Source: Agapetus fuscipes (Eukaryota > Arthropoda > Insecta > Trichoptera > Glossosomatidae). Taken from it: a DNA stretch of 64,000 nt. The position numbers and the translations under genes were made by a program. The notes beneath the pieces are model-generated. The model was not told the DNA's origin and did not search any database. It saw nothing but the letters and a program-made list of their open reading frames with translations. The stretch spans positions 1,922,001 through 1,986,000 of the forward strand of contig OX637338.1 in assembly GCA_951799405.1 (NCBI GenBank), given 5' to 3'. Each line of letters starts with the position of its first letter. Positions within the stretch are counted from its first letter, which is position 1. Shown piece after piece: positions 1-64,000 of this stretch.

Positions 1-44
1 TATTTTTTTCACATATTTTTTTTAATTCAGTTCAATATGCTTTC

Positions 45-320
45 AGTCCCGTCGACAGCTCAGTTGGTAGAGTGCTTGTATTCTATGCCGAGAGCTCGGG
101 TTCGAATCCCATCGAGGGTGCCAGAAATGAATTCCCGTTTAGGTGTTTATTTTTAAATCCAAATTCAAATACCGGCTTTCCGGCTTCACAAGAAATGAGT
201 ACCTTTGCCGTCGGGAGCTAGGAAACCACTTTACCTATAAAAATAAATAGGTTCCACTCGTCACATGCGATCCCTTCGGGGAAAACGCAGCGGGATGTTA
301 CCCTATATGTGTAGCTTATT
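45..320 (+). repeat. SINE-A, tRNA-derived SINE, full-length copy
   Basis: The head looks like a tRNA: an A-box-like AGCTCAGTTGGTAGAGTGC and, about 30 bp on, a B box GGGTTCGAATCCC. The body (CCCGTTTAGGTGTTTATTT, ATAAATAGGT, GCGATCCCTTCGGGG) ends in CTATATGTGTAGCTTA. The same head and body recur at 3.9, 24.2, 37.2, 50, 52 and 56 kb. Without an acceptor stem and with a 200-bp tail, it is a SINE and not a tRNA gene. Confidence 0.85.
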
Positions 321-1057
321 AGCGAATGTTTTTTTGTACGTTACGATTGTTTTTTTTTGTGATTCTTAATGGCAAAAAATAAGTATTTTATATTCTTGTG
401 TTAGCAGTGAACCGTTTTTTTTTGTGCCAAAGCGAGATGCTGATAATGTGCTAAGTAACTTAATTGCGTAAAAACGAACATTTTTACGTTATTTTCTAAT
501 ATTTTCAGTGTTCGTGACTAACAAACAAAAAATAAATATATTGCGTACTCCATCGGTGAAAGTATAAACGGATAAAGTGTATGTGTAAAGAAACAAAATA
601 ATAAAACAATAAAAGAGTGTTTTGAAAATAATAAAATAATTATTAAATTATAATAACCCCCTAGCAAACACAGAGCAAAAGCAAAATGAAACTGTATTGT
701 TATAATGGACTGTGTTTTATTAGAATTTTACAAATATATTTTAAGTTGAACATAATCAAGTTTTTTACAACACTTTTGATCAATTTCTGATCCTTGCATC
801 ATGTTTTTTTTTAATTGTAAATTCCCTTTAGGTGGCGGTTTATCCATCGATTTGTTAAGTATGAATAATACCGAATGTATTAAAATTAAATTAAATTTAG
901 TCTTTAGAAACCGTAAGATTTTTCATATCTTTTTATTCAATATGAAAGGATGACAAATTTTTGCGTTCTAAGTATCTACACAAATCAACATGAGAAATAA
1001 TTGTTGGTCAGTTTACAATTAATAAAATACGGTACAATTATTTAACATTTTTTTCCT
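321..1057. other. AT-rich interval, nothing recognised
   Basis: AT-rich with short homopolymer runs. I see no ORF, repeat terminus or structural RNA that I can support. If the minus-strand gene at 1.4-2.8 kb is real, this would be intron or downstream sequence. Confidence 0.4.
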
Positions 1058-1165
1058 AAGAGTGTGTATTTTCAAAAATAGTATATCGATTGTATACTGA
1101 ATGAAAAGGACACACTTATATCAATGATGTGGGTAGTTAATTTTATCAGTTTGAAGTCGATAAAT
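1058..1165. repeat. Degenerate relative of the Harbinger-like MITE
   Basis: The segment containing ATACTGAATGAAAAGGACAC, ACTTATATCAAT and GTGGGTAG matches the middle of the MITE at 18432-18560. The left end still reads TAA then GTGTATTTTCA, but the right terminal repeat is unrecognisable. Confidence 0.35.
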
Positions 1166-1368
1166 TTACCCCTCACCACACGCAAGAGATTAGTTTCTTT
1201 TTGCTGAGTTATAACGTAGCAACAATTGAATCTACAATAAAATTAATAGATTCATGAAAATATTTTTATTATGAATTTATTTTTAAAAAAAGTCTCCAAT
1301 GCGTTGTCGTTTTGCTTTCACGTAAGTGTATCGGAAGGGTACAAAGAAAAACAAAAAATAATACATAC

Positions 1369-1494
1369 GTTTATAAAATTGGCAGGGTGTTTCGGAGGAA
1401 GGGTAGCTGAAGTCCGATTGGTTATTGTTGGAGTCAGTTTCACTGGGAGGTCTCCAGACTTCCTGACACACGCCGGGACATGAACTCGGGGTCA
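1369..1494 (-). CDS. Candidate exon 3 of an unrecognised host gene
   Basis: Read on the minus strand, this is an open 126-bp segment bounded by an acceptor (CTACTTTGTCAG, with a TACTAAG branch-like sequence about 35 nt upstream) and a donor (AAAC, then GTATGTAT). Its peptide is rich in Ser, Pro and Asn and has three Cys, unlike the low-complexity translations around it. It is in phase 1 at both ends and fits the phase at the end of candidate exon 2. I do not recognise the family. A chance ORF remains possible. Confidence 0.35.
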
Positions 1495-2079
1495 CTGACA
1501 AAGTAGCTGTTGGAGTATTCTTAGTACGCATTCTTTCTTACATTCTCGAGGAAATTGTAGCTGAATTCTCAGACTACTAATCAAAAAACTCTACAGTCTT
1601 CTTGTTTAATTGTTTACAAAGTTTTTTTTTCAGTTTTATTGTCCACCGATGCACGTTAAACTTGAGTCTTATTTTTAGTTAGTTTTATTTTTAACGCATA
1701 CTCCACCGGATTTAGATCCCATTTTAAAAGTAAACATTAATTGATCAAATATAAATGATGTCAACAACAAAAAAAAACACTTATACTGACAACATAGAGT
1801 ACAAGAATGATTCTACAGAATAGGGATAACAAAAATTAAAAAGTCTTTTTTAAAAAATAAATTACAATATCAATGCACTACTTTTTACACAAAAAATAAA
1901 TAAATCACATTCATTAGAAAAAAAAGTCTAAATATTTTAAATGATAACAATAATGTTTGCAAGCACGGGAGAGAAGAATAAATAGAAGGTAGATTTGTTC
2001 TACAGTAACACAAGCTGGTAGATTTTTTTGTTCTACGGAAGAGCAAGCTGGTTGCTGTGGGTTGTCACTTGGCAGGTAC
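1495..2079 (-). other. Possible intron between candidate exons 2 and 3
   Basis: AT-rich, about 585 bp, with no repeat terminus that I recognise. It begins with GTACCT on the minus strand and ends with TTTGTCAG, consistent with a GT-AG intron. Confidence 0.3.
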
Positions 2080-2213
2080 CTGGGGAGTCCCTGGGGCGCG
2101 CCCTCGGGCGGGGGCTCCGTTTAGGATCCAGGGGGGCCGCTCCGGTTCCCAGAGACAGGCCTGAAGACAGCCCCAACTCGCTCAACAGAATCCTCATGCA
2201 GAGACCTTGGTCA
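2080..2213 (-). CDS. Candidate exon 2 of an unrecognised host gene
   Basis: This GC-rich open segment sits in AT-rich surroundings. On the minus strand it follows GTGCGTACAG (acceptor) and ends in a near-consensus donor, CAG then GTACCT. The peptide includes a Leu/Gly/Ser-rich stretch and an Arg/Pro-rich stretch. Its length (134 bp) takes phase 2 from candidate exon 1 to phase 1 into candidate exon 3, so all three join in one frame. An alternative plus-strand reading ends in a stop at 2232-2234 after an acceptor-like CACTTGGCAG at 2066-2075. I prefer the minus strand because both splice phases fit. Confidence 0.35.
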
Positions 2214-2489
2214 CTGTACGCACAAGTCAAGTAGCACTCAAGTCCTCGATGCACTCAAAGATGAACCGATGCATGCACACGCAAAAGTCTCCAAGGTATA
2301 AATTTCACTTCCAGGAAGTTGCACTATGTTTGTATTTAAAAACCTTTAAAGTACAAATCGTAAATGCTGAAGATATTTTTTAAATTGGATGTAAATAAAC
2401 TTGGACTGGATTATCATTTAAGTTGATTAATTGTAATGGCTTAATTAATTCATCAATCACAATTGCCGGTGACTGTTTTAAGCACTCAC

Positions 2490-2503
2490 GCCAAAAGCAC
2501 CAT
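2490..2503 (-). CDS. Candidate first coding exon (14 nt of coding sequence)
   Basis: On the minus strand CAATGG gives a reasonable initiation context. Four codons and two extra bases (Met-Val-Leu-Leu) run into the donor GC then GTGAGTGC. The phase matches the acceptor before 2213. Upstream sequence to about 2630 would be 5' UTR. This is inference from splice-site logic alone. Confidence 0.3.
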
Positions 2504-2630
2504 TGACAGGAGCGAGCTTTCGCGACCACTATTCAACTTGTTGAGGAAGGCCTCGGATTTGGCGGAGCTGGCAAACGCGTCCGGTTCTCGTGGCGTTCGC
2601 TGTGCTACTAAACGGCGCCGCTCTCAGCCG

Positions 2631-2840
2631 GTTGACTATATCTCTGGCCCGCTATGACGTCAAGCCGCCTCACACTCCGTTACTCGCTCTGACGTCACGC
2701 GATGACGTAAAAGCTGGGCGTCTCGCTCGCACCCGTTAGCGCTAACGGCACCGTTAGTACGGCGAACGGCGGAGCTTCAACGGGTCGTTATACTGAAAGC
2801 TCGGCGTGTGAGAGAGCTTGCGCCTAGGTCGTGCGTGGAC
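2631..2840 (-). promoter_or_regulatory. GC/CpG-rich promoter-like region with CRE sites
   Basis: Two perfect CRE palindromes TGACGTCA (2655-2662 and 2690-2697) and a TGACGTAA half-match (2703-2710) lie in a CpG-rich block. A TATA-like GATATAGT on the minus strand is near 2636-2643. A GTTAGCGCTAAC palindrome is at 2736-2747. The order (CREs, TATA-like box, candidate ATG at 2503) suits a minus-strand promoter. Confidence 0.35.
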
Positions 2841-3171
2841 GAGTGCAAGACTCGGCATCGACCCAATGAATACTTTATGAAAACCTTTTCAGGGAAAATC
2901 AATACGTACTCTTGTAGTACGAGTGTATAATATTATTTTACGTTACAAGTAAGGAATGTATCAATAGTTAATGGTATACATATATAAGTACATTGAATGA
3001 CATATTAATAGGAAATAGCTTAGAATTTTTTTCTATTAGAATAGTTAAACAAAAAATAAGGTATACATATTTTTTTTGTACGGAAAAAGTTACTTTAAGC
3101 TGGATTAAAAAAATGAAAAATTAACGAAATTGATTTATTAACAAAACATTATTTTTATTCATACTATTGAA

Positions 3172-3405
3172 CCTTGACTTATAAATTGGTATGAGGCTGA
3201 CCACCATGCTGTAAAAAATTGTTTCAATTTGTCAATATCACCCCTGTTTCAGGGAAGATCCGCCAAAGTTTCATGCTTATTTTCATTTGAGTACACATTC
3301 AGCATTTGTAAATGCGAACTAACACGTGTCTGTTTGTGGGCATGCATTTGACATGAGTTTTGAATGTTAATATATATCTTTCTAACTTAGATTATAGATT
3401 GTAGA
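3172..3405 (+). repeat. Rep-1 copy (LINE 3'-end repeat)
   Basis: It starts CCTTGACTTATAAATTGGTATG, keeps the core CACCCCTGTTTCAGGGAAG and TGTGGGCATGCATTTGA, and ends AACTTAGATTATAGATT. Rep-1 is named here for a ~250-bp repeat with about 30 copies in the window, in both orientations. Confidence 0.8.
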
Positions 3406-3632
3406 TCTGACTTTCAATGCTTAGAATGCCACATCGATTTGATAATATTATGATCCAGCTGTTTTCTGTTACAAATACCCAGCAACAGCTTGTACTGCTC
3501 TGTATTCATCATCGATTTCAGCTTTGCTTACATATATTTTATACACTTATACTTTAGAAAGATGTATACTTTTCTTGTATACCTACACTAATGCTTTAAC
3601 CTAGATGCTACGAGTGACCTTGCCACGCACGA

Positions 3633-3770
3633 TGACGTCACTTATCGATTGTAGTGTCACGTGGCTCCGGCACAGGTAAGGGGGTGCAAGAACCGTACCG
3701 GGGAGGCAAGGTGTGGGGAGAGGCAGTTCGATATAAAGGTAGGAATGTAGAAGACTTTCATGCAAAATTT
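3633..3770 (+). promoter_or_regulatory. Promoter-like cluster: CRE, E-box, TATA
   Basis: TGACGTCA at 3633-3640 and GTCACGTG at 3656-3663 are followed by a G-rich stretch and ATATAAAGG at 3731-3739. This order suggests a plus-strand core promoter, but I see no convincing coding exon downstream, and a SINE starts at 3913. Confidence 0.25.
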
Positions 3771-3912
3771 CGTATATTTATTATTGCTGCTGCATAATGC
3801 AATTGAAAACGTAATAATACGCTTAATGCGGTTTTTTTTTTTGCAATGAAAAATGCACTGTTTTTCGTATTTAATCTTATAATCTTAGTTGAGAAGATGT
3901 TTGCGAAGATAT

Positions 3913-4192
3913 AGTCCGGTTAATAACTGAATGGTTAGAGTGCTTGCATTAAATGCCGTGAGCATAGGTTCGAATCCCACCGATGGTGTCAGAAATGATT
4001 TTCCGTTTCGGTGTTTATCTCAAACCGAAAAATAAAATACCGGTAAACTTTACTCAGTCTTCACAATAAATGATTTCCAGCACCCTCGGAAGCTGAAACA
4101 CCCCCACTTCACTGAAGGGGTTAAGTAAAATAAATAGTTTCACTGGCCGTATGCGATCCTTTCAAAGATAACGCGTCGAGGAGTTACACTAT
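3913..4192 (+). repeat. SINE-A, diverged full-length copy
   Basis: The head CCGGTTAATAACTGAATGG is a decayed A-box region, but the B box GGTTCGAATCCCACC and the body (TTTCCGTTTCGGTGTTTAT, ATGCGATCC, GAGTTACACTAT) are clear. Confidence 0.75.
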
Positions 4193-4574
4193 TTATTTTT
4201 CGTGACATATTTCAAATAAATATTAAATATGTCTTTGCAACTTATATAAGCGATTAGAAAGACTCAAAAGTACCTGATGACAGTATATTTCCAATCAATT
4301 CCATAGATTTTTTTGTTGTATGATTTCTTACATTCCTATATAACGAATGATTTTGGCAACATCTCGCTGGGAGCTGCAATCAATGATGTAATCATTATTA
4401 TTTATTGTTTACACTCGACTTGTTAGCAGTCGTCACTGCTTGCGCACACGCCCGCCATGTTCCCGTATTCACTAGCTGGATGACGCCAGAATGCCGACGA
4501 TCGAGAACAATTTAAAAGCATCAGCAAACAGGTGAATAATTCATGTTTTCTCTCCTAGTCACAACACGCTCTCC
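4193..4574. other. Unassigned interval
   Basis: Unique-looking AT-rich DNA with a slightly GC-richer patch around 4430-4510. No ORF or element terminus recognised. Confidence 0.35.
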
Positions 4575-4662
4575 AATGCTTGTTTGGCTTACTTACCATT
4601 TGATTCAAAGATGACCTTTCAATAAAACTTACTTAAGAATCACATTCTACACAATCAGAGCT
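4575..4662 (+). repeat. Rep-2 MITE, left part, interrupted by SINE-B
   Basis: It contains TGCTTGTTTGGCTTACTTACC and ATTTGATTCAAAGATGACC, then CACATTCTACACAATCAGAGC. This matches the left half of the complete Rep-2 copy at 8252-8491. SINE-B follows directly at 4663. Confidence 0.65.
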
Positions 4663-4984
4663 GTTTTTTTTTTTTAAATCCTGTGCGGGAGACTCCCTAG
4701 ATTCTAGAGACTCTAGGGGTCTATGCCACTTGTTGTAGTGCCGCAGAGGTGTACGAGCTTGATCGTCGCTACAAAGCGCCAATGCTCAAGCAAGACCCAG
4801 TTGCTGTAAGGCAGGATGGACCTTTTAGTGACCGGTCTTTGGTAAAGGCTTTATGAATTTTTTCAACCCAGCGAAGAGCATATTTGGAAATACAAATGGT
4901 ATATTTTTGTGCTCCGCCGGAATCCGAATCCACAACCTTCCATTTACGAGTCTGAAGTGTTGCCACTGGACTACGTACCGGTCC
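4663..4984 (-). repeat. SINE-B with type-2 tail
   Basis: Read on the minus strand, the tRNA-like head GACCGGTACGTAGTCCAGTGG carries a B-box relative GGATTCGGATTCC. The body (ATTTTCAAATATGCTCTTCGC, CCGGTCACTAAA, GGGTCTTGCTTGAGC) follows. The 3' tail ACACCTCTGCGGCACTACAA and TCTAGAATCTAGGGAGTC ends in poly(A). This tail differs from the CR1/L2-like tail of other SINE-B copies. Confidence 0.75.
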
Positions 4985-5105
4985 AATATGCCAACGACAC
5001 GCGGTGTACCTGAGCGGTAACCCATCCAAGTAGCATCCGCGCTCAATGTTAACTTCGGTGATCTGATGAGAACTGGTGTTTTCAACATGGTATCGTCGTT
5101 GACAT

Positions 5106-5185
5106 TTAATTCAAAGATAACTTCAATAAACTGTCTTCAGAATCAAATTCTACACAATCTGAGCTATGAATAAAACGTAAAACAC
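5106..5185 (+). repeat. Rep-2 MITE fragment
   Basis: TTTAATTCAAAGATAACTTC through AAATTCTACACAATCTGAGC and AAAACGTAAAACAC matches the central left part of Rep-2. It is broken on the right by RTE-like LINE sequence. Confidence 0.6.
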
Positions 5186-5211
5186 TTTACTTATTATTTC
5201 TTCAGACTTTC

Positions 5212-5400
5212 TCAGTCCGCTCCTAGACGTACATAGGTCTTCTCCAATCCTCTCAATTCTTGTCCATCGGCTGCTGTGTTCAGCCATCCTCTGCCTGCAG
5301 TTCTCTTGATGTCATCCAGCCACCTCCTTCCTAATCCTTTTCAGCCACCTGTCATGGTCCTACCTTGCGACGTGACCAGCCCAGCGCCACTTTAAGCAGG
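5212..5400 (-). pseudogene. RTE/BovB-like LINE, C-terminal ORF fragment
   Basis: On the minus strand the translation contains R-R-W-L-D-D-I-K-R-T-A-G-R-G-W and ends L-E-K-T-Y-V-R-L-G-A-D before a stop at 5212-5214. An upstream frame gives W-A-G-H-V-A-R-R. This is the typical end of RTE-type reverse transcriptase ORFs. The reading frame is broken between the two blocks, and no RT catalytic core is present, so it is a dead 5'-truncated copy. Confidence 0.65.
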
Positions 5401-5633
5401 CTGTATGACATCAGTAACACCAGTGTTTCTGCAGATCTCCTGGTTTGGAACCCAGTCTCTGAGGCTGATTCCCAGCGTCCTCCTTTCAATGACTCATTGG
5501 CACCTCCTAAGTCTATTGGCGTTATACTGAGTAAGCCTTTTTGTTTCCAAGCCAAAGGTGAATATTGGAAGCAAGCATGAGAGTTGACTACTATGAGAGT
5601 ATTTTGTAATACTTTAAAAATCAAATTCCAGTA

Positions 5634-5869
5634 CCCTTAGTACGAGTTGCAAAACTTGAGAAAAGTAAAGTTTACGGAAAATATTAAAGCGTGATTTCTC
5701 CCAAAATCTGCCGTTTTTGTTTCTTACACTTTGTGGTCTTAGCAAAAGAGTTACAGTGATGAAGAAAATCAAGTTCAAACAAACAAAAACGGCAGATTTT
5801 GGGGGAAATCACTCTTCAATAATTGCCGTAAACTTTACATTACTCATGTTTTGCAACTCGTACTAAGGG
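5634..5869. mobile_element. Palindromic MITE (Tc1/mariner-like, TA target), copy 1
   Basis: The terminal inverted repeats start CCCTTAGTACGAGTTGC and extend to about 45 bp. Inner inverted blocks (ATCTGCCGTTTTTGTTT and its complement) make most of the element foldable. TA flanks both ends (5632-5633 and 5870-5871). The 236-bp length and lack of an ORF indicate a non-autonomous element. A second copy is at 41178-41413. Confidence 0.85.
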
Positions 5870-5968
5870 TACAGTTTTCATAAGTCACATTGGTCCAGTA
5901 GGTACACATACAATCATTGCTCATGTGAAATTACCACTGATGGACTTAAGACAGACAAGCACTAAGGG
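5870..5968 (+). repeat. Rep-2 MITE, right part
   Basis: TTTTCATAAGTCACATTGGTCCAG through GACAGACAAGCACTAAGGG matches the right half of Rep-2. The left pieces at 4575 and 5106 were probably separated from it by insertion of SINE-B, the LINE fragment and the palindromic MITE. Confidence 0.6.
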
Positions 5969-6199
5969 AATGAACACGCTCCCGTATGAATGTAATTTGG
6001 GAACATTACGTCTGTGACGCGTATTTTTACGAACGATCGTCATGACTGTTGAAAAGCGTTTAAATTTATGTAAGACGTGCGAGAATTTGACTTGGAAAGA
6101 TATGTAAGCACCTGTTTTTTTTTTGAGAGGTGACAGCAAAACGCGTCAATGTTTTGGATGCTTAAAAATCTGGTTTAAAACGGAAATGTATCTATTACC

Positions 6200-6345
6200 T
6201 CAAATGCAAACATAAACTGACATATTATATGAAGTTCGTGCTGACACACACTGGGTGTGTACTATCAAAAGAAAATCTCACATGAACATTAACCTTGCAA
6301 TTCCTGCCGCCTTTCTCTGTAACCGAGCTGGCATTTGATTTCAGT
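6200..6345 (-). repeat. Rep-1, degenerate truncated copy
   Basis: On the minus strand it keeps GAGCTCGG-type decay of the core (GCCAGCTCGGTTACAGAGAAAGG, GGCAGGAATTGCAAGG, TTCATGTGAGAT). It is followed head-to-head by the plus-strand copy at 6350. Confidence 0.5.
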
Positions 6346-6349
6346 AATG

Positions 6350-6606
6350 TTCCTTGACTTATAGGTTGGTATGCGGCTGACCACCCATACTGTGAAAAAT
6401 GGTACACTATGCCAATGTCACCCCTGTTTCAGGGAAGGACGGCAAGAGTTGCAGGGCTTATGTTCATTTGAGATTGGGTTTTTATATTGTAGGTCCACAT
6501 GCGGCATGTGTTAGCGCGAAATTATACATGTCTGCTTGTGGGAATGCATTTAATATAAATCTTAAATGATATATATCTTTGCAGCTTAGATTAGATTAGA
6601 TTAGAT
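6350..6606 (+). repeat. Rep-1, well-preserved copy
   Basis: TTCCTTGACTTATAGGTTGG at the start, the CACCCCTGTTTCAGGGAAGG core, CCACATGCGGCATGTG, and an end of CTTTGCAGCTTAGATTAGA with a short TTAGA tail. Confidence 0.85.
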
Positions 6607-6689
6607 CGATACTTAGTGAACATGCACATAGTACAATTACCTCATGCCCAGATTACTTTTTTTTTTAAATAGATTTGTGAAGTGGAATG

Positions 6690-6915
6690 CAATTCACCAA
6701 CCTATTCTGCCTGGCCAGAAACACGTATTAATATCATCAATTAATAATTCATTATTGTTTATTTTAATGAATTATTAATTAATAATTACCCAATAACAAC
6801 TGTTGAACTAGGGTCAAAGTTATGGTCAAATAACCCAAGCGGGGATTGAACCAACGTTGTTTTATTACAAACACGCAAGAACGATCGGCCCACTTGGCTC
6901 CCTCGGACATAACAC
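6690..6915 (-). repeat. SINE-C, tRNA-derived SINE (Ser/Leu-like head)
   Basis: Read on the minus strand, an A-box-like GGAGCCAAGTGGGCCGATCG is followed about 45 bp later by a B box GGTTCAATCCCCGC, a spacing suggesting a long variable arm. The body has TTTGACCCTAGTTCAACAG and TTTCTGGCCAGGCAGAATAG. A second copy is at 7330-7634. Confidence 0.5.
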
Positions 6916-7127
6916 CGGCAATAAAATAATATTATTACATTACATCAAATAATATTATATTTAAATGATATCGATTGAAATTTCTGTAAATTAAGGGTGT
7001 GCTGGGGTCAGGAAACTTGCAGCAGGCACACTGTTGCTAGGGCGGGAAAATCGATGGTGGAATCCTTAAGCGCATATCCCACGTTGCGAGACTCCGACTA
7101 AATTTAGCCGTCAGGAAAAGCGGTGAC

Positions 7128-7177
7128 GTCACGTGACGCAGTGTGATGTCACGTGACAGAGTGTGCTGTCACGTGAC
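7128..7177. promoter_or_regulatory. Three GTCACGTGAC palindromes spaced exactly 20 bp
   Basis: GTCACGTGAC occurs at 7128-7137, 7148-7157 and 7168-7177. CRE-type TGACGTCA overlaps the outer copies. The decamer is the E-box palindrome known as a CLEAR/M-box site for bHLH-Zip factors of the MITF/TFEB family. No gene is evident next to it. Confidence 0.4.
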
Positions 7178-7329
7178 GTCATGGCATCTGCTTCCCCAGA
7201 TGGGGATCGATACCACGAGGTGGAAAGCGGTATACACTGTAAGTGTATCCATTGATACACAATGTTCCGAAAATTACAGTTTTTTTTATTAAGAAACAAA
7301 AAAAAAATTAAGAGAAATTCTAAGCTGCT

Positions 7330-7634
7330 TAGTTTGGCCAGAAACAGGTATTATAACTCTTCCTCTTCTTCGTTAGCCTTTCTCCTCCCCATTCTCTTAT
7401 CCAAACACAGCAGTCGATAGACAGGAATAGAGATGGCAGGTATTAACATTATGAATTAATATATTTTTATTTTTAATGAATTATGATTTAATAATTACAC
7501 AATGACATCTGTTTAACCAGGGTCGAAGTTATTATAAATAAGACACGGCGCAGGCGGGGTTCGAATCGGCGGTAGTGTTAATAACGCAAATTCGAGTACA
7601 AGTGCCTTACCCTCGACCATCTCAGCGATCTTTG
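7330..7634 (-). repeat. SINE-C, second copy
   Basis: On the minus strand GCTGAGATGGTCGAGGGTAAGG is a Ser/Leu-type A-box region and CGATTCGAACCCCGCC is the B box. The body shares TCGACCCTGGTTAAACAG and CCTGTTTCTGGCCAAAC with the copy at 6690-6915. Confidence 0.55.
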
Positions 7635-7664
7635 AAATGACTGAAAAATATTTTTTTCTTTGTG

Positions 7665-7745
7665 TTAGGTTAACTAGTCATAATGTAAAATTGTTTCACT
7701 TTGCCAATGCCTTCCCTGTTTTAGGAAAGGGTAACAAGAGTTGCT
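7665..7745 (+). repeat. Rep-1 fragment
   Basis: TTTCACTTTGCCAATGCC, CCCTGTTTTAGGAAAGGG and AAGAGTTGC match the Rep-1 core. Both ends are missing. Confidence 0.5.
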
Positions 7746-7787
7746 TACCTAATAACGTAAATACTCGCATTTACGTGATTATATTCT

Positions 7788-8044
7788 ATTATCTAATCTA
7801 TCTAATAGCTAAGTTCCAAAGATATATTAACATTTAAAATTAAATGCATGCCCACAAACAGATACACGTGAAAAGTTCACGCTTGCAAATTCTGCATGTT
7901 TACTAACAAATTAAAATCCAAGCCTCAAATGAACGTAAACCCTACAAATTATGCCGATATTCCTTGAAACCGAGCTGGCACTGGCAAAGTGAACTATTTT
8001 TTACACTGTGAGTGGTCAGCCTTATACCAACCTATAAATTAAGG
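7788..8044 (-). repeat. Rep-1, full-length copy
   Basis: On the plus strand it opens with the reversed tail TATCTAATCTATCTAATAGC and ends TATACCAACCTATAAATTAAGG. The core is recognisable but diverged. Confidence 0.75.
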
Positions 8045-8251
8045 AAGTCGGAGTCAAAATAAGTAACACCAATCGCCTAAAAAAATACATTTTAGACGAA
8101 TATATTGTGGACCTTCATAAATCTTTTAAACTAGAAGCACAGTAAATTTGGCAGTATGAACACAATGGCATTTCTAGCACAAGAATTTCCAGAATGATTT
8201 ATACAAGGAATGGTATGGCAAATTAGCAATTCATCTGTGAGCTTGACATAA

Positions 8252-8491
8252 CGTCCCCCCAGTGGTTGTTTGGCTTATCTACCATTTGATTCAAAGATGA
8301 CCTTCAATGAAATTGTCTTAAGAATCACATTCAACACAATCTGAGCTAAGAAAAAAACGTAAAACACGATAATGTCGTAGTTGTTTTAAATATTCAGTTT
8401 TCATAAGACACATTGGCCCAGTAGACATACAAACATTGCTCATGTGAAATAACCTCTGATGGACATAAGACAAACATACACTAAGGGGACG
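8252..8491. mobile_element. Rep-2 MITE, complete copy
   Basis: The 240-bp element is bounded by CGTCCCCCCAGTGGTTGTTTG and its near-complement CAAACATACACTAAGGGGACG, which form imperfect terminal inverted repeats. Other copies read TGCTTGTTTGGCTTAT at this end. No ORF. The superfamily is not determined, because the target duplication is unclear. Confidence 0.65.
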
Positions 8492-8494
8492 ATT

Positions 8495-9220
8495 ACCTCC
8501 ATAAATCTGTTGCATTTTTAAATGTTTAAAGTTGATTTTTTTCAAATCAAAGATCACGTCTAACTTTCAACCTTGAAAATAAATTATTATATGAAAAGAG
8601 GAATGCAGTTGACAAATTATTTTTCACATCTTAAAAGCGGTCGGCGTAAGGCTGACTTGTTGCCTGTGAAAATAAATAGGTTAGAATATAAATAGGTAAG
8701 AATAATAAATAGGCACGTTAAAAATTTGCACTATATGCTCATGTTTGTTGATATTTTTTATTCCAATAAATACTTCAGGAAAAAAATACTCAATAATCAA
8801 AAAAAAATTCCTGCAATACCTACTTGTAGAGTTATGCTTTAATTATAAATTCCTAAAAATAAATTAAATGACGATTTAATATTATAGGAAGATTGCTTTG
8901 ATATGTCATTAGTCAGACCTCAAATTCCATGCAAAAGAAAATGACAGACTCGCTTCAAATACCGCAAAAAACTTAATGTGGGGTCTATGACAAGGTTGAT
9001 AAAGAAAATACGAATTCAGTAATAAGATAAAAATAGTTTAATTGAAGGAAATTGAATTCAAAGTAGGATATGCGGTCAAAGAATACTGAGAACGCTATTT
9101 TTGTGTATTCGGTAATTCTTAAAGAAACTTATGAAAAAATGATTAAAAAGTTCCAACCACAAAGATACTCGTACATAATTTTTTACAATGTTCGGGTTAA
9201 ATTTAATAAAAACTTCGGTT
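8495..9220. other. AT-rich interval, nothing recognised
   Basis: No ORF with coding character and no repeat terminus recognised. It contains only short A/T runs. Confidence 0.4.
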
Positions 9221-9403
9221 AGTTCCCACAGACAGACACGTATTAGATTAGTGTGCGCTTCAAATTAAAAAAAATAAACCTGAAATGAACATACGCCCTT
9301 CAACTTTTGCCAACCTTCCGTGAAACAGGGGTGACATTGGCAAAGTGAACCATTTATTTGTTACAGCGCGGGTGGTCAGCCTCATATCAATCTATAAGTC
9401 AAG
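9221..9403 (-). repeat. Rep-1, copy lacking part of the middle
   Basis: CAGACAGACACGTATTAG, then AAATGAACATACGCCC and AACAGGGGTGACATTGGC through TCTATAAGTCAAGG. The tail portion is truncated. Confidence 0.7.
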
Positions 9404-9424
9404 GGATACTTCATACTTTTAATG

Positions 9425-9590
9425 GTTCTATGTGAGAACGACACAATGACAAAACGACACATGATGGAACGACACATGGCATAACAACACATGACAGAAC
9501 GACACATGACAAAACAACGCATGACAGAACATCACAATTACAAAAAATCACAAGACAAAACATCACATGATAAAATATCACATACTTTAA
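9425..9590. repeat. Minisatellite, ~15-bp unit (complement of TGTCGTTCTGTCATG)
   Basis: Degenerate tandem copies of ACGACACATGACAGA with drift to ACATCACATGATAAA. The same unit builds the inverted arms at 54735-55465. Overlapping translations rich in Val-Leu-Ser-Cys are artefacts of the repeat. Confidence 0.75.
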
Positions 9591-9603
9591 ACAGATCATA
9601 CCA

Positions 9604-9922
9604 TTTTTTTTCAAATAAATCCTGTGCGGGAAACTCCCTAGATTCTAGAGACACTAGGGGTCTATGACACTTGTTGTAGTGCCGCAGAGGTGTATGAGCT
9701 TGGTCGTCCCTACAAAGCGCCAATACTCAAGCAAGACCCAGTTGCTGTAAGGCTGGATGGACCTTTGGTGACCGGTCATTGGTAAAGGCTTATGAATTTT
9801 TCAACCCAGCGAAGAGCAAATTTGAAAATATAAATGATATATTTTTTGTGCTCCGCCGGGATTCGAACCCACAACCTTCCCATTCAGAGCCCGCAGTATT
9901 ACCACTGAGCTACGGACCGGTC
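9604..9922 (-). repeat. SINE-B with type-2 tail
   Basis: On the minus strand it has the head GACCGGTCCGTAGCTCAGTGG, B box GGGTTCGAATCCC, and the same 3' module as the copy at 4663 (ACACCTCTGCGGCACTACAA and TCCCGCACAGGATTT plus A-rich end). It supports two retrotransposed SINE-B subfamilies that differ in the 3' tail. Confidence 0.8.
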
Positions 9923-10073
9923 ACTAAGCCATTAACGGTAGTGCATAAAAAGCAACACAACAAACGCTCCTTTGTATTCACCCTACCCCATATAATAATC
10001 CACGTCCCCCCTCTCCCTCGTCCACACTCGCCCCGCACGAGCCCCCGCCTTTCTAATAATACGTTATGATCCA

Positions 10074-10147
10074 TGACGTCACGCGGCCCGAGGTGTGCCC
10101 GTGACGTCAATGCACGTCACGGACCTACCTCTAGAGCGATGACGTCA
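10074..10147. promoter_or_regulatory. Cluster of three CRE palindromes
   Basis: TGACGTCA occurs at 10074-10081, 10102-10109 and 10140-10147, with TGCACGTCACGG between, in a GC-rich patch. A TATAGG-like sequence is at about 10161. No coding exon recognised nearby. Confidence 0.35.
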
Positions 10148-10477
10148 CAAAACGTGTTGGTATAGGACTCGCAGAAAGCTGTACCGGGAAACGTCTGAAA
10201 TTAATTTCTACTATCCGGGAAGCGTATCAATGGAAACAAAAGTGTGAGAAATCTGAGTCTTGAAAGAAACGTCTAGGTTTGTGGAAATGCGAATGACGTA
10301 TTTATTTTTATACGTATTTTTAACATCGATCGATATATGCGTAGTGCAGTATAATGCTGTTGCGAACTTCGAGTACCTACAGGCGCTCGTACACACATAG
10401 GTACATCAAAATGACTACACACACCAATGCACGTAGTATGGAATCATCTAGGTAGTGCACGTAAATATGTTATAACT

Positions 10478-10720
10478 ATAATAATAATAATAAAAGCTTT
10501 ATTCCAGCCCTGTCACGCGGAGGGTGCAATACGTGACCAGCCATATAAAAATAAATACATTGATCGAAAAATACATTTATGAAAATAGAAACTGAGAAAG
10601 AAAATATACACAGAGAAAGATAATTGCATTAAAAGAAAATAAACATTGATCGAAAGAAACATAGGAAAAAAGAAAATATAAATATATGACAGCGGGGAGA
10701 TGAAGAATGCGTTGTGGCGG
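10478..10720 (-). repeat. Probable LINE 3' end of an unassigned family
   Basis: On the minus strand, GGTCACGTATTGCACCCTCC and GGGCTGGAATAAAGCTTTT precede a TTA microsatellite. The layout (A-rich 3' UTR, AATAAA, short tandem tail) suits a 5'-truncated LINE. No ORF remains. Confidence 0.35.
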
Positions 10721-10723
10721 AAA

Positions 10724-12245
10724 ATAATAATAATAATAACAGGCTGATTTATTTTAAATTACACATGATAAGAGAGCGCCGTTTTTGTGTGTGTCACACC
10801 TCAAGGGCCCTCTCCGATCATGGATAAGACTTTCTAAACAAGTGTGCCTTGAGTGCTCCTCGAAATACACCCACAGATTTGGAGTTCTTCACTCCGGGTG
10901 GCAGTCTGTTCCACTCCACCGGCCCCGCAACACGGAAAGCGCGGTCTCCGAAGTTTGTACGAATCTGACGGCGCGGCTGAACCAAATTGACTACTCCATC
11001 ACCCGCAGATCTGAGTGTCTGCCTCCTAACACCCATTTCAACAGGTGAAATCATATCAGCCAGATAAGGTGGGGCCAAGCCATTGATGGCTTTATATACC
11101 ATTAAACAAACACGGAAGACCACCCTCTCCGGGAAACGAAGCCAATGAAGTTTTTTTAACAGCGGGGTGATGTGAGCGAATTTGGGAATCCCGAATATGA
11201 GTCTTGCTGCCGAATTCAACACAGATTGAAAGCGATTAAACTGTTTCTTCGGCTGACCACTATAAAGCGTCGAGCAATAGTCAATCCGAGACATCACAAA
11301 CGCACTCACCAAGGTCTTAACCGCATCTGACGGTAGACATTTTCTTATTGCCTTTATTTGGCGAAGCGAAAAAAAAGAAGAAGCTATTGTGGCATCTATT
11401 TGCCTATCCAGTGTCAGGTTACGATCCAGTAAGACTCCTAGAAGTCTTACCGAATCAGAAGGCTGGATAAGCTTACCTCCTATGGAGAGTGGTACTCTAT
11501 TCACCAGAAGGTGGTCACGCCTCGATGTGGCTGCCCAGAGTATCTCCGTCTTATCCATGTTTAAGATTAGGCCATTGTTCCTCATCCACCCACCGACCTC
11601 CGCGATACACCCAGAGACCCTGCAACTGAGGTCCTCAGCCATGTCTGGCCGAGAATGAGAGTATATTTGCCAGTCATCTGCATATGAGTGTGCGATGAGG
11701 CCCCATTTTTCAACAATACTCTCAATCTCAGCAGTATACAATATGAAAAGGATCGGACCCAGCACAGAGCCCTGTGGGACCCCGGAAGACAGCGAGTAGG
11801 TAGGTGAAACACTATCACAAATACGCACCGCCTGTCTGCGCTCCACCAGATAGGAAGAAAACCACGCCAAAGCCCCTCCGGTCAAACCAAATGACACCTC
11901 CAATCTCTCAATAAGAATTGGGTGACTTACTGTGTCAAAGGCCGCACTCATATCAAGAAGCGCCAGTAAGGCTAGATTACCACACTCCACAGCTGATATC
12001 ATATCCAATACAAGCATGAGCATACCGGTTTCTGTTGAGTGATATTTCCGGTATGCAGCAAAAACCTGTGCTAACGGTTTAACAAAAGCATCAAATCCCT
12101 GTTGTGAGCTGCAGTATCTCAGTCTTCTGGTGATGGAATAGTCCACAAATTGGGAGAAAGATCTCTCCGTTCTACTATATAAGAGGTCAAATTTGTAGGA
12201 CAAGAGGCAGTTGCAAATATGCACTTGGCTTGATAACGCATACAC
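10724..12245 (-). mobile_element. CR1/L2-like LINE, 5'-truncated copy
   Basis: The element runs right to left and ends in a TTA/TTG microsatellite tail at 10724-10740. Its 3' UTR contains CCCTTGAGGTGTGACACACA and AAAACGGCGCTCTC, which is also the tail of SINE-B. It lacks the endonuclease and the start of RT. Other copies of the family are at 33456-34062 and 40169-40612. Confidence 0.85.
10818..12245 (-). CDS. LINE reverse transcriptase (CR1/L2-like), N-terminally truncated
   Basis: The 475-codon open frame encodes the RT of a non-LTR retrotransposon, which copies element RNA at a nicked chromosomal target. Visible motifs: A-F-D at residues 102-104, G-V-P-Q-G-S at 155-160 and the catalytic Y-A-D-D at 188-191. 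A C-terminal domain follows, with R-I-D-Y-C-S-T-L, A-A-R-L-I-F and H-W-L-R-F. The endonuclease and RT fingers are missing, and about the first 50 residues look degraded, so the copy is not autonomous. The first codon is not a true start. A family member must supply activity in trans for SINE-B, which shares its 3' end. Confidence 0.85.
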   Translation of the reverse strand: MYALSSQVHICNCLLSYKFDLLYSRTERSFSQFVDYSITRRLRYCSSQQGFDAFVKPLAQVFAAYRKYHSTETGMLMLVLDMISAVECGNLALLALLDMSAAFDTVSHPILIERLEVSFGLTGGALAWFSSYLVERRQAVRICDSVSPTYSLSSGVPQGSVLGPILFILYTAEIESIVEKWGLIAHSYADDWQIYSHSRPDMAEDLSCRVSGCIAEVGGWMRNNGLILNMDKTEILWAATSRRDHLLVNRVPLSIGGKLIQPSDSVRLLGVLLDRNLTLDRQIDATIASSFFSLRQIKAIRKCLPSDAVKTLVSAFVMSRIDYCSTLYSGQPKKQFNRFQSVLNSAARLIFGIPKFAHITPLLKKLHWLRFPERVVFRVCLMVYKAINGLAPPYLADMISPVEMGVRRQTLRSAGDGVVNLVQPRRQIRTNFGDRAFRVAGPVEWNRLPPGVKNSKSVGVFRGALKAHLFRKSYP

Positions 12246-12569
12246 CAGTGATTCTCAAGTGTGAAATAAATTGTAGGTACTACATTGTAAAACAAAAATT
12301 GAAAAATAAATACATTAAAATAAATATTTTTTAAATTGAAAAGAATCCAACAAAGAACGTAACAATACGTCTGTTTCTTCCCATAGTAAGAAATGTGCCT
12401 TGAGCACACAATAGGTAAACAACAACAAAAGTGAGACATGAGATATTAACGTCATATGTCAAAGAGAGACATGAACATGACGGTTGCCTGGAAACTGATT
12501 ACAATGTTACAATTTATTCCGGGTTCGTTTATCATAAAATAACAATAAATTTATTTTACAGCTTGGTAT

Positions 12570-12698
12570 ATTATAGGTTGGTATAAGGCTGACCACCCAT
12601 ACTGTAAAAAAAAAGTTCACTTTGCCAATTTCACCCCACTTGTTTCAGGGAAAGACGGTAAAAGTTGCACGGCTTATGTTCATTTGAGGCTTGTACAT
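12570..12698 (+). repeat. Rep-1, 3'-truncated copy
   Basis: TATAGGTTGGTATAAGGCTG through GTTGCACGGCTTATGTTC, then lost. An RTE-like LINE fragment follows. Confidence 0.7.
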
Positions 12699-12754
12699 AT
12701 ATTATAATGCCTACTGGAATATTTTGTTTTTATTCTTCTTCTCCTGTTCCAATC

Positions 12755-13159
12755 CTAGGATTGGTTTGCAGCAATATCTTTTACTCTTGTTCTCCATTCC
12801 TCCCTGTCTTGTGCGGCTCTTTTTAGGTCTGCATATGTTGAGCAGCGCACGTCCACCAGCAGGTCCTCCAGGTACTCTTGGCGTGGTCGTGCCCTAGAGT
12901 TGGTCCTCTCGGTCATCCCCTCCATTATGGCATGCAAGAGACCTTCTTGTCGCATTACATGGCCGATCCATCTTGCACGCCTTTCGGACAAAGTCCTGAG
13001 CAGGTGCCTTCCTCCTTCGATTCTCTGGAGAACCTCCTCATTTGTGGTGTGGTCTCTCCAGGAAATTCCTAGAAGCCTTCTATACGACCACATCTCGAAA
13101 GCCTCTAGTCTTCGTTTATCCCTTTTGGATAGGCACCATGTCTCGCAGCCGTACATCAA
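12755..13159 (-). pseudogene. RTE-like LINE, C-terminal ORF fragment
   Basis: The 134-residue translation starts M-Y-G-C-E-T-W-C-L-S and contains R-R-L-L-G-I-S-W-R-D, R-W-I-G-H-V-M-R and D-R-E-E-W-R-T-R-V before the stop. This is the C-terminal part of an RTE-type endonuclease-reverse transcriptase ORF. RT catalytic motifs are absent. It lies between a plus-strand and a minus-strand Rep-1 copy, suggesting nested or sequential insertions. Confidence 0.75.
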
Positions 13160-13190
13160 AATACTCCATACATATGTTTTGATGAGGAGT

Positions 13191-13453
13191 TTAATCTAAT
13201 CTAATCTAAGCTGCAAGGATATATACCATACAAGATATATATTAAATGCATTCCCACAAGCAGACATGTATAATTTCGCACTAACACACGCCGCATGTGG
13301 ACCTACATTATAAGAACCCACCTTAAATGAACATAAGCCCTGCAACTCTTGCCGTCCTTCCCTGAAACAGGGGTGACATTGGCAAAGTGAACCAATTTTT
13401 TATATTATGGGTGGTCAGCCGCATAACAACCTATAGGTCAAGGAACATACATG
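13191..13453 (-). repeat. Rep-1, full-length copy with TTAGA tail
   Basis: Reversed tail TTTAATCTAATCTAATCTAAGC, full core, and a right end CCTATAGGTCAAGGAACATAC. It continues into a few bases (CATGACAAATGACA) that also precede Rep-1 in LINE-linked copies. Confidence 0.85.
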
Positions 13454-13888
13454 ACAAATGACACGAGGAGTAGTCTCTGTTTTTATTAAAAAAGCTAAAA
13501 TATCTGAGAATCTCTCTCTAACAATTGTGTATGCATTATATTATCATATTTATTCAAACGTCCCGTTTCATGTTAACCCTGAAATTTTCGCCTGTCCCAT
13601 ACAAAATGTATGGAGCAAGGTTTCAGCGTCGGGTCAGTGATGTAATCAATAGTTGAAGGTGTGCTGCTGCGCATGCGCCGCCACCTGACACCTGCCCGAG
13701 TGTTTTCATTCACTTGCAGCCATGTATCGATTTCCACCGACCATATGACGTATTAACTACCTAACAATACCTCGAGTATAAACCACAACTATGTATGTAA
13801 GTTAACGAGTCTCCTAGTTCTGAATTTTTTGTATGCAAATGAGATAGCACTCCTATATTTTTTTAAACTAGATTTCTTCTTCTTTTGC

Positions 13889-14420
13889 GATCGGTCCGTA
13901 TTTTAGTAGTTAACACTACAGACTCGTAACCTGAAGGACGTGAGTTTGATTCCACATGGAGCACAATAAAATAACCATTTAATTTTTGGGTAGAAGAATT
14001 CATATGCTTTTCCCAAAGACCGGTCACAAAATGTCCATTCAGCATTACAGCAACTGGGTCGTGCTCGTGATATTAGGATGATTTATTTGGTAAGCTCTGT
14101 TTTCGTGTGAATCATACCTCAAGAGGCCTCTTCGTCAATATTGAAGGCGCAGAATCTCGACCAAGACCCATTTGCTGTAAAGCTGGATAGACCTTTGATG
14201 ACCGGTCTTTGGTGAAGGTAAATGAATTTTCAACCCAGCAAAGAGCATATTTGAAAATATAAATGGTATGTTTTAAGCGCTCCGCCGGGATTCGAACCAA
14301 CGACCTTCCATTTACGAGTCCTACGACCTATCCACTAGACTACAGAACGGTCAGAGATTATTGTAGAGGACTCTTGAGGTGTGATTCACACAAAAACAGC
14401 GCTCACCAAATAAATCATGT
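13889..14420 (+). repeat. SINE-B, plus-strand copy split by another SINE-B
   Basis: The head (GATCGGTCCGTATTTTAGTAG, B-box relative GAGTTTGATTCC) and body run to about 14068. The 3' tail resumes at 14354-14420 with GGACTCTTGAGGTGTGATTC and CAGCGCTCACCAAATAAATC. A minus-strand SINE-B occupies the gap. Confidence 0.65.
14069..14353 (-). repeat. SINE-B, minus-strand copy nested in a SINE-B
   Basis: It opens with the reversed tail TATTAGGATGATTTATTTGG and ATCATACCTCAAGAGGCC and ends with the reversed head GACTACAGAACGGTC. The B box reads GGGATTCGAACC on the plus strand. It carries the CR1/L2-like tail. Confidence 0.75.
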
Positions 14421-14894
14421 TTGTTTTTATTTATTACACATTTTTTAATTTTTTTCTTATCAATCGGACACGGAAACAAAAATATTGTTTATGTTTTTCT
14501 GTTCATTTAAGTGGAAAAAAGAGATTTCTCTGTTACGTATTTTTTGACGATAATTCAACGTACCTACTTCCCTGTCACTTCTGTTTACTTAGAATTGTTT
14601 ACGTTTCTCAGGTACAAAAATTAACGAATAAAATATTTATTTTATTTGTCAGCGTACTCATGTTTCATTCCATTTCCCTGAATGAAAAATTATTGAGAAG
14701 AATTTCAAAACATATTTTTCCCCCTTTTACGTAAACCATAAACATGTTTTCATGATACCAAAGGGAATATTGTGTTGTCTGTTGAACGAAGATGTCTACT
14801 TTATTTATTTCAATGTGAGCTATTTTTTTTTTTCAGAAAAATATATTTGTTGTTTTGGAAAAGTAGAAATCTTTCATGTAAAAGACCCACAATA
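14421..14894. other. AT-rich interval, nothing recognised
   Basis: No repeat terminus. A 105-codon plus-strand frame here has the composition of random AT-rich DNA and no domain that I recognise. Confidence 0.4.
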
Positions 14895-14898
14895 ATAT

Positions 14899-15372
14899 TG
14901 TTATGTAAATATAAATATTGAAATAAGTATGGGTAGTTATAGTTATAAGAATCCTCAAAAGTATTGGTAGGTAAGATCGATAATTATGTATAAGTGTAGA
15001 ATTCTCTAGGCTAAGTAGGTATTTGTTATAATTATAGGAATACTGTATTGCATTGGTAGGTAGGATTTTGGTTGTGTCTAGGTAGTACGTGAAACATCGA
15101 GAAGTAATAATTACTCTGGAACCGTCTAGCAACTTTGGTTCTAGATCATACTGCTCTACAGAGTATAAAGGTGCGAATGGCCTGCAGAGCGGGCCAGTAT
15201 CATAGAGACTTACAAACACATCGAAGTCATCTGATCAGTGAACCAAAACCAAGTGGAATAATCGAGAAAGTAGTGTGAAAATAAATTTTGTAACTGTGTA
15301 AAATAAATAACTATTGAAGAAGACCTGTGTATTTTTTTAATTTGAAGACAATTGAACCCTAATTTCGTACCA
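14899..15372 (+). repeat. 5' LTR of the Gypsy derivative
   Basis: Starts TGTTATG and ends TACCA (TAACA in the 3' LTR). A TATAAA box is at 15164-15169, with GCCAGTATCATAGAGAC about 30-50 bp downstream as the probable start region. AATAAA motifs near 15280-15305 could signal polyadenylation. Minus-strand ORFs over the LTR are fortuitous, since they recur identically in each LTR. Confidence 0.95.
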
Positions 15373-15374
15373 AT

Positions 15375-15389
15375 TGGCGTCAGGTGCGG
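15375..15389 (+). other. Primer-binding site
   Basis: TGGCGTCAGGTGCGG lies two bases inside the 5' LTR. It opens with TGG, complementary to the CCA end of a tRNA, and resembles tRNA-Leu-type PBS sequences. The tRNA identity is not certain. Confidence 0.7.
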
Positions 15390-15584
15390 AATTGTCAAGA
15401 AAAATTAAGATCTTCTGTCTAAAAAATAAATAAAATAAATTAAATAGTGTTAAAATGAACTTTATTCAAATTGAACTTTGTGTGAACTGACTTTTGTGAA
15501 AACAAGTGTTTAAATAAATTTTTGTTAAAAGAAAAGACGCAAAAGCAAGTTGCTTATAAATTCTGGAACATCATATGAACATCA

Positions 15585-17210
15585 TACTGGATCAACTGCA
15601 GCGAAGACGTCAAAGATTGGTGTCGAAAATGTGTAACCTGTGCAACGGCCAATGGACCGCAAAGGAAAAGGCGAGCACCAATGCGTCAGTACAATGTTGG
15701 CAGCCCCTTTGAAAGAATTGCCATCGACATAGCTGGCCCATTTCCTACAACTGAGAAGGGTAACAAGTACATCATGGTGGTGATGGATTACTTCAGCAAG
15801 TGGGTGGAAGCTTACTCAATCCCTAACCAAGAGGCCGTAACCGTGACTGAAGTTCTAGTTACCGAATTTATCAGCAGGTTTGGCGTACCCCTGGAATTAC
15901 ATTCTGATCAGGGAAGGAACTTTGAAGCTGCTATCTTCCAGCAAATGTGTGAGCGGCTAGGGATCTACAAGACCAGGACCACTGCGCTACATCCACAGTC
16001 TGATGGAATGGTGGAAAGGATGAACCGTACCGTGGGGAGGTACTTAGCCAAAGTAGTGTCCAGCCATCAGCGGGACTGGGACCGACATCTGCCTTTGTTC
16101 TTATTGGCTTACCGGTCGGCTGTTCAGGAAACGACGAAGAAGACTCCCAGCAGCATACTGTTTGGGCGAGAAATGCGACTTCCTTGTGATCTCAAATTTG
16201 GCTGCAAACCAGGTGAAGACCTAGCCGGAGAAGACTATGTGACAGACCTTCGCAGGAGGCTGGATGACATCCATGATCAGGTCCGCATGAACATCGGGGA
16301 AGCCAGCGATCAAATGAAGGAGCGCTATGACACCAGAGCTGACAGCATGGGGTACAAAGCTGGTGACTGGGTGTGGCTTTTTGACCCCAAGAGGCGCCAA
16401 GGATACTGTCCGAAACTTCAGCGTTCCTGGGACGGGCCGTACGAGATCTTGGAGCGCATCAACGATGTGGTCTACCGCATAAAAAAGAGACCAAACGGAA
16501 AACCAAGGGTCGTGCACTACAATCGCCTCTCACCATACCTAGGCGATAATGATGACCAACCAGCCCAAAAAGTACGACAGTGCGTCGCATCCGAAAGATC
16601 ACCAGCCTTTGAGACGTTTTGGGAGAACGCGAAGGCAGGGCAGAAGTTTCGCCATGGAGTGACCACAGAAGTCCACAAGGACTTATTTGAGGTCACTAGG
16701 GACCACACACTGGCATGCAGTGTACCGGAAGATCTAGATATGTCTAGAGGAATTGCACGGGTCTTCCGATACAAATTCGGAGAACCGCAACCCTCGAGCA
16801 GCCCGCAAGGAAGAGCTCTGAGACTACCGAAGGGGCGTCAACAAGCATACTGCCTGGTTGTCCCGGATTCCAGCAACCTGGAAGAGGACTACAAGGCATT
16901 GTGGGACGGCCTTGTTGAGCTGCGTGACTACATGTTGGAAGATCAGCAGGCGCGTCTGGCAATACCGAAGATGGGTGGCGGCCGCGCTAATCGAGACTGG
17001 CGGATAATCCGGAGTATGATTGAAGCAGTGTTCTCGGGAGTCGGCATCAGCGTCAAGGTGTGCTGCGAGCAAGCGCAGCCGAGAGCCAGTGGGGAGAAAT
17101 CCGTGGACTGCCACTTCTTCCTGACCACAGGGTGTCGACGTGGATCAGCATGCCCCTACCTACACAGAGTCAAGACTGTTCCGGGACGAAACAGTCTAGG
17201 TGGGGGGTAG
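15585..17210 (+). CDS. pol: Gypsy Pol remnant: integrase core, GPY/F module, macrodomain-like segment, CCCH zinc finger
   Basis: The frame is open from 15585, with the first Met at 15681 (residue 1 here). The catalytic triad D16, D76, E112 has DD35E spacing. W-D-G-P-Y (250-254) to H-Y-N-R-L-S-P-Y (279-286) is the GPY/F module. Residues 333-461 then read like an OARD1/TARG1-type macrodomain: D-L-F (334-336), R-G-I-A-R-V-F (356-362), K-F-G (365-367), Y-C-L-V-V (390-394) and I-P-K-M-G-G-G (428-434). Residues 477-495 form C-x7-C-x5-C-x3-H. The stop abuts the 3' LTR. The integrase zinc-binding half (HHCC) is largely lost by the internal deletion, so activity is unlikely. The tail is outside standard Gypsy Pol and could mediate ADP-ribose or RNA binding, which is inference. 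Confidence 0.93.
   Translation, partial: YWINCSEDVKDWCRKCVTCATANGPQRKRRAPMRQYNVGSPFERIAIDIAGPFPTTEKGNKYIMVVMDYFSKWVEAYSIPNQEAVTVTEVLVTEFISRFGVPLELHSDQGRNFEAAIFQQMCERLGIYKTRTTALHPQSDGMVERMNRTVGRYLAKVVSSHQRDWDRHLPLFLLAYRSAVQETTKKTPSSILFGREMRLPCDLKFGCKPGEDLAGEDYVTDLRRRLDDIHDQVRMNIGEASDQMKERYDTRADSMGYKAGDWVWLFDPKRRQGYCPKLQRSWDGPYEILERINDVVYRIKKRPNGKPRVVHYNRLSPYLGDNDDQPAQKVRQCVASERSPAFETFWENAKAGQKFRHGVTTEVHKDLFEVTRDHTLACSVPEDLDMSRGIARVFRYKFGEPQPSSSPQGRALRLPKGRQQAYCLVVPDSSNLEEDYKALWDGLVELRDYMLEDQQARLAIPKMGGGRANRDWRIIRSMIEAVFSGVGISVKVCCEQAQPRASGEKSVDCHFFLTTGCRRGSACPYLHRVKTVPGRNSLGGG
17196..17210 (+). other. Polypurine tract
   Basis: CTAGGTGGGGGGTAG, immediately before the 3' LTR, is the expected plus-strand primer site. 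It overlaps the end of pol, whose stop codon TAG is its last three bases. Confidence 0.8.
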
Positions 17211-17684
17211 TGTTATGTAAATATAAATATTGAAATAAGTATGGGTAGTTATAGTTATAAGAATCCTCAAAAGTATTGGTAGGTAAGATCGATAATTATG
17301 TATAAGTGTAGAATTCTCTAGGCTAAGTAGGTATTTGTTATAATTATAGGAATACTGTATTGCATTGGTAGGTAGGATTTTGGTTGTGTCTAGGTAGTAC
17401 GTGAAACATCGAGAAGTAATAATTACTCTGGAACCGTCTAGCAACTTTGGTTCTAGATCATACTGCTCTACAGAGTATAAAGGTGCGAATGGCCTGCAGA
17501 GCGGGCCAGTATCATAGAGACTTACAAACACATCGAAGTCATCTGATCAGTGAACCAAAACCAAGTGGAATAATCGAGAAAGTAGTGTGAAAATAAATTT
17601 TGTAACTGTGTAAAATAAATAACTATTGAAGAAGACCTGTGTATTTTTTTAATTTGAAGACAATTGAACCCTAATTTCGTAACA
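17211..17684 (+). repeat. 3' LTR of the Gypsy derivative
   Basis: 474 bp, TGTTATG to GTAACA, near-identical to the 5' LTR, and followed by the ATAT target duplication. Confidence 0.95.
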
Positions 17685-17842
17685 ATATTTTGTTTGGTTT
17701 AAATGAAAAATATTTTTTCAGGACAAATAATTGAGATTTTTTTTTTGTTTGTTTGCTACCTTGGAAAGCTTATATTTTCGAGGAAAAAAGTCGTTTAATA
17801 AAATATATCTATTGTAATTAGCTAAATTATTTTTTGTAATTA

Positions 17843-18067
17843 CTTGACTTATAGGTTGGTATGAGGCTGACCACCCATACTATAAAAATGGTTCACTTTG
17901 TCAGGGAAGGTCGGCAAAAGTTGTAGAGCTTATGTTCATTTGAGGTTTGAATTTTATTTGTAAGTACACATTCAGCATGTGTAAGCGCGAACCACACGTG
18001 TTTTTTTGTGGGCATGCATTTGAGAACTTTAAATGAATATATCATTGCAACTTAGATTATAGATTAT
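17843..18067 (+). repeat. Rep-1 copy with small internal deletion
   Basis: CTTGACTTATAGGTTGGTATG, a core missing most of CAATGTCACCCCTGTTT, and a tail CAACTTAGATTATAGATTA. Confidence 0.8.
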
Positions 18068-18428
18068 TATAATATTATAGAGCTTAATCTTTTACAACTT
18101 CTTTAATTTATCAATTTTTTTTGTTCAATAAACTAAATCGACCCTTTGCGTTTTATTTACTTTCAGTATAAAACATACATAATAAAAAAGCTGTGTGTTA
18201 TTCACAGAATAAAAAGATTTGAACCTAAAAAAAAACAGGACAACAAATAATTTAATTTACTTATTTTTTATAATTAAAAACCTCTTCAGTTATTATTATT
18301 AATCTAAATTCAAATTCCAAAAAGCAAAAATTCCATTAAGTTATTTATATCACCCATTCACATATAAGCAAAAATACTAATGATAGTAATTATCTAGCTC
18401 ACAGCATGATCTTTTCAGTTAAGCCTAC
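18068..18428. other. AT-rich interval, nothing recognised
   Basis: A/T-rich DNA without ORF or repeat boundary. Confidence 0.4.
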
Positions 18429-18431
18429 TAA

Positions 18432-18560
18432 GGCCCGGTATTTTCATCGTTAGCATAGCGACTTTATACTGAATGAGAAGGACGCACTTATGTCAATTGT
18501 GTAGGTAGATTTTTTTTATTAGTTTAAAGTCACATAAGCTAACGTTGAAAATACTGGACC
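18432..18560. mobile_element. PIF/Harbinger-like MITE, 129 bp, TAA target duplication
   Basis: Terminal inverted repeats GGCCCGGTATTTTCA and TGAAAATACTGGACC-type (about 24 bp, imperfect), flanked by TAA at 18429-18431 and 18561-18563. A 3-bp TWA duplication is typical of PIF/Harbinger. A second copy is at 24868-26102 with TTA. Confidence 0.75.
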
Positions 18561-18949
18561 TAACTCATTTGTTTTTAGCTTACAGCTTTTATGCTAAAAC
18601 TTATTAATAAAACGTACTAGTTATTTTAAGCTTTTCTGCATTAACTGCATAAATCTCCATACAATATTCCGAGTACGGATCGCTCCTTTTAAACTGACCC
18701 ACAGCGTATCTATAGGTAAAATGTAAAGAAATTGAAGCAGCGACTGCAGTGAGCGTTATAGTTGAAATAGACTTGTGTTTTAACGTTTGGATTGAGTTCA
18801 TATAAAGTTTTGTTAACGTGGTATATAGAAAAGTTTCCGTGCAAATAGTCTGTGGGTTATCATTCACTTCTGCATACATTTATACACAAAGCGTGCACTT
18901 GGCAGTGAGCAAGGTCGAGGAAGTTCTAGCACGCTAGGGGAAAGGGATG

Positions 18950-18980
<31 letters not shown>

Positions 18981-19348
18981 TTATTTTAAAGAAACACAAC
19001 AGCACATACAAAGCATAAACTCGCAAAAAAATGAAAAGAAAAATATTTTAAGGCCAATAACAGGTTTCGTTAACTTAAAAATTTCAAAGATACAAACAAT
19101 CCATATCTACAAATAGCAATACGAAGAGAAAAAAATAAACAAAATAACAAGGTTTAAAATAAAACACAAGAAAAAAAACCAACTAACAACAAATAATCAG
19201 AAAAAAAACAACTAACAGAGAACAGGTTTAAGAAAAACGAGAAATACATATACATATTTATATATATTATATATATGCGCAAATACACAGAGAGATGAAA
19301 GGATGTTTGAGGAAAGGAGGAAGGATGATAAAAGGGATGAGAAGGGAG

Positions 19349-20842
19349 CTACCTTGATAAAACAGCAATCACACCGTCGAGAAATTTACTTTTTGATAAT
19401 AAAAATATGTCTAAATCGTTAAAATTATCATTGTAAGTGCTGAGCAATCTGTTCATTATTGAATTTTTAGCATAATTTGAATGATATGTATTAGAAAAGA
19501 ATAGAGAACCAAGTCTAGTGCGTCTAGAGTGTGGTACACGATAAGTGATCCCCCCACATAGAGAATTAGAATCAATATAGCCATGAATGAGCCCATATAA
19601 AAAACTCATGTCTAGGAGAATCCGACGGGATTTCATTGGCATCATTCCATGATGATGAGCGGCAGCACGATGATCATTAAAGTAAACATGTGCCCTGAAG
19701 TTTAGATGCTTAAGAAATTTGTTCTGGATACCTTCTAGTCGACGTATATATGTATCATACATGGGGTTCCAAACAGGAGATGCAAATTCAAGAATACTGC
19801 GAACATAGGCAAAATACGGTGATTTAACTGCATTCAAATCCTTAAAATCACTGCAAGCTCTCAAGACAAATCCTAGCACTTTGTAAGCCCTCTCAGTGAT
19901 GGAAAAGATATGTGAATCGAAAATTAGTCCAGCGTCCATATAAACTCCAAGGTCCCTCACTCCGGTTACGGTCTTCAAATAATTATTATTAATCTGATAG
20001 TTGTAAGTTAAGGGAATTTTTTTTCGAGTGAAAGTTATTTGTTGACACTTATTTACATTCAGAGATAAATCATTAAGGATACAGTAATGCGAGAGCCTAT
20101 CAAGGTCGCTTTGCAGCATTAGGCAGTCCTGATAATTATCTATCCTCATATACACTTTTGTATCATCAGCGTACAACAAGCATTTCGCGTGTTGAAAACA
20201 ACACTCAATATCATATACATATGCATTAAATAAAAGAGGACCTAAGTGGGAACCCTGGGGGACCCCAGAGGGAATTGTTAAATAATTGGACCTACAGCCA
20301 CCGACGACTACCGCTTGAGAACGCCTGTTTAAATATGAGGAGAACCACCGCAAAAGATTGCCGTGTACTCCGAGTGTATGCAATTTTTGTAATAACACAC
20401 GATGATTGACTCTGTCAAACGCCTTAGAGTAGTCCGTGTACACGACATCAATCTGTCCACCTCTGTCCATTTCCTTGAAGACGCAGTCAGTGAAAACTGC
20501 CAGATTAGAAACAACCGATCTCTTCCTTAAGAAACCATGTTGAGATTCAGGTACTTGAGAAGATATCAAAGCATATATGTGATTGTAAATTATCTTCTCA
20601 AAGAGTTTCCCAAAAACTGGTAGGATTGATATTGGTCTATAGTTTTCAGCTTTGTTTTTAGATCCAGTCTTATGTATAGGGACAACGTGTTCCTTCTTCC
20701 ACACATGAGGAAACTCACCTGTAAGGAGAGAACTATTGAATATGATTGTCAATGGGACTGAAAGTTCCTTGGCACAGTTAACAGCCAAAAATGAGGGGAT
20801 TCCGTCATGACCCGGACCTTTATTGGAGTCAAGCGAGTTCAA
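19349..20842 (-). CDS. LINE ORF2, reverse transcriptase half
   Basis: Open for 497 codons. It begins within RT (K-G-P-G-H-D-G-I-P at 8-16), with K-A-F-D (140-143), G-V-P-Q-G-S (193-198) and catalytic Y-A-D-D (224-227). A thumb and C-terminal region follow, including R-D-L-G-V, V-R-S-I-L-E-F-A-S-P-V-W and L-E-G-I-Q-N-K-F. It completes the endonuclease half upstream, from which it is separated by about 30 bp and a frame change, so a single indel near 20860-20880 inactivates ORF2. The first codon shown is not a true start. Confidence 0.9.
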   Translation of the reverse strand: MNSLDSNKGPGHDGIPSFLAVNCAKELSVPLTIIFNSSLLTGEFPHVWKKEHVVPIHKTGSKNKAENYRPISILPVFGKLFEKIIYNHIYALISSQVPESQHGFLRKRSVVSNLAVFTDCVFKEMDRGGQIDVVYTDYSKAFDRVNHRVLLQKLHTLGVHGNLLRWFSSYLNRRSQAVVVGGCRSNYLTIPSGVPQGSHLGPLLFNAYVYDIECCFQHAKCLLYADDTKVYMRIDNYQDCLMLQSDLDRLSHYCILNDLSLNVNKCQQITFTRKKIPLTYNYQINNNYLKTVTGVRDLGVYMDAGLIFDSHIFSITERAYKVLGFVLRACSDFKDLNAVKSPYFAYVRSILEFASPVWNPMYDTYIRRLEGIQNKFLKHLNFRAHVYFNDHRAAAHHHGMMPMKSRRILLDMSFLYGLIHGYIDSNSLCGGITYRVPHSRRTRLGSLFFSNTYHSNYAKNSIMNRLLSTYNDNFNDLDIFLLSKSKFLDGVIAVLSR

Positions 20843-20871
20843 GTATTTGCATACAATTGCCGGTGTAACAG

Positions 20872-22203
20872 TCAGACCCTAGTCATCGCTTTGGAAGAAT
20901 ACACACCATTAAGAGTTTCGTCCCAAGCATCCAAGTGACCATTCACAAACACCGATCCAAAGTAGTCAGAGAGCAACCCTGCCATATCAGCAGCATTAGA
21001 GGCCACACGATCCCCAAAGGACAACTCCCGAGGCAAAGAAGAAGAATTTTTCTTTCCCTTCAGAAAGGACCAGAACTTTTTAGGATCCTTGGCTACAGAA
21101 TCCTCTGTACGCCTTATAAACCTCGTGTAGCATTCACGTTGAACTCGTTTCTGACGAGCACGCAATAGGGAGAAAGTTTGATAATCCAACGGATCACCTA
21201 GCAGCCGCCAACGTTTGTGGAACTTGTGCTTTTCTCTAATAATTTTAATAAGTGCAGCAGAAAACCATGATGGGTAAGTGCCCGATCGAATAGTTTTGCT
21301 TGGGATGTAAGTGGCGATACCGCCATTGATTATCCTGTAGAACTCATCCACTGAATGATTCACATTGCTGTGATCAAGCACCTTCTCCCAATCAATGTCA
21401 AGTAAGAATGTTTTGAGGCCAGCGTAGTCGCCTTTCCTAAAGAAACGTACCAAGCGTGGAGGCTCAACTATAGATCCTTGGGGGATAAATTTAATATTTA
21501 GTTCAATAGATGGATGGTGTGAGTCTTCAACCACCATCGGAAAATCAGCGCGAGAAGCTTCTATAGTGACATTAGAAAAAATCAAGTCTAGAACCCTATC
21601 ATTGGCATTAACAACGCCATTGTATTGGTCCAACCCAATTACAGAGTAATTTAAAAATAAGTCCATCGTATGACGATCAGCTATGAGTGGGCTGAGATGG
21701 TCATTAATATCATCCTTTACCCATGTTATATTCGGTAAGTTAAAGTCACCGATAACTAGGAAAGTATCATCTGGGAACAGGTTTCTCAAACTAGAAAGTA
21801 CAGAAGCAAAAGACAGCACCATATGTTCGTGACAAGAGCCACCAGCCATATATATGCAAGCGATATGTAAATCAGCAGTGTTCCTGTTTAGAGACTTACC
21901 CGATACAGTAATCCAGACACACTCCAAATCCGACTGCCAATCCACTCTATGTCGGGCATTCAAGGACTGGCGAGCAGCAATCATGACACCACCACCGCGT
22001 AAAATACCAGCACTACCTTCATTTCTATCTCTTCTAAAAATATCGTACCGATCATCACACAATTCTTTATTCAAAATGCCATCGTTCAACCAACTTTCTG
22101 AGATTAAAATTACATCATAATCATTTAATAAAACATTTTGTAGGAACGTGTGTGTTTTTGTACGAAGACCTCGTACGTTTTGATAAAACAGTCTTAATGT
22201 CAT
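20872..22203 (-). CDS. LINE ORF2, endonuclease half (APE type)
   Basis: A 443-codon frame starting M-T-L-R-L-F-Y-Q-N-V-R-G. This is an exonuclease-endonuclease-phosphatase fold that nicks the target DNA: I-S-E-S-W-L (about 34-39), V-I-G-D-F-N-L-P (about 150-157) and D-S-H-H-P-S (about 229-234) are the usual catalytic landmarks. The last ~100 residues are the linker to RT. It ends at a premature stop that lies in RT coding sequence when the other frame is followed, a frameshift and not a natural terminus. Confidence 0.9.
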   Translation of the reverse strand: MTLRLFYQNVRGLRTKTHTFLQNVLLNDYDVILISESWLNDGILNKELCDDRYDIFRRDRNEGSAGILRGGGVMIAARQSLNARHRVDWQSDLECVWITVSGKSLNRNTADLHIACIYMAGGSCHEHMVLSFASVLSSLRNLFPDDTFLVIGDFNLPNITWVKDDINDHLSPLIADRHTMDLFLNYSVIGLDQYNGVVNANDRVLDLIFSNVTIEASRADFPMVVEDSHHPSIELNIKFIPQGSIVEPPRLVRFFRKGDYAGLKTFLLDIDWEKVLDHSNVNHSVDEFYRIINGGIATYIPSKTIRSGTYPSWFSAALIKIIREKHKFHKRWRLLGDPLDYQTFSLLRARQKRVQRECYTRFIRRTEDSVAKDPKKFWSFLKGKKNSSSLPRELSFGDRVASNAADMAGLLSDYFGSVFVNGHLDAWDETLNGVYSSKAMTRV

Positions 22204-22501
22204 TAAAAAGTTAAGAAAATATACATGTACATGTATATCAAAAAATAAATTAGAAAGAGAGTACCGTAATAAAATGACAAATAATTTATAAAAGACTTAT
22301 CAAGCACGCTGAGAAACAGCTTTCTGTAGCTTAGGGAGGGAGAGAGAGAGAGGGAGAGAGGGAGAGAGAGGATGAAGAAAAAGAAGGATATTAAAAAGTA
22401 AAAATAAAAAGGAAGTGGTTGCACTGAATATGCAAAGTAGTCGAAAATAAAGGAAAACAAAAACAGTGGTCGTAAAAAACAGCATTCGAAAACTGGCCAC
22501 A
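22204..22501 (-). other. LINE ORF1-ORF2 spacer with GA-rich microsatellite
   Basis: Contains a GAGAGA/GGGAGA run at about 22335-22372 and no supported coding frame. Overlapping Phe/Leu/Ser-rich ORFs are produced by the repeat. Confidence 0.6.
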
Positions 22502-23416
22502 TCAATTTATACGCAGCAAGTCTTGCTCTGATTCGATTCGGATGGCTGGCATAACATCGTTTTTTCTCATATAAATACAACAGTTTCGCGTCCATACGTA
22601 TGAAAATTTTTTGAGTTTTGCAGCTTCTTTGGCCCTTTTTAGCAGAAATTTTGTTGCTGCTGTTAAGTGTTCATTGACATAAATCGCCCTTGATTCCCCC
22701 TGCATACCCAGATCAGTCGTCGTTAATCCTCTCTTCTTTCGGATTGCTGCAATCAGCTTATTCTTCGTTAAATTGCTTTTAAATTTTGCGACAATGGCTC
22801 TAGGTCTGGAACTCTTGACGACGTGTGAGGCACGAGAGACGTAGATCACATCGTCCCTCTCCAGTTGCACCCCCAGCCCCTCTGCTACCTTGGTGAGAGC
22901 ATCCATAGGGCCTGCGGAGCCCTTCTCAGGGATCCCTACGATTTCTAAATTATTTTGCTTGTCCCTTTGTTCGGCGAGGGACAGCTTAGAGGACAACGTG
23001 GAAGTTAATTTATCCAAGCACTCCACCTGCCCCTTGTATTTGACCAGCTTGTCCTCACAAGTGCATTTGAATCTTTCAGCCTCAAGTACCTCACACCTCG
23101 TCTCCAGTGCAGCACATCTACCCTGAAGTTCCTCGAGTGCCTTTAAAACCCTGTCATAATCCATCTTGGGATCCGATTTAAGACCCATTGAAGTCTGAGT
23201 CGAAGCCACAGGAGATGGGCTAGGGCCCGGCTTCAACGATCTTGGGTCCTCCACTTTGCAGCTTCTACACATCCACTGTGAACGGGTCCTAGTGGTCTGT
23301 TTTTTTAAAAACTCAGTAGGTAATTGCTGACATGACACGTGGAAACTGAGACAACATCTGGAGCATTTTAAAGTTTTTTTTGGACTAATTTCATCGCTAC
23401 AAATATGGCACTTCAT
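22502..23416 (-). CDS. LINE ORF1 protein: PHD finger, coiled coil, L1ORF1p-like RNA-binding region
   Basis: 304 codons from a true ATG. The N terminus M-K-C-H-I-C has paired cysteines (C3/C6, C18/C21), H26/C29 and W-M-C-R-S-C near 49-54, a C4HC3 PHD-type zinc finger. Residues about 80-145 are charged and heptad-like (coiled coil, probably trimerising). The C-terminal half (N-N-L-E-I-V-G-I-P-E, A-I-V-A-K-F, I-Y-V-N-E-H-L-T) resembles the RRM plus C-terminal domain of L1 ORF1 proteins, which bind element RNA. The stop is just upstream of the spacer. Intact. Confidence 0.88.
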   Translation of the reverse strand: MKCHICSDEISPKKTLKCSRCCLSFHVSCQQLPTEFLKKQTTRTRSQWMCRSCKVEDPRSLKPGPSPSPVASTQTSMGLKSDPKMDYDRVLKALEELQGRCAALETRCEVLEAERFKCTCEDKLVKYKGQVECLDKLTSTLSSKLSLAEQRDKQNNLEIVGIPEKGSAGPMDALTKVAEGLGVQLERDDVIYVSRASHVVKSSRPRAIVAKFKSNLTKNKLIAAIRKKRGLTTTDLGMQGESRAIYVNEHLTAATKFLLKRAKEAAKLKKFSYVWTRNCCIYMRKNDVMPAIRIESEQDLLRIN

Positions 23417-23720
23417 GGTTGGCGCTTTTTATTATAAATATCAATAAAGTGGAGTTTGATCACACTTCTCTTCTCTTTTCTCTAGCTCAATTTGATTACC
23501 TTTAAATTTTAATAATTTCAAGTTTCTTCCCCAAAAGATGATATCTATCGGTCGGTTGCAAAAGCTTTATTGTTAGCAAGTAATATTGCAAGTTCAAAAT
23601 TTTGGAAAGCGCTGCTACTTGAACGGTAGCGAAAGCTCAACGTTCTTGTGAATAATTACTATTGTCTTCTTGAGTGACAATGATTGTCTACCTTTGTCAA
23701 ACAGATTTGTAATTCAATTT
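23417..23720 (-). promoter_or_regulatory. Presumed LINE 5' UTR and internal promoter
   Basis: Non-coding sequence upstream of ORF1. I see no clear 5' boundary or target duplication, so its extent is approximate. Confidence 0.4.
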
Positions 23721-23915
23721 TTTCTACAAAATACGCTGAATCTATCACGAACCCTCACTCCAAGCACTCACTAAACAGCAAAACCACTTGTTACTTCACT
23801 TAAAATTGAAATTATTAAGTTTTGTTTATTTTTTTGTAATTTTATAAAAGGAGCAGAATTCTATGCGTGTTTATGATAGGTATATGGATAGGTGAATTAT
23901 GTGTTAATGTTAAAC

Positions 23916-24119
23916 TATAATCTAAGTTGCAAAGATATGTTAACATTTAAGGCTCATATAAAATGCATGTCCACAGACAATGAAAGTTCGCGTCTACACA
24001 TTCTGCATGTGAGCATACAAATAAACAAAACTTTACATGAACAGAAACCTGGCAACCCCTGTCGCCTGTCCCTGAAACCGGGGTGGCATTGGCAACAGTG
24101 AACCAATTTTTACAACACA
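23916..24119 (-). repeat. Rep-1 copy, 5'-truncated
   Basis: ATAATCTAAGTTGCAAAGATATG, CACATTCTGCATGTG, GAAACCGGGGTGGCATTGGC and AGTGAACCAATTTTTAC. The LINE-proximal 50 bp are absent. Confidence 0.75.
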
Positions 24120-24123
24120 GAAG

Positions 24124-24162
24124 AAGTTACACTTATGTGCATCTTAGTTGCGTTTGCGTTTA
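24124..24162 (+). repeat. SINE-A tail remnant
   Basis: GAAGTTACACTTATGTGCATC and TTAGTTGCGTTTGCGTTT match the 3' end of SINE-A. A complete SINE-A follows three bases later, giving a head-to-tail pair. Confidence 0.6.
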
Positions 24163-24164
24163 AC

Positions 24165-24495
24165 AGTCCGATTGATATCTCAGTTGGTATAGTGCTTGCA
24201 CTCAATGCAATCTAGGAGAACTCGGGTTCGAATCCCGCCGAGGGTGTCAGAAATGATTTTCCGTTTCGGTGTTTATTTCAAGCCTTAAATAAATAAAATC
24301 GGCAAGGTTTATTCAACCTTCACAATAAATGATAACCAGCCCCCCCCCTCGGAGCTAGGAAACCACTTACTTCACTGGAGTGGTTGGTGTGAGGCCGGCC
24401 CCTTCACCTCTAAAAATAAATAGGTCCCAAAGCGCCACATGCGATCCTTCGGGGAAACGCAGGCAAGAAGTTACACTATATGCATAGCTTAGTTG
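24165..24495 (+). repeat. SINE-A, full-length copy
   Basis: A box TATCTCAGTTGGTATAGTGC, B box CGGGTTCGAATCCCGCC, then the complete body (CGGTGTTTATTTCAAGCC, GCGATCCTTCGGGGAAACGC) to CATAGCTTAGTTG and an A-run. Confidence 0.9.
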
Positions 24496-24901
24496 TAAAA
24501 AAAAAGTCTATCATTCTTTTCACATCCCCAATCTGAATTTAGGAAAAAAGTAATAAAGCTTTTCCATTCATCACATGTATGCGGAATAAGTGCCAGCTAG
24601 CTAGTTTGCCCTTGACCGTAGCTTCCCACAAAGCCTTCCTGATTTTACATATCTCAGCACGAAGTCTAATTAAATATTACCTCAGTTTAAGGTGAAGGAC
24701 TCAGCCGCACGCGAATCGGTATTTTTAGACTAAACAGTAGTTAAACACGTGTATTTTAAATTTTAACCGAGCTTCAAATAAAGCATTTGCATACACACGC
24801 TGTCCTATTTATACAATGATAAGAATAATTTATTTAATGTAAAAAAAAAGCCTTTAAAAAATACTTACGCCCGGTATTTTCAATGTTAGCTAATGTGACT
24901 T

Positions 24902-25997
24902 TATTTTTTTTTTTTTATTTATTAAGGAGAAAAAACAGATACAGACACAAAAACAAATACAAGAAAAATGTAAACATAAACAGTAGTGTGCCTTAATCCT
25001 AAAGAATTCCCACAGATATGTAAAAACAATAAAATAGCTGACGAAAAATAAAAACATAAAAGAAATCGATGAGGTAAAAAGTAAATCAAATTAACAACAG
25101 AAATAAAAATAAGAGGAAAGAAAAAAAAAAAAAAAGTGAAAAGAGAAACTAAGAATAAACAAAAAATATACAAAAAATGATAAAAAGAAAACCCATTCAA
25201 GATATAATGGATAGCACGGACATTTTATAAATACTTTTTAATAGGTCAGATCTAAAGGAGTACTTCACTTTATTAAATATATCTAAATCACTAAAATATA
25301 TATTAAAATCACTGCACATTCTATACATAGGAGCTCTTTGACCTGAGTTTGTTCGACATTTGGGCAGAGAAAATATTTGTAACGAACGGGATGCACTTCT
25401 TGGTATGCGAAAATTAATCTGACATAGAAGACCAGGGCAATCCGTTTCAGATAGACAAATACTCCTCAAAGTTAACGCACTCAATAATAAACGCCGATTG
25501 TTAAGACTAATTAGGTTTAAGTGAACTAGGCGGTTTTCGTAAGTGCGGTTGACGAAGCTTAAACGATGGAATAGTATTTTTGTAAATCTTCTTTGTACGG
25601 ACTCTATAAGAGTCTTGTACACATTATAAAAAGGATTCCATATAGTCACAGCAAATTCTACTTGAGATCGTATTAATGAATGATATAAGGTCATATAACT
25701 AGATAACATTTTAATTTTTTTTGTTACACGAAACACAAATCCCATCATTTGAAAGGCCCTATTGACAACGGCATCAATATGCACGTCAAACAAAAGTTTC
25801 GAATCGAAAGTCACACCTAGGTCACGTATGCACGATACTCTTTCAAGTGTGTGATTGGAAATCGTGTAATTGTATTTGATCAGAATGCGTTTCCTCGAGA
25901 AGGTTATAATTTTACATTTTTCAAAGGCGAGTGACAGTTTGTTAATCGAACAGTATAAACTGAGCCGATTGATGTCTTCCTATAGTAATAAACAGTT
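24902..25997 (-). mobile_element. 5'-truncated poly(A)-tailed LINE inserted in a MITE
   Basis: A T-run at 24904-24916 is the reversed poly(A) tail. The repeated TGACTT (24896-24901 and 25998-26003) is the target-site duplication. The coding part resembles the LINE at 18.9-23.7 kb but is clearly diverged from it. Confidence 0.8.
25197..25990 (-). pseudogene. LINE ORF2 C-terminal fragment
   Basis: The open part (205 codons, from 25814) contains G-F-V-F-R-V, L-I-R-S-Q-V-E-F-A-V-T-I-W-N-P and I-E-S-V-Q-R-R-F-T-K. This is the region after RT in the same superclade as the 18.9 kb LINE. In-frame sequence continues upstream to about 25990, where the copy is 5'-truncated. No catalytic residues are present. 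Confidence 0.75.
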
Positions 25998-26105
25998 TGA
26001 CTTAAAACTAATAAAAAAAAACTACCCACACGTTTGACATAAGTGCATCCTTTTCATTTAGTAGGTATTAATTCGCTATGCTAACGTTCAAAATGCTGGT
26101 CCTTA

Positions 26106-26875
26106 CAGTGAGAACACAAAATTTGCGTGTTGTTGCTTTACTGCTAAGTGTGTACCTAACCATGGGTGGAAGGCTCGTCGAAGGACGGAGTTAAGCATGG
26201 TGACATATCAACAGCTGATCCATTTTATATGGGAAACCAATCAGCTGTCGATACGCCGCCAATCTGATCCAAACATACTTTTTTCGTGTTGTAAAAAGGA
26301 TCTAAACTGGTTCGGATGTCGGAATAAGAAAGGAGAGTAGGGAAACGAGGAATCCTGGGCAAAACTAGAGAGGACTACAACTCGCAGAAATCAAAATCGA
26401 TGTGTTTCAATATGCCATTTATTTGGCTCACTGCCGCAAACATATGTTGATAGTCGGACAGCCAGCGCACAAGAGAGATTTATAACTAAAATGACATAAG
26501 ACGTCAGACAAGTCTTCTTCCTCTTTTATCTTTTGAGTTATTAGACTAAATGATGTAAGACGTCAGAATCGTCTTCTTCTTCTTTTAATATTAGTTATTA
26601 TATTAAACTAGCAGTACCCGGCGTGTTTCACTACGCCATTTGGGCATGTGGTATCAATTTTTTTCTACAGATAAAAGAGGAAACAACAGGATCAAAAAAA
26701 AAAGTGTGCTAATCGGAATCAAGCTTCACACAATTTACCTCTAGGTTAATCTTCACGTTTTCTAAAAAAAAAGGTCAAGGTACAACTGTTAAGCAGCAGA
26801 GCCAAGCATAGGGAAAATCGATTGCGGTGCTCCATTTATATTTAAGATAAAAAAAATCGGCTATGTAACGTCACT
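26106..26875. other. Interval with a possible LINE-end fragment
   Basis: Around 26612-26655, CTAGCAGTACCCGGCGTG and the following bases resemble the boundary sequence of insect repeats of unknown family. Two ACGTCAGA/TCTTCTTCT blocks (26500 and 26560) are a short direct duplication. Nothing else recognised. Confidence 0.3.
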
Positions 26876-27123
26876 CATCTAATCTATTCTAAGTTGCATG
26901 GATATAATTGTTACATTTGGAATTCACATTAAGTGCATGCCCACAAGCAGACACGTATAAGTTCACACTTGCACATTCTGCGTGTGAACCTACAACATAA
27001 AAACCCAAATCTCAAATGAACATACACCCTGCAACTCTTTGCTGACCTTCCCTGAAACAGGGGTGACATTGGCAGAGTGAACAATTTTCTATTTATAGTT
27101 GTTCAGATGCATATTGACCTATA
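26876..27123 (-). repeat. Rep-1, full-length copy
   Basis: TCTAATCTATTCTAAGTTGC, CACACGCAGAATGTGC-type core on the minus strand, AACAGGGGTGACATTGGC and a right end TTGACCTATACA. Confidence 0.8.
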
Positions 27124-27856
27124 CAAGAAAAGAATATAAACAATAAATTAAATTTTATAATCATACAATTAAAGAACTAATCTATAAAATTCACTATACT
27201 CTTTGAGCAAAGTGAAGAAATAAATGTATTCCAAACAATCAGGAATATTTTTCAATGTAACCGCACTGTGAAACGTATGCAGTTAAGGAAAATGCTTCAT
27301 ACAATATGATGCACTTAAGTGTTTTTTCAACTATCTCCATAAAAGTGTTTAATTTATGTTGAACTTTTGACTCCCTGTCCTGTCTTTATCCCGGCCCACA
27401 TTTAAAATGTGCTCTATCCATTATTTCAATAAGTGAAAGTTTTAGGTAGTGCACACGGAACATTTTCTATTGACAACAAAATTGTAAGTCGCACGGCCGG
27501 GTTAGGTAAAAGGCAAACATTTTGTTTATCTTGGTTGCTTTGGACCATTGTCACATAGAAGAAAGACGTTTAACCGCCGAGAAAAAAACGATCTTTAAAT
27601 TTGTGGTGAGTATATAATTTTACAGAAATGCGTTTTTTGAAAAAACAAATATATTATGTATATTTTAATTAAAAGTATGTTTCAATAAAAGGTTTTAATA
27701 ATAATAATATATTTCAATATGGTCTTCTAGTTGTGACCTACGAACTTTCGTTTATCGTATTTTTTATAAGTGCGGGATATAAAAGCTTTCTTACATTTCT
27801 AAAATTCAACTTGGAATACTTGAATAACATTTTTTAATTTGGAACTTTTGTCTAGG
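27124..27856. other. AT-rich interval, nothing recognised
   Basis: No coding frame or repeat boundary that I can support. Confidence 0.4.
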
Positions 27857-28413
27857 CCAGGGGTCGGCAACCTTTTGAGTCGGAAGAGCCAAAAATTACA
27901 ATTAACAAATTTCAAAGTTTTTCCTTGACTTATAGGTTGGTATGAGGCTGACCACCCATACTGTAAAAAATGGTTCACTTTGCCAATGTCGCCCCTGTTT
28001 CAGGGAAGGTCGGCAAGAGTTGCAGGGCTTATGTTCATTTAAGATTGGGTTTTTATATTGTAGTTCCACATGCGGTATGTGTGAGCGCGAAATTATGCGT
28101 GTCTGCTTATGGGAATGCATTTGATGTGAATCTCAAATGATACATATCTTATTTTGGATTTGGATTTGTAAAGAGCCACAAATGTTTTTTTTGCCAACAA
28201 TAAATAGCGTCGATGGGGCGGGGGGAGGGTGGGGGGTGAAAAGCGAGTACAAGTAGCGGAGAGATCGTTAATCGATTCAGAACGATTTAGTTTTTTTCGA
28301 TCAGAAGTATAATTCTGTGTTTTTTTTTATATTTGCGTATGAAGCTAAAGAGCCGTAACTTCACATCCAAAGAGCCGCATGTGGCTGGTGAGCCGCAGGT
28401 TGCTTACCCCTAA
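27857..28413. mobile_element. Old hAT-like non-autonomous element
   Basis: Left end CAGGGGTCGGCAACCTTTTG and right end CGCAGGTTGCTTACCCCTA are degraded hAT terminal repeats. AAGAGCC repeats inside. No target duplication survives. A Rep-1 copy is inserted at 27921-28152. Confidence 0.6.
27921..28152 (+). repeat. Rep-1 inserted in a hAT element
   Basis: TTCCTTGACTTATAGGTTGG start, complete core, CCACATGCGGTATGTGTGAG, and truncation before the TTAGA tail. Confidence 0.85.
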
Positions 28414-28448
28414 CCAAACCGATATCGATCCACAATATTTGTAAAAAG

Positions 28449-31021
28449 TCCGGTCTATAGCTTAGTTGGTAGAGTAACTGCATTCCATGCCGAGATCTCG
28501 AGTTAGAATCCCACTAAAGTTGTCAGAAATTATTTCTCGTTTCAGTGTTTATTTCTAACCCAAAATAAAATACCGGCAAGGCTTACTCAGCCTTCATAAG
28601 AAATGAGTGTCAAGCCACTCAGGAGCTGAATAACATCCATTTCAAGTTGGCGTAAAGTAAAAGTTACTGGGTTTTTCATTTTAGATTTGGATTTTAAATT
28701 ATGAGTAGGTACACATGCAGCATTTGTAAGCGTGAACTTACATTTGTCTACTTGTGAGCATGCATTTTATATGAATCTTTAATGTAAATGTATATTTGCA
28801 ACTAAGATTATGTATTGTAGTTGAATATAATGGTCTTCTTCTATTGGGTGGTTTCAAAATTTACCGACCTCGTTGCTGAAATATTGAGAATTGAGAACCA
28901 TTGTTTATTTGATCACCATCAAACTTCACAGGATTCATTCCAAAAATATGTTACATGTTTCCTGAAAATTTCGTCAAAATCGGATGAGCGGTTTATGAGT
29001 ATAGGGAACATACATACATACATACATACATACATACATACATACATACATACATACATACATACATACATACATACATACATACATACATACATACACA
29101 CATCCTTCTTTATAGATATAGATAGATAGATTGCATTCCATGCCGAGATCTCTAGTTAGAATCCCACCGAAGTTGTCAGAAATTATTTCCCGTTTCAGTG
29201 TTTATTTTAAACCCAAAATAAAATACCGGCAAGGCTTACTCAGCCTTCATAAAAAATGAGTGTCAAGCCACTCAGGAGCTGAATAACATCCATTTCAAGT
29301 TGGCGTAAAGTAAAAGTTACTGGGTTTTTCATTTTAGATTTGGATTTTAAATTATGAGTAGGTACACATGCAGCATTTGTAAGCGTGAACTTACATTTGT
29401 CTACTTGTGAGCATGCATTTTATATGAATCTTTAATGTAAATGTATATTTGCAACTAAGATTATGTATTGTAGTTGAATATAATGGTCTTCTTCTATTGG
29501 GTGGTTTCAAAATTTACCGACCTCGTTGCTGAAATATTGAGAATTGAGAACCATTGTTTATTTGATCACCATCAAACTTCACAGGATTCATTCCAAAAAT
29601 ATGTTACATGTTTCCTGAAAATTTCGTCAAAATCGGATGAGCGGTTTATGAGTATAGGGAACATACATACATACATACATACATACATACATACATACAT
29701 ACATACATACATACATACATACATACATACATACATACATACATACATACACACATCCTTCTTTATAGATATAGATAGATAGATTGCATTCCATGCCGAG
29801 ATCTCTAGTTAGAATCCCACCGAAGTTGTCAGAAATTATTTCCCGTTTCAGTGTTTATTTTAAACCCAAAATAAAATACCGGCAAGGCTTACTCAGCCTT
29901 CATAAAAAATGAGTGTCAAGCCACTCAGGAGCTGAATAACATCCATTTCAAGTTGGCGTAAAGTAAAAGTTATTGGGTTGTTCATTTTAGATTTGGATTT
30001 AAAATTATGAGTGGGTACACATGCAGCATTTGTAAGCGTGAACTTACATGTGTCTACTTGTGAGCATGCATTTTATATGAATCTTTAATGTAAATGTATA
30101 TTTGCAACTAAGATTATGTATTGCAGTTGAATATAATGGTCTTCTTCTATTGGGTGGTTTCAAAATTTACCGACCTCGTTGCTGAAATATCGAGAATTGA
30201 GAACCACTGTTTATTTGATCACCATCAAACTTCACAGGATTTGTTCTAAGAATATGTTACATGTTTCCTGAAAATTTCGTCAAAATCGGATGAGCGGTTT
30301 ATGAGTCTATAGGGGACATACATACATACATACATACATACATACATACATACATACATACATACATACACACATCCTACTTTATAGACATAGATAGATA
30401 GATTGCATTCCATGCCGAGATCTCGAGTTAGAATCCCACCGAAGTTGTCAGAAATTATTTCCCGTTTCAGTGTTTATTTTAAACCCAAAATAAAATACCG
30501 GCAAGGCTTACTCAGCCTTCATAAGAAATGAGTGTCAAGCCACTCAGGAGCTGAATAACATCCATTTCAAGTTGGCGTAAAGTAAAAGTTACTGGGTTGT
30601 TCATTTTAGATTTGGATTTTAAATTATGAGTGGGTACACATGCAGCATTTGTAAGCGTGAACTTACATGTGTCTACTTGTGAGCATGCATTTTATATGAA
30701 TCTTTAATGTAAATGTATATTTGCAACTAAGATTATGTATTGTAGTTGAATATAATGGTCTTCTTCTATTGGGTGGTTTCAAAATTTACCGACCTCGTTG
30801 CTGAAATATCGAGAATTGAGAACCACTGTTTATTTGATCACCATCAAACTTCACAGGATTTGTTCTAAGAATATGTTACATGTTTCCTGAAAATTTCGTC
30901 AAAATCGGATGAGCGGTTTATGAGTCTATAGGGGACATACATACATACATACATACATACATACATACATACATACATACATACATACATACATACACAC
31001 ATCCTTCTTTATAGATATAGA
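28449..31021 (+). repeat. Tandem array of four ~630-653-bp composite units
   Basis: The anchor GCATTCCATGCCGAGATCTC occurs at 28480, 29133, 29786 and 30415. Each unit holds a SINE-A body, the 3' half of Rep-1, a LINE-end-like segment (AAAATCGGATGAGCGGTTTAT), a CATA microsatellite, and TTTATAGATATAGATAGAT. Unit 1 alone retains the SINE-A head (28449-28480). Units 1 and 2 are both 653 bp and almost identical, which points to recent unequal exchange. Open frames over CATA (Tyr-Ile-His repeats) are not genes. Confidence 0.9.
29008..29100 (+). repeat. CATA microsatellite, unit 1
   Basis: About 23 CATA repeats. Matching tracts lie at 29660-29752, 30318-30370 and 30935-30995, shorter in units 3 and 4, which explains most unit-length differences. 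Confidence 0.9.
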
Positions 31022-31038
31022 TTCAGACTACTCGGTCT

Positions 31039-31527
31039 TTTTTTTTTTTTTTTTTTTTTTATTAATATTCCTCTTCAAAAATACAGAAAATTATACACAT
31101 TTTAAAAATAACTTAAAGGAGAAACCCACGTAGGCATAGCCTGTGCGTGGGTATACAAGTATGATAAAAGTAAAAGTTGAAAAATTTAATTACTATCTAT
31201 ACAGAAAAAGGAAAAACAAAAAAAATATAGAAAAGAGAACAATAATAAAATGAAACAAAAAGATAGAAGAGAAAAATCAGTAATACAATAAACCTATTGA
31301 GTAAAAAATAAAATAAAATGAATAATTTAGTATATAAGTAATAAAGTTCAGAAGCTCATTAGACACAAGTAATAATTTTTCATTTAACAAATTTTCTTCA
31401 AGTCATATAACATTTGAAGATCTGTATTTCATCAATTATTTAGTACATTTTGAATGATCTCCTTATCCACAACCCACTTTCTGATATATCTTTTGTATTT
31501 CATCTTCTATTTCAGCTTCCTCTGTAA
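31039..31527 (-). repeat. Poly(A)-tailed LINE 3' end, unassigned
   Basis: A T-run of about 23 at 31037-31060 is a reversed poly(A) tail. On the minus strand a short frame, E-E-A-E-I-E-D-E-I-Q-K-I-Y, ends with a stop near 31470. The solo LTR at 31532 interrupts this element, which may resume after 31949. Confidence 0.4.
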
Positions 31528-31531
31528 ATAC

Positions 31532-31945
31532 TATTATGTAAATATTAAAATATGTATAGGTATTAGTTATAGCTATGTAATAGGAATCCTCAAAAGTATG
31601 TGTGGGTAGGAATAATTGGATAAAGTACTTGAAGCGCCTAGAAATAATGATTACTACGTACCTGCTTGAATCTTTTCTTAGTTCTGGAACTGTCTAGCGA
31701 GTGTAGTGTCTAGATGGTGCTGTTGTGGAGAGTATATAGGACGCTAGTTGCTTGCACTAGGTGTCAGTCATCTGTGATCCTTCACCCATACAACGAACGA
31801 ATTCGACCAGTGAACTCAAACCAAGTGTAATGGAATAATCGAGACTGTCTTTGTTAAAATAAATTTAAAAAGTGTAAAATAAATAACTGTAAAAGAAGAC
31901 CAGTGTTGTTAATTGAAAGACTTTCGAACCCCAAAAATCGTAACA
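31532..31945 (+). mobile_element. Diverged solo LTR of the Gypsy family, ATAC target duplication
   Basis: 414 bp, TATTATG to GTAACA. It shares blocks with the 474-bp LTRs (AGGAATCCTCAAAAGTATG, GGAATAATCGAGA, AAATAAATAACTG, AAGAAGACC). ATAC is duplicated at 31528-31531 and 31946-31949. No internal sequence remains, so LTR-LTR recombination has occurred. It is older or from another subfamily. Confidence 0.85.
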
Positions 31946-31949
31946 ATAC

Positions 31950-32333
31950 AGAAGAATATTATAGGACTGTCATTAAGCCGTTGATGATGTGCCATTCACA
32001 GAGAGCCAACTCCGCACAAATAAAAAGTACAAATGTTTGTGTTTTAGTACATAAGTAGCATTCATTCACATGTGACGTTTTAGCTTTGACTGTTACGTGA
32101 GATATAAAATACGTACAAGTAGCAGATAATTGAATATTGAGTATTACAAAAGCCCACACACACTTAGCGTGGCATTCCCCCAATAAGCTGGTCAGATCTC
32201 TGAAGCCTTACAAGTGACTACAACTAAATAGCTTTTCATTTATTTCATAAGAACTTTCCTTCTAGAATATATCAAACTGATTTTCTGGCTAGGGTTTTTT
32301 GAATTCGTATTTCGTATTCTGTGTTTTTTTTTT
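31950..32333. other. Interval without recognised features
   Basis: May include the other side of the LINE interrupted by the solo LTR. Nothing firm. Confidence 0.3.
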
Positions 32334-32341
32334 ATGTCTCT

Positions 32342-32531
32342 CAGTGGCGAAGCGTGCCATACAAGCCGGTTCCCATCAAAATGATGTAACAAAGTAGTTA
32401 AAAAATATAGGCACAAAGTAAAAAAATACATTTAAAACCAAAGAAACAATACGTATTTTTTTCCATTGAAACTGCTTCATTTTAAACGGGAAACCGATGG
32501 AAACTGGCTTGTATGGCACCCTTCGCCACTG
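32342..32531. mobile_element. hAT-like MITE, 190 bp
   Basis: Termini CAGTGGCGAAGCGTGCCATA and its complement TATGGCACCCTTCGCCACTG form ~28-bp inverted repeats. The 8-bp flanks ATGTCTCT and ATGTCCAT agree at 6 of 8 positions. Confidence 0.8.
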
Positions 32532-32585
32532 ATGTCCATACATATTTTTATTTGTTGATTGTAAAAATGTGATTTGTTGTGTATG

Positions 32586-32830
32586 TTCCTTGACTTATAG
32601 GTTGGTATGCGGCTGATCACACTTTGCCAATGTCACCCCTGTTTCAGGGAAGGTCGGCAAGAGTTGCAGGGTGCATGTTCATTTGAGATTTGGGGTTTTA
32701 TGTTGTAGGTTCACATGCGGTATGTGCAAGCGCGAACTTAAACGTGTCTGCTGGTGGAAATGTATTTAATATTATGAATATTAAATGTTGTATATCTTTG
32801 CAACTTAGATTATAGATTAAAGATAGATAG
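32586..32830 (+). repeat. Rep-1, full-length copy
   Basis: TTCCTTGACTTATAGGTTGG start with a small gap after GGCTGATCAC, full core, CAACTTAGATTATAGATTAA tail. Confidence 0.8.
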
Positions 32831-33455
32831 ACTCATACTGTAAAAAAATATCCTCTTTGCCAATGTCACCCCCGTTTCAGGGATGGTCGGCTAAAGTTGC
32901 AGGGTTTATTTTCATTTGAGGTTTGGATTTTAATTTGTAAATGTAAGCGCGAACATGCACGTGTCTATTTGTTGGCATGCATTTAATATGAATTTTTAAT
33001 ATTAAAATCGACATTTTAAAGGCATAAACGACATTAACTAAATTGTTCAGGAGAGCAGTTTAAAGTTTGAGATTGCAGAAAAATGGCATAACTTTTTTAT
33101 TTTTTATCATATCGTTAAAATCAAAACAGCTCTATAATAAAGGTAGGTATTTAATAATATTCCTATTTATGTGGTTTTACGATGTTTTACGTTTTTGTTA
33201 TGTCACAAGCGCCTTTACGACAAAAAATGCCAAAATCTTGTCGGTTACACCAAAACCATACTTCGAAAACGCAATTGTATGCTTGGGCATAAACAACACA
33301 AAAATCATCGTAGAGCTATGGGAGTTAGCGCATTAGAAAGACCGGAAAATTTCAAATAGGATAGGATTCATAACTCATTTTTTACAAAAATGTCGCTTAT
33401 GCCGTACTGCCTTTTCACTGTCGATATATCCTTGCAACTTAGATTACAGATTATA
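32831..33455 (+). repeat. Rep-1, 5'-truncated and split by a MITE-like insertion
   Basis: ACTCATACTGTAAAAAAATATC to AATATGAATTTTTAAT (about 33005), then TATATCCTTGCAACTTAGATT at 33425-33455. The intervening block has its own inverted ends. Confidence 0.65.
33007..33424. mobile_element. Probable DNA-transposon MITE inserted in Rep-1
   Basis: The ends are imperfect inverted repeats: left ATCGACATTTTAAAGGCA, then TAAACGACATT; right, reversed, ATCGACAGTGAAAAGGCA, then CATAAGCGACATT. No transposase ORF. Class not determined. Confidence 0.5.
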
Positions 33456-34062
33456 ATAATAATAATATCAGGCTAATTTTTTAAAAATTACAAATGATAA
33501 GAGAGCGCCGTTTTTGTGTGGGTCACACCTCAGGGGCCCTCTCCGATCATGGATAAGACTTTCTAAAAAGGTGTGTCTTGAGTGCTCCGCGAAACACACC
33601 CACAGATTTGGAGTTCTTCACTCCGGGTGGCAGTCTGTTCCACTCCACCGGACCAGCAACACGGAAAGCGCGGTCTCCGAAATTTGTACGAAATTTGTAC
33701 GGCGTGGCTGAACCAAATTGACTGCTCCATTGCCCGAGTGTCTGCCTCCTTACACCCATCTCAACAGGCAACATCATGTCAGTCAGATAAGGTGGAGCCA
33801 AGCCATTGATGGCTTTATATACCATCACACAAACACGGTAGACCACCCTCTCCGGGAAACGAAGCCAATGTAGTATTTTTAACAGCGGAGTGATGTGAGC
33901 GAATTTGGGTATCCCGAATATGAGTCTTGCTGCCGAATTCAACACAGATTGAAAGCGATTGAACTGCTTCTTTGGCTGACCACCATAAAGCGTTGAACAA
34001 TAGTCAATCCGAGACATCACAAACGCGCTCACTAGGGTCTTGACTGCATCTGACGGTAAACT
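33456..34062 (-). pseudogene. CR1/L2-like LINE, 5'-truncated copy 2
   Basis: On the minus strand L-P-S-D-A-V-K-T-L-V-S-A-F-V-M and R-I-D-Y-C-S-T-L-Y-G-G lead to R-K-S-Y-P and a stop at about 33547. The frame is altered near V-R-R-Q-T-L by a local deletion. The 3' UTR has GGGCCCCTGAGGTGTGACCC, and the tail is a TTA microsatellite at 33453-33468. RT catalytic motifs are absent. Confidence 0.85.
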
Positions 34063-34316
34063 CGGTATAATGTGCGTGTTTAAACATCTCTGCAATTTCG
34101 TAGAACAAGTGTAATAAAATTGATACCTTGTCCGAGCGGATAAACATTTACGCAATATTTATTGTTTAACTACGTCCATGTGTAAGTTACATCACCGTTA
34201 ATAAATGTTACGCTAATATTTTACGTGGAGTAATAGTTATTACGCGGAGTCTCAGCAGAGACTTCTTTTTGGTTTACGCGGAACTTGTGTCTAATCACCA
34301 TATTATAGGCCTAACG

Positions 34317-34415
34317 CAGTGGTTCCCAACTTGGCGGCGATTTGGGTTCTTAGATGGGCGAAAAATTACGAAGGGAGTGATTGAGGGGCGATGGAGCGAT
34401 AGGAGTACGATGATA
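34317..34415. mobile_element. hAT left-end fragment
   Basis: CAGTGGTTCCCAACTTGG is a typical hAT terminus. No matching right end found. The R1-like LINE 3' UTR follows. Confidence 0.4.
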
Positions 34416-34735
34416 AATGACCGGTTCTTATTCTAGTTTTTCTTTCCCACCTTCGGGTGGTTGGCTACTCAGTCAGGAGAGCACCTCCCGAACTTGTTCA
34501 CTTAAATCACGAATTGCGAAGATGCTCAGAAACACTTTGCTATTTACATTAAATTCCTCGAGCCCTAAATTCTTGAACTTGGCTATTACTTTTCGTGTTT
34601 TCTGATCCACCCTTGCTTTGTGTACGACTTGAGACAGTGCAGCATCACGGGAGGGCCTTCTGCCGCTTGCATCTCACTCTATTTCTGATGCGAGTCCTGT
34701 GACACATCCCCGGATGATACTGGGTTTGTGCAGGG
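34416..34735 (+). repeat. 3' UTR of the R1-like LINE
   Basis: GTCAGGAGAGCACCTCCCGAA, CCTCGAGCCCTAAATTC, TCACGGGAGGGCCTTCTGCC and GTGACACATCCCCGGATG align block by block with the 3' UTR at 44771-45130 after the R1-like ORF. No coding sequence is retained. Confidence 0.7.
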
Positions 34736-34742
34736 GGAATAA

Positions 34743-35044
34743 GTGGTCCTTAGTCTAGTGGTAACGCTTCTGACTCGTAAATGGAAGGTTGTGGGCTCGA
34801 ATCCCGGGGGAGAACAAAAAATACTATTTATATTTTTAAATACACTTTTCGCTGGGGGAAAAATTTATACACCCTTACTAAAGTCCGGTCACTAAAGGTC
34901 TATCCAGCCTTAGGTACAGAAACTGGGTATTGCTTGAGAACTGGCGCTTTTGGCGGGGCTCTTCAGGTGGGAATTACACAAAAAAAAAATCGTTCACCAA
35001 ATAAATTTATATTGTTATTACCGTTATTATTATTATTATTATTA
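34743..35044 (+). repeat. SINE-B, full-length, CR1/L2-like tail
   Basis: Head GTGGTCCTTAGTCTAGTGG, B box GGGCTCGAATCCCGG, body, then GGCTCTTCAGGTGGGAATTAC and TCGTTCACCAAATAAATT and a TTA microsatellite. Confidence 0.85.
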
Positions 35045-35639
35045 CCGCTGTCGCGTCGGCAGTGTTTTTGACGTAAAAAAAATAGAATGATTATTTTCTT
35101 GGAAATTACGTATCTTTAAGACGAAATGTTTTTTGGAAAGATGTCCCTACCCTCCTCTCCCTCCCCTCCTCCTTCTATGTCGACATTTTCAATATTTTCA
35201 TTTAGGCATAAGGGGGCGATGATGGGTGAAAAAATGTTGGGAAACAAAGACTGTAAGAAAATTCTAAAAGTGAACATTCGAAAACGTTCAACTGTTCTAA
35301 CTAAATTTTTCATGGGAAGGTTGATTGAGGTCGTAGGTTGAAAAATAACAAAGTATGTTATCATACTTATTGTCTTTGAATAAGAAAAAAGTTTAGAAGG
35401 CATTCCATTTTTTGAATTCCGAATTTTTGTTTTCATTACATTTTCGCTAGGTAGCCATAATATGGTTTTAAAAAAGAACACAATCAATATCCTTACACAT
35501 TTATAATTAATAGGTATTAATAGGCACGTACTAATTTTGAATATGTAGAATATTTTTAATTTTTTGATTGGTATGTTGTAACGTTTTTAAAAATGGAACA
35601 TATTGTATCGTACTGCGCGCTTATTCCATTTTTAAAATT
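35045..35639. other. AT-rich interval, nothing recognised
   Basis: Contains only weak inverted repeats (TTTTTAAAAATGGAA with its complement near 35590-35640). Confidence 0.35.
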
Positions 35640-35830
35640 TCAGGATTCGAAATTTGAATTTGGATAAGTTCAGTGCGTGATGCTGCGGGATAGTCAGTTA
35701 GGAGTGGACTCTCACACGAGACGTGTTGCGCTCGCTCGCAAAGGGAAACGTATTAAACATTAATTATCCATTTATCAAGATAATGGCGGATATTAATTTC
35801 GCGGTAGGTCGATGCGCGCGCAGTGGCGCT
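35640..35830 (+). promoter_or_regulatory. GC-richer patch, possible promoter and first exon
   Basis: CpG-rich sequence with initiator-like TTCAGTG (about 35671) and TCAGTTAG. An ATG at 35783 in a fair context opens seven codons (M-A-D-I-N-F-A) that end at a donor-like GCG then GTAGGT (35804). No downstream exon found, so this is weak. Confidence 0.2.
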
Positions 35831-36135
35831 GCTCGGCGGGTGTGTTCCATTACCGCTTTAATTATAGACGCAAACTTATCAATATTATTATTATTATTAC
35901 TATCATTATACATAAAGGTAGTGGTGGGACTTGCTAGAATATTCGAGAGATTCTGTTGCAGTCACAGCTAGTTTGTGACCGATAGTTTATCCTATATATT
36001 AAAGCATCATTTTTTTTACATAATTTATTGATTTTCAATGGATAAAGGAATTCAAAACCTTGGTGGTTTTACTCTTGGTGATTGTCAACGTCTGGAAAAC
36101 CTAACAAGATTTAAAATAATATGAACATGTTATAC

Positions 36136-36308
36136 TTAGCTTTCACAATAAATGAGTAGTATCGGGAGCTGGGAAATCCCCAGTTCAACTAAAAGTGGTT
36201 GGTGTGGGGCCGGCCACCTTACCCGTGCATATAAATAGGTCCCGCATCGCCACATGCGACCCCTTCGGGGATAACACAGACAAAAAGTTATACTATATGT
36301 GTAGTTTA
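36136..36308 (+). repeat. SINE-A, 5'-truncated copy
   Basis: TTTCACAATAAATGAGTAG, GGGAGCTGGGAAATCCCC, GCGACCCCTTCGGGG and TTATACTATATGTGTAGTTTA. The tRNA head is missing. Confidence 0.8.
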
Positions 36309-36317
36309 TTTTTTTTT

Positions 36318-36410
36318 AATTATTATTTTGCTCTTGCCAGGTTTGAAAAATTCATATACCTTTTCAAAGACCTGTCAACAAAGGTCCATTCAGTAGATCA
36401 AGGAATACAG
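36318..36410 (+). repeat. SINE-B body fragment, degraded
   Basis: TTGCTCTTGCCAGGTTTGAAAAATTCATA and CAAAGACCTGTCAACAAAGGTCC match the middle of SINE-B. Head and tail are absent. Confidence 0.5.
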
Positions 36411-36489
36411 AAAGTAGGTGGCTATCCTCCAAGTCATCCATACTCAACCTGCGGCCCGACAAGCTTTTTGTGCGGCCCTTAACACATTT

Positions 36490-36729
36490 ATTATCAGGGA
36501 CGTCGATGAATGTCGTGGTAGAGGAAGACCGAGAAAGGTATGGATGGACCAAATATCCGAAATTGCGAACGAATGGAATATCCAGAGTCATAATAAGATT
36601 AGATTAGATAATAAAAGGAAAGCCTGTATGAAGAAGGTTATGACTCTGGAGGAAATGAAAGAAGTGTGTGTAGACAGAAAGAAATGGCGGTTAATCTGTG
36701 ATGTTGGCGGCTACGGTTTTTTAAATTAA
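36490..36729 (+). pseudogene. RTE-like LINE ORF, C-terminal end
   Basis: In the frame ending at the stop 36727-36729: R-G-R-G-R-P-R-K-V-W-M-D-Q-I, then M-T-L-E-E-M-K-E-V-C-V-D-R-K-K-W-R. This G-R-P-R-x-x-W-x-D-x-I and D-R-x-x-W-R pattern marks the end of RTE-type and related LINE ORFs. All upstream domains are gone. Confidence 0.7.
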
Positions 36730-37070
36730 AATTTGTTTTCTGTTAGTTTTTGATGTCCATACATATATATTATAATTTAGTGATTTTAAAAATGTAATTT
36801 GTCAGGTATGTTCCTTGCCTTATAGGTTGGTATGCGGCTGACCACCCATACTGTGAAAAAATGGTTCACTTTGTCAATGTTACCCCTGTCTCAGGGAAGG
36901 ACGGCAAGAGTTGCAGGGCTTATGTTCATTTGAGATGGGTTCTTATAATGTAGGTCCACATGCGGCATGTGTTAGCGCGAAATTATACATGTCTGCTTGT
37001 GGGAATGCATTTGATATAAATCTTAAATGGTATATATCCTTGCAGCTTAGATTAGATTAGATTACATTAG
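36490..37070 (+). mobile_element. RTE-like LINE fragment ending in Rep-1
   Basis: The ORF end (36490-36729) is followed without a break by a 3' UTR (TTTTGATGTCCATACATA, TTTAGTGATTTTAAAAATG) and then a complete Rep-1 (36808-37066) with TTAGA tail. The same UTR precedes Rep-1 at 39475-39924 and 39931-40672 (minus), 50795 (plus) and about 57620-57715 (minus). So Rep-1 is the 3' terminal part of this LINE. Confidence 0.75.
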
Positions 37071-37233
37071 ACGTGATTTACAAAACCTGGAAATATTTCG
37101 TATGCAGGAATCGACCTACTGATTCTCACCTTGATGACGTATCGAGGATAGCATGCAGCAATTATAAACTCGATTTGTCTAAAATTGTTGAAAAATTATC
37201 TCAATGTCAAAAACCACACTACGCAAAAAAAAA

Positions 37234-37558
37234 AACGCAACTAAGCTACACATATAGTGTAACTTCTTGCCGCGTTATCCCCGAAGGAGTCGCATGTGGC
37301 GAGTTGAACCTATTTATTTTTACAGGTAAGGGGGCCGGCCTTACGCCAACCACTTCAGTTGAAGTGGAGGTCTCCCAGCTCCCGAGAGTGCTGGTACTCA
37401 TTTCTTGTGAAGGCTGAGTAAACCTTGCCGATATTTTATTTTGGGGTTTGAAATAAACACCGAAACGGGAAATCATTTCTGACACCCTCGGTGGGATTCG
37501 AACCCGAGCTTTCGGCATGGAATGCAAGCACTCTACCACCTGAGCTATCGACCGGACT
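37234..37558 (-). repeat. SINE-A, full-length, best-preserved copy
   Basis: On the minus strand: AGTCCGGTCGATAGCTCAGG head, B box GGGTTCGAATCCC, body, and CTATATGTGTAGCTTAGTTG with GCG-T/A-rich end. Confidence 0.9.
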
Positions 37559-37576
37559 ATACACTATAGTCTATAC

Positions 37577-38008
37577 CAGTGGTTCCCAAACTATGGTACG
37601 CGTACCACCAGTGGTACGCGACACTTCTCAAGGTGGTACGCAAGCAGTCATGGCCATAGGAAATACATAGTAAATAAAAAGATAAAACGTTTTTCAATTT
37701 CGCGCTTCAAGTTAAGTACAACTGAACCAAATATTTTCTCTTTTGTTTCGAACATGCAGCACCATTTTTCAGACTAAGACAGGCCTGTCCCGCCACGATT
37801 ACAAAAATACTAATGTTGGACACCCCTGCACTAAGAGTATTGTATTTTTTATCTATAATAAATAAATAAGCGTAATGTTTTCATTAACAGTTGAAGTTTT
37901 TATTACTTCACCATTTGAATGATTTTTTTAACTGTTGCACTTCAATGGTACGCCACTGATTTATAATTTCATTAGTGGTACGCGAAATTAAAAGTTTGGG
38001 AACCACTG
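37577..38008. mobile_element. hAT non-autonomous element, 432 bp
   Basis: Termini CAGTGGTTCCCAAACT and AGTTTGGGAACCACTG-type (right end AAGTTTGGGAACCACTG). Subterminal GGTACGCG repeats in both arms. The 8-bp flanks GTCTATAC and CTCTATAT match at 6 of 8 positions. No transposase. Confidence 0.85.
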
Positions 38009-38017
38009 CTCTATATG

Positions 38018-38093
38018 ATAATAATAATAATAATAATATTAGGATGATTTATTTGGTGAGCGCTGTTTTTGTGTGTATCACATCTCAAGAGCC
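38018..38093 (-). repeat. SINE-B 3' tail, truncated
   Basis: TAATAATATTAGGATGATTT, AGCGCTGTTTTTGTGTG and ATCTCAAGAGCCCTCT form the reversed CR1/L2-like tail. The rest of the SINE is absent, and a hAT element starts at 38102. Confidence 0.75.
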
Positions 38094-38329
38094 CTCTAAG
38101 TCAGCGGTCGGGGAGCTTTTTTAACCATTACCCCAAAATATTGTTGCGTAAGTCGATATTACACCTTCTCCCCGTTTTGAAAAGAAAGAAAATCAATGTA
38201 TTTTTAAAAAAAAACATTTTTTATTGAATTAATTTAAATACGGAAAATAAAAAAAAATTACTTGAAAATAGTAAGTACTATGTAATAGAAAAATAAAAAA
38301 AAAATCTCAAATTGGCTCTAAATCTAAAT

Positions 38330-38511
38330 CTAAGTTGCAAAGAAATGTATCATTTGAGATTCATATTAAATGCATTCTCACAAGCAGACACGCATAATTT
38401 CGCGCTCACACATGTGGACCTACAATATTAAAAAAACCCAATCTCAAATGAACATAAGCCCTGCAACTCTTGCCGTCCTTCCCTGAAACAGGAGTGAAAG
38501 TGAACCATTTA
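38330..38511 (-). repeat. Rep-1 in hAT element, minus orientation
   Basis: TCTAAGTTGCAAAGAAATG to GAAACAGGAGTGAAAGTGAACC. It is truncated where the plus-strand Rep-1 begins. Confidence 0.75.
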
Positions 38512-38760
38512 TTCCTTGACTTATAGGTTGGTATGAGGCTGACCACCCATACTGTAAAAAATGGTTCACTTTGCCAATGTCACCCCTGTTTCAGGGAATG
38601 TCGGCAAGAGTTGCAGGGCTTATGTTCATTTGAGGTTTGGATTTTATTTGTAAGTACACAATCAGCATTTGCAAGCGCTAACTACACGTGTTTGTTTGTG
38701 GGCATACATCTGAGAGCGTTGAATGAATATATCCTAGCAACTTAGATTATAGATTATAGA
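38512..38760 (+). repeat. Rep-1 in hAT element, plus orientation
   Basis: TTCCTTGACTTATAGGTTGG to CAACTTAGATTATAGATTATAG, complete. Confidence 0.85.
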
Positions 38761-38819
38761 CCTACCTCAATAAAAACATTTTTACCCCATTTGGGGTAAT
38801 TTGGTAAGCTGCTCTAAGT

Positions 38820-39365
38820 GATTGTAAGCTTCGGAGAGATCTAACAGGATGAAAATAAGAGGAATAATACGTATTTTATATTATGTACTCGTGAATTAAA
38901 TAATTCTTTATTTGCGAAGGAATGCAGAGAGAGAGGATGGACGGAAATCCGCGAGCACGTCCAAGATGGCGGACAGCAAAAGTGAAAGGGTCTACCGAGA
39001 TGGCGCAGACGAAGGACATCTCACAGTAAATCATAACCATAAAACCATAGAGTTATAATATTATTACTCTATGTATAAAACATTACTTTTAAGCTCAATC
39101 ATTGCGACTTACTGAAAATATGTAGAAATTAAAATAGCGCCTCTACCAAACGTTTCAGTTTCCATACATTTATTGTAGAACTATATGGTTGTGATTGAAT
39201 GTAATATTTTATGTTCGGGGTACAACAGATTACCTTTCAAATGATAACTTGGTGGGACATGCTCGCGAGAATTGAAGCTATAAATGTACTAAAAATTAAA
39301 TCACGAGTCAAATAAAAAAAATAATAACTATTTTTGGGTCATTTCAAATATTTTGTATTTATTTC
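38820..39365. other. Interval without recognised features
   Basis: Mixed AT-rich DNA with a GC-richer patch near 38930-39010 (AAGATGGCGGACAGC). No ORF supported. Confidence 0.35.
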
Positions 39366-39474
39366 TAATCTAATCTAATCTAAGTTGCAAAATATATGTA
39401 ACATTACAGATTCACATTATTTGCACTTTCACAGACAGACATACATAAGTTCGCGTTTAAACATGCCGCATGTC
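39366..39474 (-). repeat. Rep-1 tail half, interrupted
   Basis: TAATCTAATCTAATCTAAGTTGC to AACATGCCGCATGT, where the next Rep-1/LINE copy begins with its own TTAGA tail. The second copy appears inserted into the first. Confidence 0.7.
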
Positions 39475-39924
39475 TAATCTAATCTAATCTAATCTAAGCT
39501 GCAAAGATATATATCATTTAAGATTTATTTTAAATGCATTCCCACAAGCAGATATGTATAATTTCACGCTAACACATGCCGCATGTGGACCTACAATATA
39601 AAAACCCAATCTCAAATGAACATAAGCCTTGCAACTCTTGCCGTCCTTACCTGAAACAGGGGTGACATTGGCAAAGTGAACCAATTTTTTATAGTATGGG
39701 TGGTCAGCCGCATAACAACCTATAAGTCAAGGAACATACATGACAAATTACATTTTTTTTTAAATCAATAAATAACAATATATACATGGACATAAAAAAC
39801 TAAATCATAAAACCCATTTCACTTTAACAAACCCTAGCCGCCAACATCACAGATCAACCGCCATTTCTTTCTATCCTTGCATACTTCTTTCATTTCCTCC
39901 AGAGTCATAACCTTCTTCATACAA
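39475..39924 (-). mobile_element. RTE-like LINE 3' end with Rep-1
   Basis: Reversed TTAGA tail, complete Rep-1 to 39735, then the LINE 3' UTR (ATGGACATAAAAAACTAAATC) and reversed ORF end (CTAGCCGCCAACATCACAGA, AACCGCCATTTCTTTC, AGAGTCATAACCTTCTTC), which parallels 36640-36800. Confidence 0.75.
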
Positions 39925-39930
39925 TACATG

Positions 39931-40672
39931 GTTCCTACAATATAAAAACCCGAATCTCACATGGACATACACCCTGCAACTCTTGCCGACATTGGCAAAG
40001 TGAACCATTTTCTGCAGCATTGGTGGTCAGCCGCATACCAACCTTAGTCAAGGAACATACACAACAAATTACATTTTTGAAATCAACAAATTATAATATG
40101 TATCTATGGACATCAAAAACTAACAGAAAACAAATTTTTTTTTTTAAAAAACCCTAGCCGTCAACATCTCCACTGTTAAAAACATTACATTGGCTTCGTT
40201 TCCCGGAGAGGGTGGTCTACCGTGTTTGTGTGATGGTATATAAAGCCATCAATGGCTTGGCTCCACCTTATCTGACTGACATGATGTTGCCTGTTGAGAT
40301 GGGTGTAAGGAGGCAGACACTCAGATCCGCGGGCGATGGAGCAGTCAATTTGGTTCAGCCACGCCGTCAGATTCGTACAAATTTCGGAGACCGCGCTTTC
40401 CGTGTTGCGGGTCCGGTGGAGTGGAACAGACTGCCACCCGGAGTGAAGAACTCCAAATCTGTGGGTGTATTTCGCGGAGCACTCAAGACTCATCTTTTCA
40501 AAAAGTCTTATCCATGATCGGAGAAGGCCCTTGAGGTGTGACACACACAAAAACGGCGCTCTCTTATCTTTTTTAATTTAAAATAAATTTTCCTGATATT
40601 ATTATTATTATTATCACAGATCAACCGCCATTTCTTTGTGTCCTTACACACTTCTTCCATTTCTTCCAGATG
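39931..40672 (-). mobile_element. RTE-like LINE 3' end, interrupted by a CR1/L2-like LINE
   Basis: Shortened Rep-1 (39931-40060), 3' UTR, and CCCTAGCCGTCAACATC up to 40168. The reversed ORF end resumes at 40613 with ATCACAGATCAACCGCC. The join reconstructs the sequence seen uninterrupted at about 39835. Confidence 0.75.
40169..40612 (+). pseudogene. CR1/L2-like LINE, 5'-truncated copy 3
   Basis: An open frame (40170-40517) starts within L-H-W-L-R-F-P-E-R-V-V-Y-R and continues through A-I-N-G-L-A-P-P-Y-L and F-R-V-A-G-P-V-E-W-N-R-L to S-Y-P and stop. The 3' UTR CCTTGAGGTGTGACACACAC and TTA microsatellite follow. A short ATC target duplication flanks it (40166-40168 and 40613-40615). RT core absent. 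Confidence 0.85.
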
Positions 40673-41175
40673 CGGCCCGCAATATCATATGATACTCTAT
40701 AATATATAATCTAAGCTGCAAGGAATTTGTGCAATTAAAACTCTGTGTTATTTAAAAAATATATAATTTTTTTAGAATATCATATGATTTTGACATGCCT
40801 GCACTGCAAGATGAAGTTGCATATTTCTTAATTTGCAATTATACCGATTTTAAGTTGAGCTTGATTTAGCTTATTGTATTTATTAGCAAGGCTTTGAGGG
40901 GGTGTTTTAGTGCATTCAAACAATCCTAGCAATTAAGCAAAGCTTTGTGCGACTTAGGATTCAATCAGTGTGAAAAATGTCATATGCAAGATAATGCATT
41001 CAGACTTATTCAATTAATTTATTTTGAAATTTTGTGGAAATGCGTTGGCGTAATGCTAGCCACTTAGCCTGTAAAATAAATGTTCCATCTGCCAATGCTA
41101 CGCTTTCAAGGATACGTTAATTAATAAATCCTCACAATTGATATAAACGAAAAATATTTGAAGTCACACGATCTG
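40673..41175. other. Interval without recognised features
   Basis: AT-rich. No ORF or repeat terminus. Confidence 0.4.
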
Positions 41176-41177
41176 TA

Positions 41178-41413
41178 CAATTAGTACGAGTTGCAAAACT
41201 TGAGAAAAGTAAAGTTTACGGAAAATATTAAAGAGTGATTTCTCACAAAATCTGCCGTTTTTGTTTCTTACACTTTATGGCCTTAGCAAAAGAGTTACAG
41301 TGATGAAGAAAATCAAGTTCAAACAAACAAAAACGGCAGATTTTAGGGGAAATCACTCTTTAATAATTGCCGTAAACTTTACATTACTCAAGTTTTGCAA
41401 CTCGTACTAAGGG
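41178..41413. mobile_element. Palindromic MITE (Tc1/mariner-like), copy 2
   Basis: 236 bp, closely matching 5634-5869 throughout. The left terminus is eroded (CAATTAGTACGAG), the right intact (CTCGTACTAAGGG), with TA at 41176-41177 and 41414-41415. The equal length shows that both are canonical copies. Confidence 0.9.
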
Positions 41414-41454
41414 TACAGGTTGCTAGTGCAAAGGCTTACTTATATTTTGTTATA

Positions 41455-41649
41455 GGTTCCAGAGCGCTATTCTACTAAATTTCTTATGACTGTAAGGTGA
41501 CGAGATAGCGGTTCACGTCCAAAAATAAGGTATACCTGCTGTGATTTTTTATCTATGAAGTTTTTTCGCAAGCGTTAGCAAGTTCCGACTTGGGTTGATA
41601 TCCAAAGTGTAAGGAATTTAGCAGAATAGCGCTTCAGGTCTACGGAACC
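41455..41649. mobile_element. MITE-like palindromic element
   Basis: GGTTCCAGAGCGCTATTCTA and CTAAATTTCTTA on the left are matched inversely by TAAGGAATTTAGCAGAATAG and CGCTTC...GGAACC on the right. About 195 bp, no ORF. Flanks suggest a TA or TTA target, but this is ambiguous. Confidence 0.6.
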
Positions 41650-41854
41650 TTATTGATATGGACCTATGACGTTGTTTCGAAGAAATGATATTTTTTGGAA
41701 TCAAGGATTTCAAAATTTGCAGGATTCGCGCGGAAAGCATTTTAAATCTATTTTAAAATTATGGTTGAATATCGATCATTAAATAAATATTTATCAGTGA
41801 AAACAATGCCCTTTTAATATGACCAAACTATTATCATTCTAATCTTTCTAATTC

Positions 41855-42240
41855 TTAGTATGAGGCTGAGCAGTGACCACCTTTGCTGTAGAGAGATGTT
41901 TCACTTTGTCAATGTCACCCCTCTTTCAGGGAAGGTCGGCAAAGATTGCAAGAATTATGCTCATGTGAGGTTTTGTTTTTAATTTGTGAGTTCACATCCA
42001 GCATATTTTGTAAGCGCGAAACAACGAAAACCGCCACGGCGCTTTGAAAACTCGCCTTGAAGATGCTTTTTGCTCGTGAAAGCGAAACGTCGGCAGATGT
42101 GGGAGCTGCAAGTGGAACATGGTCAAACCCGAAAGAACACAAAAGTGATTTATTTATTACACATCTCTGTTTGTGGGCATAAATTTAACAAATATTTTAA
42201 TTGTTAATGTATCTTTGCAACTTAGATTATATATAGAAAG
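41855..42240 (+). repeat. Rep-1 with a ~135-bp foreign insertion
   Basis: TTAGTATGAGGCTGAGCAG to GTAAGCGCGAA (42021), then ACACATCTCTGTTTGTGGGC to CAACTTAGATTATATA (from about 42158). The middle does not belong to Rep-1. Confidence 0.7.
42022..42157. mobile_element. Unassigned insertion within Rep-1
   Basis: ACAACGAAAACCGCC to GTGATTTATTTATT, including GAAAGCGAAACGTCGGC. The A/T-rich end suggests a truncated retroelement tail (plus strand). Penelope-like origin is possible but unproven. Confidence 0.35.
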
Positions 42241-42711
42241 ATAGATTTTCAAGTGATCTAACCCAAACTTAAAAGGGACGAATAATAAATATTTGAATTC
42301 AGCTACAAGTTTTGAATAATATTGTTATGGAATAAAAAGATGCGGATCGTAACCTGACAGTCACTTTTTGAAGTTAAATTGAAATGAAAAAAAAAAACAA
42401 ATATAATTCTATTTCAAATCTATTCATTATTCATATGTAATGCATCATTTATAATAACACATCGATTTAAAAATATTACAAAAGATGAGCCTACATATCT
42501 CCGCATAAATCTCACATCATTGAGCTATAATATAGAGGAGTAGAAACTAACTTTCGGCATTGATACCTTCTATCGGGCACAGCCTGCTGTTGTCCCCAGC
42601 CCTGACAAACACAACAGTGGTGGAGTCATACAAAAAACGTTCGTACATATCTGTGAAATCCTGTGTTTTCTTGCTTTCTCCATTTTGTGTTTCGATACCC
42701 AATAATGGCAC

Positions 42712-42966
42712 ATCTATAACCTATGTGACAAAAATTAATTTAGATTTCAAATTCATATTAAATGTATGCCCACAAACAGACACGTGTAATTTCGTGCTTA
42801 CAAAGGCTGCATATGTAGCTACTGACAAATTAAAACCCAAATCTAAATGAACATAAGCCATACAACTTTTGCCGACATTTCCTGACACAGCGGTGACATT
42901 GGCAAAGTGAACCATTTTTTATAGTATGGGTGGTCAGCCTCATACCCATAAATAAGTCAAGGGATA
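42712..42966 (-). repeat. Rep-1, full-length copy, diverged tail
   Basis: ATTCATATTAAATGTATGCCC, CAGCGGTGACATTGGCAAAG, GGGTGGTCAGCCTCATACC and TAAGTCAAGGGA. Confidence 0.8.
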
Positions 42967-43800
42967 CAAATAATAAAAACATTTGTCTCAAAATAATGCA
43001 TATATCCGTTGAATTTTGTCAAATTTAGCGATCGAAAAGTGCCTGCGTACAATGTTCGCGCATGCGTAAGTTTCATAGCTACCGAATTTTTTTCAAGATT
43101 TCGTATTTTCACTCTAGTTTTTTTTCACAACGAAATGACACTGTGATGATCTTTGCTCTGTTTTTCTTGGGACTATTTGCGGTTAACTAGAAGTTGAAAC
43201 GGATATACCATATATTTTCTTTAAATATTTTCCATTCCACAGATATCAAACGTCAATGTCTTACATAGCCTATTGTAACATAGGATGTAATACGAAAATC
43301 TCTGATCCACATTTTCTTGTACAATAATAACATGAGATGTTAGGTCAATAAAATATCTCACGATATATAAACTGCGATAGCATCGTACACTTCGATACAA
43401 TCATATAAACTGCGATAGCATCGTCCAATTATGAATATCAATGTAAGTGCTACCGTGCCCCGGAATGAATCGGCTCTATCTAGATTGGGCTTTTATTTAT
43501 GCTTCTCTAATGCTTTGTATCAGATCCACTCACGCCTGGGGCCCACTGCCACTCTAGTTTTGGGACCTTTAAATTTTTTTTCGACGTAACTAGCTCCTGT
43601 CAGAATTTATGATTGAACTGATTCTAACTGGGTGAGATTTTTTTCTTTGACCATTGATGATTTCGTAAGTTTTTTTTAAGTTGCATTGAAAAGATTTTTG
43701 TGTCAATGATACGATACAAGGATTTAGATTTATTACATAAAAAAGAGATATTCCTTTTTAATCTTTATTTCATTTTAAACACAACTTTTACAATCTAAAT
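42967..43800. other. Interval with a short direct duplication
   Basis: ATATAAACTGCGATAGCATCG occurs twice, about 31 bp apart, around 43373 and 43404. Otherwise nothing recognised. Confidence 0.35.
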
Positions 43801-43809
43801 CTTACAGAA

Positions 43810-43860
43810 GGCATAGGGCCCTTGAGGTGTGACACACACAAAAGCATGTGCTCTTTAATT
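43810..43860 (+). repeat. CR1/L2-like LINE or SINE-B tail fragment
   Basis: GGGCCCTTGAGGTGTGACAC and ACAAAAGCATGTGCTCTTTAA match the shared LINE/SINE-B 3' end. No body upstream. Confidence 0.6.
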
Positions 43861-43924
43861 ATTTTTCTGTTTTTTGTTATGTGATGTTTTTACATAGTTT
43901 ATGGTATGTTCTGTTTGACATATG

Positions 43925-44400
43925 ATGATGATGATGATAATGGATGATTTCTTTTCTGTGGCGCCATTTAATGGTCCAGGGCCATCTCAAGGGTGCCATG
44001 GCTTCTGGAAAAAAACAGTGTCTTCAGTCTTTTTCTGAAGGTGGTGGTAGGCTGGTTCGCGCGAACACCGACGGACAAATTGTTCCAGGCAACCGGCCCG
44101 GCCACCGCAAAGCTTCTGTCTGCAAAATTTGATGTGTTCGCTCTTTTGGGCACTATGACCTTCACTTTGCCAATGTCACCCCTGTTTCAGGGAAGGACGG
44201 CAAGAGTTGCAAGGCTTATGTTCATTTGAGATTGGGTTTTATATTGTAGGTCCACATGCGGTATGTGTTAGCGCGAAATTATACATATCTGCTTGTGGGA
44301 ATGCATTTAATATAAAACTTAAATGATATATATCTTTGCAGCTTAGATTAGATTAGATTAGAGGGCAGAGCGTAGTGGTCCTTTTGAAGGCTTATGGCGT
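43925..44400 (-). pseudogene. LINE-4 (CR1/L2-like) 3' end, interrupted by Rep-1
   Basis: Minus-strand frame (43968-44158) with N-T-S-N-F-A-D-R-S-F-A-V-A-G-P-V-A-W-N-N, ending R-S-H-G-T-L-E-M-A-L-D-H. The tail is an ATC microsatellite (43923-43940). Rep-1 at 44159-44362 interrupts it, and GGGCAGAGCGTAGTGGTCC resumes after. RT motifs absent. Confidence 0.75.
44159..44362 (+). repeat. Rep-1 inserted in LINE-4
   Basis: TTCACTTTGCCAATGTCACC to GCAGCTTAGATTAGATTAGA. Comparison with uninterrupted LINE-4 at 46780-46825 shows about 14 bp of target lost. Confidence 0.85.
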
Positions 44401-44479
44401 ATGTGTTGTTTTGTCATGTGATTCTATGTCTTGTGATGTTTAGTCGCTGTGATGTACTTTCCTGTTATTTTTCATCATT

Positions 44480-44767
44480 GTGCTGTTCTGGCGCAGTCAG
44501 TTCTTGACTGGTCACGGTAAGTTTAAGGCCAGGCTCTTCCAGCTTGGCCTCTCAAGGGGGCCGGGTTGTGAGTGCGGAGCAACGCTGCAGGACGTGCGAC
44601 ACGTCCTGTGGGACTGCGAAGCCTTGCAGCCTGGTCGTGAGGCGCTCTTCAACGCTGTCAGACCGGCCATCGGCCCGATCGGATCCGTGGACTTTGTGGC
44701 CAACAAATCCAACTTTGAGGCTTTTTCAAAGTTTTGTGCCAGCTATGGCGAGAACTCGTCGGTCTAA
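44480..44767 (+). pseudogene. R1-like LINE ORF2, C-terminal zinc-finger end
   Basis: The frame reads F-L-T-G-H-G-K-F-K-A-R-L, then C-E-C-G-A-T-L-Q-D-V-R-H-V-L-W-D-C-E-A-L. The G-H-G and C-x-C-x7-8-H-x4-C pattern is the C-terminal zinc knuckle of R1/I-group LINEs. It stops at 44765-44767. Nothing upstream of this end remains: the flank at 44390-44470 is a TGTCATGTG-type minisatellite. Confidence 0.7.
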
Positions 44768-45240
44768 TTAGACCGACATTCTTTCTATTTTCTTTATTCT
44801 TTTCCGCCTCTATGGTGGTTGGACACATAGTCAGGAGAGCGCCTCCCGAACAGTCTCAGTAGTAGAATCTCAAATTCTAGGCCTTAAGTCATATGTTAAG
44901 ATGCTTAGAATCACTTTGCATTTTTGGTCGTAAATTTAAAATCATCGAGCCCTAAACCCTCACGGCTATAATCTTCAGTGATTTCTGAGTCTCCTTTGCT
45001 TTGTGTAAACACTTGGGAAAGTGTAGCTTCACGGGAGGGCCTTCTGCCACTCGTATCTCACATAACTTTTGCATGCGAGTCCTGTGACACATCCCCGGAT
45101 GGGATGGATATACAGGGCGTGGGTCAGTGGAGGGGAGACTGCCCCTGAGAGAAGGTGTTGTTCTAGCATGTGATGCAAAGTCCTTTGATGAAAAGTCATG
45201 TGTTGTTTGTGTTGCATGCGTTGTACTATTCTATTCTATC
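44768..45240 (+). repeat. R1-like LINE 3' UTR and flanking minisatellite
   Basis: CATAGTCAGGAGAGCGCCTC, TCACGGGAGGGCCTTCTGCC and GTGACACATCCCCGGATG match 34416-34735. From about 45150, TGTTCTAGCATGTGATG-type units resemble the ~15-bp minisatellite. Confidence 0.65.
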
Positions 45241-45609
45241 ATGGAACCAAAATTTACTGATATTCTAATCGACAGATGAATCGTAACATCCGTGTATCAT
45301 TTTTCAAATGGAATTCGCAATAATGATATCTAACCGTTGTGATTTATGATTTTTGTATACAATCGTGAGATAATGTTTAGTAAGCCAATAGAAAGTAAAA
45401 GATACAAAAAATACTAATATTACCATACTTGTGTTCAATGTATTTAGCGCACTTAATTACATTAGTCAATAGCTATGAATAAAAACACAGAACAGGCTAA
45501 TCATTCTGAGTGTAAAAACAATGTAATGCTGGCCAGTAGTTCGCAACCCAAGCACTAGGTACAAATTTTCTAATACCTTCATCTCCAACAGGTTACTAGT
45601 AAATAATAT
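45241..45609. other. AT-rich interval, nothing recognised
   Basis: No ORF or repeat terminus. Confidence 0.4.
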
Positions 45610-45856
45610 ACGGAGCTATTTTTAGACATTTTAGTCGTCGGTTGAGCCTACGCTTTGACAAACTAATGATGCCTGGGCTGGAAGTCTCATCACCACAATC
45701 ATTCAAACCTACCGAATTTTGGTAATATTTGTATGAAGACTAATCAGCTGTTCACCTGCGGCCATCTTGGATTGACAGATTTTCATACAAATGCATCATT
45801 AGTTTGTCAAAACGTGGGCTCAACGGGGGACTTAAAATGTCTAAGAATAGCACCGT
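45610..45856. mobile_element. MITE with long terminal inverted repeats (~60 bp)
   Basis: Left CGGAGCTATTTTTAGACATT, TGAGCCTACG and TTTGACAAACTAATGATGC are mirrored on the right by GCATCATTAGTTTGTCAAA, CGTGGGCTCA and AATGTCTAAGAATAGCACCG. About 247 bp, no ORF. Target duplication unclear. Confidence 0.75.
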
Positions 45857-45993
45857 TAGAATCTAATAGCTCCTGAAGACGTAGCCAACGTCTTTAGGAG
45901 ACATCCTCTGTGCACGACGACTGGGAATGGAGTTATTTTTTAATCACAAAAATTGCCACACATCACTGCGTACTTTTGGACAGTGATAATAAA

Positions 45994-46228
45994 AATAATC
46001 TAAGTTGCAAAAATATATTTATATTTAAAGTTCAAATTAAAACATGTATGTCCACAAACAGGCGCGTGTAACTTCGCGCTTACAAATACTACATGTAGGT
46101 ATGCTTACAATTCAAAAATCTCAAATGAACATAAATCTTGCAACTCTTGCCAACCTTCCCTGAAACAAGGGTGACATTGGCAAAGTGAACTATTTTTGTA
46201 CAGTATACCAACCTACAATTCAAGAGAA
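45994..46228 (-). repeat. Rep-1, full-length, diverged
   Basis: TAATCTAAGTTGCAAAAATA, GAAACAAGGGTGACATTGGC and TATACCAACCTACAATTCAAG. Confidence 0.75.
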
Positions 46229-46555
46229 TTAAGTATTGTTAGGTGTCTGCTGAAGACATTGGCTACGTCACCAACGAGATTTTGTAGTACTTAATTATAT
46301 TTGTAAATAAAAATACTCTTCTGGTCTTGCGTTGCCCATCACTGTCTTACTTATGTTGATTCTTGAATGACTCGGCATCTTCGGCGCATTAGATGACTGG
46401 ATTTCTTTTCTGCCGCCTTTGTTTGAACATTCACTGAGGCTCGTGTACACACACAACACACAATTTGATTAAGTCATAAAAATACTGTGCATGCATCGTA
46501 CCCCGAGTGCTTGTTTGGCTTATCTACCACCTCTGGCTTGGAACCACATCATGTA
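46229..46555. other. Interval with a Rep-2 left-end fragment
   Basis: CCCCGAGTGCTTGTTTGGCT and TATCTACC at about 46501-46530 match the Rep-2 terminus. Otherwise nothing recognised. Confidence 0.45.
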
Positions 46556-47129
46556 AGATGATGATGATGATGATGGATGATTTCTTTCCTGTGGCGCCAT
46601 TTAATGGTCCAGGACCATCTCAAGGGCGCCATGGCTTCTGGAGAAAAGAAGTGTCTTCAGTTCCTTTCTGAAGGTGGTGGTAGGCTGGTTCGCGCGAACA
46701 CCGATGGACAAATTGTTCCAGGCAACCGGCCCGGCCACCGCAAAGCTTCTGTCTGCAAAATTTGATGTGTTCGCTCTATTGGGCACCATAACCTTGTTGA
46801 CAGCAGTAAGGGCAGAGCGTAGTGGTCTTTTTGAAGTCCCATCGACAGAGCATAGCTCAGCGAGACATGGGGGTGCCGTGCCGTTCAGGGCCCTATGTAC
46901 AGTGAGACACAACTTAAATTCCACCCTCTCTCGGACCCTCAGCCAGTGCAGTTCTCTCAGCAGTGGCGAAATATGACAGCGCTTTCCCTGTCAAAAAAAT
47001 TGCCCTGGCAGCAGCATTGAAAGCCATTTGCAGCCGATCAAATAATTTCTGCGGTAGTAAGAGAGCTAGAGGACCATGGAAAGTTCCAGAATGCACTGAA
47101 GACGAGCAAATTTCTGGCATCATTTGCAC
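46556..47129 (-). pseudogene. LINE-4 (CR1/L2-like), 5'-truncated copy with frameshift
   Basis: Two overlapping minus-strand frames (46914-47129, then 46601-46924) encode F-N-A-A-A-R-A-I-F, then E-F-K-L-C-L-T-V-H-R-A-L-N-G-T-A-P, and F-A-D-R-S-F-A-V-A-G-P-V-A-W-N-N. A frameshift at about 46915-46925 separates them. The ATC microsatellite tail is at 46556-46575. No RT motifs. Confidence 0.8.
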
Positions 47130-47195
47130 AAGCGCCCTTGGAGTGACTACATAAAAAACGGCGCTATAAAGAAATCATCAACTCACCATCATCAT
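47130..47195 (+). repeat. Oppositely oriented LINE-4-type tail
   Basis: GCGCCCTTGGAGTGACTAC, GGCGCTATAAAGAAATCATC and an ATC microsatellite resemble the 3' end of LINE-4, but in plus orientation, so the unit 46556-47195 is bounded by two outward-facing LINE tails. Confidence 0.5.
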
Positions 47196-47202
47196 CATTG
47201 AT

Positions 47203-47386
47203 TCAAAGATGATCTTTCAATAAAATTGAAGAAAAACACGTACAACACGATAATGTGAGAGTTGTTTAAATATTTTTACAATCAATTTCCAGTTTTCATA
47301 AGACACATTGGTCCAGTGTAGATGCAGACATTGCTCATGTAAATTACTTCTGATGGAGATGAGATAAACAAGCACTAAAGTGACGA
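47203..47386 (+). repeat. Rep-2 MITE, left end missing
   Basis: GATTCAAAGATGATCTTTC, CATAAGACACATTGGTCCAG and AACAAGCACTAAAGTGACG. Confidence 0.7.
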
Positions 47387-47531
47387 CATGTTTCAGATGT
47401 AAGTAAGCGTTGGCTACATGTTGCATAACAATCCACAATGCTTGTAATGTCGATTAAAATTATGATTTAATTTGAAATACAAATTTTATTTAATATCAAT
47501 TTGATTAAAGTTTTTTGAATCATTTCACGTT

Positions 47532-47712
47532 TTATTCCTTTACTAATAGGTTAGTATGAGGCTGACCCCCATGCTTATAAAACTTGGTTCACTTTTTCCA
47601 ATGCCATCACGGTTTCAGGAAAAGGCGGCAGGAGTTGCAAAGTTTATGTGCATTTGAGGTTCTGTTTATTTTGTATGTATACATGCAGCATGTGTACGGG
47701 CGAACATATTAA
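47532..47712 (+). repeat. Rep-1, tail missing
   Basis: TTCCTTTACTAATAGGTTAG, GGCTGACCCCCATGC, AGGAGTTGCAAAGTTTATG and CATGCAGCATGTGTACG. Confidence 0.7.
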
Positions 47713-47914
47713 TACTTTAATTCTAGTAAAATGGGATATGCATGAAAAATAGATCCTTATAGCTGCAGAAATCCTTATACAAAATTCCCACTCCAATTTA
47801 ATTCTGTTGCATTTAAAACTACATAACATCAATCACCACTTCCATTCAGTGTCTCAAAACAAAGCCAACACAACACTACGCAGCCAACAGCCCTGCTTCA
47901 AATAATCAGGATGT

Positions 47915-48001
47915 CACCAACACCTCTGCGGCACTACAATAAGTGTCATGGACCTCTAGATACTCTGAAACCTAAGGAGTCTTCCGTACAGGAGTCCTTT
48001 C
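47915..48001 (+). repeat. SINE-B type-2 tail fragment
   Basis: CAACACCTCTGCGGCACTAC, AAGTGTCATGGACCTCTAG and AGGAGTCTTCCGTACAGGAG. It shows that the type-2 tail also exists without a SINE-B body. Confidence 0.6.
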
Positions 48002-48081
48002 AACAAATATAACAGAAAAAAATGCAGATTTGTGGATCGAGAAAGAATGCTGACATATTGTACAAAATGACATATTATATT

Positions 48082-48362
48082 TATTTCGTGTATGTAATTT
48101 GTCATGTATGTTCCTTGACTTATAGGTTGGTATGCGGCTGACCACCCATACTGTGAAAAAATGGTTCACTTTGCCAATGTCACCCCTGTCTCAGGGAAGG
48201 ACGGCAAGAGTTGCAGGGCTTATGTTAATTTGAGATGGGTTCTTATAATGTAGGTCCACATGCGGCATGTGTTAGCGCGAAATTATACATGTCTGCTTGT
48301 GGGAATGCATTTAATATAAATCTTAAATGGTATATATCCTTGCAGCTTAGATTAGATTAGAT
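48082..48362 (+). repeat. Rep-1 with short LINE 3' UTR lead
   Basis: TGTAATTTGTCATGTATG precedes TTCCTTGACTTATAGGTTGG. Complete core and TTAGATTAGATTAGATT tail. Close to the copies at 36808 and 50832. Confidence 0.85.
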
Positions 48363-48554
48363 TCGAAAAGGCGTTAAAACAATGTCTTCATTCGTCTTCT
48401 GAGTGTCATACAACTTTTCTGACTAATCGAGGAAGTTTTTTATGCGACTGGGCTTAGAATTTTGATATTGTAGACGTTATTCTCGTGAGGTCACATAATT
48501 AAGTTACGTCATTAACAATGTGTGAATGCATGTGCACATGTGAATTTGGGTGCT

Positions 48555-49290
48555 ACAACAAATCGGTCACAGACAGCTCGACCATAGATAAATCGGTCAC
48601 ACGACATTTTGACTCTTCTGTTAGCGGTAGGTTGGTCATAGACAACTCGGTTGCAGATGACTTATCTATGGACAAATCAGCCACACGACAGTTCATCCAC
48701 ACGACTTTTCAGTCAACGACATTTCAGTTACGTTCAATAAAGGTCCACAGACAGCTACATCACAGAAAACTACAATTCTTCTTAATCTTGTTCCTTATTG
48801 CTGAGGGTTGTGACCCGTTTGGAAGCAACCACTCTTTTCCAGTTTTCTCTTGATTGCGTTGCTCGGAGCGCTCCAACCACCGAAGAGACTGCTGCTGTCT
48901 TAACTTGATCGGTCCATCGTATGCGGAATCTTCCTCTCTTTCACTTCAAGCCACCGATTACAGCCAGTCGTTCTAGGTTTATCTTTATTTCCACGGACAA
49001 CGTGTCCGAAGAACTTCAATAAATTAAAACTTTAGTGATAAAAAATATACACGATGAAGCTGTCGGTGGGCTTATATTCTATTTGCCCGAAATGTCGTTG
49101 AACAAAAAGTCATGTGGACGAACTGTGGTGTTACCAAACTGTCTGTGACCGATGTGTCTGTGGCCGGGTTGTATGTGATCGAAACGTCGTTGATAAAAAA
49201 AATCGTGTGGATAAACTATCGAGTGACTGCTTTGTCCATGGACGAGTCGTGGACGAGGTATCTTTGACAGATTGATCGTGATACGATGAA
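48555..49290. repeat. Fold-back-like inverted minisatellite with LINE fragment in the centre
   Basis: The left arm (48555-48750) repeats units such as AATCGGTCACAGACAGC and ACACGACATTT. The right arm (49090-49290) holds the complementary type (GTCTGTGACCGATGTGT, AATGTCGTTGAACAAAAAGT). The arms face each other across about 340 bp. Short tandem units in inverted arms recall Foldback elements. No transposase is visible. Confidence 0.5.
48790..49020 (-). pseudogene. LINE ORF C-terminal fragment, frameshifted
   Basis: Minus-strand pieces F-F-G-H-V-V-R-G, R-W-T-D-Q-(V/I)-K-T-A-A and S-R-E-N-W-K-R-V-V-A lie in different frames, the usual end of RTE/R4-like LINE ORFs. It occupies the space between the two minisatellite arms. 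Confidence 0.5.
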
Positions 49291-49706
49291 TTTGTCTAGC
49301 CAGTATGTCTTATGAATTTCGCATCTGTGTATTTTAGTTTTACATTCACAGACAAAATGCATTAGTGTTGAAGTAATGAATGAGAATGAAAACAACTTGA
49401 ATTGGGTCATGCGACTGACAATTTTTATTAAAAGGCGTCAAAAGAATTTGTGGAATCTTGTATACGGAAAAGAATAAATACAAACAAGGTTTAAGGGTTT
49501 CTGTTTTGACATTATTGTTTTTCTTCACGAGAATACAACTCTTGATGATGGTGTGATAACATCAAAAGTGCCCGAGGAAGTAATGCAAATCGTGAAGAAA
49601 AACTTTGTGTTTTATTTTTACAATTTAAAAAGTACAAAAGTTGTTTCCTCTTAAAAATGAAAACATAATTTTCAAATATATCCTGTAAACTTGATTAAAA
49701 TCAATT
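49291..49706. other. AT-rich interval, nothing recognised
   Basis: No ORF or repeat boundary. Confidence 0.4.
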
Positions 49707-50198
49707 GACCGGTCCGTGGTTCAGTGGTAACACTTGGGACTCTAAATGGGAAGGTTGTGGGTTCGATTCCCGGCGGAGCACAAAAATATACCATTTATAT
49801 TTTCAAATTTGCTCTACGCTGCGCTGGGTTGAAAAATTCATAAACCTTTACCGATGACCGGTCACCAAAGGTCCATCCAGCCTTACAGCAACACTGGGTC
49901 TTGCTTGACAATTGGCGCTTTGTAGCGACGACGATCAAGCTCGTAAAAAGGTCGATAGCTCAATTGGTAGAATGCTTGCATTCTATGCCGAGAGCAAGGG
50001 TTCGATCTCAAGGTTTACTCAGCCTTCACAAGAAATGAGAACCAGCTCCCCTGGGAGCTCACTTCAACTGAAAATGGTTGGTGTGAGGCCGGCCCCCTTA
50101 CTTGTAAAAATAAATAGGTCCCGAATCGCCACATGCCTTCGGGGCTAACGCAGGCAAGAAATTACACTATATGTGTAGCTTAGTTGCATTTGCATTTG
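49707..50198 (+). mobile_element. Heterodimeric SINE (SINE-B head and body joined to SINE-A), copy 1
   Basis: SINE-B runs from GACCGGTCCGTGGTTCAGTGG (B box GGGTTCGATTCCC) to GACGATCAAGCTC. After GTAAAAAG comes SINE-A GTCGATAGCTCAATTGGTAG, which lacks its central part (CTCAAGG directly follows GGTTCGAT), then ATTACACTATATGTGTAGC and a GCATTT repeat. The same junction and the same SINE-A deletion occur at 52011 and 55775, so this is one amplified unit. Confidence 0.85.
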
Positions 50199-50288
50199 GG
50201 TGGGCTAGTAGTTCATAGGGAACATAGGGAACATACCTACGAAAATACATCAAAATTTATGTCAAAATATAAGACGATATTTTACGGA

Positions 50289-50473
50289 AATTATTCCTGT
50301 TTCAGGGAAGGTCGGCAAAAATTGTGGGGCTTATGTTCATTTGAGGTTTGGATTTTATTTGTAAGTACGCATTCAGTATTTGTAAGCGCTTACTACACGT
50401 GTTGGTTTGTGGGCTTACATCTGAGAGCTTTAAATTAATATATCCTTGATACTTAGATTATAGATTATAGATT
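50289..50473 (+). repeat. Rep-1, 5'-truncated
   Basis: TTCCTGTTTCAGGGAAGGTC to ACTTAGATTATAGATTATAG. Confidence 0.8.
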
Positions 50474-50794
50474 CAAGTATCTACAGATGTATAAGAGGCA
50501 ACAGCTCTCTCGATAGTATCTGAATAGTTGATTTAAAAAACGGATTGAGTACAACAGTGGTGAGACTGAGGAAAAGAAGACAACATATTTAAGAAGATGA
50601 CAAAAATATTAATATTTTTGTCATCTTAATATGAATGACTAAATAGTAGAATATAAAGTAGACAAACATTGCAATTAACAATTAGCAATTCAGGGACTAT
50701 GGGCCATTTTTTAAGTAATTAGGTCAAAACTGGTTGTCTTTTAGATTGAATATTTTAACACTCAGGTTTATTCCTTGACTAATACATATGTATT

Positions 50795-51141
50795 ATAATT
50801 TAGTGATTTAAAAAATGTAATTTGTCATGTATGTTCCTTGACTTATAGGTTGGTATGCGGCTGACCACCCATACTGTGAAAAAATGCTTCACTTTGCCAA
50901 TGTCACCCCTGTCTCAGGGAAGGACGGCAAGAGTTTATTTATTTATTTATTTATAAATTCACGACACTTAGTGCCTTTTACAGTTGCAGGGCTTATGTTC
51001 ATTTGAGATGGGTTCTTATAATGTAGGTCCACATGCGGCATGTGTTATTATCGCGAAATTATACATGTCTGCTTGTGGGAATGCATTTGATATAAATCTT
51101 AAATGGTATATATCCTTGCAGCTTAGATTATATTAGATTAG
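50795..51141 (+). repeat. Rep-1 with LINE 3' UTR lead and small tail insertion
   Basis: TATTATAATTTAGTGATTT precedes TTCCTTGACTTATAGGTTGG. The core is split at 50937-50982 by TTTATTTATTTATTTATAAA and CACGACACTTAGTGCC, which looks like a reversed AATA-tailed retroelement end. Confidence 0.8.
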
Positions 51142-51142
51142 A

Positions 51143-51312
51143 ATAGGTTGGTATGCCAGGAGTTGCAAGGTTTATATTCATGTGAGGTTTATCTAATTTT
51201 GTACACACATATTCAGCATGTATAAGCACGAACTAACATGTACCTGATTGTGGGCATGCATTAAATATGAGCCTTAAATGTCAATACACATTTTCAACTT
51301 AGATTATAGTGT
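51143..51312 (+). repeat. Rep-1 with internal deletion
   Basis: TAGGTTGGTATGCCAGGAGTTG shows loss of the segment between GGTATG and AGAGTTGC. The rest runs to CAACTTAGATTATAG. Confidence 0.75.
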
Positions 51313-51625
51313 CTCATATCGTGTTATCCACTACCCACTCATCAACCACTCATTTGAGCTGTAAAAAAATCTGTGAGTTTTGCCACAATTAAGATTGTTT
51401 ATCCAGACATTGTCTTTATCAGCGTATACAGATAGATTTTTATTCCGCACCTATTTAATTAAACCTTTAAGGTGGCGATATATCTTATCATTTCAGATTA
51501 TAGATTATAGTGCCTTATATCGTGTTATACGAGTAAACTACTCATCAACCAAATCTGTATGTTTTGCCACAATTAAGATTGTTTATCCAGACATTGTCTT
51601 TATCAGCGTACAGATAGCTTGATGT
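51313..51625 (+). repeat. Imperfect tandem duplication of ~180 bp
   Basis: TGCCACAATTAAGATTGTTT and ATCCAGACATTGTCTTTATC occur at 51383-51422 and 51562-51601. Upstream, CATATCGTGTTATCC and TATATCGTGTTATAC pair as well. Origin unknown. Confidence 0.7.
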
Positions 51626-52010
51626 ATTCCGTTATGTAAGCGTCCATATGACATCATGTGTGGGAGTGCTATCTGGTTCTGGTGTTTGCTCTAATATGTT
51701 GGACAGATGTCGGAAGCGATCATCGCGGTCCGCCAGATGCGGCCGCCAAAACTGCCAATCTAATTAGGACGATGGCACAGCGCGGGCGGGGAATATTACA
51801 AGGATAACAGACAAACAGAGCCTTGAACAGAATAAAAAAAAAAATACTTTGTTTTAATTTACATGAGTTTTCTTTGTGTACTACACGACCAGTTTCAGGA
51901 GAAGCAGTACCTCCCATCTTCAGGTGTAAATAGAAACGTTGGTAAGATTGGTGTCACCAGACGTGTAAGTAGCCTGGACGACCGAAGCTCAAAGGAAATT
52001 ACAACCAAAA

Positions 52011-52498
52011 CGCAACTAAGTTACACATATAGTGTAACTTCTTGCTTGCGTTAACCCCGAAGGGATCGTATGTGGCAATTTGGGACCTATTTATTTTTAC
52101 GGGTAAGGGGACCGGCCTCACACCAACCACTTTCAGTTGAAGTGGGGGTTTTCCAGCTCCCTGGGCGGCTGGTTCTCATTTCTTGTGAAGGATGAATAAA
52201 CCTTGAGATCGAACCCGTGTTTTTGGCATGGAATGCAAGCATTCTACCAATTGAGCTATCGACTTTTTACGAGTTTGGTCGTCGTCGCTACAAAGCGCCA
52301 ATTCTCAAGCAATACCCAGTTGCTGTTAGGCTCGATGGACCTTTGGTGACCGGTCATTGGTAAAGGTTTATGAATTTTTCACCCAGCGAAGAGCAAATTT
52401 GAAAATATAAATCGTATTTTTTTTTTGCTCCGCCGGGATTCGAATCCATAACCTTCCATTCAGAGTCCGAAGTGTTACCACTGAACTACGGACCGGTC
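52011..52498 (-). mobile_element. Heterodimeric SINE, copy 2
   Basis: Reversed order: SINE-A tail (CGCAACTAAGTTACACATAT) to head (ATTCTACCAATTGAGCTATC), spacer, then SINE-B body from GAGTTTGGTCGTCGTCGC to head CTGAACTACGGACCGGTC. It has the same junction as the other two. Confidence 0.85.
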
Positions 52499-52829
52499 AG
52501 CAACAGCAAAAAATAGCAGAGACTGCACTTTCTAAGCACCTGGATCCCATGGCCCGTTTTAAAGTCGACACATTTAACAGTGGTTTTTGTAAACACAGAA
52601 AAAAAACTGATGCAAATCACACTGTCAAAAAAATCATCCCACTTTCATGTTCAATTTAAAAGTAGTATATTTTGTTGTGCATAAAAAAACGCGAAATGTG
52701 CAGCATGGTATCCATAGTTAAAAGACAAAGCTGAATAAGTGACATATTAAGCTAACTTAAGTTAAAACTCAGATAAATGTACATATTTACCTATTTTCTA
52801 CAAAAGAAAACACTAAAGAAGTCATCTCC
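52499..52829. other. Interval without recognised features
   Basis: AT-rich. Nothing supported. Confidence 0.4.
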
Positions 52830-52832
52830 TTA

Positions 52833-53122
52833 GGGGCTGTTCTTATATTACGTCATTCGCATTAAGGGGGGGAGGGGTCTGGTCTGCGGATGATGGCAAA
52901 TGATATACGAGTCCCAAAAGTGACGTCGTTCTTGTAAATACCAATTTCTACAAAATATACACAATATTATGTAAGTAATATAACATTATTCATTATTAAG
53001 CTCATCCATTATTACAGCAAGAGGGGGAGCGGAGGTCATTAGATAATGACTATAGGATGATTGTAGCGGGGGGGGGGGTCGAAAATCGGCCAAAATCGAT
53101 GACGTAATTTATGGACGGCCCC
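52833..53122. mobile_element. PIF/Harbinger-like MITE, 290 bp, TTA target, inserted in Rep-2
   Basis: Left GGGGCTGTTCTTATATTACG and right CGTAATTTATGGACGGCCCC are inverted termini, flanked by TTA at 52830-52832 and 53123-53125. Joining the flanks gives CTCCTTAGTGCTTG, the Rep-2 terminus, so it landed there. Confidence 0.8.
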
Positions 53123-53378
53123 TTAGTGCTTGATTGTAGTATGTCCATCAGACGTAATTTCGCATGAGCAATGTTTGTGAATACATGACCAATTGTCTTA
53201 TAAAAACTGTAAATTGATTTTATAAATATTTAAAACAACTCTCACATTATCATGTTTTACATTTTCTTCTTAGCTCAGATTATGTAGAATATGATTCTTA
53301 AGACAATTTCATGTTGAGGTCATCTTTAAGAATCAAATGTTAGATAAGCCAAACCAGCACTGGGGGGACGAGATGGTA
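53123..53378 (-). repeat. Rep-2 MITE, reversed copy
   Basis: TTAGTGCTTGATTGTAG, CATGAGCAATGTTTGTG, AAGACAATTTCATG and GATAAGCCAAACCAGCACTG, ending GGGGGGACG. Confidence 0.75.
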
Positions 53379-53635
53379 AAAACTACTCCTACGTAACTGT
53401 GAAACTCCGTGGGACGAAATGCAATTTGTGCGGATCTCTAATTCCAGATAGTGTTCACATGGTCTTCGCTGTTTTTCCTTAGACTCTGTCACTGCCTCTC
53501 TTGTAATGATCGGCTCCAACAGGTTTCCTACAAATTATTGTACGCAAGAGGACGCGAGCTGACTTCCCGTGCCTGACTTGACTGTGTGGCAGAACTGTTT
53601 CGAGGTGTAAATTTTTATGGCAAATCCATTATGAG

Positions 53636-54231
53636 TAATAATAATAATAATTTAGGATGTTTTATTTGGTGAACGCTGTTTTTGTGTGTATCACACCTCA
53701 AGAGCCCTCTGCGAGCTTGGTCGTCGCTGTAGAAAGCGCCAATTCTCAAGCAAGACCCAGTTGCTGTAAAGCTGGATGGATCTTTGGTGACCGGTCATTG
53801 GTAAAGGTTTATGTTTTTTTGCAACCCAGCGAAGAGCAAATTTGAAAATATAAACGGTATATTTTTTGTGCTCCGCTGGGATTCGAACCCACAACCTTCC
53901 ATTCATGGGGCTTCCACACGCTTGCCAACCCATCTCAAGTCAAGCGCACAGTGTGTCGTCTAGAACATGCTAGCTGGACAAAATTTTGTCTAATGGACTC
54001 ATTTTGTCCAGCTAGCATGTTCTAGACGACACACTACACACTTGACTTGTAGCCAAGCGCACAGTGTGTCGTCTAGAACATGCTAGCTGGACAAAATTAG
54101 TCAATTAGACAAAATTTTGTCCAGCTAGCATGTTCTAGACGACACACTGTGCGCTTGACTTGAGATGGGTTGGCAAGCGTGTGGAAGCCCCATCAGAATC
54201 CGAAGTGTTACCACTGAACTACGGAACGGTT
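53636..54231 (-). repeat. SINE-B, CR1/L2-like tail, split by a hairpin MITE
   Basis: TTA microsatellite, GCTGTTTTTGTGTGTATCAC and CTCAAGAGCCCTCTGCGAGC (tail), body, then B box GGGATTCGAACCC and CCTTCCATTCA. A 287-bp insertion (53906-54192) separates this from TCAGAATCCGAAGTG and the head end CTACGGAACGG. Confidence 0.9.
53906..54192. mobile_element. Nested-hairpin MITE in SINE-B, TCA target duplication
   Basis: Outer termini TGGGGCTTCCACACGCTTGC and its complement end at 54192, with TCA at 53903-53905 and 54193-54195. Inside, the module CACAGTGTGTCGTCTAGAAC and ATGCTAGCTGGACAAAAT occurs four times in alternating orientation, forming two consecutive hairpins inside one long inverted repeat. 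No ORF. Confidence 0.9.
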
Positions 54232-54734
54232 AATGGGATGAATCTTTTAAAAAACTTACATTTATTTTTTAAAATGGTTAGGTTGATATGCATTGTATAA
54301 CTGAACCTGAAAATAGTTTCAAGAGGAAGATTATTTAGTTACTTTAAAATAGAAAAATATCCTTATTCTCAAATTCTTCACTTGCCGTCGAACAAACAAA
54401 TCGATATAAAGGAGCTTAGTTTAGCTTCCGGAGTTTAGCTTACTAACTTAAGTTACTGACTAAGTTAAGCTTACGAAGAATTTCATTTAATTCAATGTGA
54501 GTAAATTTTCACTATTTGCTGTTAAAGTTTTCTTATTGAATCTATTGAACGTGCGTTCATACAGCGCAATGAAACGACGCAAGAAAAACACATTTAATCT
54601 CACCATCTTACAAATTTACCCTCGTGTGCGAGTTGTCCATGCTGTAGTCTGTGCTTTTATCACTCTTAGAGTTAGTTGGCTGGACACATGGGGCAGAAAG
54701 CTAGTCGGACATATGGTGCAGGCGGTGACAGGTT
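54232..54734. other. Interval without recognised features
   Basis: A 79-codon plus-strand frame ending at 54736 has no domain I recognise and its 3' end runs into the minisatellite, so I do not call it a gene. Confidence 0.35.
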
Positions 54735-55465
54735 AGAACGGCACAGTGGTAAAACGACTCATGACAGAACGGCACATGACAGAACGACACATGGCAGAAC
54801 GACACATGACAGATCATGACACCATAAAACATCACTATGAAACAGAAAACAGAACAAACATACCATAAACACACATAAAAACATCACATAACAGAGCGAT
54901 TTTCTTATGATGTTTTTTCATGTGATGTACTGTCACTGTGTCATTCTGCTATATGTCGTCTTTTCACTGCGTCGTTTTCTCATGCGTTGTTCTATCATGT
55001 ATCGTTCTGTCATGTGCCGTTTTGTCACTGTGTCGTTCTGTCATCCATCGTTCTGGCATGCGTCGTTTTGTCACTGTGTCGTTCACTCATGGTTCGTTTT
55101 GTCACTGTGTCGTTCTGTTAAATGTCATTTTATAATGTGTCGTTTTGCGACTGTGTCGTTTTGTCATGCTTTGTTCTGCCATGTGCCGTTCTGTCATGTG
55201 TCGTTTTCTCACTGTGTCGTTCTGTCACTGAGTCGTTCTGTAAGTGTCATTCTGTCATATGTCGATATGTGATGTGTCGTTTTATCACTGAGTCGCTCTG
55301 TTATGTGTCATTCTGTCATATTTCGATATGTGATGTGTCGTTTTATCACTGTGTCGTTCTGTCACTGAGTCGTTCTGTTATGTGTCATTCTGTCATATGT
55401 CGATATGTGATGTGTCGTTTTGTCACTGTTTCGTTCTGTTACTGTGTCATTTTGTCACTGTAGCT
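54735..55465. repeat. Inverted minisatellite array, 15-16-bp unit, fold-back-like
   Basis: The left arm (54735-54830) is the reverse complement type (CATGACAGAACGACA). The right arm (54945-55465) repeats TGTCGTTCTGTCATG and GTCGTTTTGTCACTGT. The centre (54835-54940) holds ACATCACATAACAG facing ATGTGATGT. Related sequence flanks LINE remnants at 43865-43920 and 44390-44470. Long Val/Leu/Cys/Ser frames are repeat artefacts. Confidence 0.75.
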
Positions 55466-55774
55466 CTACCATGGAAGCGGTGCAGGCTCTATGAGATACG
55501 TAGTTGCACACACACAGCCTGCGCTATGAGATAGCCAGACACATGGCACATTAGCGATTGAAATCTTCTGCCTGTAGCGCGCTCACCCAGGCCGTTGTAT
55601 TGATGGGCGATAGTAAGTATCGATCATGAATAACAGAGCCGGCCGTTAGCCGATGTACCGCTCAGTGCGTCTGTGTTCCCAGGCACTGCACCTACCACGG
55701 CTTGTTGCAAACTGCAAGGGAAATAGGTGTGATCTGCAACAAAAAAAAAACAATACAAAAAATGCGTACTTATA
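55466..55774. other. GC-richer unique interval
   Basis: ACCATGGAAGCGGTGCAGG near the left and CTGCACCTACCACGGC near 55685-55700 could be degraded inverted ends of an element. The evidence is too weak for a call. Confidence 0.25.
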
Positions 55775-56256
55775 ACCGGTCCGTAGTTCAGTGGTAACAC
55801 TTCGGACTCTGAATGGAGGGTCGTGGGTTTGAATTCCGGCGAAATACCATTTATATTTTCAAATTTGCTCTTCGCTGGGTTGAAAAATTAAAAAAACTTT
55901 ACCAATGACCGGTCACCAAAGATCCGTCCAGCCTTAAAGCAACTGGGTCTTGCTTGAGAATTGGCGCTTTGTAGCGACGACGACCAAGCTCGTAAAAAAG
56001 TCGATGGCTCAATTGGTAGAATGCTTGCATTCCATGACGAGAGCAAGGATCGATCTCAAGGCTTACTCAGCCTTCCCAAGAAATGAGAACCAGCCCCCCC
56101 CCCGGGAGCTGGGAAACCCCCACTTTAACTGAAAGTGGTTGATGTGAGGCCGGCCCCCTTTACCGGTGAAAATAAATAGGTCTCGAATCGACCTCTTCGG
56201 GGATAACACAGGCGAGAAGTTACACTATACGTGTAGCTTAGTTACGTTGCGTTGCG
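55775..56256 (+). mobile_element. Heterodimeric SINE, copy 3
   Basis: SINE-B from ACCGGTCCGTAGTTCAGTGG to GACGACCAAGCTC, spacer GTAAAAAA, then SINE-A GTCGATGGCTCAATTGG with the same internal deletion, ending TATACGTGTAGCTTAGTTAC with a TTGCG repeat. The 5' body lacks GGAGCAC after the B box. Confidence 0.85.
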
Positions 56257-56503
56257 TAAACGATTTTTTTGTAGATACTACCGCATTATTTGTGTATGTG
56301 TGAAAGCAACAATCATAGAGGAAAAGACTATTTTTTTGAGTATAAAAAAAAATCTGAATATTCTTCTTAAACAGAGCCTTGACACTGGATAGTAGCTTTT
56401 CGGAATCTATTTCCGTGGTCTGTGGGAACTGGAGCTTCCGGACGTTTCGCCCATATCTACGATGGGCTTCTTCCATATTAGAAAGAGCCCATAGTGAGAA
56501 GCG

Positions 56504-56673
56504 CACAGGCTGGATGGGCCTTTGGTGACCGGTCTTTGGTAAAGGTTTATGAATTTTTCAACCCAGCGAAAAGCATATTTAAAAATGTAAATGGTATTTT
56601 TTTGTGCTCCGCCGGGATTCGAGCCTACAAAATGCACAAGTCTGCAGCGTTACTACCAGACTACGGACCGGTT
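56504..56673 (-). repeat. SINE-B head and body, tail missing
   Basis: ACAGGCTGGATGGGCCTTTG to CCAGACTACGGACCGG. B box GCTCCGCCGGGATTCGAGCC (reversed). Confidence 0.75.
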
Positions 56674-56682
56674 CAACCGAGC

Positions 56683-56750
56683 ATTGGTAAAGTGAACCAT
56701 TTTTGTACAGCATGAGTGGACAGCCTCATACCAACCTATAAGTCAAGGAA
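56683..56750 (-). repeat. Rep-1 5' end fragment
   Basis: GGTAAAGTGAACCATTTTTG and CTCATACCAACCTATAAGTC, then AAGGAA. Confidence 0.75.
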
Positions 56751-56754
56751 GGTA

Positions 56755-56808
56755 TGATTAACGCAAAAATAGCATTCATCAAATAAATCATCCTAATATT
56801 ATTATTAA
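56755..56808 (+). repeat. SINE-B/LINE tail fragment
   Basis: AACGCAAAAATAGCATTCATC, AAATAAATCATCCTAATATT and a TTA repeat match the CR1/L2-like tail. Confidence 0.6.
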
Positions 56809-57220
56809 TTTCTGAAATACGACCTTGTATATTTTTTTTCGATACTGTTATATAATGAATCGGGTGTAGATTAACCCCACACTTGATTACAGGATGATAC
56901 TGGGACATAAAGTAGAGAAAATAAGTCTGCCCGGCAGAAAGGGTCTAACTTAGCTGAGATTGCTCGTGGCTAGCAGTAAAGTGTTTCTTATCACAGTTGA
57001 TATCATTGCAGCCAAAGTAACTGCGAGCTTTCGTAGTTGGGACTTATTTATTGTTACAAGTACGGAGAAGAAAACGGCGCGATGGACAGAAACAGCTAAA
57101 TAAAAAATTAATACTTTATTTTGGAAGTATCACTTATCTATTTGGTTGTAGAATTAATACAAGAAGAAATTATTAGAAAAGGTTGAACGATAAATCTCCA
57201 ATAAAAAATAATTACATCTA
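56809..57220. other. AT-rich interval, nothing recognised
   Basis: No ORF or element terminus. Confidence 0.4.
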
Positions 57221-57221
57221 T

Positions 57222-57715
57222 GCTGTGAAGATATTTTATGTAACATTTAAAAAAACATCACTCCTGCATCATCAGCCAGCCGTGTAAGCCTAAAACTCTT
57301 ATGCACTTAAAATTCATTTTTTTTATTTTATGCATTCTGACAAATAGACAAGTGTATGTAATTTAGTGCTTACAAATGCTGCTTGTGTACTGACAAAATA
57401 AACCAAACCTCATATAAACATAAACTGTGCAACTCCTGCCGCTTTTCCCTAAAAAAAGGGTGACATTGGCAAAAGTCAATCAAGTTTGTACAGTACAGGG
57501 AGTCGGTCTCATACCAAACTTTTAGCCAAGGAACATAAAAAAATCGGAAAGGGAAATAATTAAAAAACTCAATTTGAAATTCAAATTCAACTTAATTAAG
57601 GGGCATTTCAATTTGAAATTAAAATTGAATTCCCTAGCCGCCAACATTGTAGATCAACCGTCATTTCGTTCGGTCCTTGCATTATTCTTTCATTTCATTC
57701 AGAGTCATGTATTTG
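57222..57715 (-). mobile_element. RTE-like LINE 3' end with diverged Rep-1
   Basis: Rep-1 (57222-57538: GCTTACAAATGCTGCTTGTG, AGGGTGACATTGGC, CATACCAAACTTTTAGCCAAGG), a short UTR, then the reversed ORF end CCTAGCCGCCAACATTGTAG and ATCAACCGTCATTTCG. Confidence 0.65.
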
Positions 57716-58452
57716 TTACAAAATTATACAACACATTGTGATCGTCAAATCAAATTGTTTGAATTTTTGTGTCGTCGATGCGTCAGCCACTTCACTGCTA
57801 ATTCCAGCATATTATGTTAAAACTCACCAGATTCGACCTTGAGATCTCGGCACAACCTGAATGCAAATTATAGGAATTTCATTTAAAATCTCCACACTTA
57901 ATAGCTATCGATGCAAACAGTATCTAAAGTATTCAAACTAAAGCGTTTACAAACTTATATGTGCGAAAAGAGAAAACCAACCTGGTGAAAGTTTTAGTTT
58001 TCAAGCATTTTTTGTGGGAAACTCTATGCTTGAGTTACATTTTTTTGTTTATTCTTGTTGTACAGAACGTGATATCGTAGGCTTCACTTCCTGGACTCGA
58101 TTATTTATAATTTAAATATTGCGTTTTAATGAAAATAATCAAGAAAAAACTTTACGCAGGCTGTGATTCTGCGAACAAGCCTGTGCCGTGTAATTTTGCA
58201 CTTAGCGAAAACATTAAACGCAATTTGCACAATGTTATATCTTTAAACACAAAAATTAAAATAATTACGTGTAAAGTATTACTTGTAAGTGAATATTTTA
58301 TTGCATGCCCCGATGTTTTATAAAGCGTGTAAACATGGTATTTTTGGCCTGCAAACATTTAATTTTAACAACCAAAGCAAATCGATCTAATCTAAGTTGT
58401 TTAGATTTTTTTTGTAGTTTTCCAAGCATGTGTGTATAAACCATGAACCAAT
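57716..58452. other. AT-rich interval, nothing recognised
   Basis: Short TCTAATCTAAGTTG at about 58385 is a Rep-1 tail remnant. Small overlapping frames on both strands show no domain. Confidence 0.35.
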
Positions 58453-58590
58453 ATAATCTAATCTAAGTTGCGAAGATATGTATCATTTGAGATTCACATT
58501 ACATGCATTTTCACAAGCAGACACGCATAATTTCGCGCTCACACATGCCGCATGTGGACCTACAATATAAAAAACAAATCTCAAATATAC
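58453..58590 (-). repeat. Rep-1 tail half, cut by the Gypsy LTR
   Basis: ATATAATCTAATCTAAGTTG to AAAACAAATCTCAAATATAC, directly followed by TGTTATG of the LTR. Confidence 0.85.
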
Positions 58591-58634
58591 TGTTATGTAA
58601 ATATAAATATTGAAATAAGTATGGGTAGTTATAG
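58591..58634 (+). repeat. 44-bp LTR-start fragment next to the 5' LTR
   Basis: TGTTATGTAAATATAAATATT to GGGTAGTTATAG is the first 44 bp of an LTR, after which the LTR begins again at 58635. ATAG at 58631-58634 would be the 4-bp target duplication if the element inserted into an older LTR. Confidence 0.85.
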
Positions 58635-59105
58635 TGTTATGTAAATATAAATATTGAAATAAGTATGGATAGTAATAGTTATAAGAATCCTCAAAAGTAT
58701 TGGTAGGTAAGATCGATAATTATGTATAAGTGTAGAATTCTCTAGGCTAAGTAGGTATTTGTTATAATTATAGGAATACTGTATTACATTTGTAAGTAGG
58801 ATTTTGGTTGTGTCTAGGTAGTACGTGAATCATCGAGAAGTAATAATTGCTCTGGAACCGTCTAGCGACTTTAGGTCTAGATCATACTACTCTAAAGAGT
58901 ATAAAGGGTGGGAATGGCCTGCAGAGCGCCAGTATCATAGAGACTTACAAACACATCGAAGTCATCTGATCAGTGAACCAAAACCAAGTGGAATAATCGA
59001 GAAAGTAGTGTGAAAATAAATTTTGTAACTGTGTAAAATAAATAACTATTGAAGAAGACCTGTGTATTTTTAATTTGAAGACAATTGAACCCTAATTTCG
59101 TAACA
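58635..59105 (+). repeat. 5' LTR of the intact Gypsy copy
   Basis: 471 bp, TGTTATG to GTAACA. It differs from the 474-bp LTRs at scattered bases (for example GTATGGATAGTAATAG). Contains TATAAAGG near 58899-58906. Confidence 0.95.
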
Positions 59106-59107
59106 AT

Positions 59108-59122
59108 TGGCGTCAGGTGCGG
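59108..59122 (+). other. Primer-binding site
   Basis: TGGCGTCAGGTGCGG, identical to the site at 15375, two bases after the LTR. Confidence 0.75.
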
Positions 59123-59766
59123 AATTGTCAAGAAAAATTAAGATCTTCTGTCTAAAAATAAATAAAATAAATTAAATAGTGTAAAAATGAACTTTATTCA
59201 AATTGAACTTTGTGTGAACTGACTTTTGTGAAAACAAGTGTTTAAATAAATTTTTGTTAAAAGAAAAGACGCAAAAGCAAGTTGCTTATAAATTCTGGAA
59301 CATCATATGGAACATAATCCTGGACATAACATAATGACTATTTTACCGCATTGAGAAAGTCATCAAATTGGACCATAGTTTTTTTATTATTGTGTGTGAT
59401 TAAAAAAATAAAATAAATAAATAAAAATCTTGAAAAATATTACAAAAGAACGTTCCAGATTCATCGAGAAAAAGTTTTTGAATAACTATCCTTTGTTTAC
59501 AAGTGTGTACATTAAGTACCTACCTGTGTGTTTGAAAGACTTGAGACGAAATAAATAATTATGTACTATCAGACATTATTATGTAAAAAAATATTGGTGA
59601 ATTAAAAATAAATATTAAAAGACAGTACCTACCAATCAGTGTAATCAGATAAATTATTATTTTTGCTAAAGTACGTATTCAAAACAGCTATATATATAAA
59701 ACTCAAAACTTGTATTAAATAAATTTGAAAATATTTTTGTTTTGACGTAAATTTTGAAAAAAAAAA
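59123..59766 (+). other. Gypsy untranslated leader
   Basis: A/T-rich leader between PBS and gag, without coding capacity. The deletion derivative keeps its first ~200 bp, to about 59310. Packaging signals would be expected here, but I cannot point to one. Confidence 0.7.
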
Positions 59767-61056
59767 ATGGCAACGAAAGTGAACGTCAAGGACCTCAAAG
59801 TCACTGAGCTTAAAAATGAGCTTCTGGAGAGGGACCTGGAGACCTCAGGAGGAAAGGCAGCCTTACAAGCACGCCTCATAGAGGCCTTGGAACAGTCAGG
59901 CGAAGACCCGGCATATTTTGTCATGGCGTCTGGAGGGGACCGCGCCTTGGACGAGCTAAATATCAGCATCAACAGTAACCTGACAGGACTGAAGACTGAG
60001 ATGGCTGACAACGCCAAGACCCTAGAGGAGAAAATGGCCAGCAACTTGACGGACCTGAAGGCTGAGATCGCTGAAAACACCAAGACCCTGGAGGAAAAGA
60101 TGACCGGGCTGGAGGAGAAGATGGCCGACAGCGCCAGGACCCTGAAGGGAGAAATAGAGGTGAAGCTGACTGGTTTTGAGGAAACAGTTGCGGAAATGAA
60201 AACCCGCATTTCCACCCTGGAGGACCGTCTGCGTGCCGAGCTGGCTGACAAGTGCCAGATGGAGTCCACCAGGATATCCCCCAAAGGCCTTCACGACGAG
60301 ATCGACCAGGGATGCTCAACTCCAACCAGGGTCACAAGAGGGGATGATGACCCTTCCCTAGCAAAGCACAACCTCCCAACCTTCGACGGGAAGACGTCGT
60401 GGGAGGAATACTTGACCCTCTTTGAGACGGCTGCCATGATGGGAGCCTGGAGCCAGCAGAAGAAGGCTTCGGTTCTCAGCCTGTCGCTCCGAGGAGACGC
60501 TCTCAGGGTTCTGCAGGCCATACCCCTGGACAACCGTGGTGACTTTGGGCAGCTGAAGCAGCGCTTGGATATGCGCTATGGCCACAAGTGCCTGGAGCAG
60601 CTGTACAAGTCGCAGCTGAACACAAGGGTGCAGAAGCCCAACGAGAGCCTCCAGGAGTTTGAAATGGACATCGCCCGCCTGGTACGAGACGCTTACCCGA
60701 CAGCCTCCGACGACATCTGTGAGAGCTTGGCAGTGGACAAGTTCCTAAATGGATTGCGGGAATGGGAGACGCAACAAGCCGTAAAACTGGCCCATCCCAA
60801 GGCTTTGAACGAGGCGCTCAGCCAAGCTCTCGAGTTTGAGGCTGTCAAACAGTCCATCAGGGGCCACGCCAGGGTTCGTGCAGTCGAGGCAGAGGAGGTC
60901 AAGCTACCTACAACCGAGGAGCTAATTGAAAAAGTGCTGGAACGTCTGAGACCTCGAAGACGAGACCCACGCTGCTGGAACTGCGGACAGCTGGGCCACC
61001 TTAGCACCAAGTGTCCCAAGCCTCAGAAACCCAGAAAACAGGCTGCGGAAAACTAG
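59767..61056 (+). CDS. gag: Gypsy Gag with N-terminal SAP-like domain and CCHC zinc knuckle
   Basis: 429 codons from an ATG after an A-run. Residues about 8-42 (L-K-V-T-E-L-K-N-E-L ... G-G-K-A-A-L-Q-A-R-L) match the helix-turn-helix pattern of SAP domains, which bind DNA or chromatin. Residues about 60-165 are coiled coil with repeated K-T-L-E-E-K-M segments. A capsid region about 205-345 includes F-D-G-K-T-S-W-E-E-Y and L-R-G-D-A-L-R-V-L. Residues 403-416 are C-x2-C-x4-H-x4-C, the nucleocapsid knuckle that binds element RNA. A basic tail ends the protein. Pol overlaps it in the -1 frame. Intact. Confidence 0.93.
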   Translation: MATKVNVKDLKVTELKNELLERDLETSGGKAALQARLIEALEQSGEDPAYFVMASGGDRALDELNISINSNLTGLKTEMADNAKTLEEKMASNLTDLKAEIAENTKTLEEKMTGLEEKMADSARTLKGEIEVKLTGFEETVAEMKTRISTLEDRLRAELADKCQMESTRISPKGLHDEIDQGCSTPTRVTRGDDDPSLAKHNLPTFDGKTSWEEYLTLFETAAMMGAWSQQKKASVLSLSLRGDALRVLQAIPLDNRGDFGQLKQRLDMRYGHKCLEQLYKSQLNTRVQKPNESLQEFEMDIARLVRDAYPTASDDICESLAVDKFLNGLREWETQQAVKLAHPKALNEALSQALEFEAVKQSIRGHARVRAVEAEEVKLPTTEELIEKVLERLRPRRRDPRCWNCGQLGHLSTKCPKPQKPRKQAAEN

Positions 61057-64000
61057 AAAGGGTTAATGGGAAGGGGCAACCGTTGACCCACGCTGGAGAG
61101 GCCCTGAAATCTGCTGCTACTGTCGCAACCGTGAGAGGAAAAGCCAGCAGCATTTTTATCAATGGCATAATAGATGGAGTAACTCGTGAACTACTGGTGG
61201 ACACGGGAGCAACCAGGACAATTCTGAGACGCGACATAGTGGCACGAGGTAAGCAGATTGCACCAACAAAGTGGTCTCTACACACCGCCACGGGAGAGTC
61301 AGCACAGGTGTATGGGGAGACGATTGCCACCTTCCAAATTGGCAGCACCACTTTTGATCATCGGACGTTGGTGGCCAACATTGAAGAAGACGTTATATTG
61401 GGAATGGACATACTGGACAGATTTGGGTGCAGTTTAAATTTAAAGAAAGGGTCCATTAAAATTGGAAATGAAGAAGTCATCCTGCAAAGACGGAAAGAAC
61501 TGGCTGCACGTGTTATCCTAGCCAAGAATACCGAAGTGAAGGGGCGATCCGAGATGATAGTGAGTGCCCGCCTGGATTCCAGTAGTACACATGACCAAAT
61601 CTGTATGATAGAACCGGAGAACATGGACAATGTTAACAAAGGAGTCATGGTGGCAAGAACAGTGATTCGCGCAAAGGAGACCATTCCTGTCAAGATCATG
61701 AATGTGAACAGCTACCCAGTTAAAATGAATGAAGGTTTTGTTTTGGGCAGATGTGAGAGGATAACTTCCATTGTGCAACAGATGACAAACATGTCATGCG
61801 AAGGAAACAAATTGTCAACACAATTGGAAGCCCTGGTCCACGACGCTTCCCAAGGTCTAACCGAGGAAAACAAACGGAGAGTGAGGAGTTTGATCTGCCG
61901 CTACCAGAACATTTTCGAGGACTCTAATGGCCGTCTGGGAAGAACCAAGGTAGTGCGACATAGCATAGACACCGGAGAAGCGAGACCAATAAAACAGGCT
62001 CCAAGAAGACTACCCTTTGCAAAGCGGGAAGAAGCTGACAAGATCATCAAAGACATGAGCAAGGATGGCATCATAGAACCATCAAGTAGCCCTTGGACAT
62101 CCCCGGTGGTACTGGTGAAAAAGAAGGATGGTACCACGAGATTTTGTGTGGACTACAGACTGCTCAACGATGTTACGAAAAAGGATAGTTACCCTCTGCC
62201 AAGGATTGACGACACCTTGGACACATTGGCAGGATGCACCATTTTTTCCACATTGGACCTGAAAAGTGGCTACTGGCAAGTTGAATTGGATGCCAAAGAT
62301 AAGGAGAAAACTGCATTCTCGACTGGATCTGGACTTTGGCAGTTCACCGTGATGCCATTTGGCTTATGCAATGCCCCCGCCACGTTTGAAAGGCTGATGG
62401 AGAATGTGCTGCGAGGACTATCATGGGAAACCTGCCTGGTATACTTGGATGACATAATCATCCTGGGAAAGGACTTCAACCATCAGTTGAGAAATCTGGA
62501 GCAAGTTTTCGGGCGACTACAAGACGCTGGACTGAAGCTCAACCCGAAAAAGTGTAACCTGTTCAAGAAACAAGTAAATTACCTGGGACACATAGTTTCT
62601 CAACGTGGAGTTGAAGTTGACCCTGCCAAAATCAAGGCAGTAAGAGACTGGCCCGTGCTGAAGGACAAACATGAAACTAGGAGTTTCCTGGGGCTGTGCA
62701 CTTATTACAGGAGGTTTGTGCCAAGATTTGCGGACATTGCAAAACCGCTCACCAAGCTTACGGAAGAAAACACTCGCTTCCATTGGAGTGATTCCTGCGC
62801 ACAAGCATTTGAAGAGCTTAAGGGAAGATTAACAAGTGCCCCCATCTTGAGCTACCCACGAAAAGATGGAAAGTTCATCCTGGATACCGACGCTAGTAAT
62901 GTGGGGATAGGAGGCGTCCTTTCCCAAATACAGGATGGGCATGAGACTGTTCTGGGTTACTTCAGTAAAGTGCTTTCCAAGCCAGAACGAAATTATTGCG
63001 TGACCAGACGAGAGCTTCTTGCCGTGATAAAATCAGTGGAACACTTCCGCAAATACTTGTACGGGAGAAAATTCACACTACGGACTGATCATGCTGCACT
63101 GGTTTGGCTTCTGAAATTCAAAAACCCAGAAGGGCAAGTGGCTAGATGGATTGAAAGGCTCCAGGAGTATGATTATGACTCCGAACATAGACCTGGCACG
63201 CTTCATCGAAATGCGGATGCATTATCCAGACGACCATGCGCCAGTGACTGCAAACATTACAGCAAGATGGAGGACAAGGTAGCAATTGTCCAAAGGACGA
63301 CCACTGAAGATGAGGACTGGCAAGATGAAAAATTGGCGCAAGACCAACTGAATGATCCGGACTTGAAGTATGTGATGGAATGGGCGCGAGAAGGAGAAAG
63401 GCCAACCTGGGAAAAACTCGCCCCCTTATCACCAACTGTCAAGGCTTATTGGGCTCAATGGGGATCCATAGTGATAGAAGGAGGGTTTCTGAAACGAAAG
63501 ATCGAGAAGGAAGACGGCACACTTAGAAGAAAGCAAACCCTCGTTCCGAGGAGCCGAGTACCGGAAATCCTTGGACTGCTGCATGGAGGAACTTCTGGAG
63601 GACATTTAGGCGTTAAGAAGACGCTGGAGAAAGTGAAAGAGCGATTTTACTGGATCAACTGCAGCGAAGACGTCAAAGATTGGTGTCGAAAATGTGTAAC
63701 CTGTGCAACGGCCAATGGACCGCAAAGGAAAAGGCGAGCACCAATGCGTCAGTACAATGTTGGCAGCCCCTTTGAAAGAATTGCCATCGACATAGCTGGC
63801 CCATTTCCTACAACTGAGAAGGGTAACAAGTACATCATGGTGGTGATGGATTACTTCAGCAAGTGGGTGGAGGCTTACTCAATCCCTAACCAAGAGGCCG
63901 TAACCGTGACTGAAGTTCTAGTTACCGAATTTATCAGCAGGTTTGGCGTACCCCTGGAATTACATTCTGATCAGGGAAGGAACTTTGAAGCTGCTATCTT
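61005..64000 (+). CDS. pol: Gypsy Pol: protease, RT, RNase H, integrase (3' end outside the window)
   Basis: The frame opens at 61005, overlaps the last 52 nt of gag, and lies in -1 relative to it, so a ribosomal frameshift probably makes Gag-Pol. Domains: aspartic protease with V-D-T-G-A (Asp codon 61200) and V-I-L-G-M-D-I-L; RT about 62040-62560 with Y-L-D-D (62442-62453); RNase H about 62860-63210 with D-T-D-A-S and T-D-H-A-A; integrase HHCC region about 63585-63715; catalytic core with its first Asp at 63789. I read no stop codon up to 64000. By comparison with 15.6-17.2 kb the unseen remainder should hold the rest of integrase, GPY/F, the macrodomain-like segment and the CCCH finger. Confidence 0.93.

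Follow-up and report, generated by a model that had tools for sequence, protein, structure and literature searches.

Macrodomains are known tools of RNA viruses that oppose host ADP-ribosylation, and chromoviral Ty3/gypsy elements carry a chromodomain behind the integrase that steers integration. Fish epsilon-like endogenous retroviruses have macro-domain ORFs, according to an excerpt of PMC4977317 that cites Basta et al. 2009, and excerpted text of PMC7050489 ties alphavirus nsP3 to stress granules. TARG1 catalysis involves Lys84 and an acid at position 125, which is named Asp125 in the excerpts of PMC9411070 and written Glu125 in those of PMC7050489; the residue is Asp in the PDB sequence. 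Among the papers listed by searches of the open-licence literature, in part as titles or abstract openings only, none describes a Ty3/gypsy Pol with a macrodomain, and none came up on PARP and copia.

The window is a stretch of 64,000 nt from Agapetus fuscipes (Trichoptera; GCA_951799405.1, contig OX637338.1, positions 1,922,001-1,986,000, forward strand). It carries two copies of a Ty3/gypsy element on the plus strand. Copy 1 is bounded by a 5' LTR (14899-15372, TGTTATG...CGTACCA) and a 3' LTR (17211-17684, TGTTATG...CGTAACA) of 474 bp each, recognized as a direct repeat, with the ends read from the sequence. The LTR regions are identical at 477 of 479 positions in blastn, where one of the two mismatches lies outside the LTR. 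Target-site duplications of ATAT, likewise read from the sequence, flank the element on the left (14895-14898) and right (17685-17688), and the combination of two LTRs with a short duplication is that of Ty3/gypsy elements. Comparison with copy 2 by blastn places a deletion junction with a 7-bp overlap at 15585-15591: the sequence to its left corresponds to copy 2 positions 59104-59324 (97.7%) and that to its right to 63648-64000 (99.7%, one mismatch), leaving about 4.3 kb missing between the 5' LTR and the integrase. Given the near-identical LTRs, the ATAT flanks and a junction that matches copy 2, copy 1 seems to be a derivative that inserted recently and carries an internal deletion.

Copy 2 supplies the upstream part of the element. 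Its 5' LTR (58591-59105) is 96.2% identical to that of copy 1 by blastn and has a directly repeated tip of 45 bp (58591-58635), such that the LTR appears to begin twice. The gag gene (59767-61056, 429 aa) encodes Retrotrans_gag and CCHC zinc knuckle domains, both above cut-off, and thus the capsid and zinc knuckle of a Ty3/gypsy Gag. Its N-terminus bears a SAP domain (59767-59900, E = 3.6e-08), a DNA-binding module that is to our knowledge not usual in gag. The pol gene (61011-63998, 996 aa) encodes protease, RT and RNase H and breaks off at the window end early in the integrase, which continues in copy 1; this is the Ty3/gypsy domain order, and copy 2 pol is identical to the copy 1 frame over the latter's first 85 residues.

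The window also encodes a minus-strand non-LTR retrotransposon (19349-22203) with an RT frame of 497 aa and an endonuclease-like frame of 443 aa, the latter with matches below the Pfam cut-off. A protein with a PHD finger and a Baculo_FP_2nd domain (22502-23416) goes with this element. A second LINE-type RT frame of 475 aa lies on the minus strand at 10818-12245. Diverged remnants of the copy 1/2 LTR at 31536-31906 (about 80% over 64 and 78 bp, blastn) are perhaps an old solo LTR. There are no tRNA genes within the 64-kb window.

The Pol frame of copy 1 (15681-17210, plus strand) is open over 509 codons and passes from integrase to tail without interruption, as the first-pass annotation had proposed; a tail encoded by a separate ORF is ruled out by this continuity. 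The frame begins with the integrase core (Pfam rve, residues 9-100, 15705-15980, E = 7.9e-16), followed by the integrase C-terminal domain (Integrase_p58_C, residues 252-285, 16434-16535, E = 1e-12) and a fast-evolving linker (residues 291-326, 16551-16658) with a mean identity of 0.24 among 17 relatives. Next comes the TARG1/OARD1-type macrodomain, delimited by phmmer, alignment and predicted fold. The first-pass annotation had set it at residues 333-461 (16677-17063); this span stands, and the aligned domain is slightly wider (about residues 327-462, 16659-17066). Behind it lies a CCCH zinc finger of the form C-x8-C-x5-C-x3-H (residues 477-495, 17109-17165) that was absent from that annotation and matches Pfam zf-CCCH slightly below cut-off (E = 0.0012, 19.1 bits against 20.5). 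The frame closes with a purine-rich stretch and stop codon TAG (17192-17210), read from the sequence, that abut the 3' LTR and are likely a polypurine tract overlapping the end of pol. Copy 1 lacks the env ORF that errantiviruses carry downstream of pol: its pol stop abuts the LTR at 17211 (copy 2 continues past the window end).

The tail is related to TARG1 in sequence. All of the OARD1/TARG1 motifs named in the original reading are present in the translation. A phmmer search of the 194-aa tail against PDB sequences matched five distinct human C6orf130/TARG1 sequences (E = 6e-11 to 7.9e-11) over tail residues 14-145, and TARG1 was the only macrodomain among the 20 PDB matches listed. The alignment of the window macrodomain with TARG1 has 39 identical columns out of 135, and the identity of the window copy to TARG1 is 28%. 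A profile built from eight relatives matched TARG1 at E = 8.6e-45 vs 1.3e-07 for DarG, and the NCBIfam DarG model matched the segment at E = 2.5e-05, but with 23.7 bits against a cut-off of 250. Sequence and profile searches thus recover the proposed macrodomain although Pfam has no match to the window segment even with E allowed up to 1. The Pfam Macro family (PF01661) was found at its curated cut-off in two of five relatives tested (P0008 and P0015); P0012 fell below the cut-off, and P0020 and P0023 gave no match.

The predicted structure also agrees. Since the model of the 509-aa frame is weak in the integrase (mean pLDDT 58.3), we judged the fold on a model of the 194-aa tail, in which the last 11 residues and residues 152-155, between macrodomain and zinc finger, fall below a pLDDT of 50. 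Structure comparison shows the anticipated alpha/beta/alpha macro fold, with TARG1 as its nearest neighbor. The two outcomes that the first-pass annotation had named as refuting its identification, a lack of profile hits or another fold, thus did not occur. The silence of Pfam on this segment could be taken as a sign of chance resemblance or of an assembly chimera, but against a human TARG1 query the segment reaches 44.8 bits and the best of 2000 shuffled versions 7.6 bits, which rules out chance. The fold, a second sequence at 98% identity from an ENA contig, and 18 relatives on contigs of their own refute this explanation as a whole, and we consider its probability negligible.

The second sequence is a 232-aa protein, the one hit among 76 candidates scored with the 194-aa tail. 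When the 509-aa frame was the query and matches were confined to the tail, none of 507 candidates scored at E = 0.01, probably because the candidates were only about 280-890 aa long. The copy 2 Pol was a more productive query: of 7967 proteins scored, 7884 passed, and the top 120 of these are the relatives considered here. In addition to the window protein and P0002, a human TARG1 query finds 18 carriers among these 120, and these 18 have 29-46% identity to TARG1. Other elements sharing the tail, a prospect raised with the original reading, therefore exist. Named carrier sources are an Erysiphe pulchra assembly (P0015), whose record could be a contaminant, and Callosobruchus maculatus (P0023). 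In the 18 carriers the frame runs 110-282 residues past the integrase C-terminal motif. Of the other relatives in the top 120 of 7884, 69 have this motif; in 62 of them the frame stops 6-25 residues behind it, and seven extend 73-141 residues beyond without a TARG1 match. The remaining 33 of the 120 have no integrase C-terminal motif and were included in the TARG1 query.

A quick Pol tree without bootstrap (68 rows: 67 of the 120 relatives plus copy 2) puts the carriers in one group of 23 rows with an SH-aLRT of 100. This group holds 19 rows labelled as having the macrodomain, three without it (P0004, P0021 and P0022) and one truncated row; copy 2, in which the domain would lie beyond the window, carries the label by assumption from copy 1. 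The label needs four changes on the tree, a count that leaves out the truncated P0011 and P0078. Because P0004, P0021 and P0022 fall inside the group, the macrodomain is, judging by these frames, dispensable at least sometimes. The end of P0022 resembles the tails of its relatives by eye, suggesting that its domain was lost.

In the macrodomain tree, the element macrodomains group together in a single clade (95/91) that excludes human TARG1 and five macrodomains from viral contigs. This tree has human TARG1 as its sole animal TARG1 and one very long row (L004, 1.98). Macrodomain distances agree with integrase distances (r = 0.69, p = 0.0001) and with protease-RT-RNase H distances (r = 0.55, p = 0.0001) across 17 relatives. 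With one animal TARG1 compared, these results suggest a single capture of the macrodomain in the carrier lineage.

The five viral macrodomains came from IMG/VR contigs (L001-L005) and were found with an eight-relative alignment, which yielded them as distant TARG1-like sequences (34-36% identity) among 34 pattern matches. By eye they have a Lys84-like lysine in a V/ITK motif and an Asp125-like aspartate in GCGLD. The window macrodomain as query gave three pattern matches in viral contigs, none confirmed, and 53 pattern matches in genome contigs likewise yielded no confirmed case. A structure search of BFVD contained no retroelement among the named rows of the best 50, many of which are unnamed.

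The active site differs between most of the family and the window copy. Among the 17 complete relatives, 16 have the lysine of Lys84 (P0017 has Arg) and 15 the aspartate of Asp125 (P0017 and P0018 have Asn), while Asp20 is Asp in all 18; P0010, whose macrodomain is cut short, was left out of the dyad counts, region identities and distance correlations. In the window copy, both dyad residues are replaced, by Pro395 and Ala436, a change that the first-pass annotation had not seen. The equivalents of Asp20 (Asp334), Gly43 and Trp129 are retained. P0002, 98% identical to the window copy, also has Pro and Ala in place of the dyad, ruling out decay in copy 1 alone after its internal deletion. The window branch is about three times as long as that of its sister P0003 in the macrodomain tree (1.12 vs 0.35) and 1.3 times as long in the Pol tree (0.31 vs 0.23). 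With a long macrodomain branch and Pol branches that lie closer, constraint is by this measure relaxed or changed in the window lineage.

With the dyad kept in most relatives and replaced in the window copy and P0002, the macrodomain family looks enzymatic and the window lineage looks changed. The absence of both residues weakens an enzymatic reading for the window copy itself, in which hydrolase activity is likely lost. We say no more than likely because SCO6735, a bacterial protein of the same macrodomain class, is active without the Lys/Asp dyad in the excerpts of PMC9411070.

The macrodomain could instead serve as a reader, guiding the integrase to ADP-ribosylated chromatin or repair sites by binding them. 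Its placement directly behind the integrase C-terminal domain fits this role, and so does the window lineage, which without the dyad still has an open frame, the predicted fold and the counterparts of Asp20, Gly43 and Trp129; the ALC1-like class also holds both readers and erasers, as excerpted from PMC7050489. A domain that only reads should have no need of the dyad that most complete relatives keep; tethering as the role of the macrodomain strikes us as rather unlikely. For the window lineage it is the reading we favor.

A different eraser role is suggested by the adjoining CCCH finger, which hints at contact with nucleic acids. The macrodomain could remove ADP-ribose from the ends of element RNA or cDNA, or from DNA bases, and so protect the replication intermediate. 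TARG1, DarG and SCO6735 reverse thymidine-linked ADP-ribosylation of DNA in the excerpts of PMC9411070, TARG1 also acts on nucleic-acid termini in those of PMC7050489, and the DarG model match to the segment points the same way; by the precedent of SCO6735, the window version could even be active. The CCCH pattern, however, occurs in the window copy, P0002 and 10 of 17 relatives and is missing in the other seven, and we regard this role as improbable. Since six of these seven fall in one group of the Pol tree together with the truncated P0011 (the seventh is P0013), the finger was probably lost once in that group.

The macro-less Pols within the group and the altered active site of the window lineage would also suit a captured gene fragment that is now functionless and is kept only through its location upstream of the polypurine tract within the pol frame. 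Most members nevertheless keep the dyad at about 50% macrodomain identity, next to a linker that is far less alike, and we think a mere passenger very improbable.

We propose that a Ty3/gypsy lineage captured a TARG1-type macrodomain that acts as an ADP-ribosylhydrolase in most members and as a binder in the window lineage, an account to which we give about an even chance. The domain would have joined the Pol C-terminus once, directly behind the integrase, and been passed on with Pol since. In most members it would probably be a working ADP-ribosylhydrolase, either part of the integrase end of Pol or cut from it. It would enter the particle and travel with the cDNA-integrase complex. Prior to integration or while it takes place, the domain would strip ADP-ribose that host PARPs placed on Asp/Glu residues of capsid, integrase or chromatin proteins, or alternatively on nucleic-acid ends. 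Opposition to PARP-based defence and targeting of chromatin, the roles suggested in the first-pass annotation, are likewise putative. In the window lineage it would most likely bind ADP-ribose only, for tethering or shielding, or use other catalytic residues. That the whole clade has a working TARG1-type ADP-ribosylhydrolase at the integrase end of Pol we hold at slightly short of even.

If activity, packaging, target and benefit are as we infer, the family would hold the first known ADP-ribose eraser in the Pol of an LTR retrotransposon. PARP-made ADP-ribosylation would then restrict retrotransposon cDNA or integration in these hosts, and some lineages, that of the window among them, would since have converted the eraser into a reader. 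That most divergent members retain the active site points to ADP-ribosylation as a pressure on retroelements, and eraser-like, altered and macro-less versions occur naturally side by side in the family.

Human TARG1 (OARD1, C6orf130), of the ALC1-like class, shares the predicted fold over the full domain, and most relatives share its dyad. It differs in being a free-standing host enzyme that is not fused to a retroelement, and the window copy lacks its dyad. DarG and SCO6735 are hydrolases of the same class, and SCO6735, like the window copy, lacks the dyad, but both are bacterial and act on modified DNA outside retroelements. In alphavirus nsP3 and rubella p150 the macrodomain is borne by the virus, much as it is by the element here, and Kadipiro virus VP8 has a macrodomain likeness in its predicted structure. 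The chromodomain of chromoviruses is a chromatin-mark module at the same place in Pol, with a different fold and mark, histone methylation vs ADP-ribose here; the macrodomain would be the second mark-directed module behind a gypsy integrase. The fish epsilon-like retroviruses are likewise retroelements that took up a macro domain, but, as excerpted, they are Retroviridae that carry it as additional ORFs, whereas here it lies inside a Ty3/gypsy Pol after the integrase. Captured macrodomains are known in viruses; what appears to be new, within the open-licence literature searched, is the kind of element that carries one here, its position and its class.
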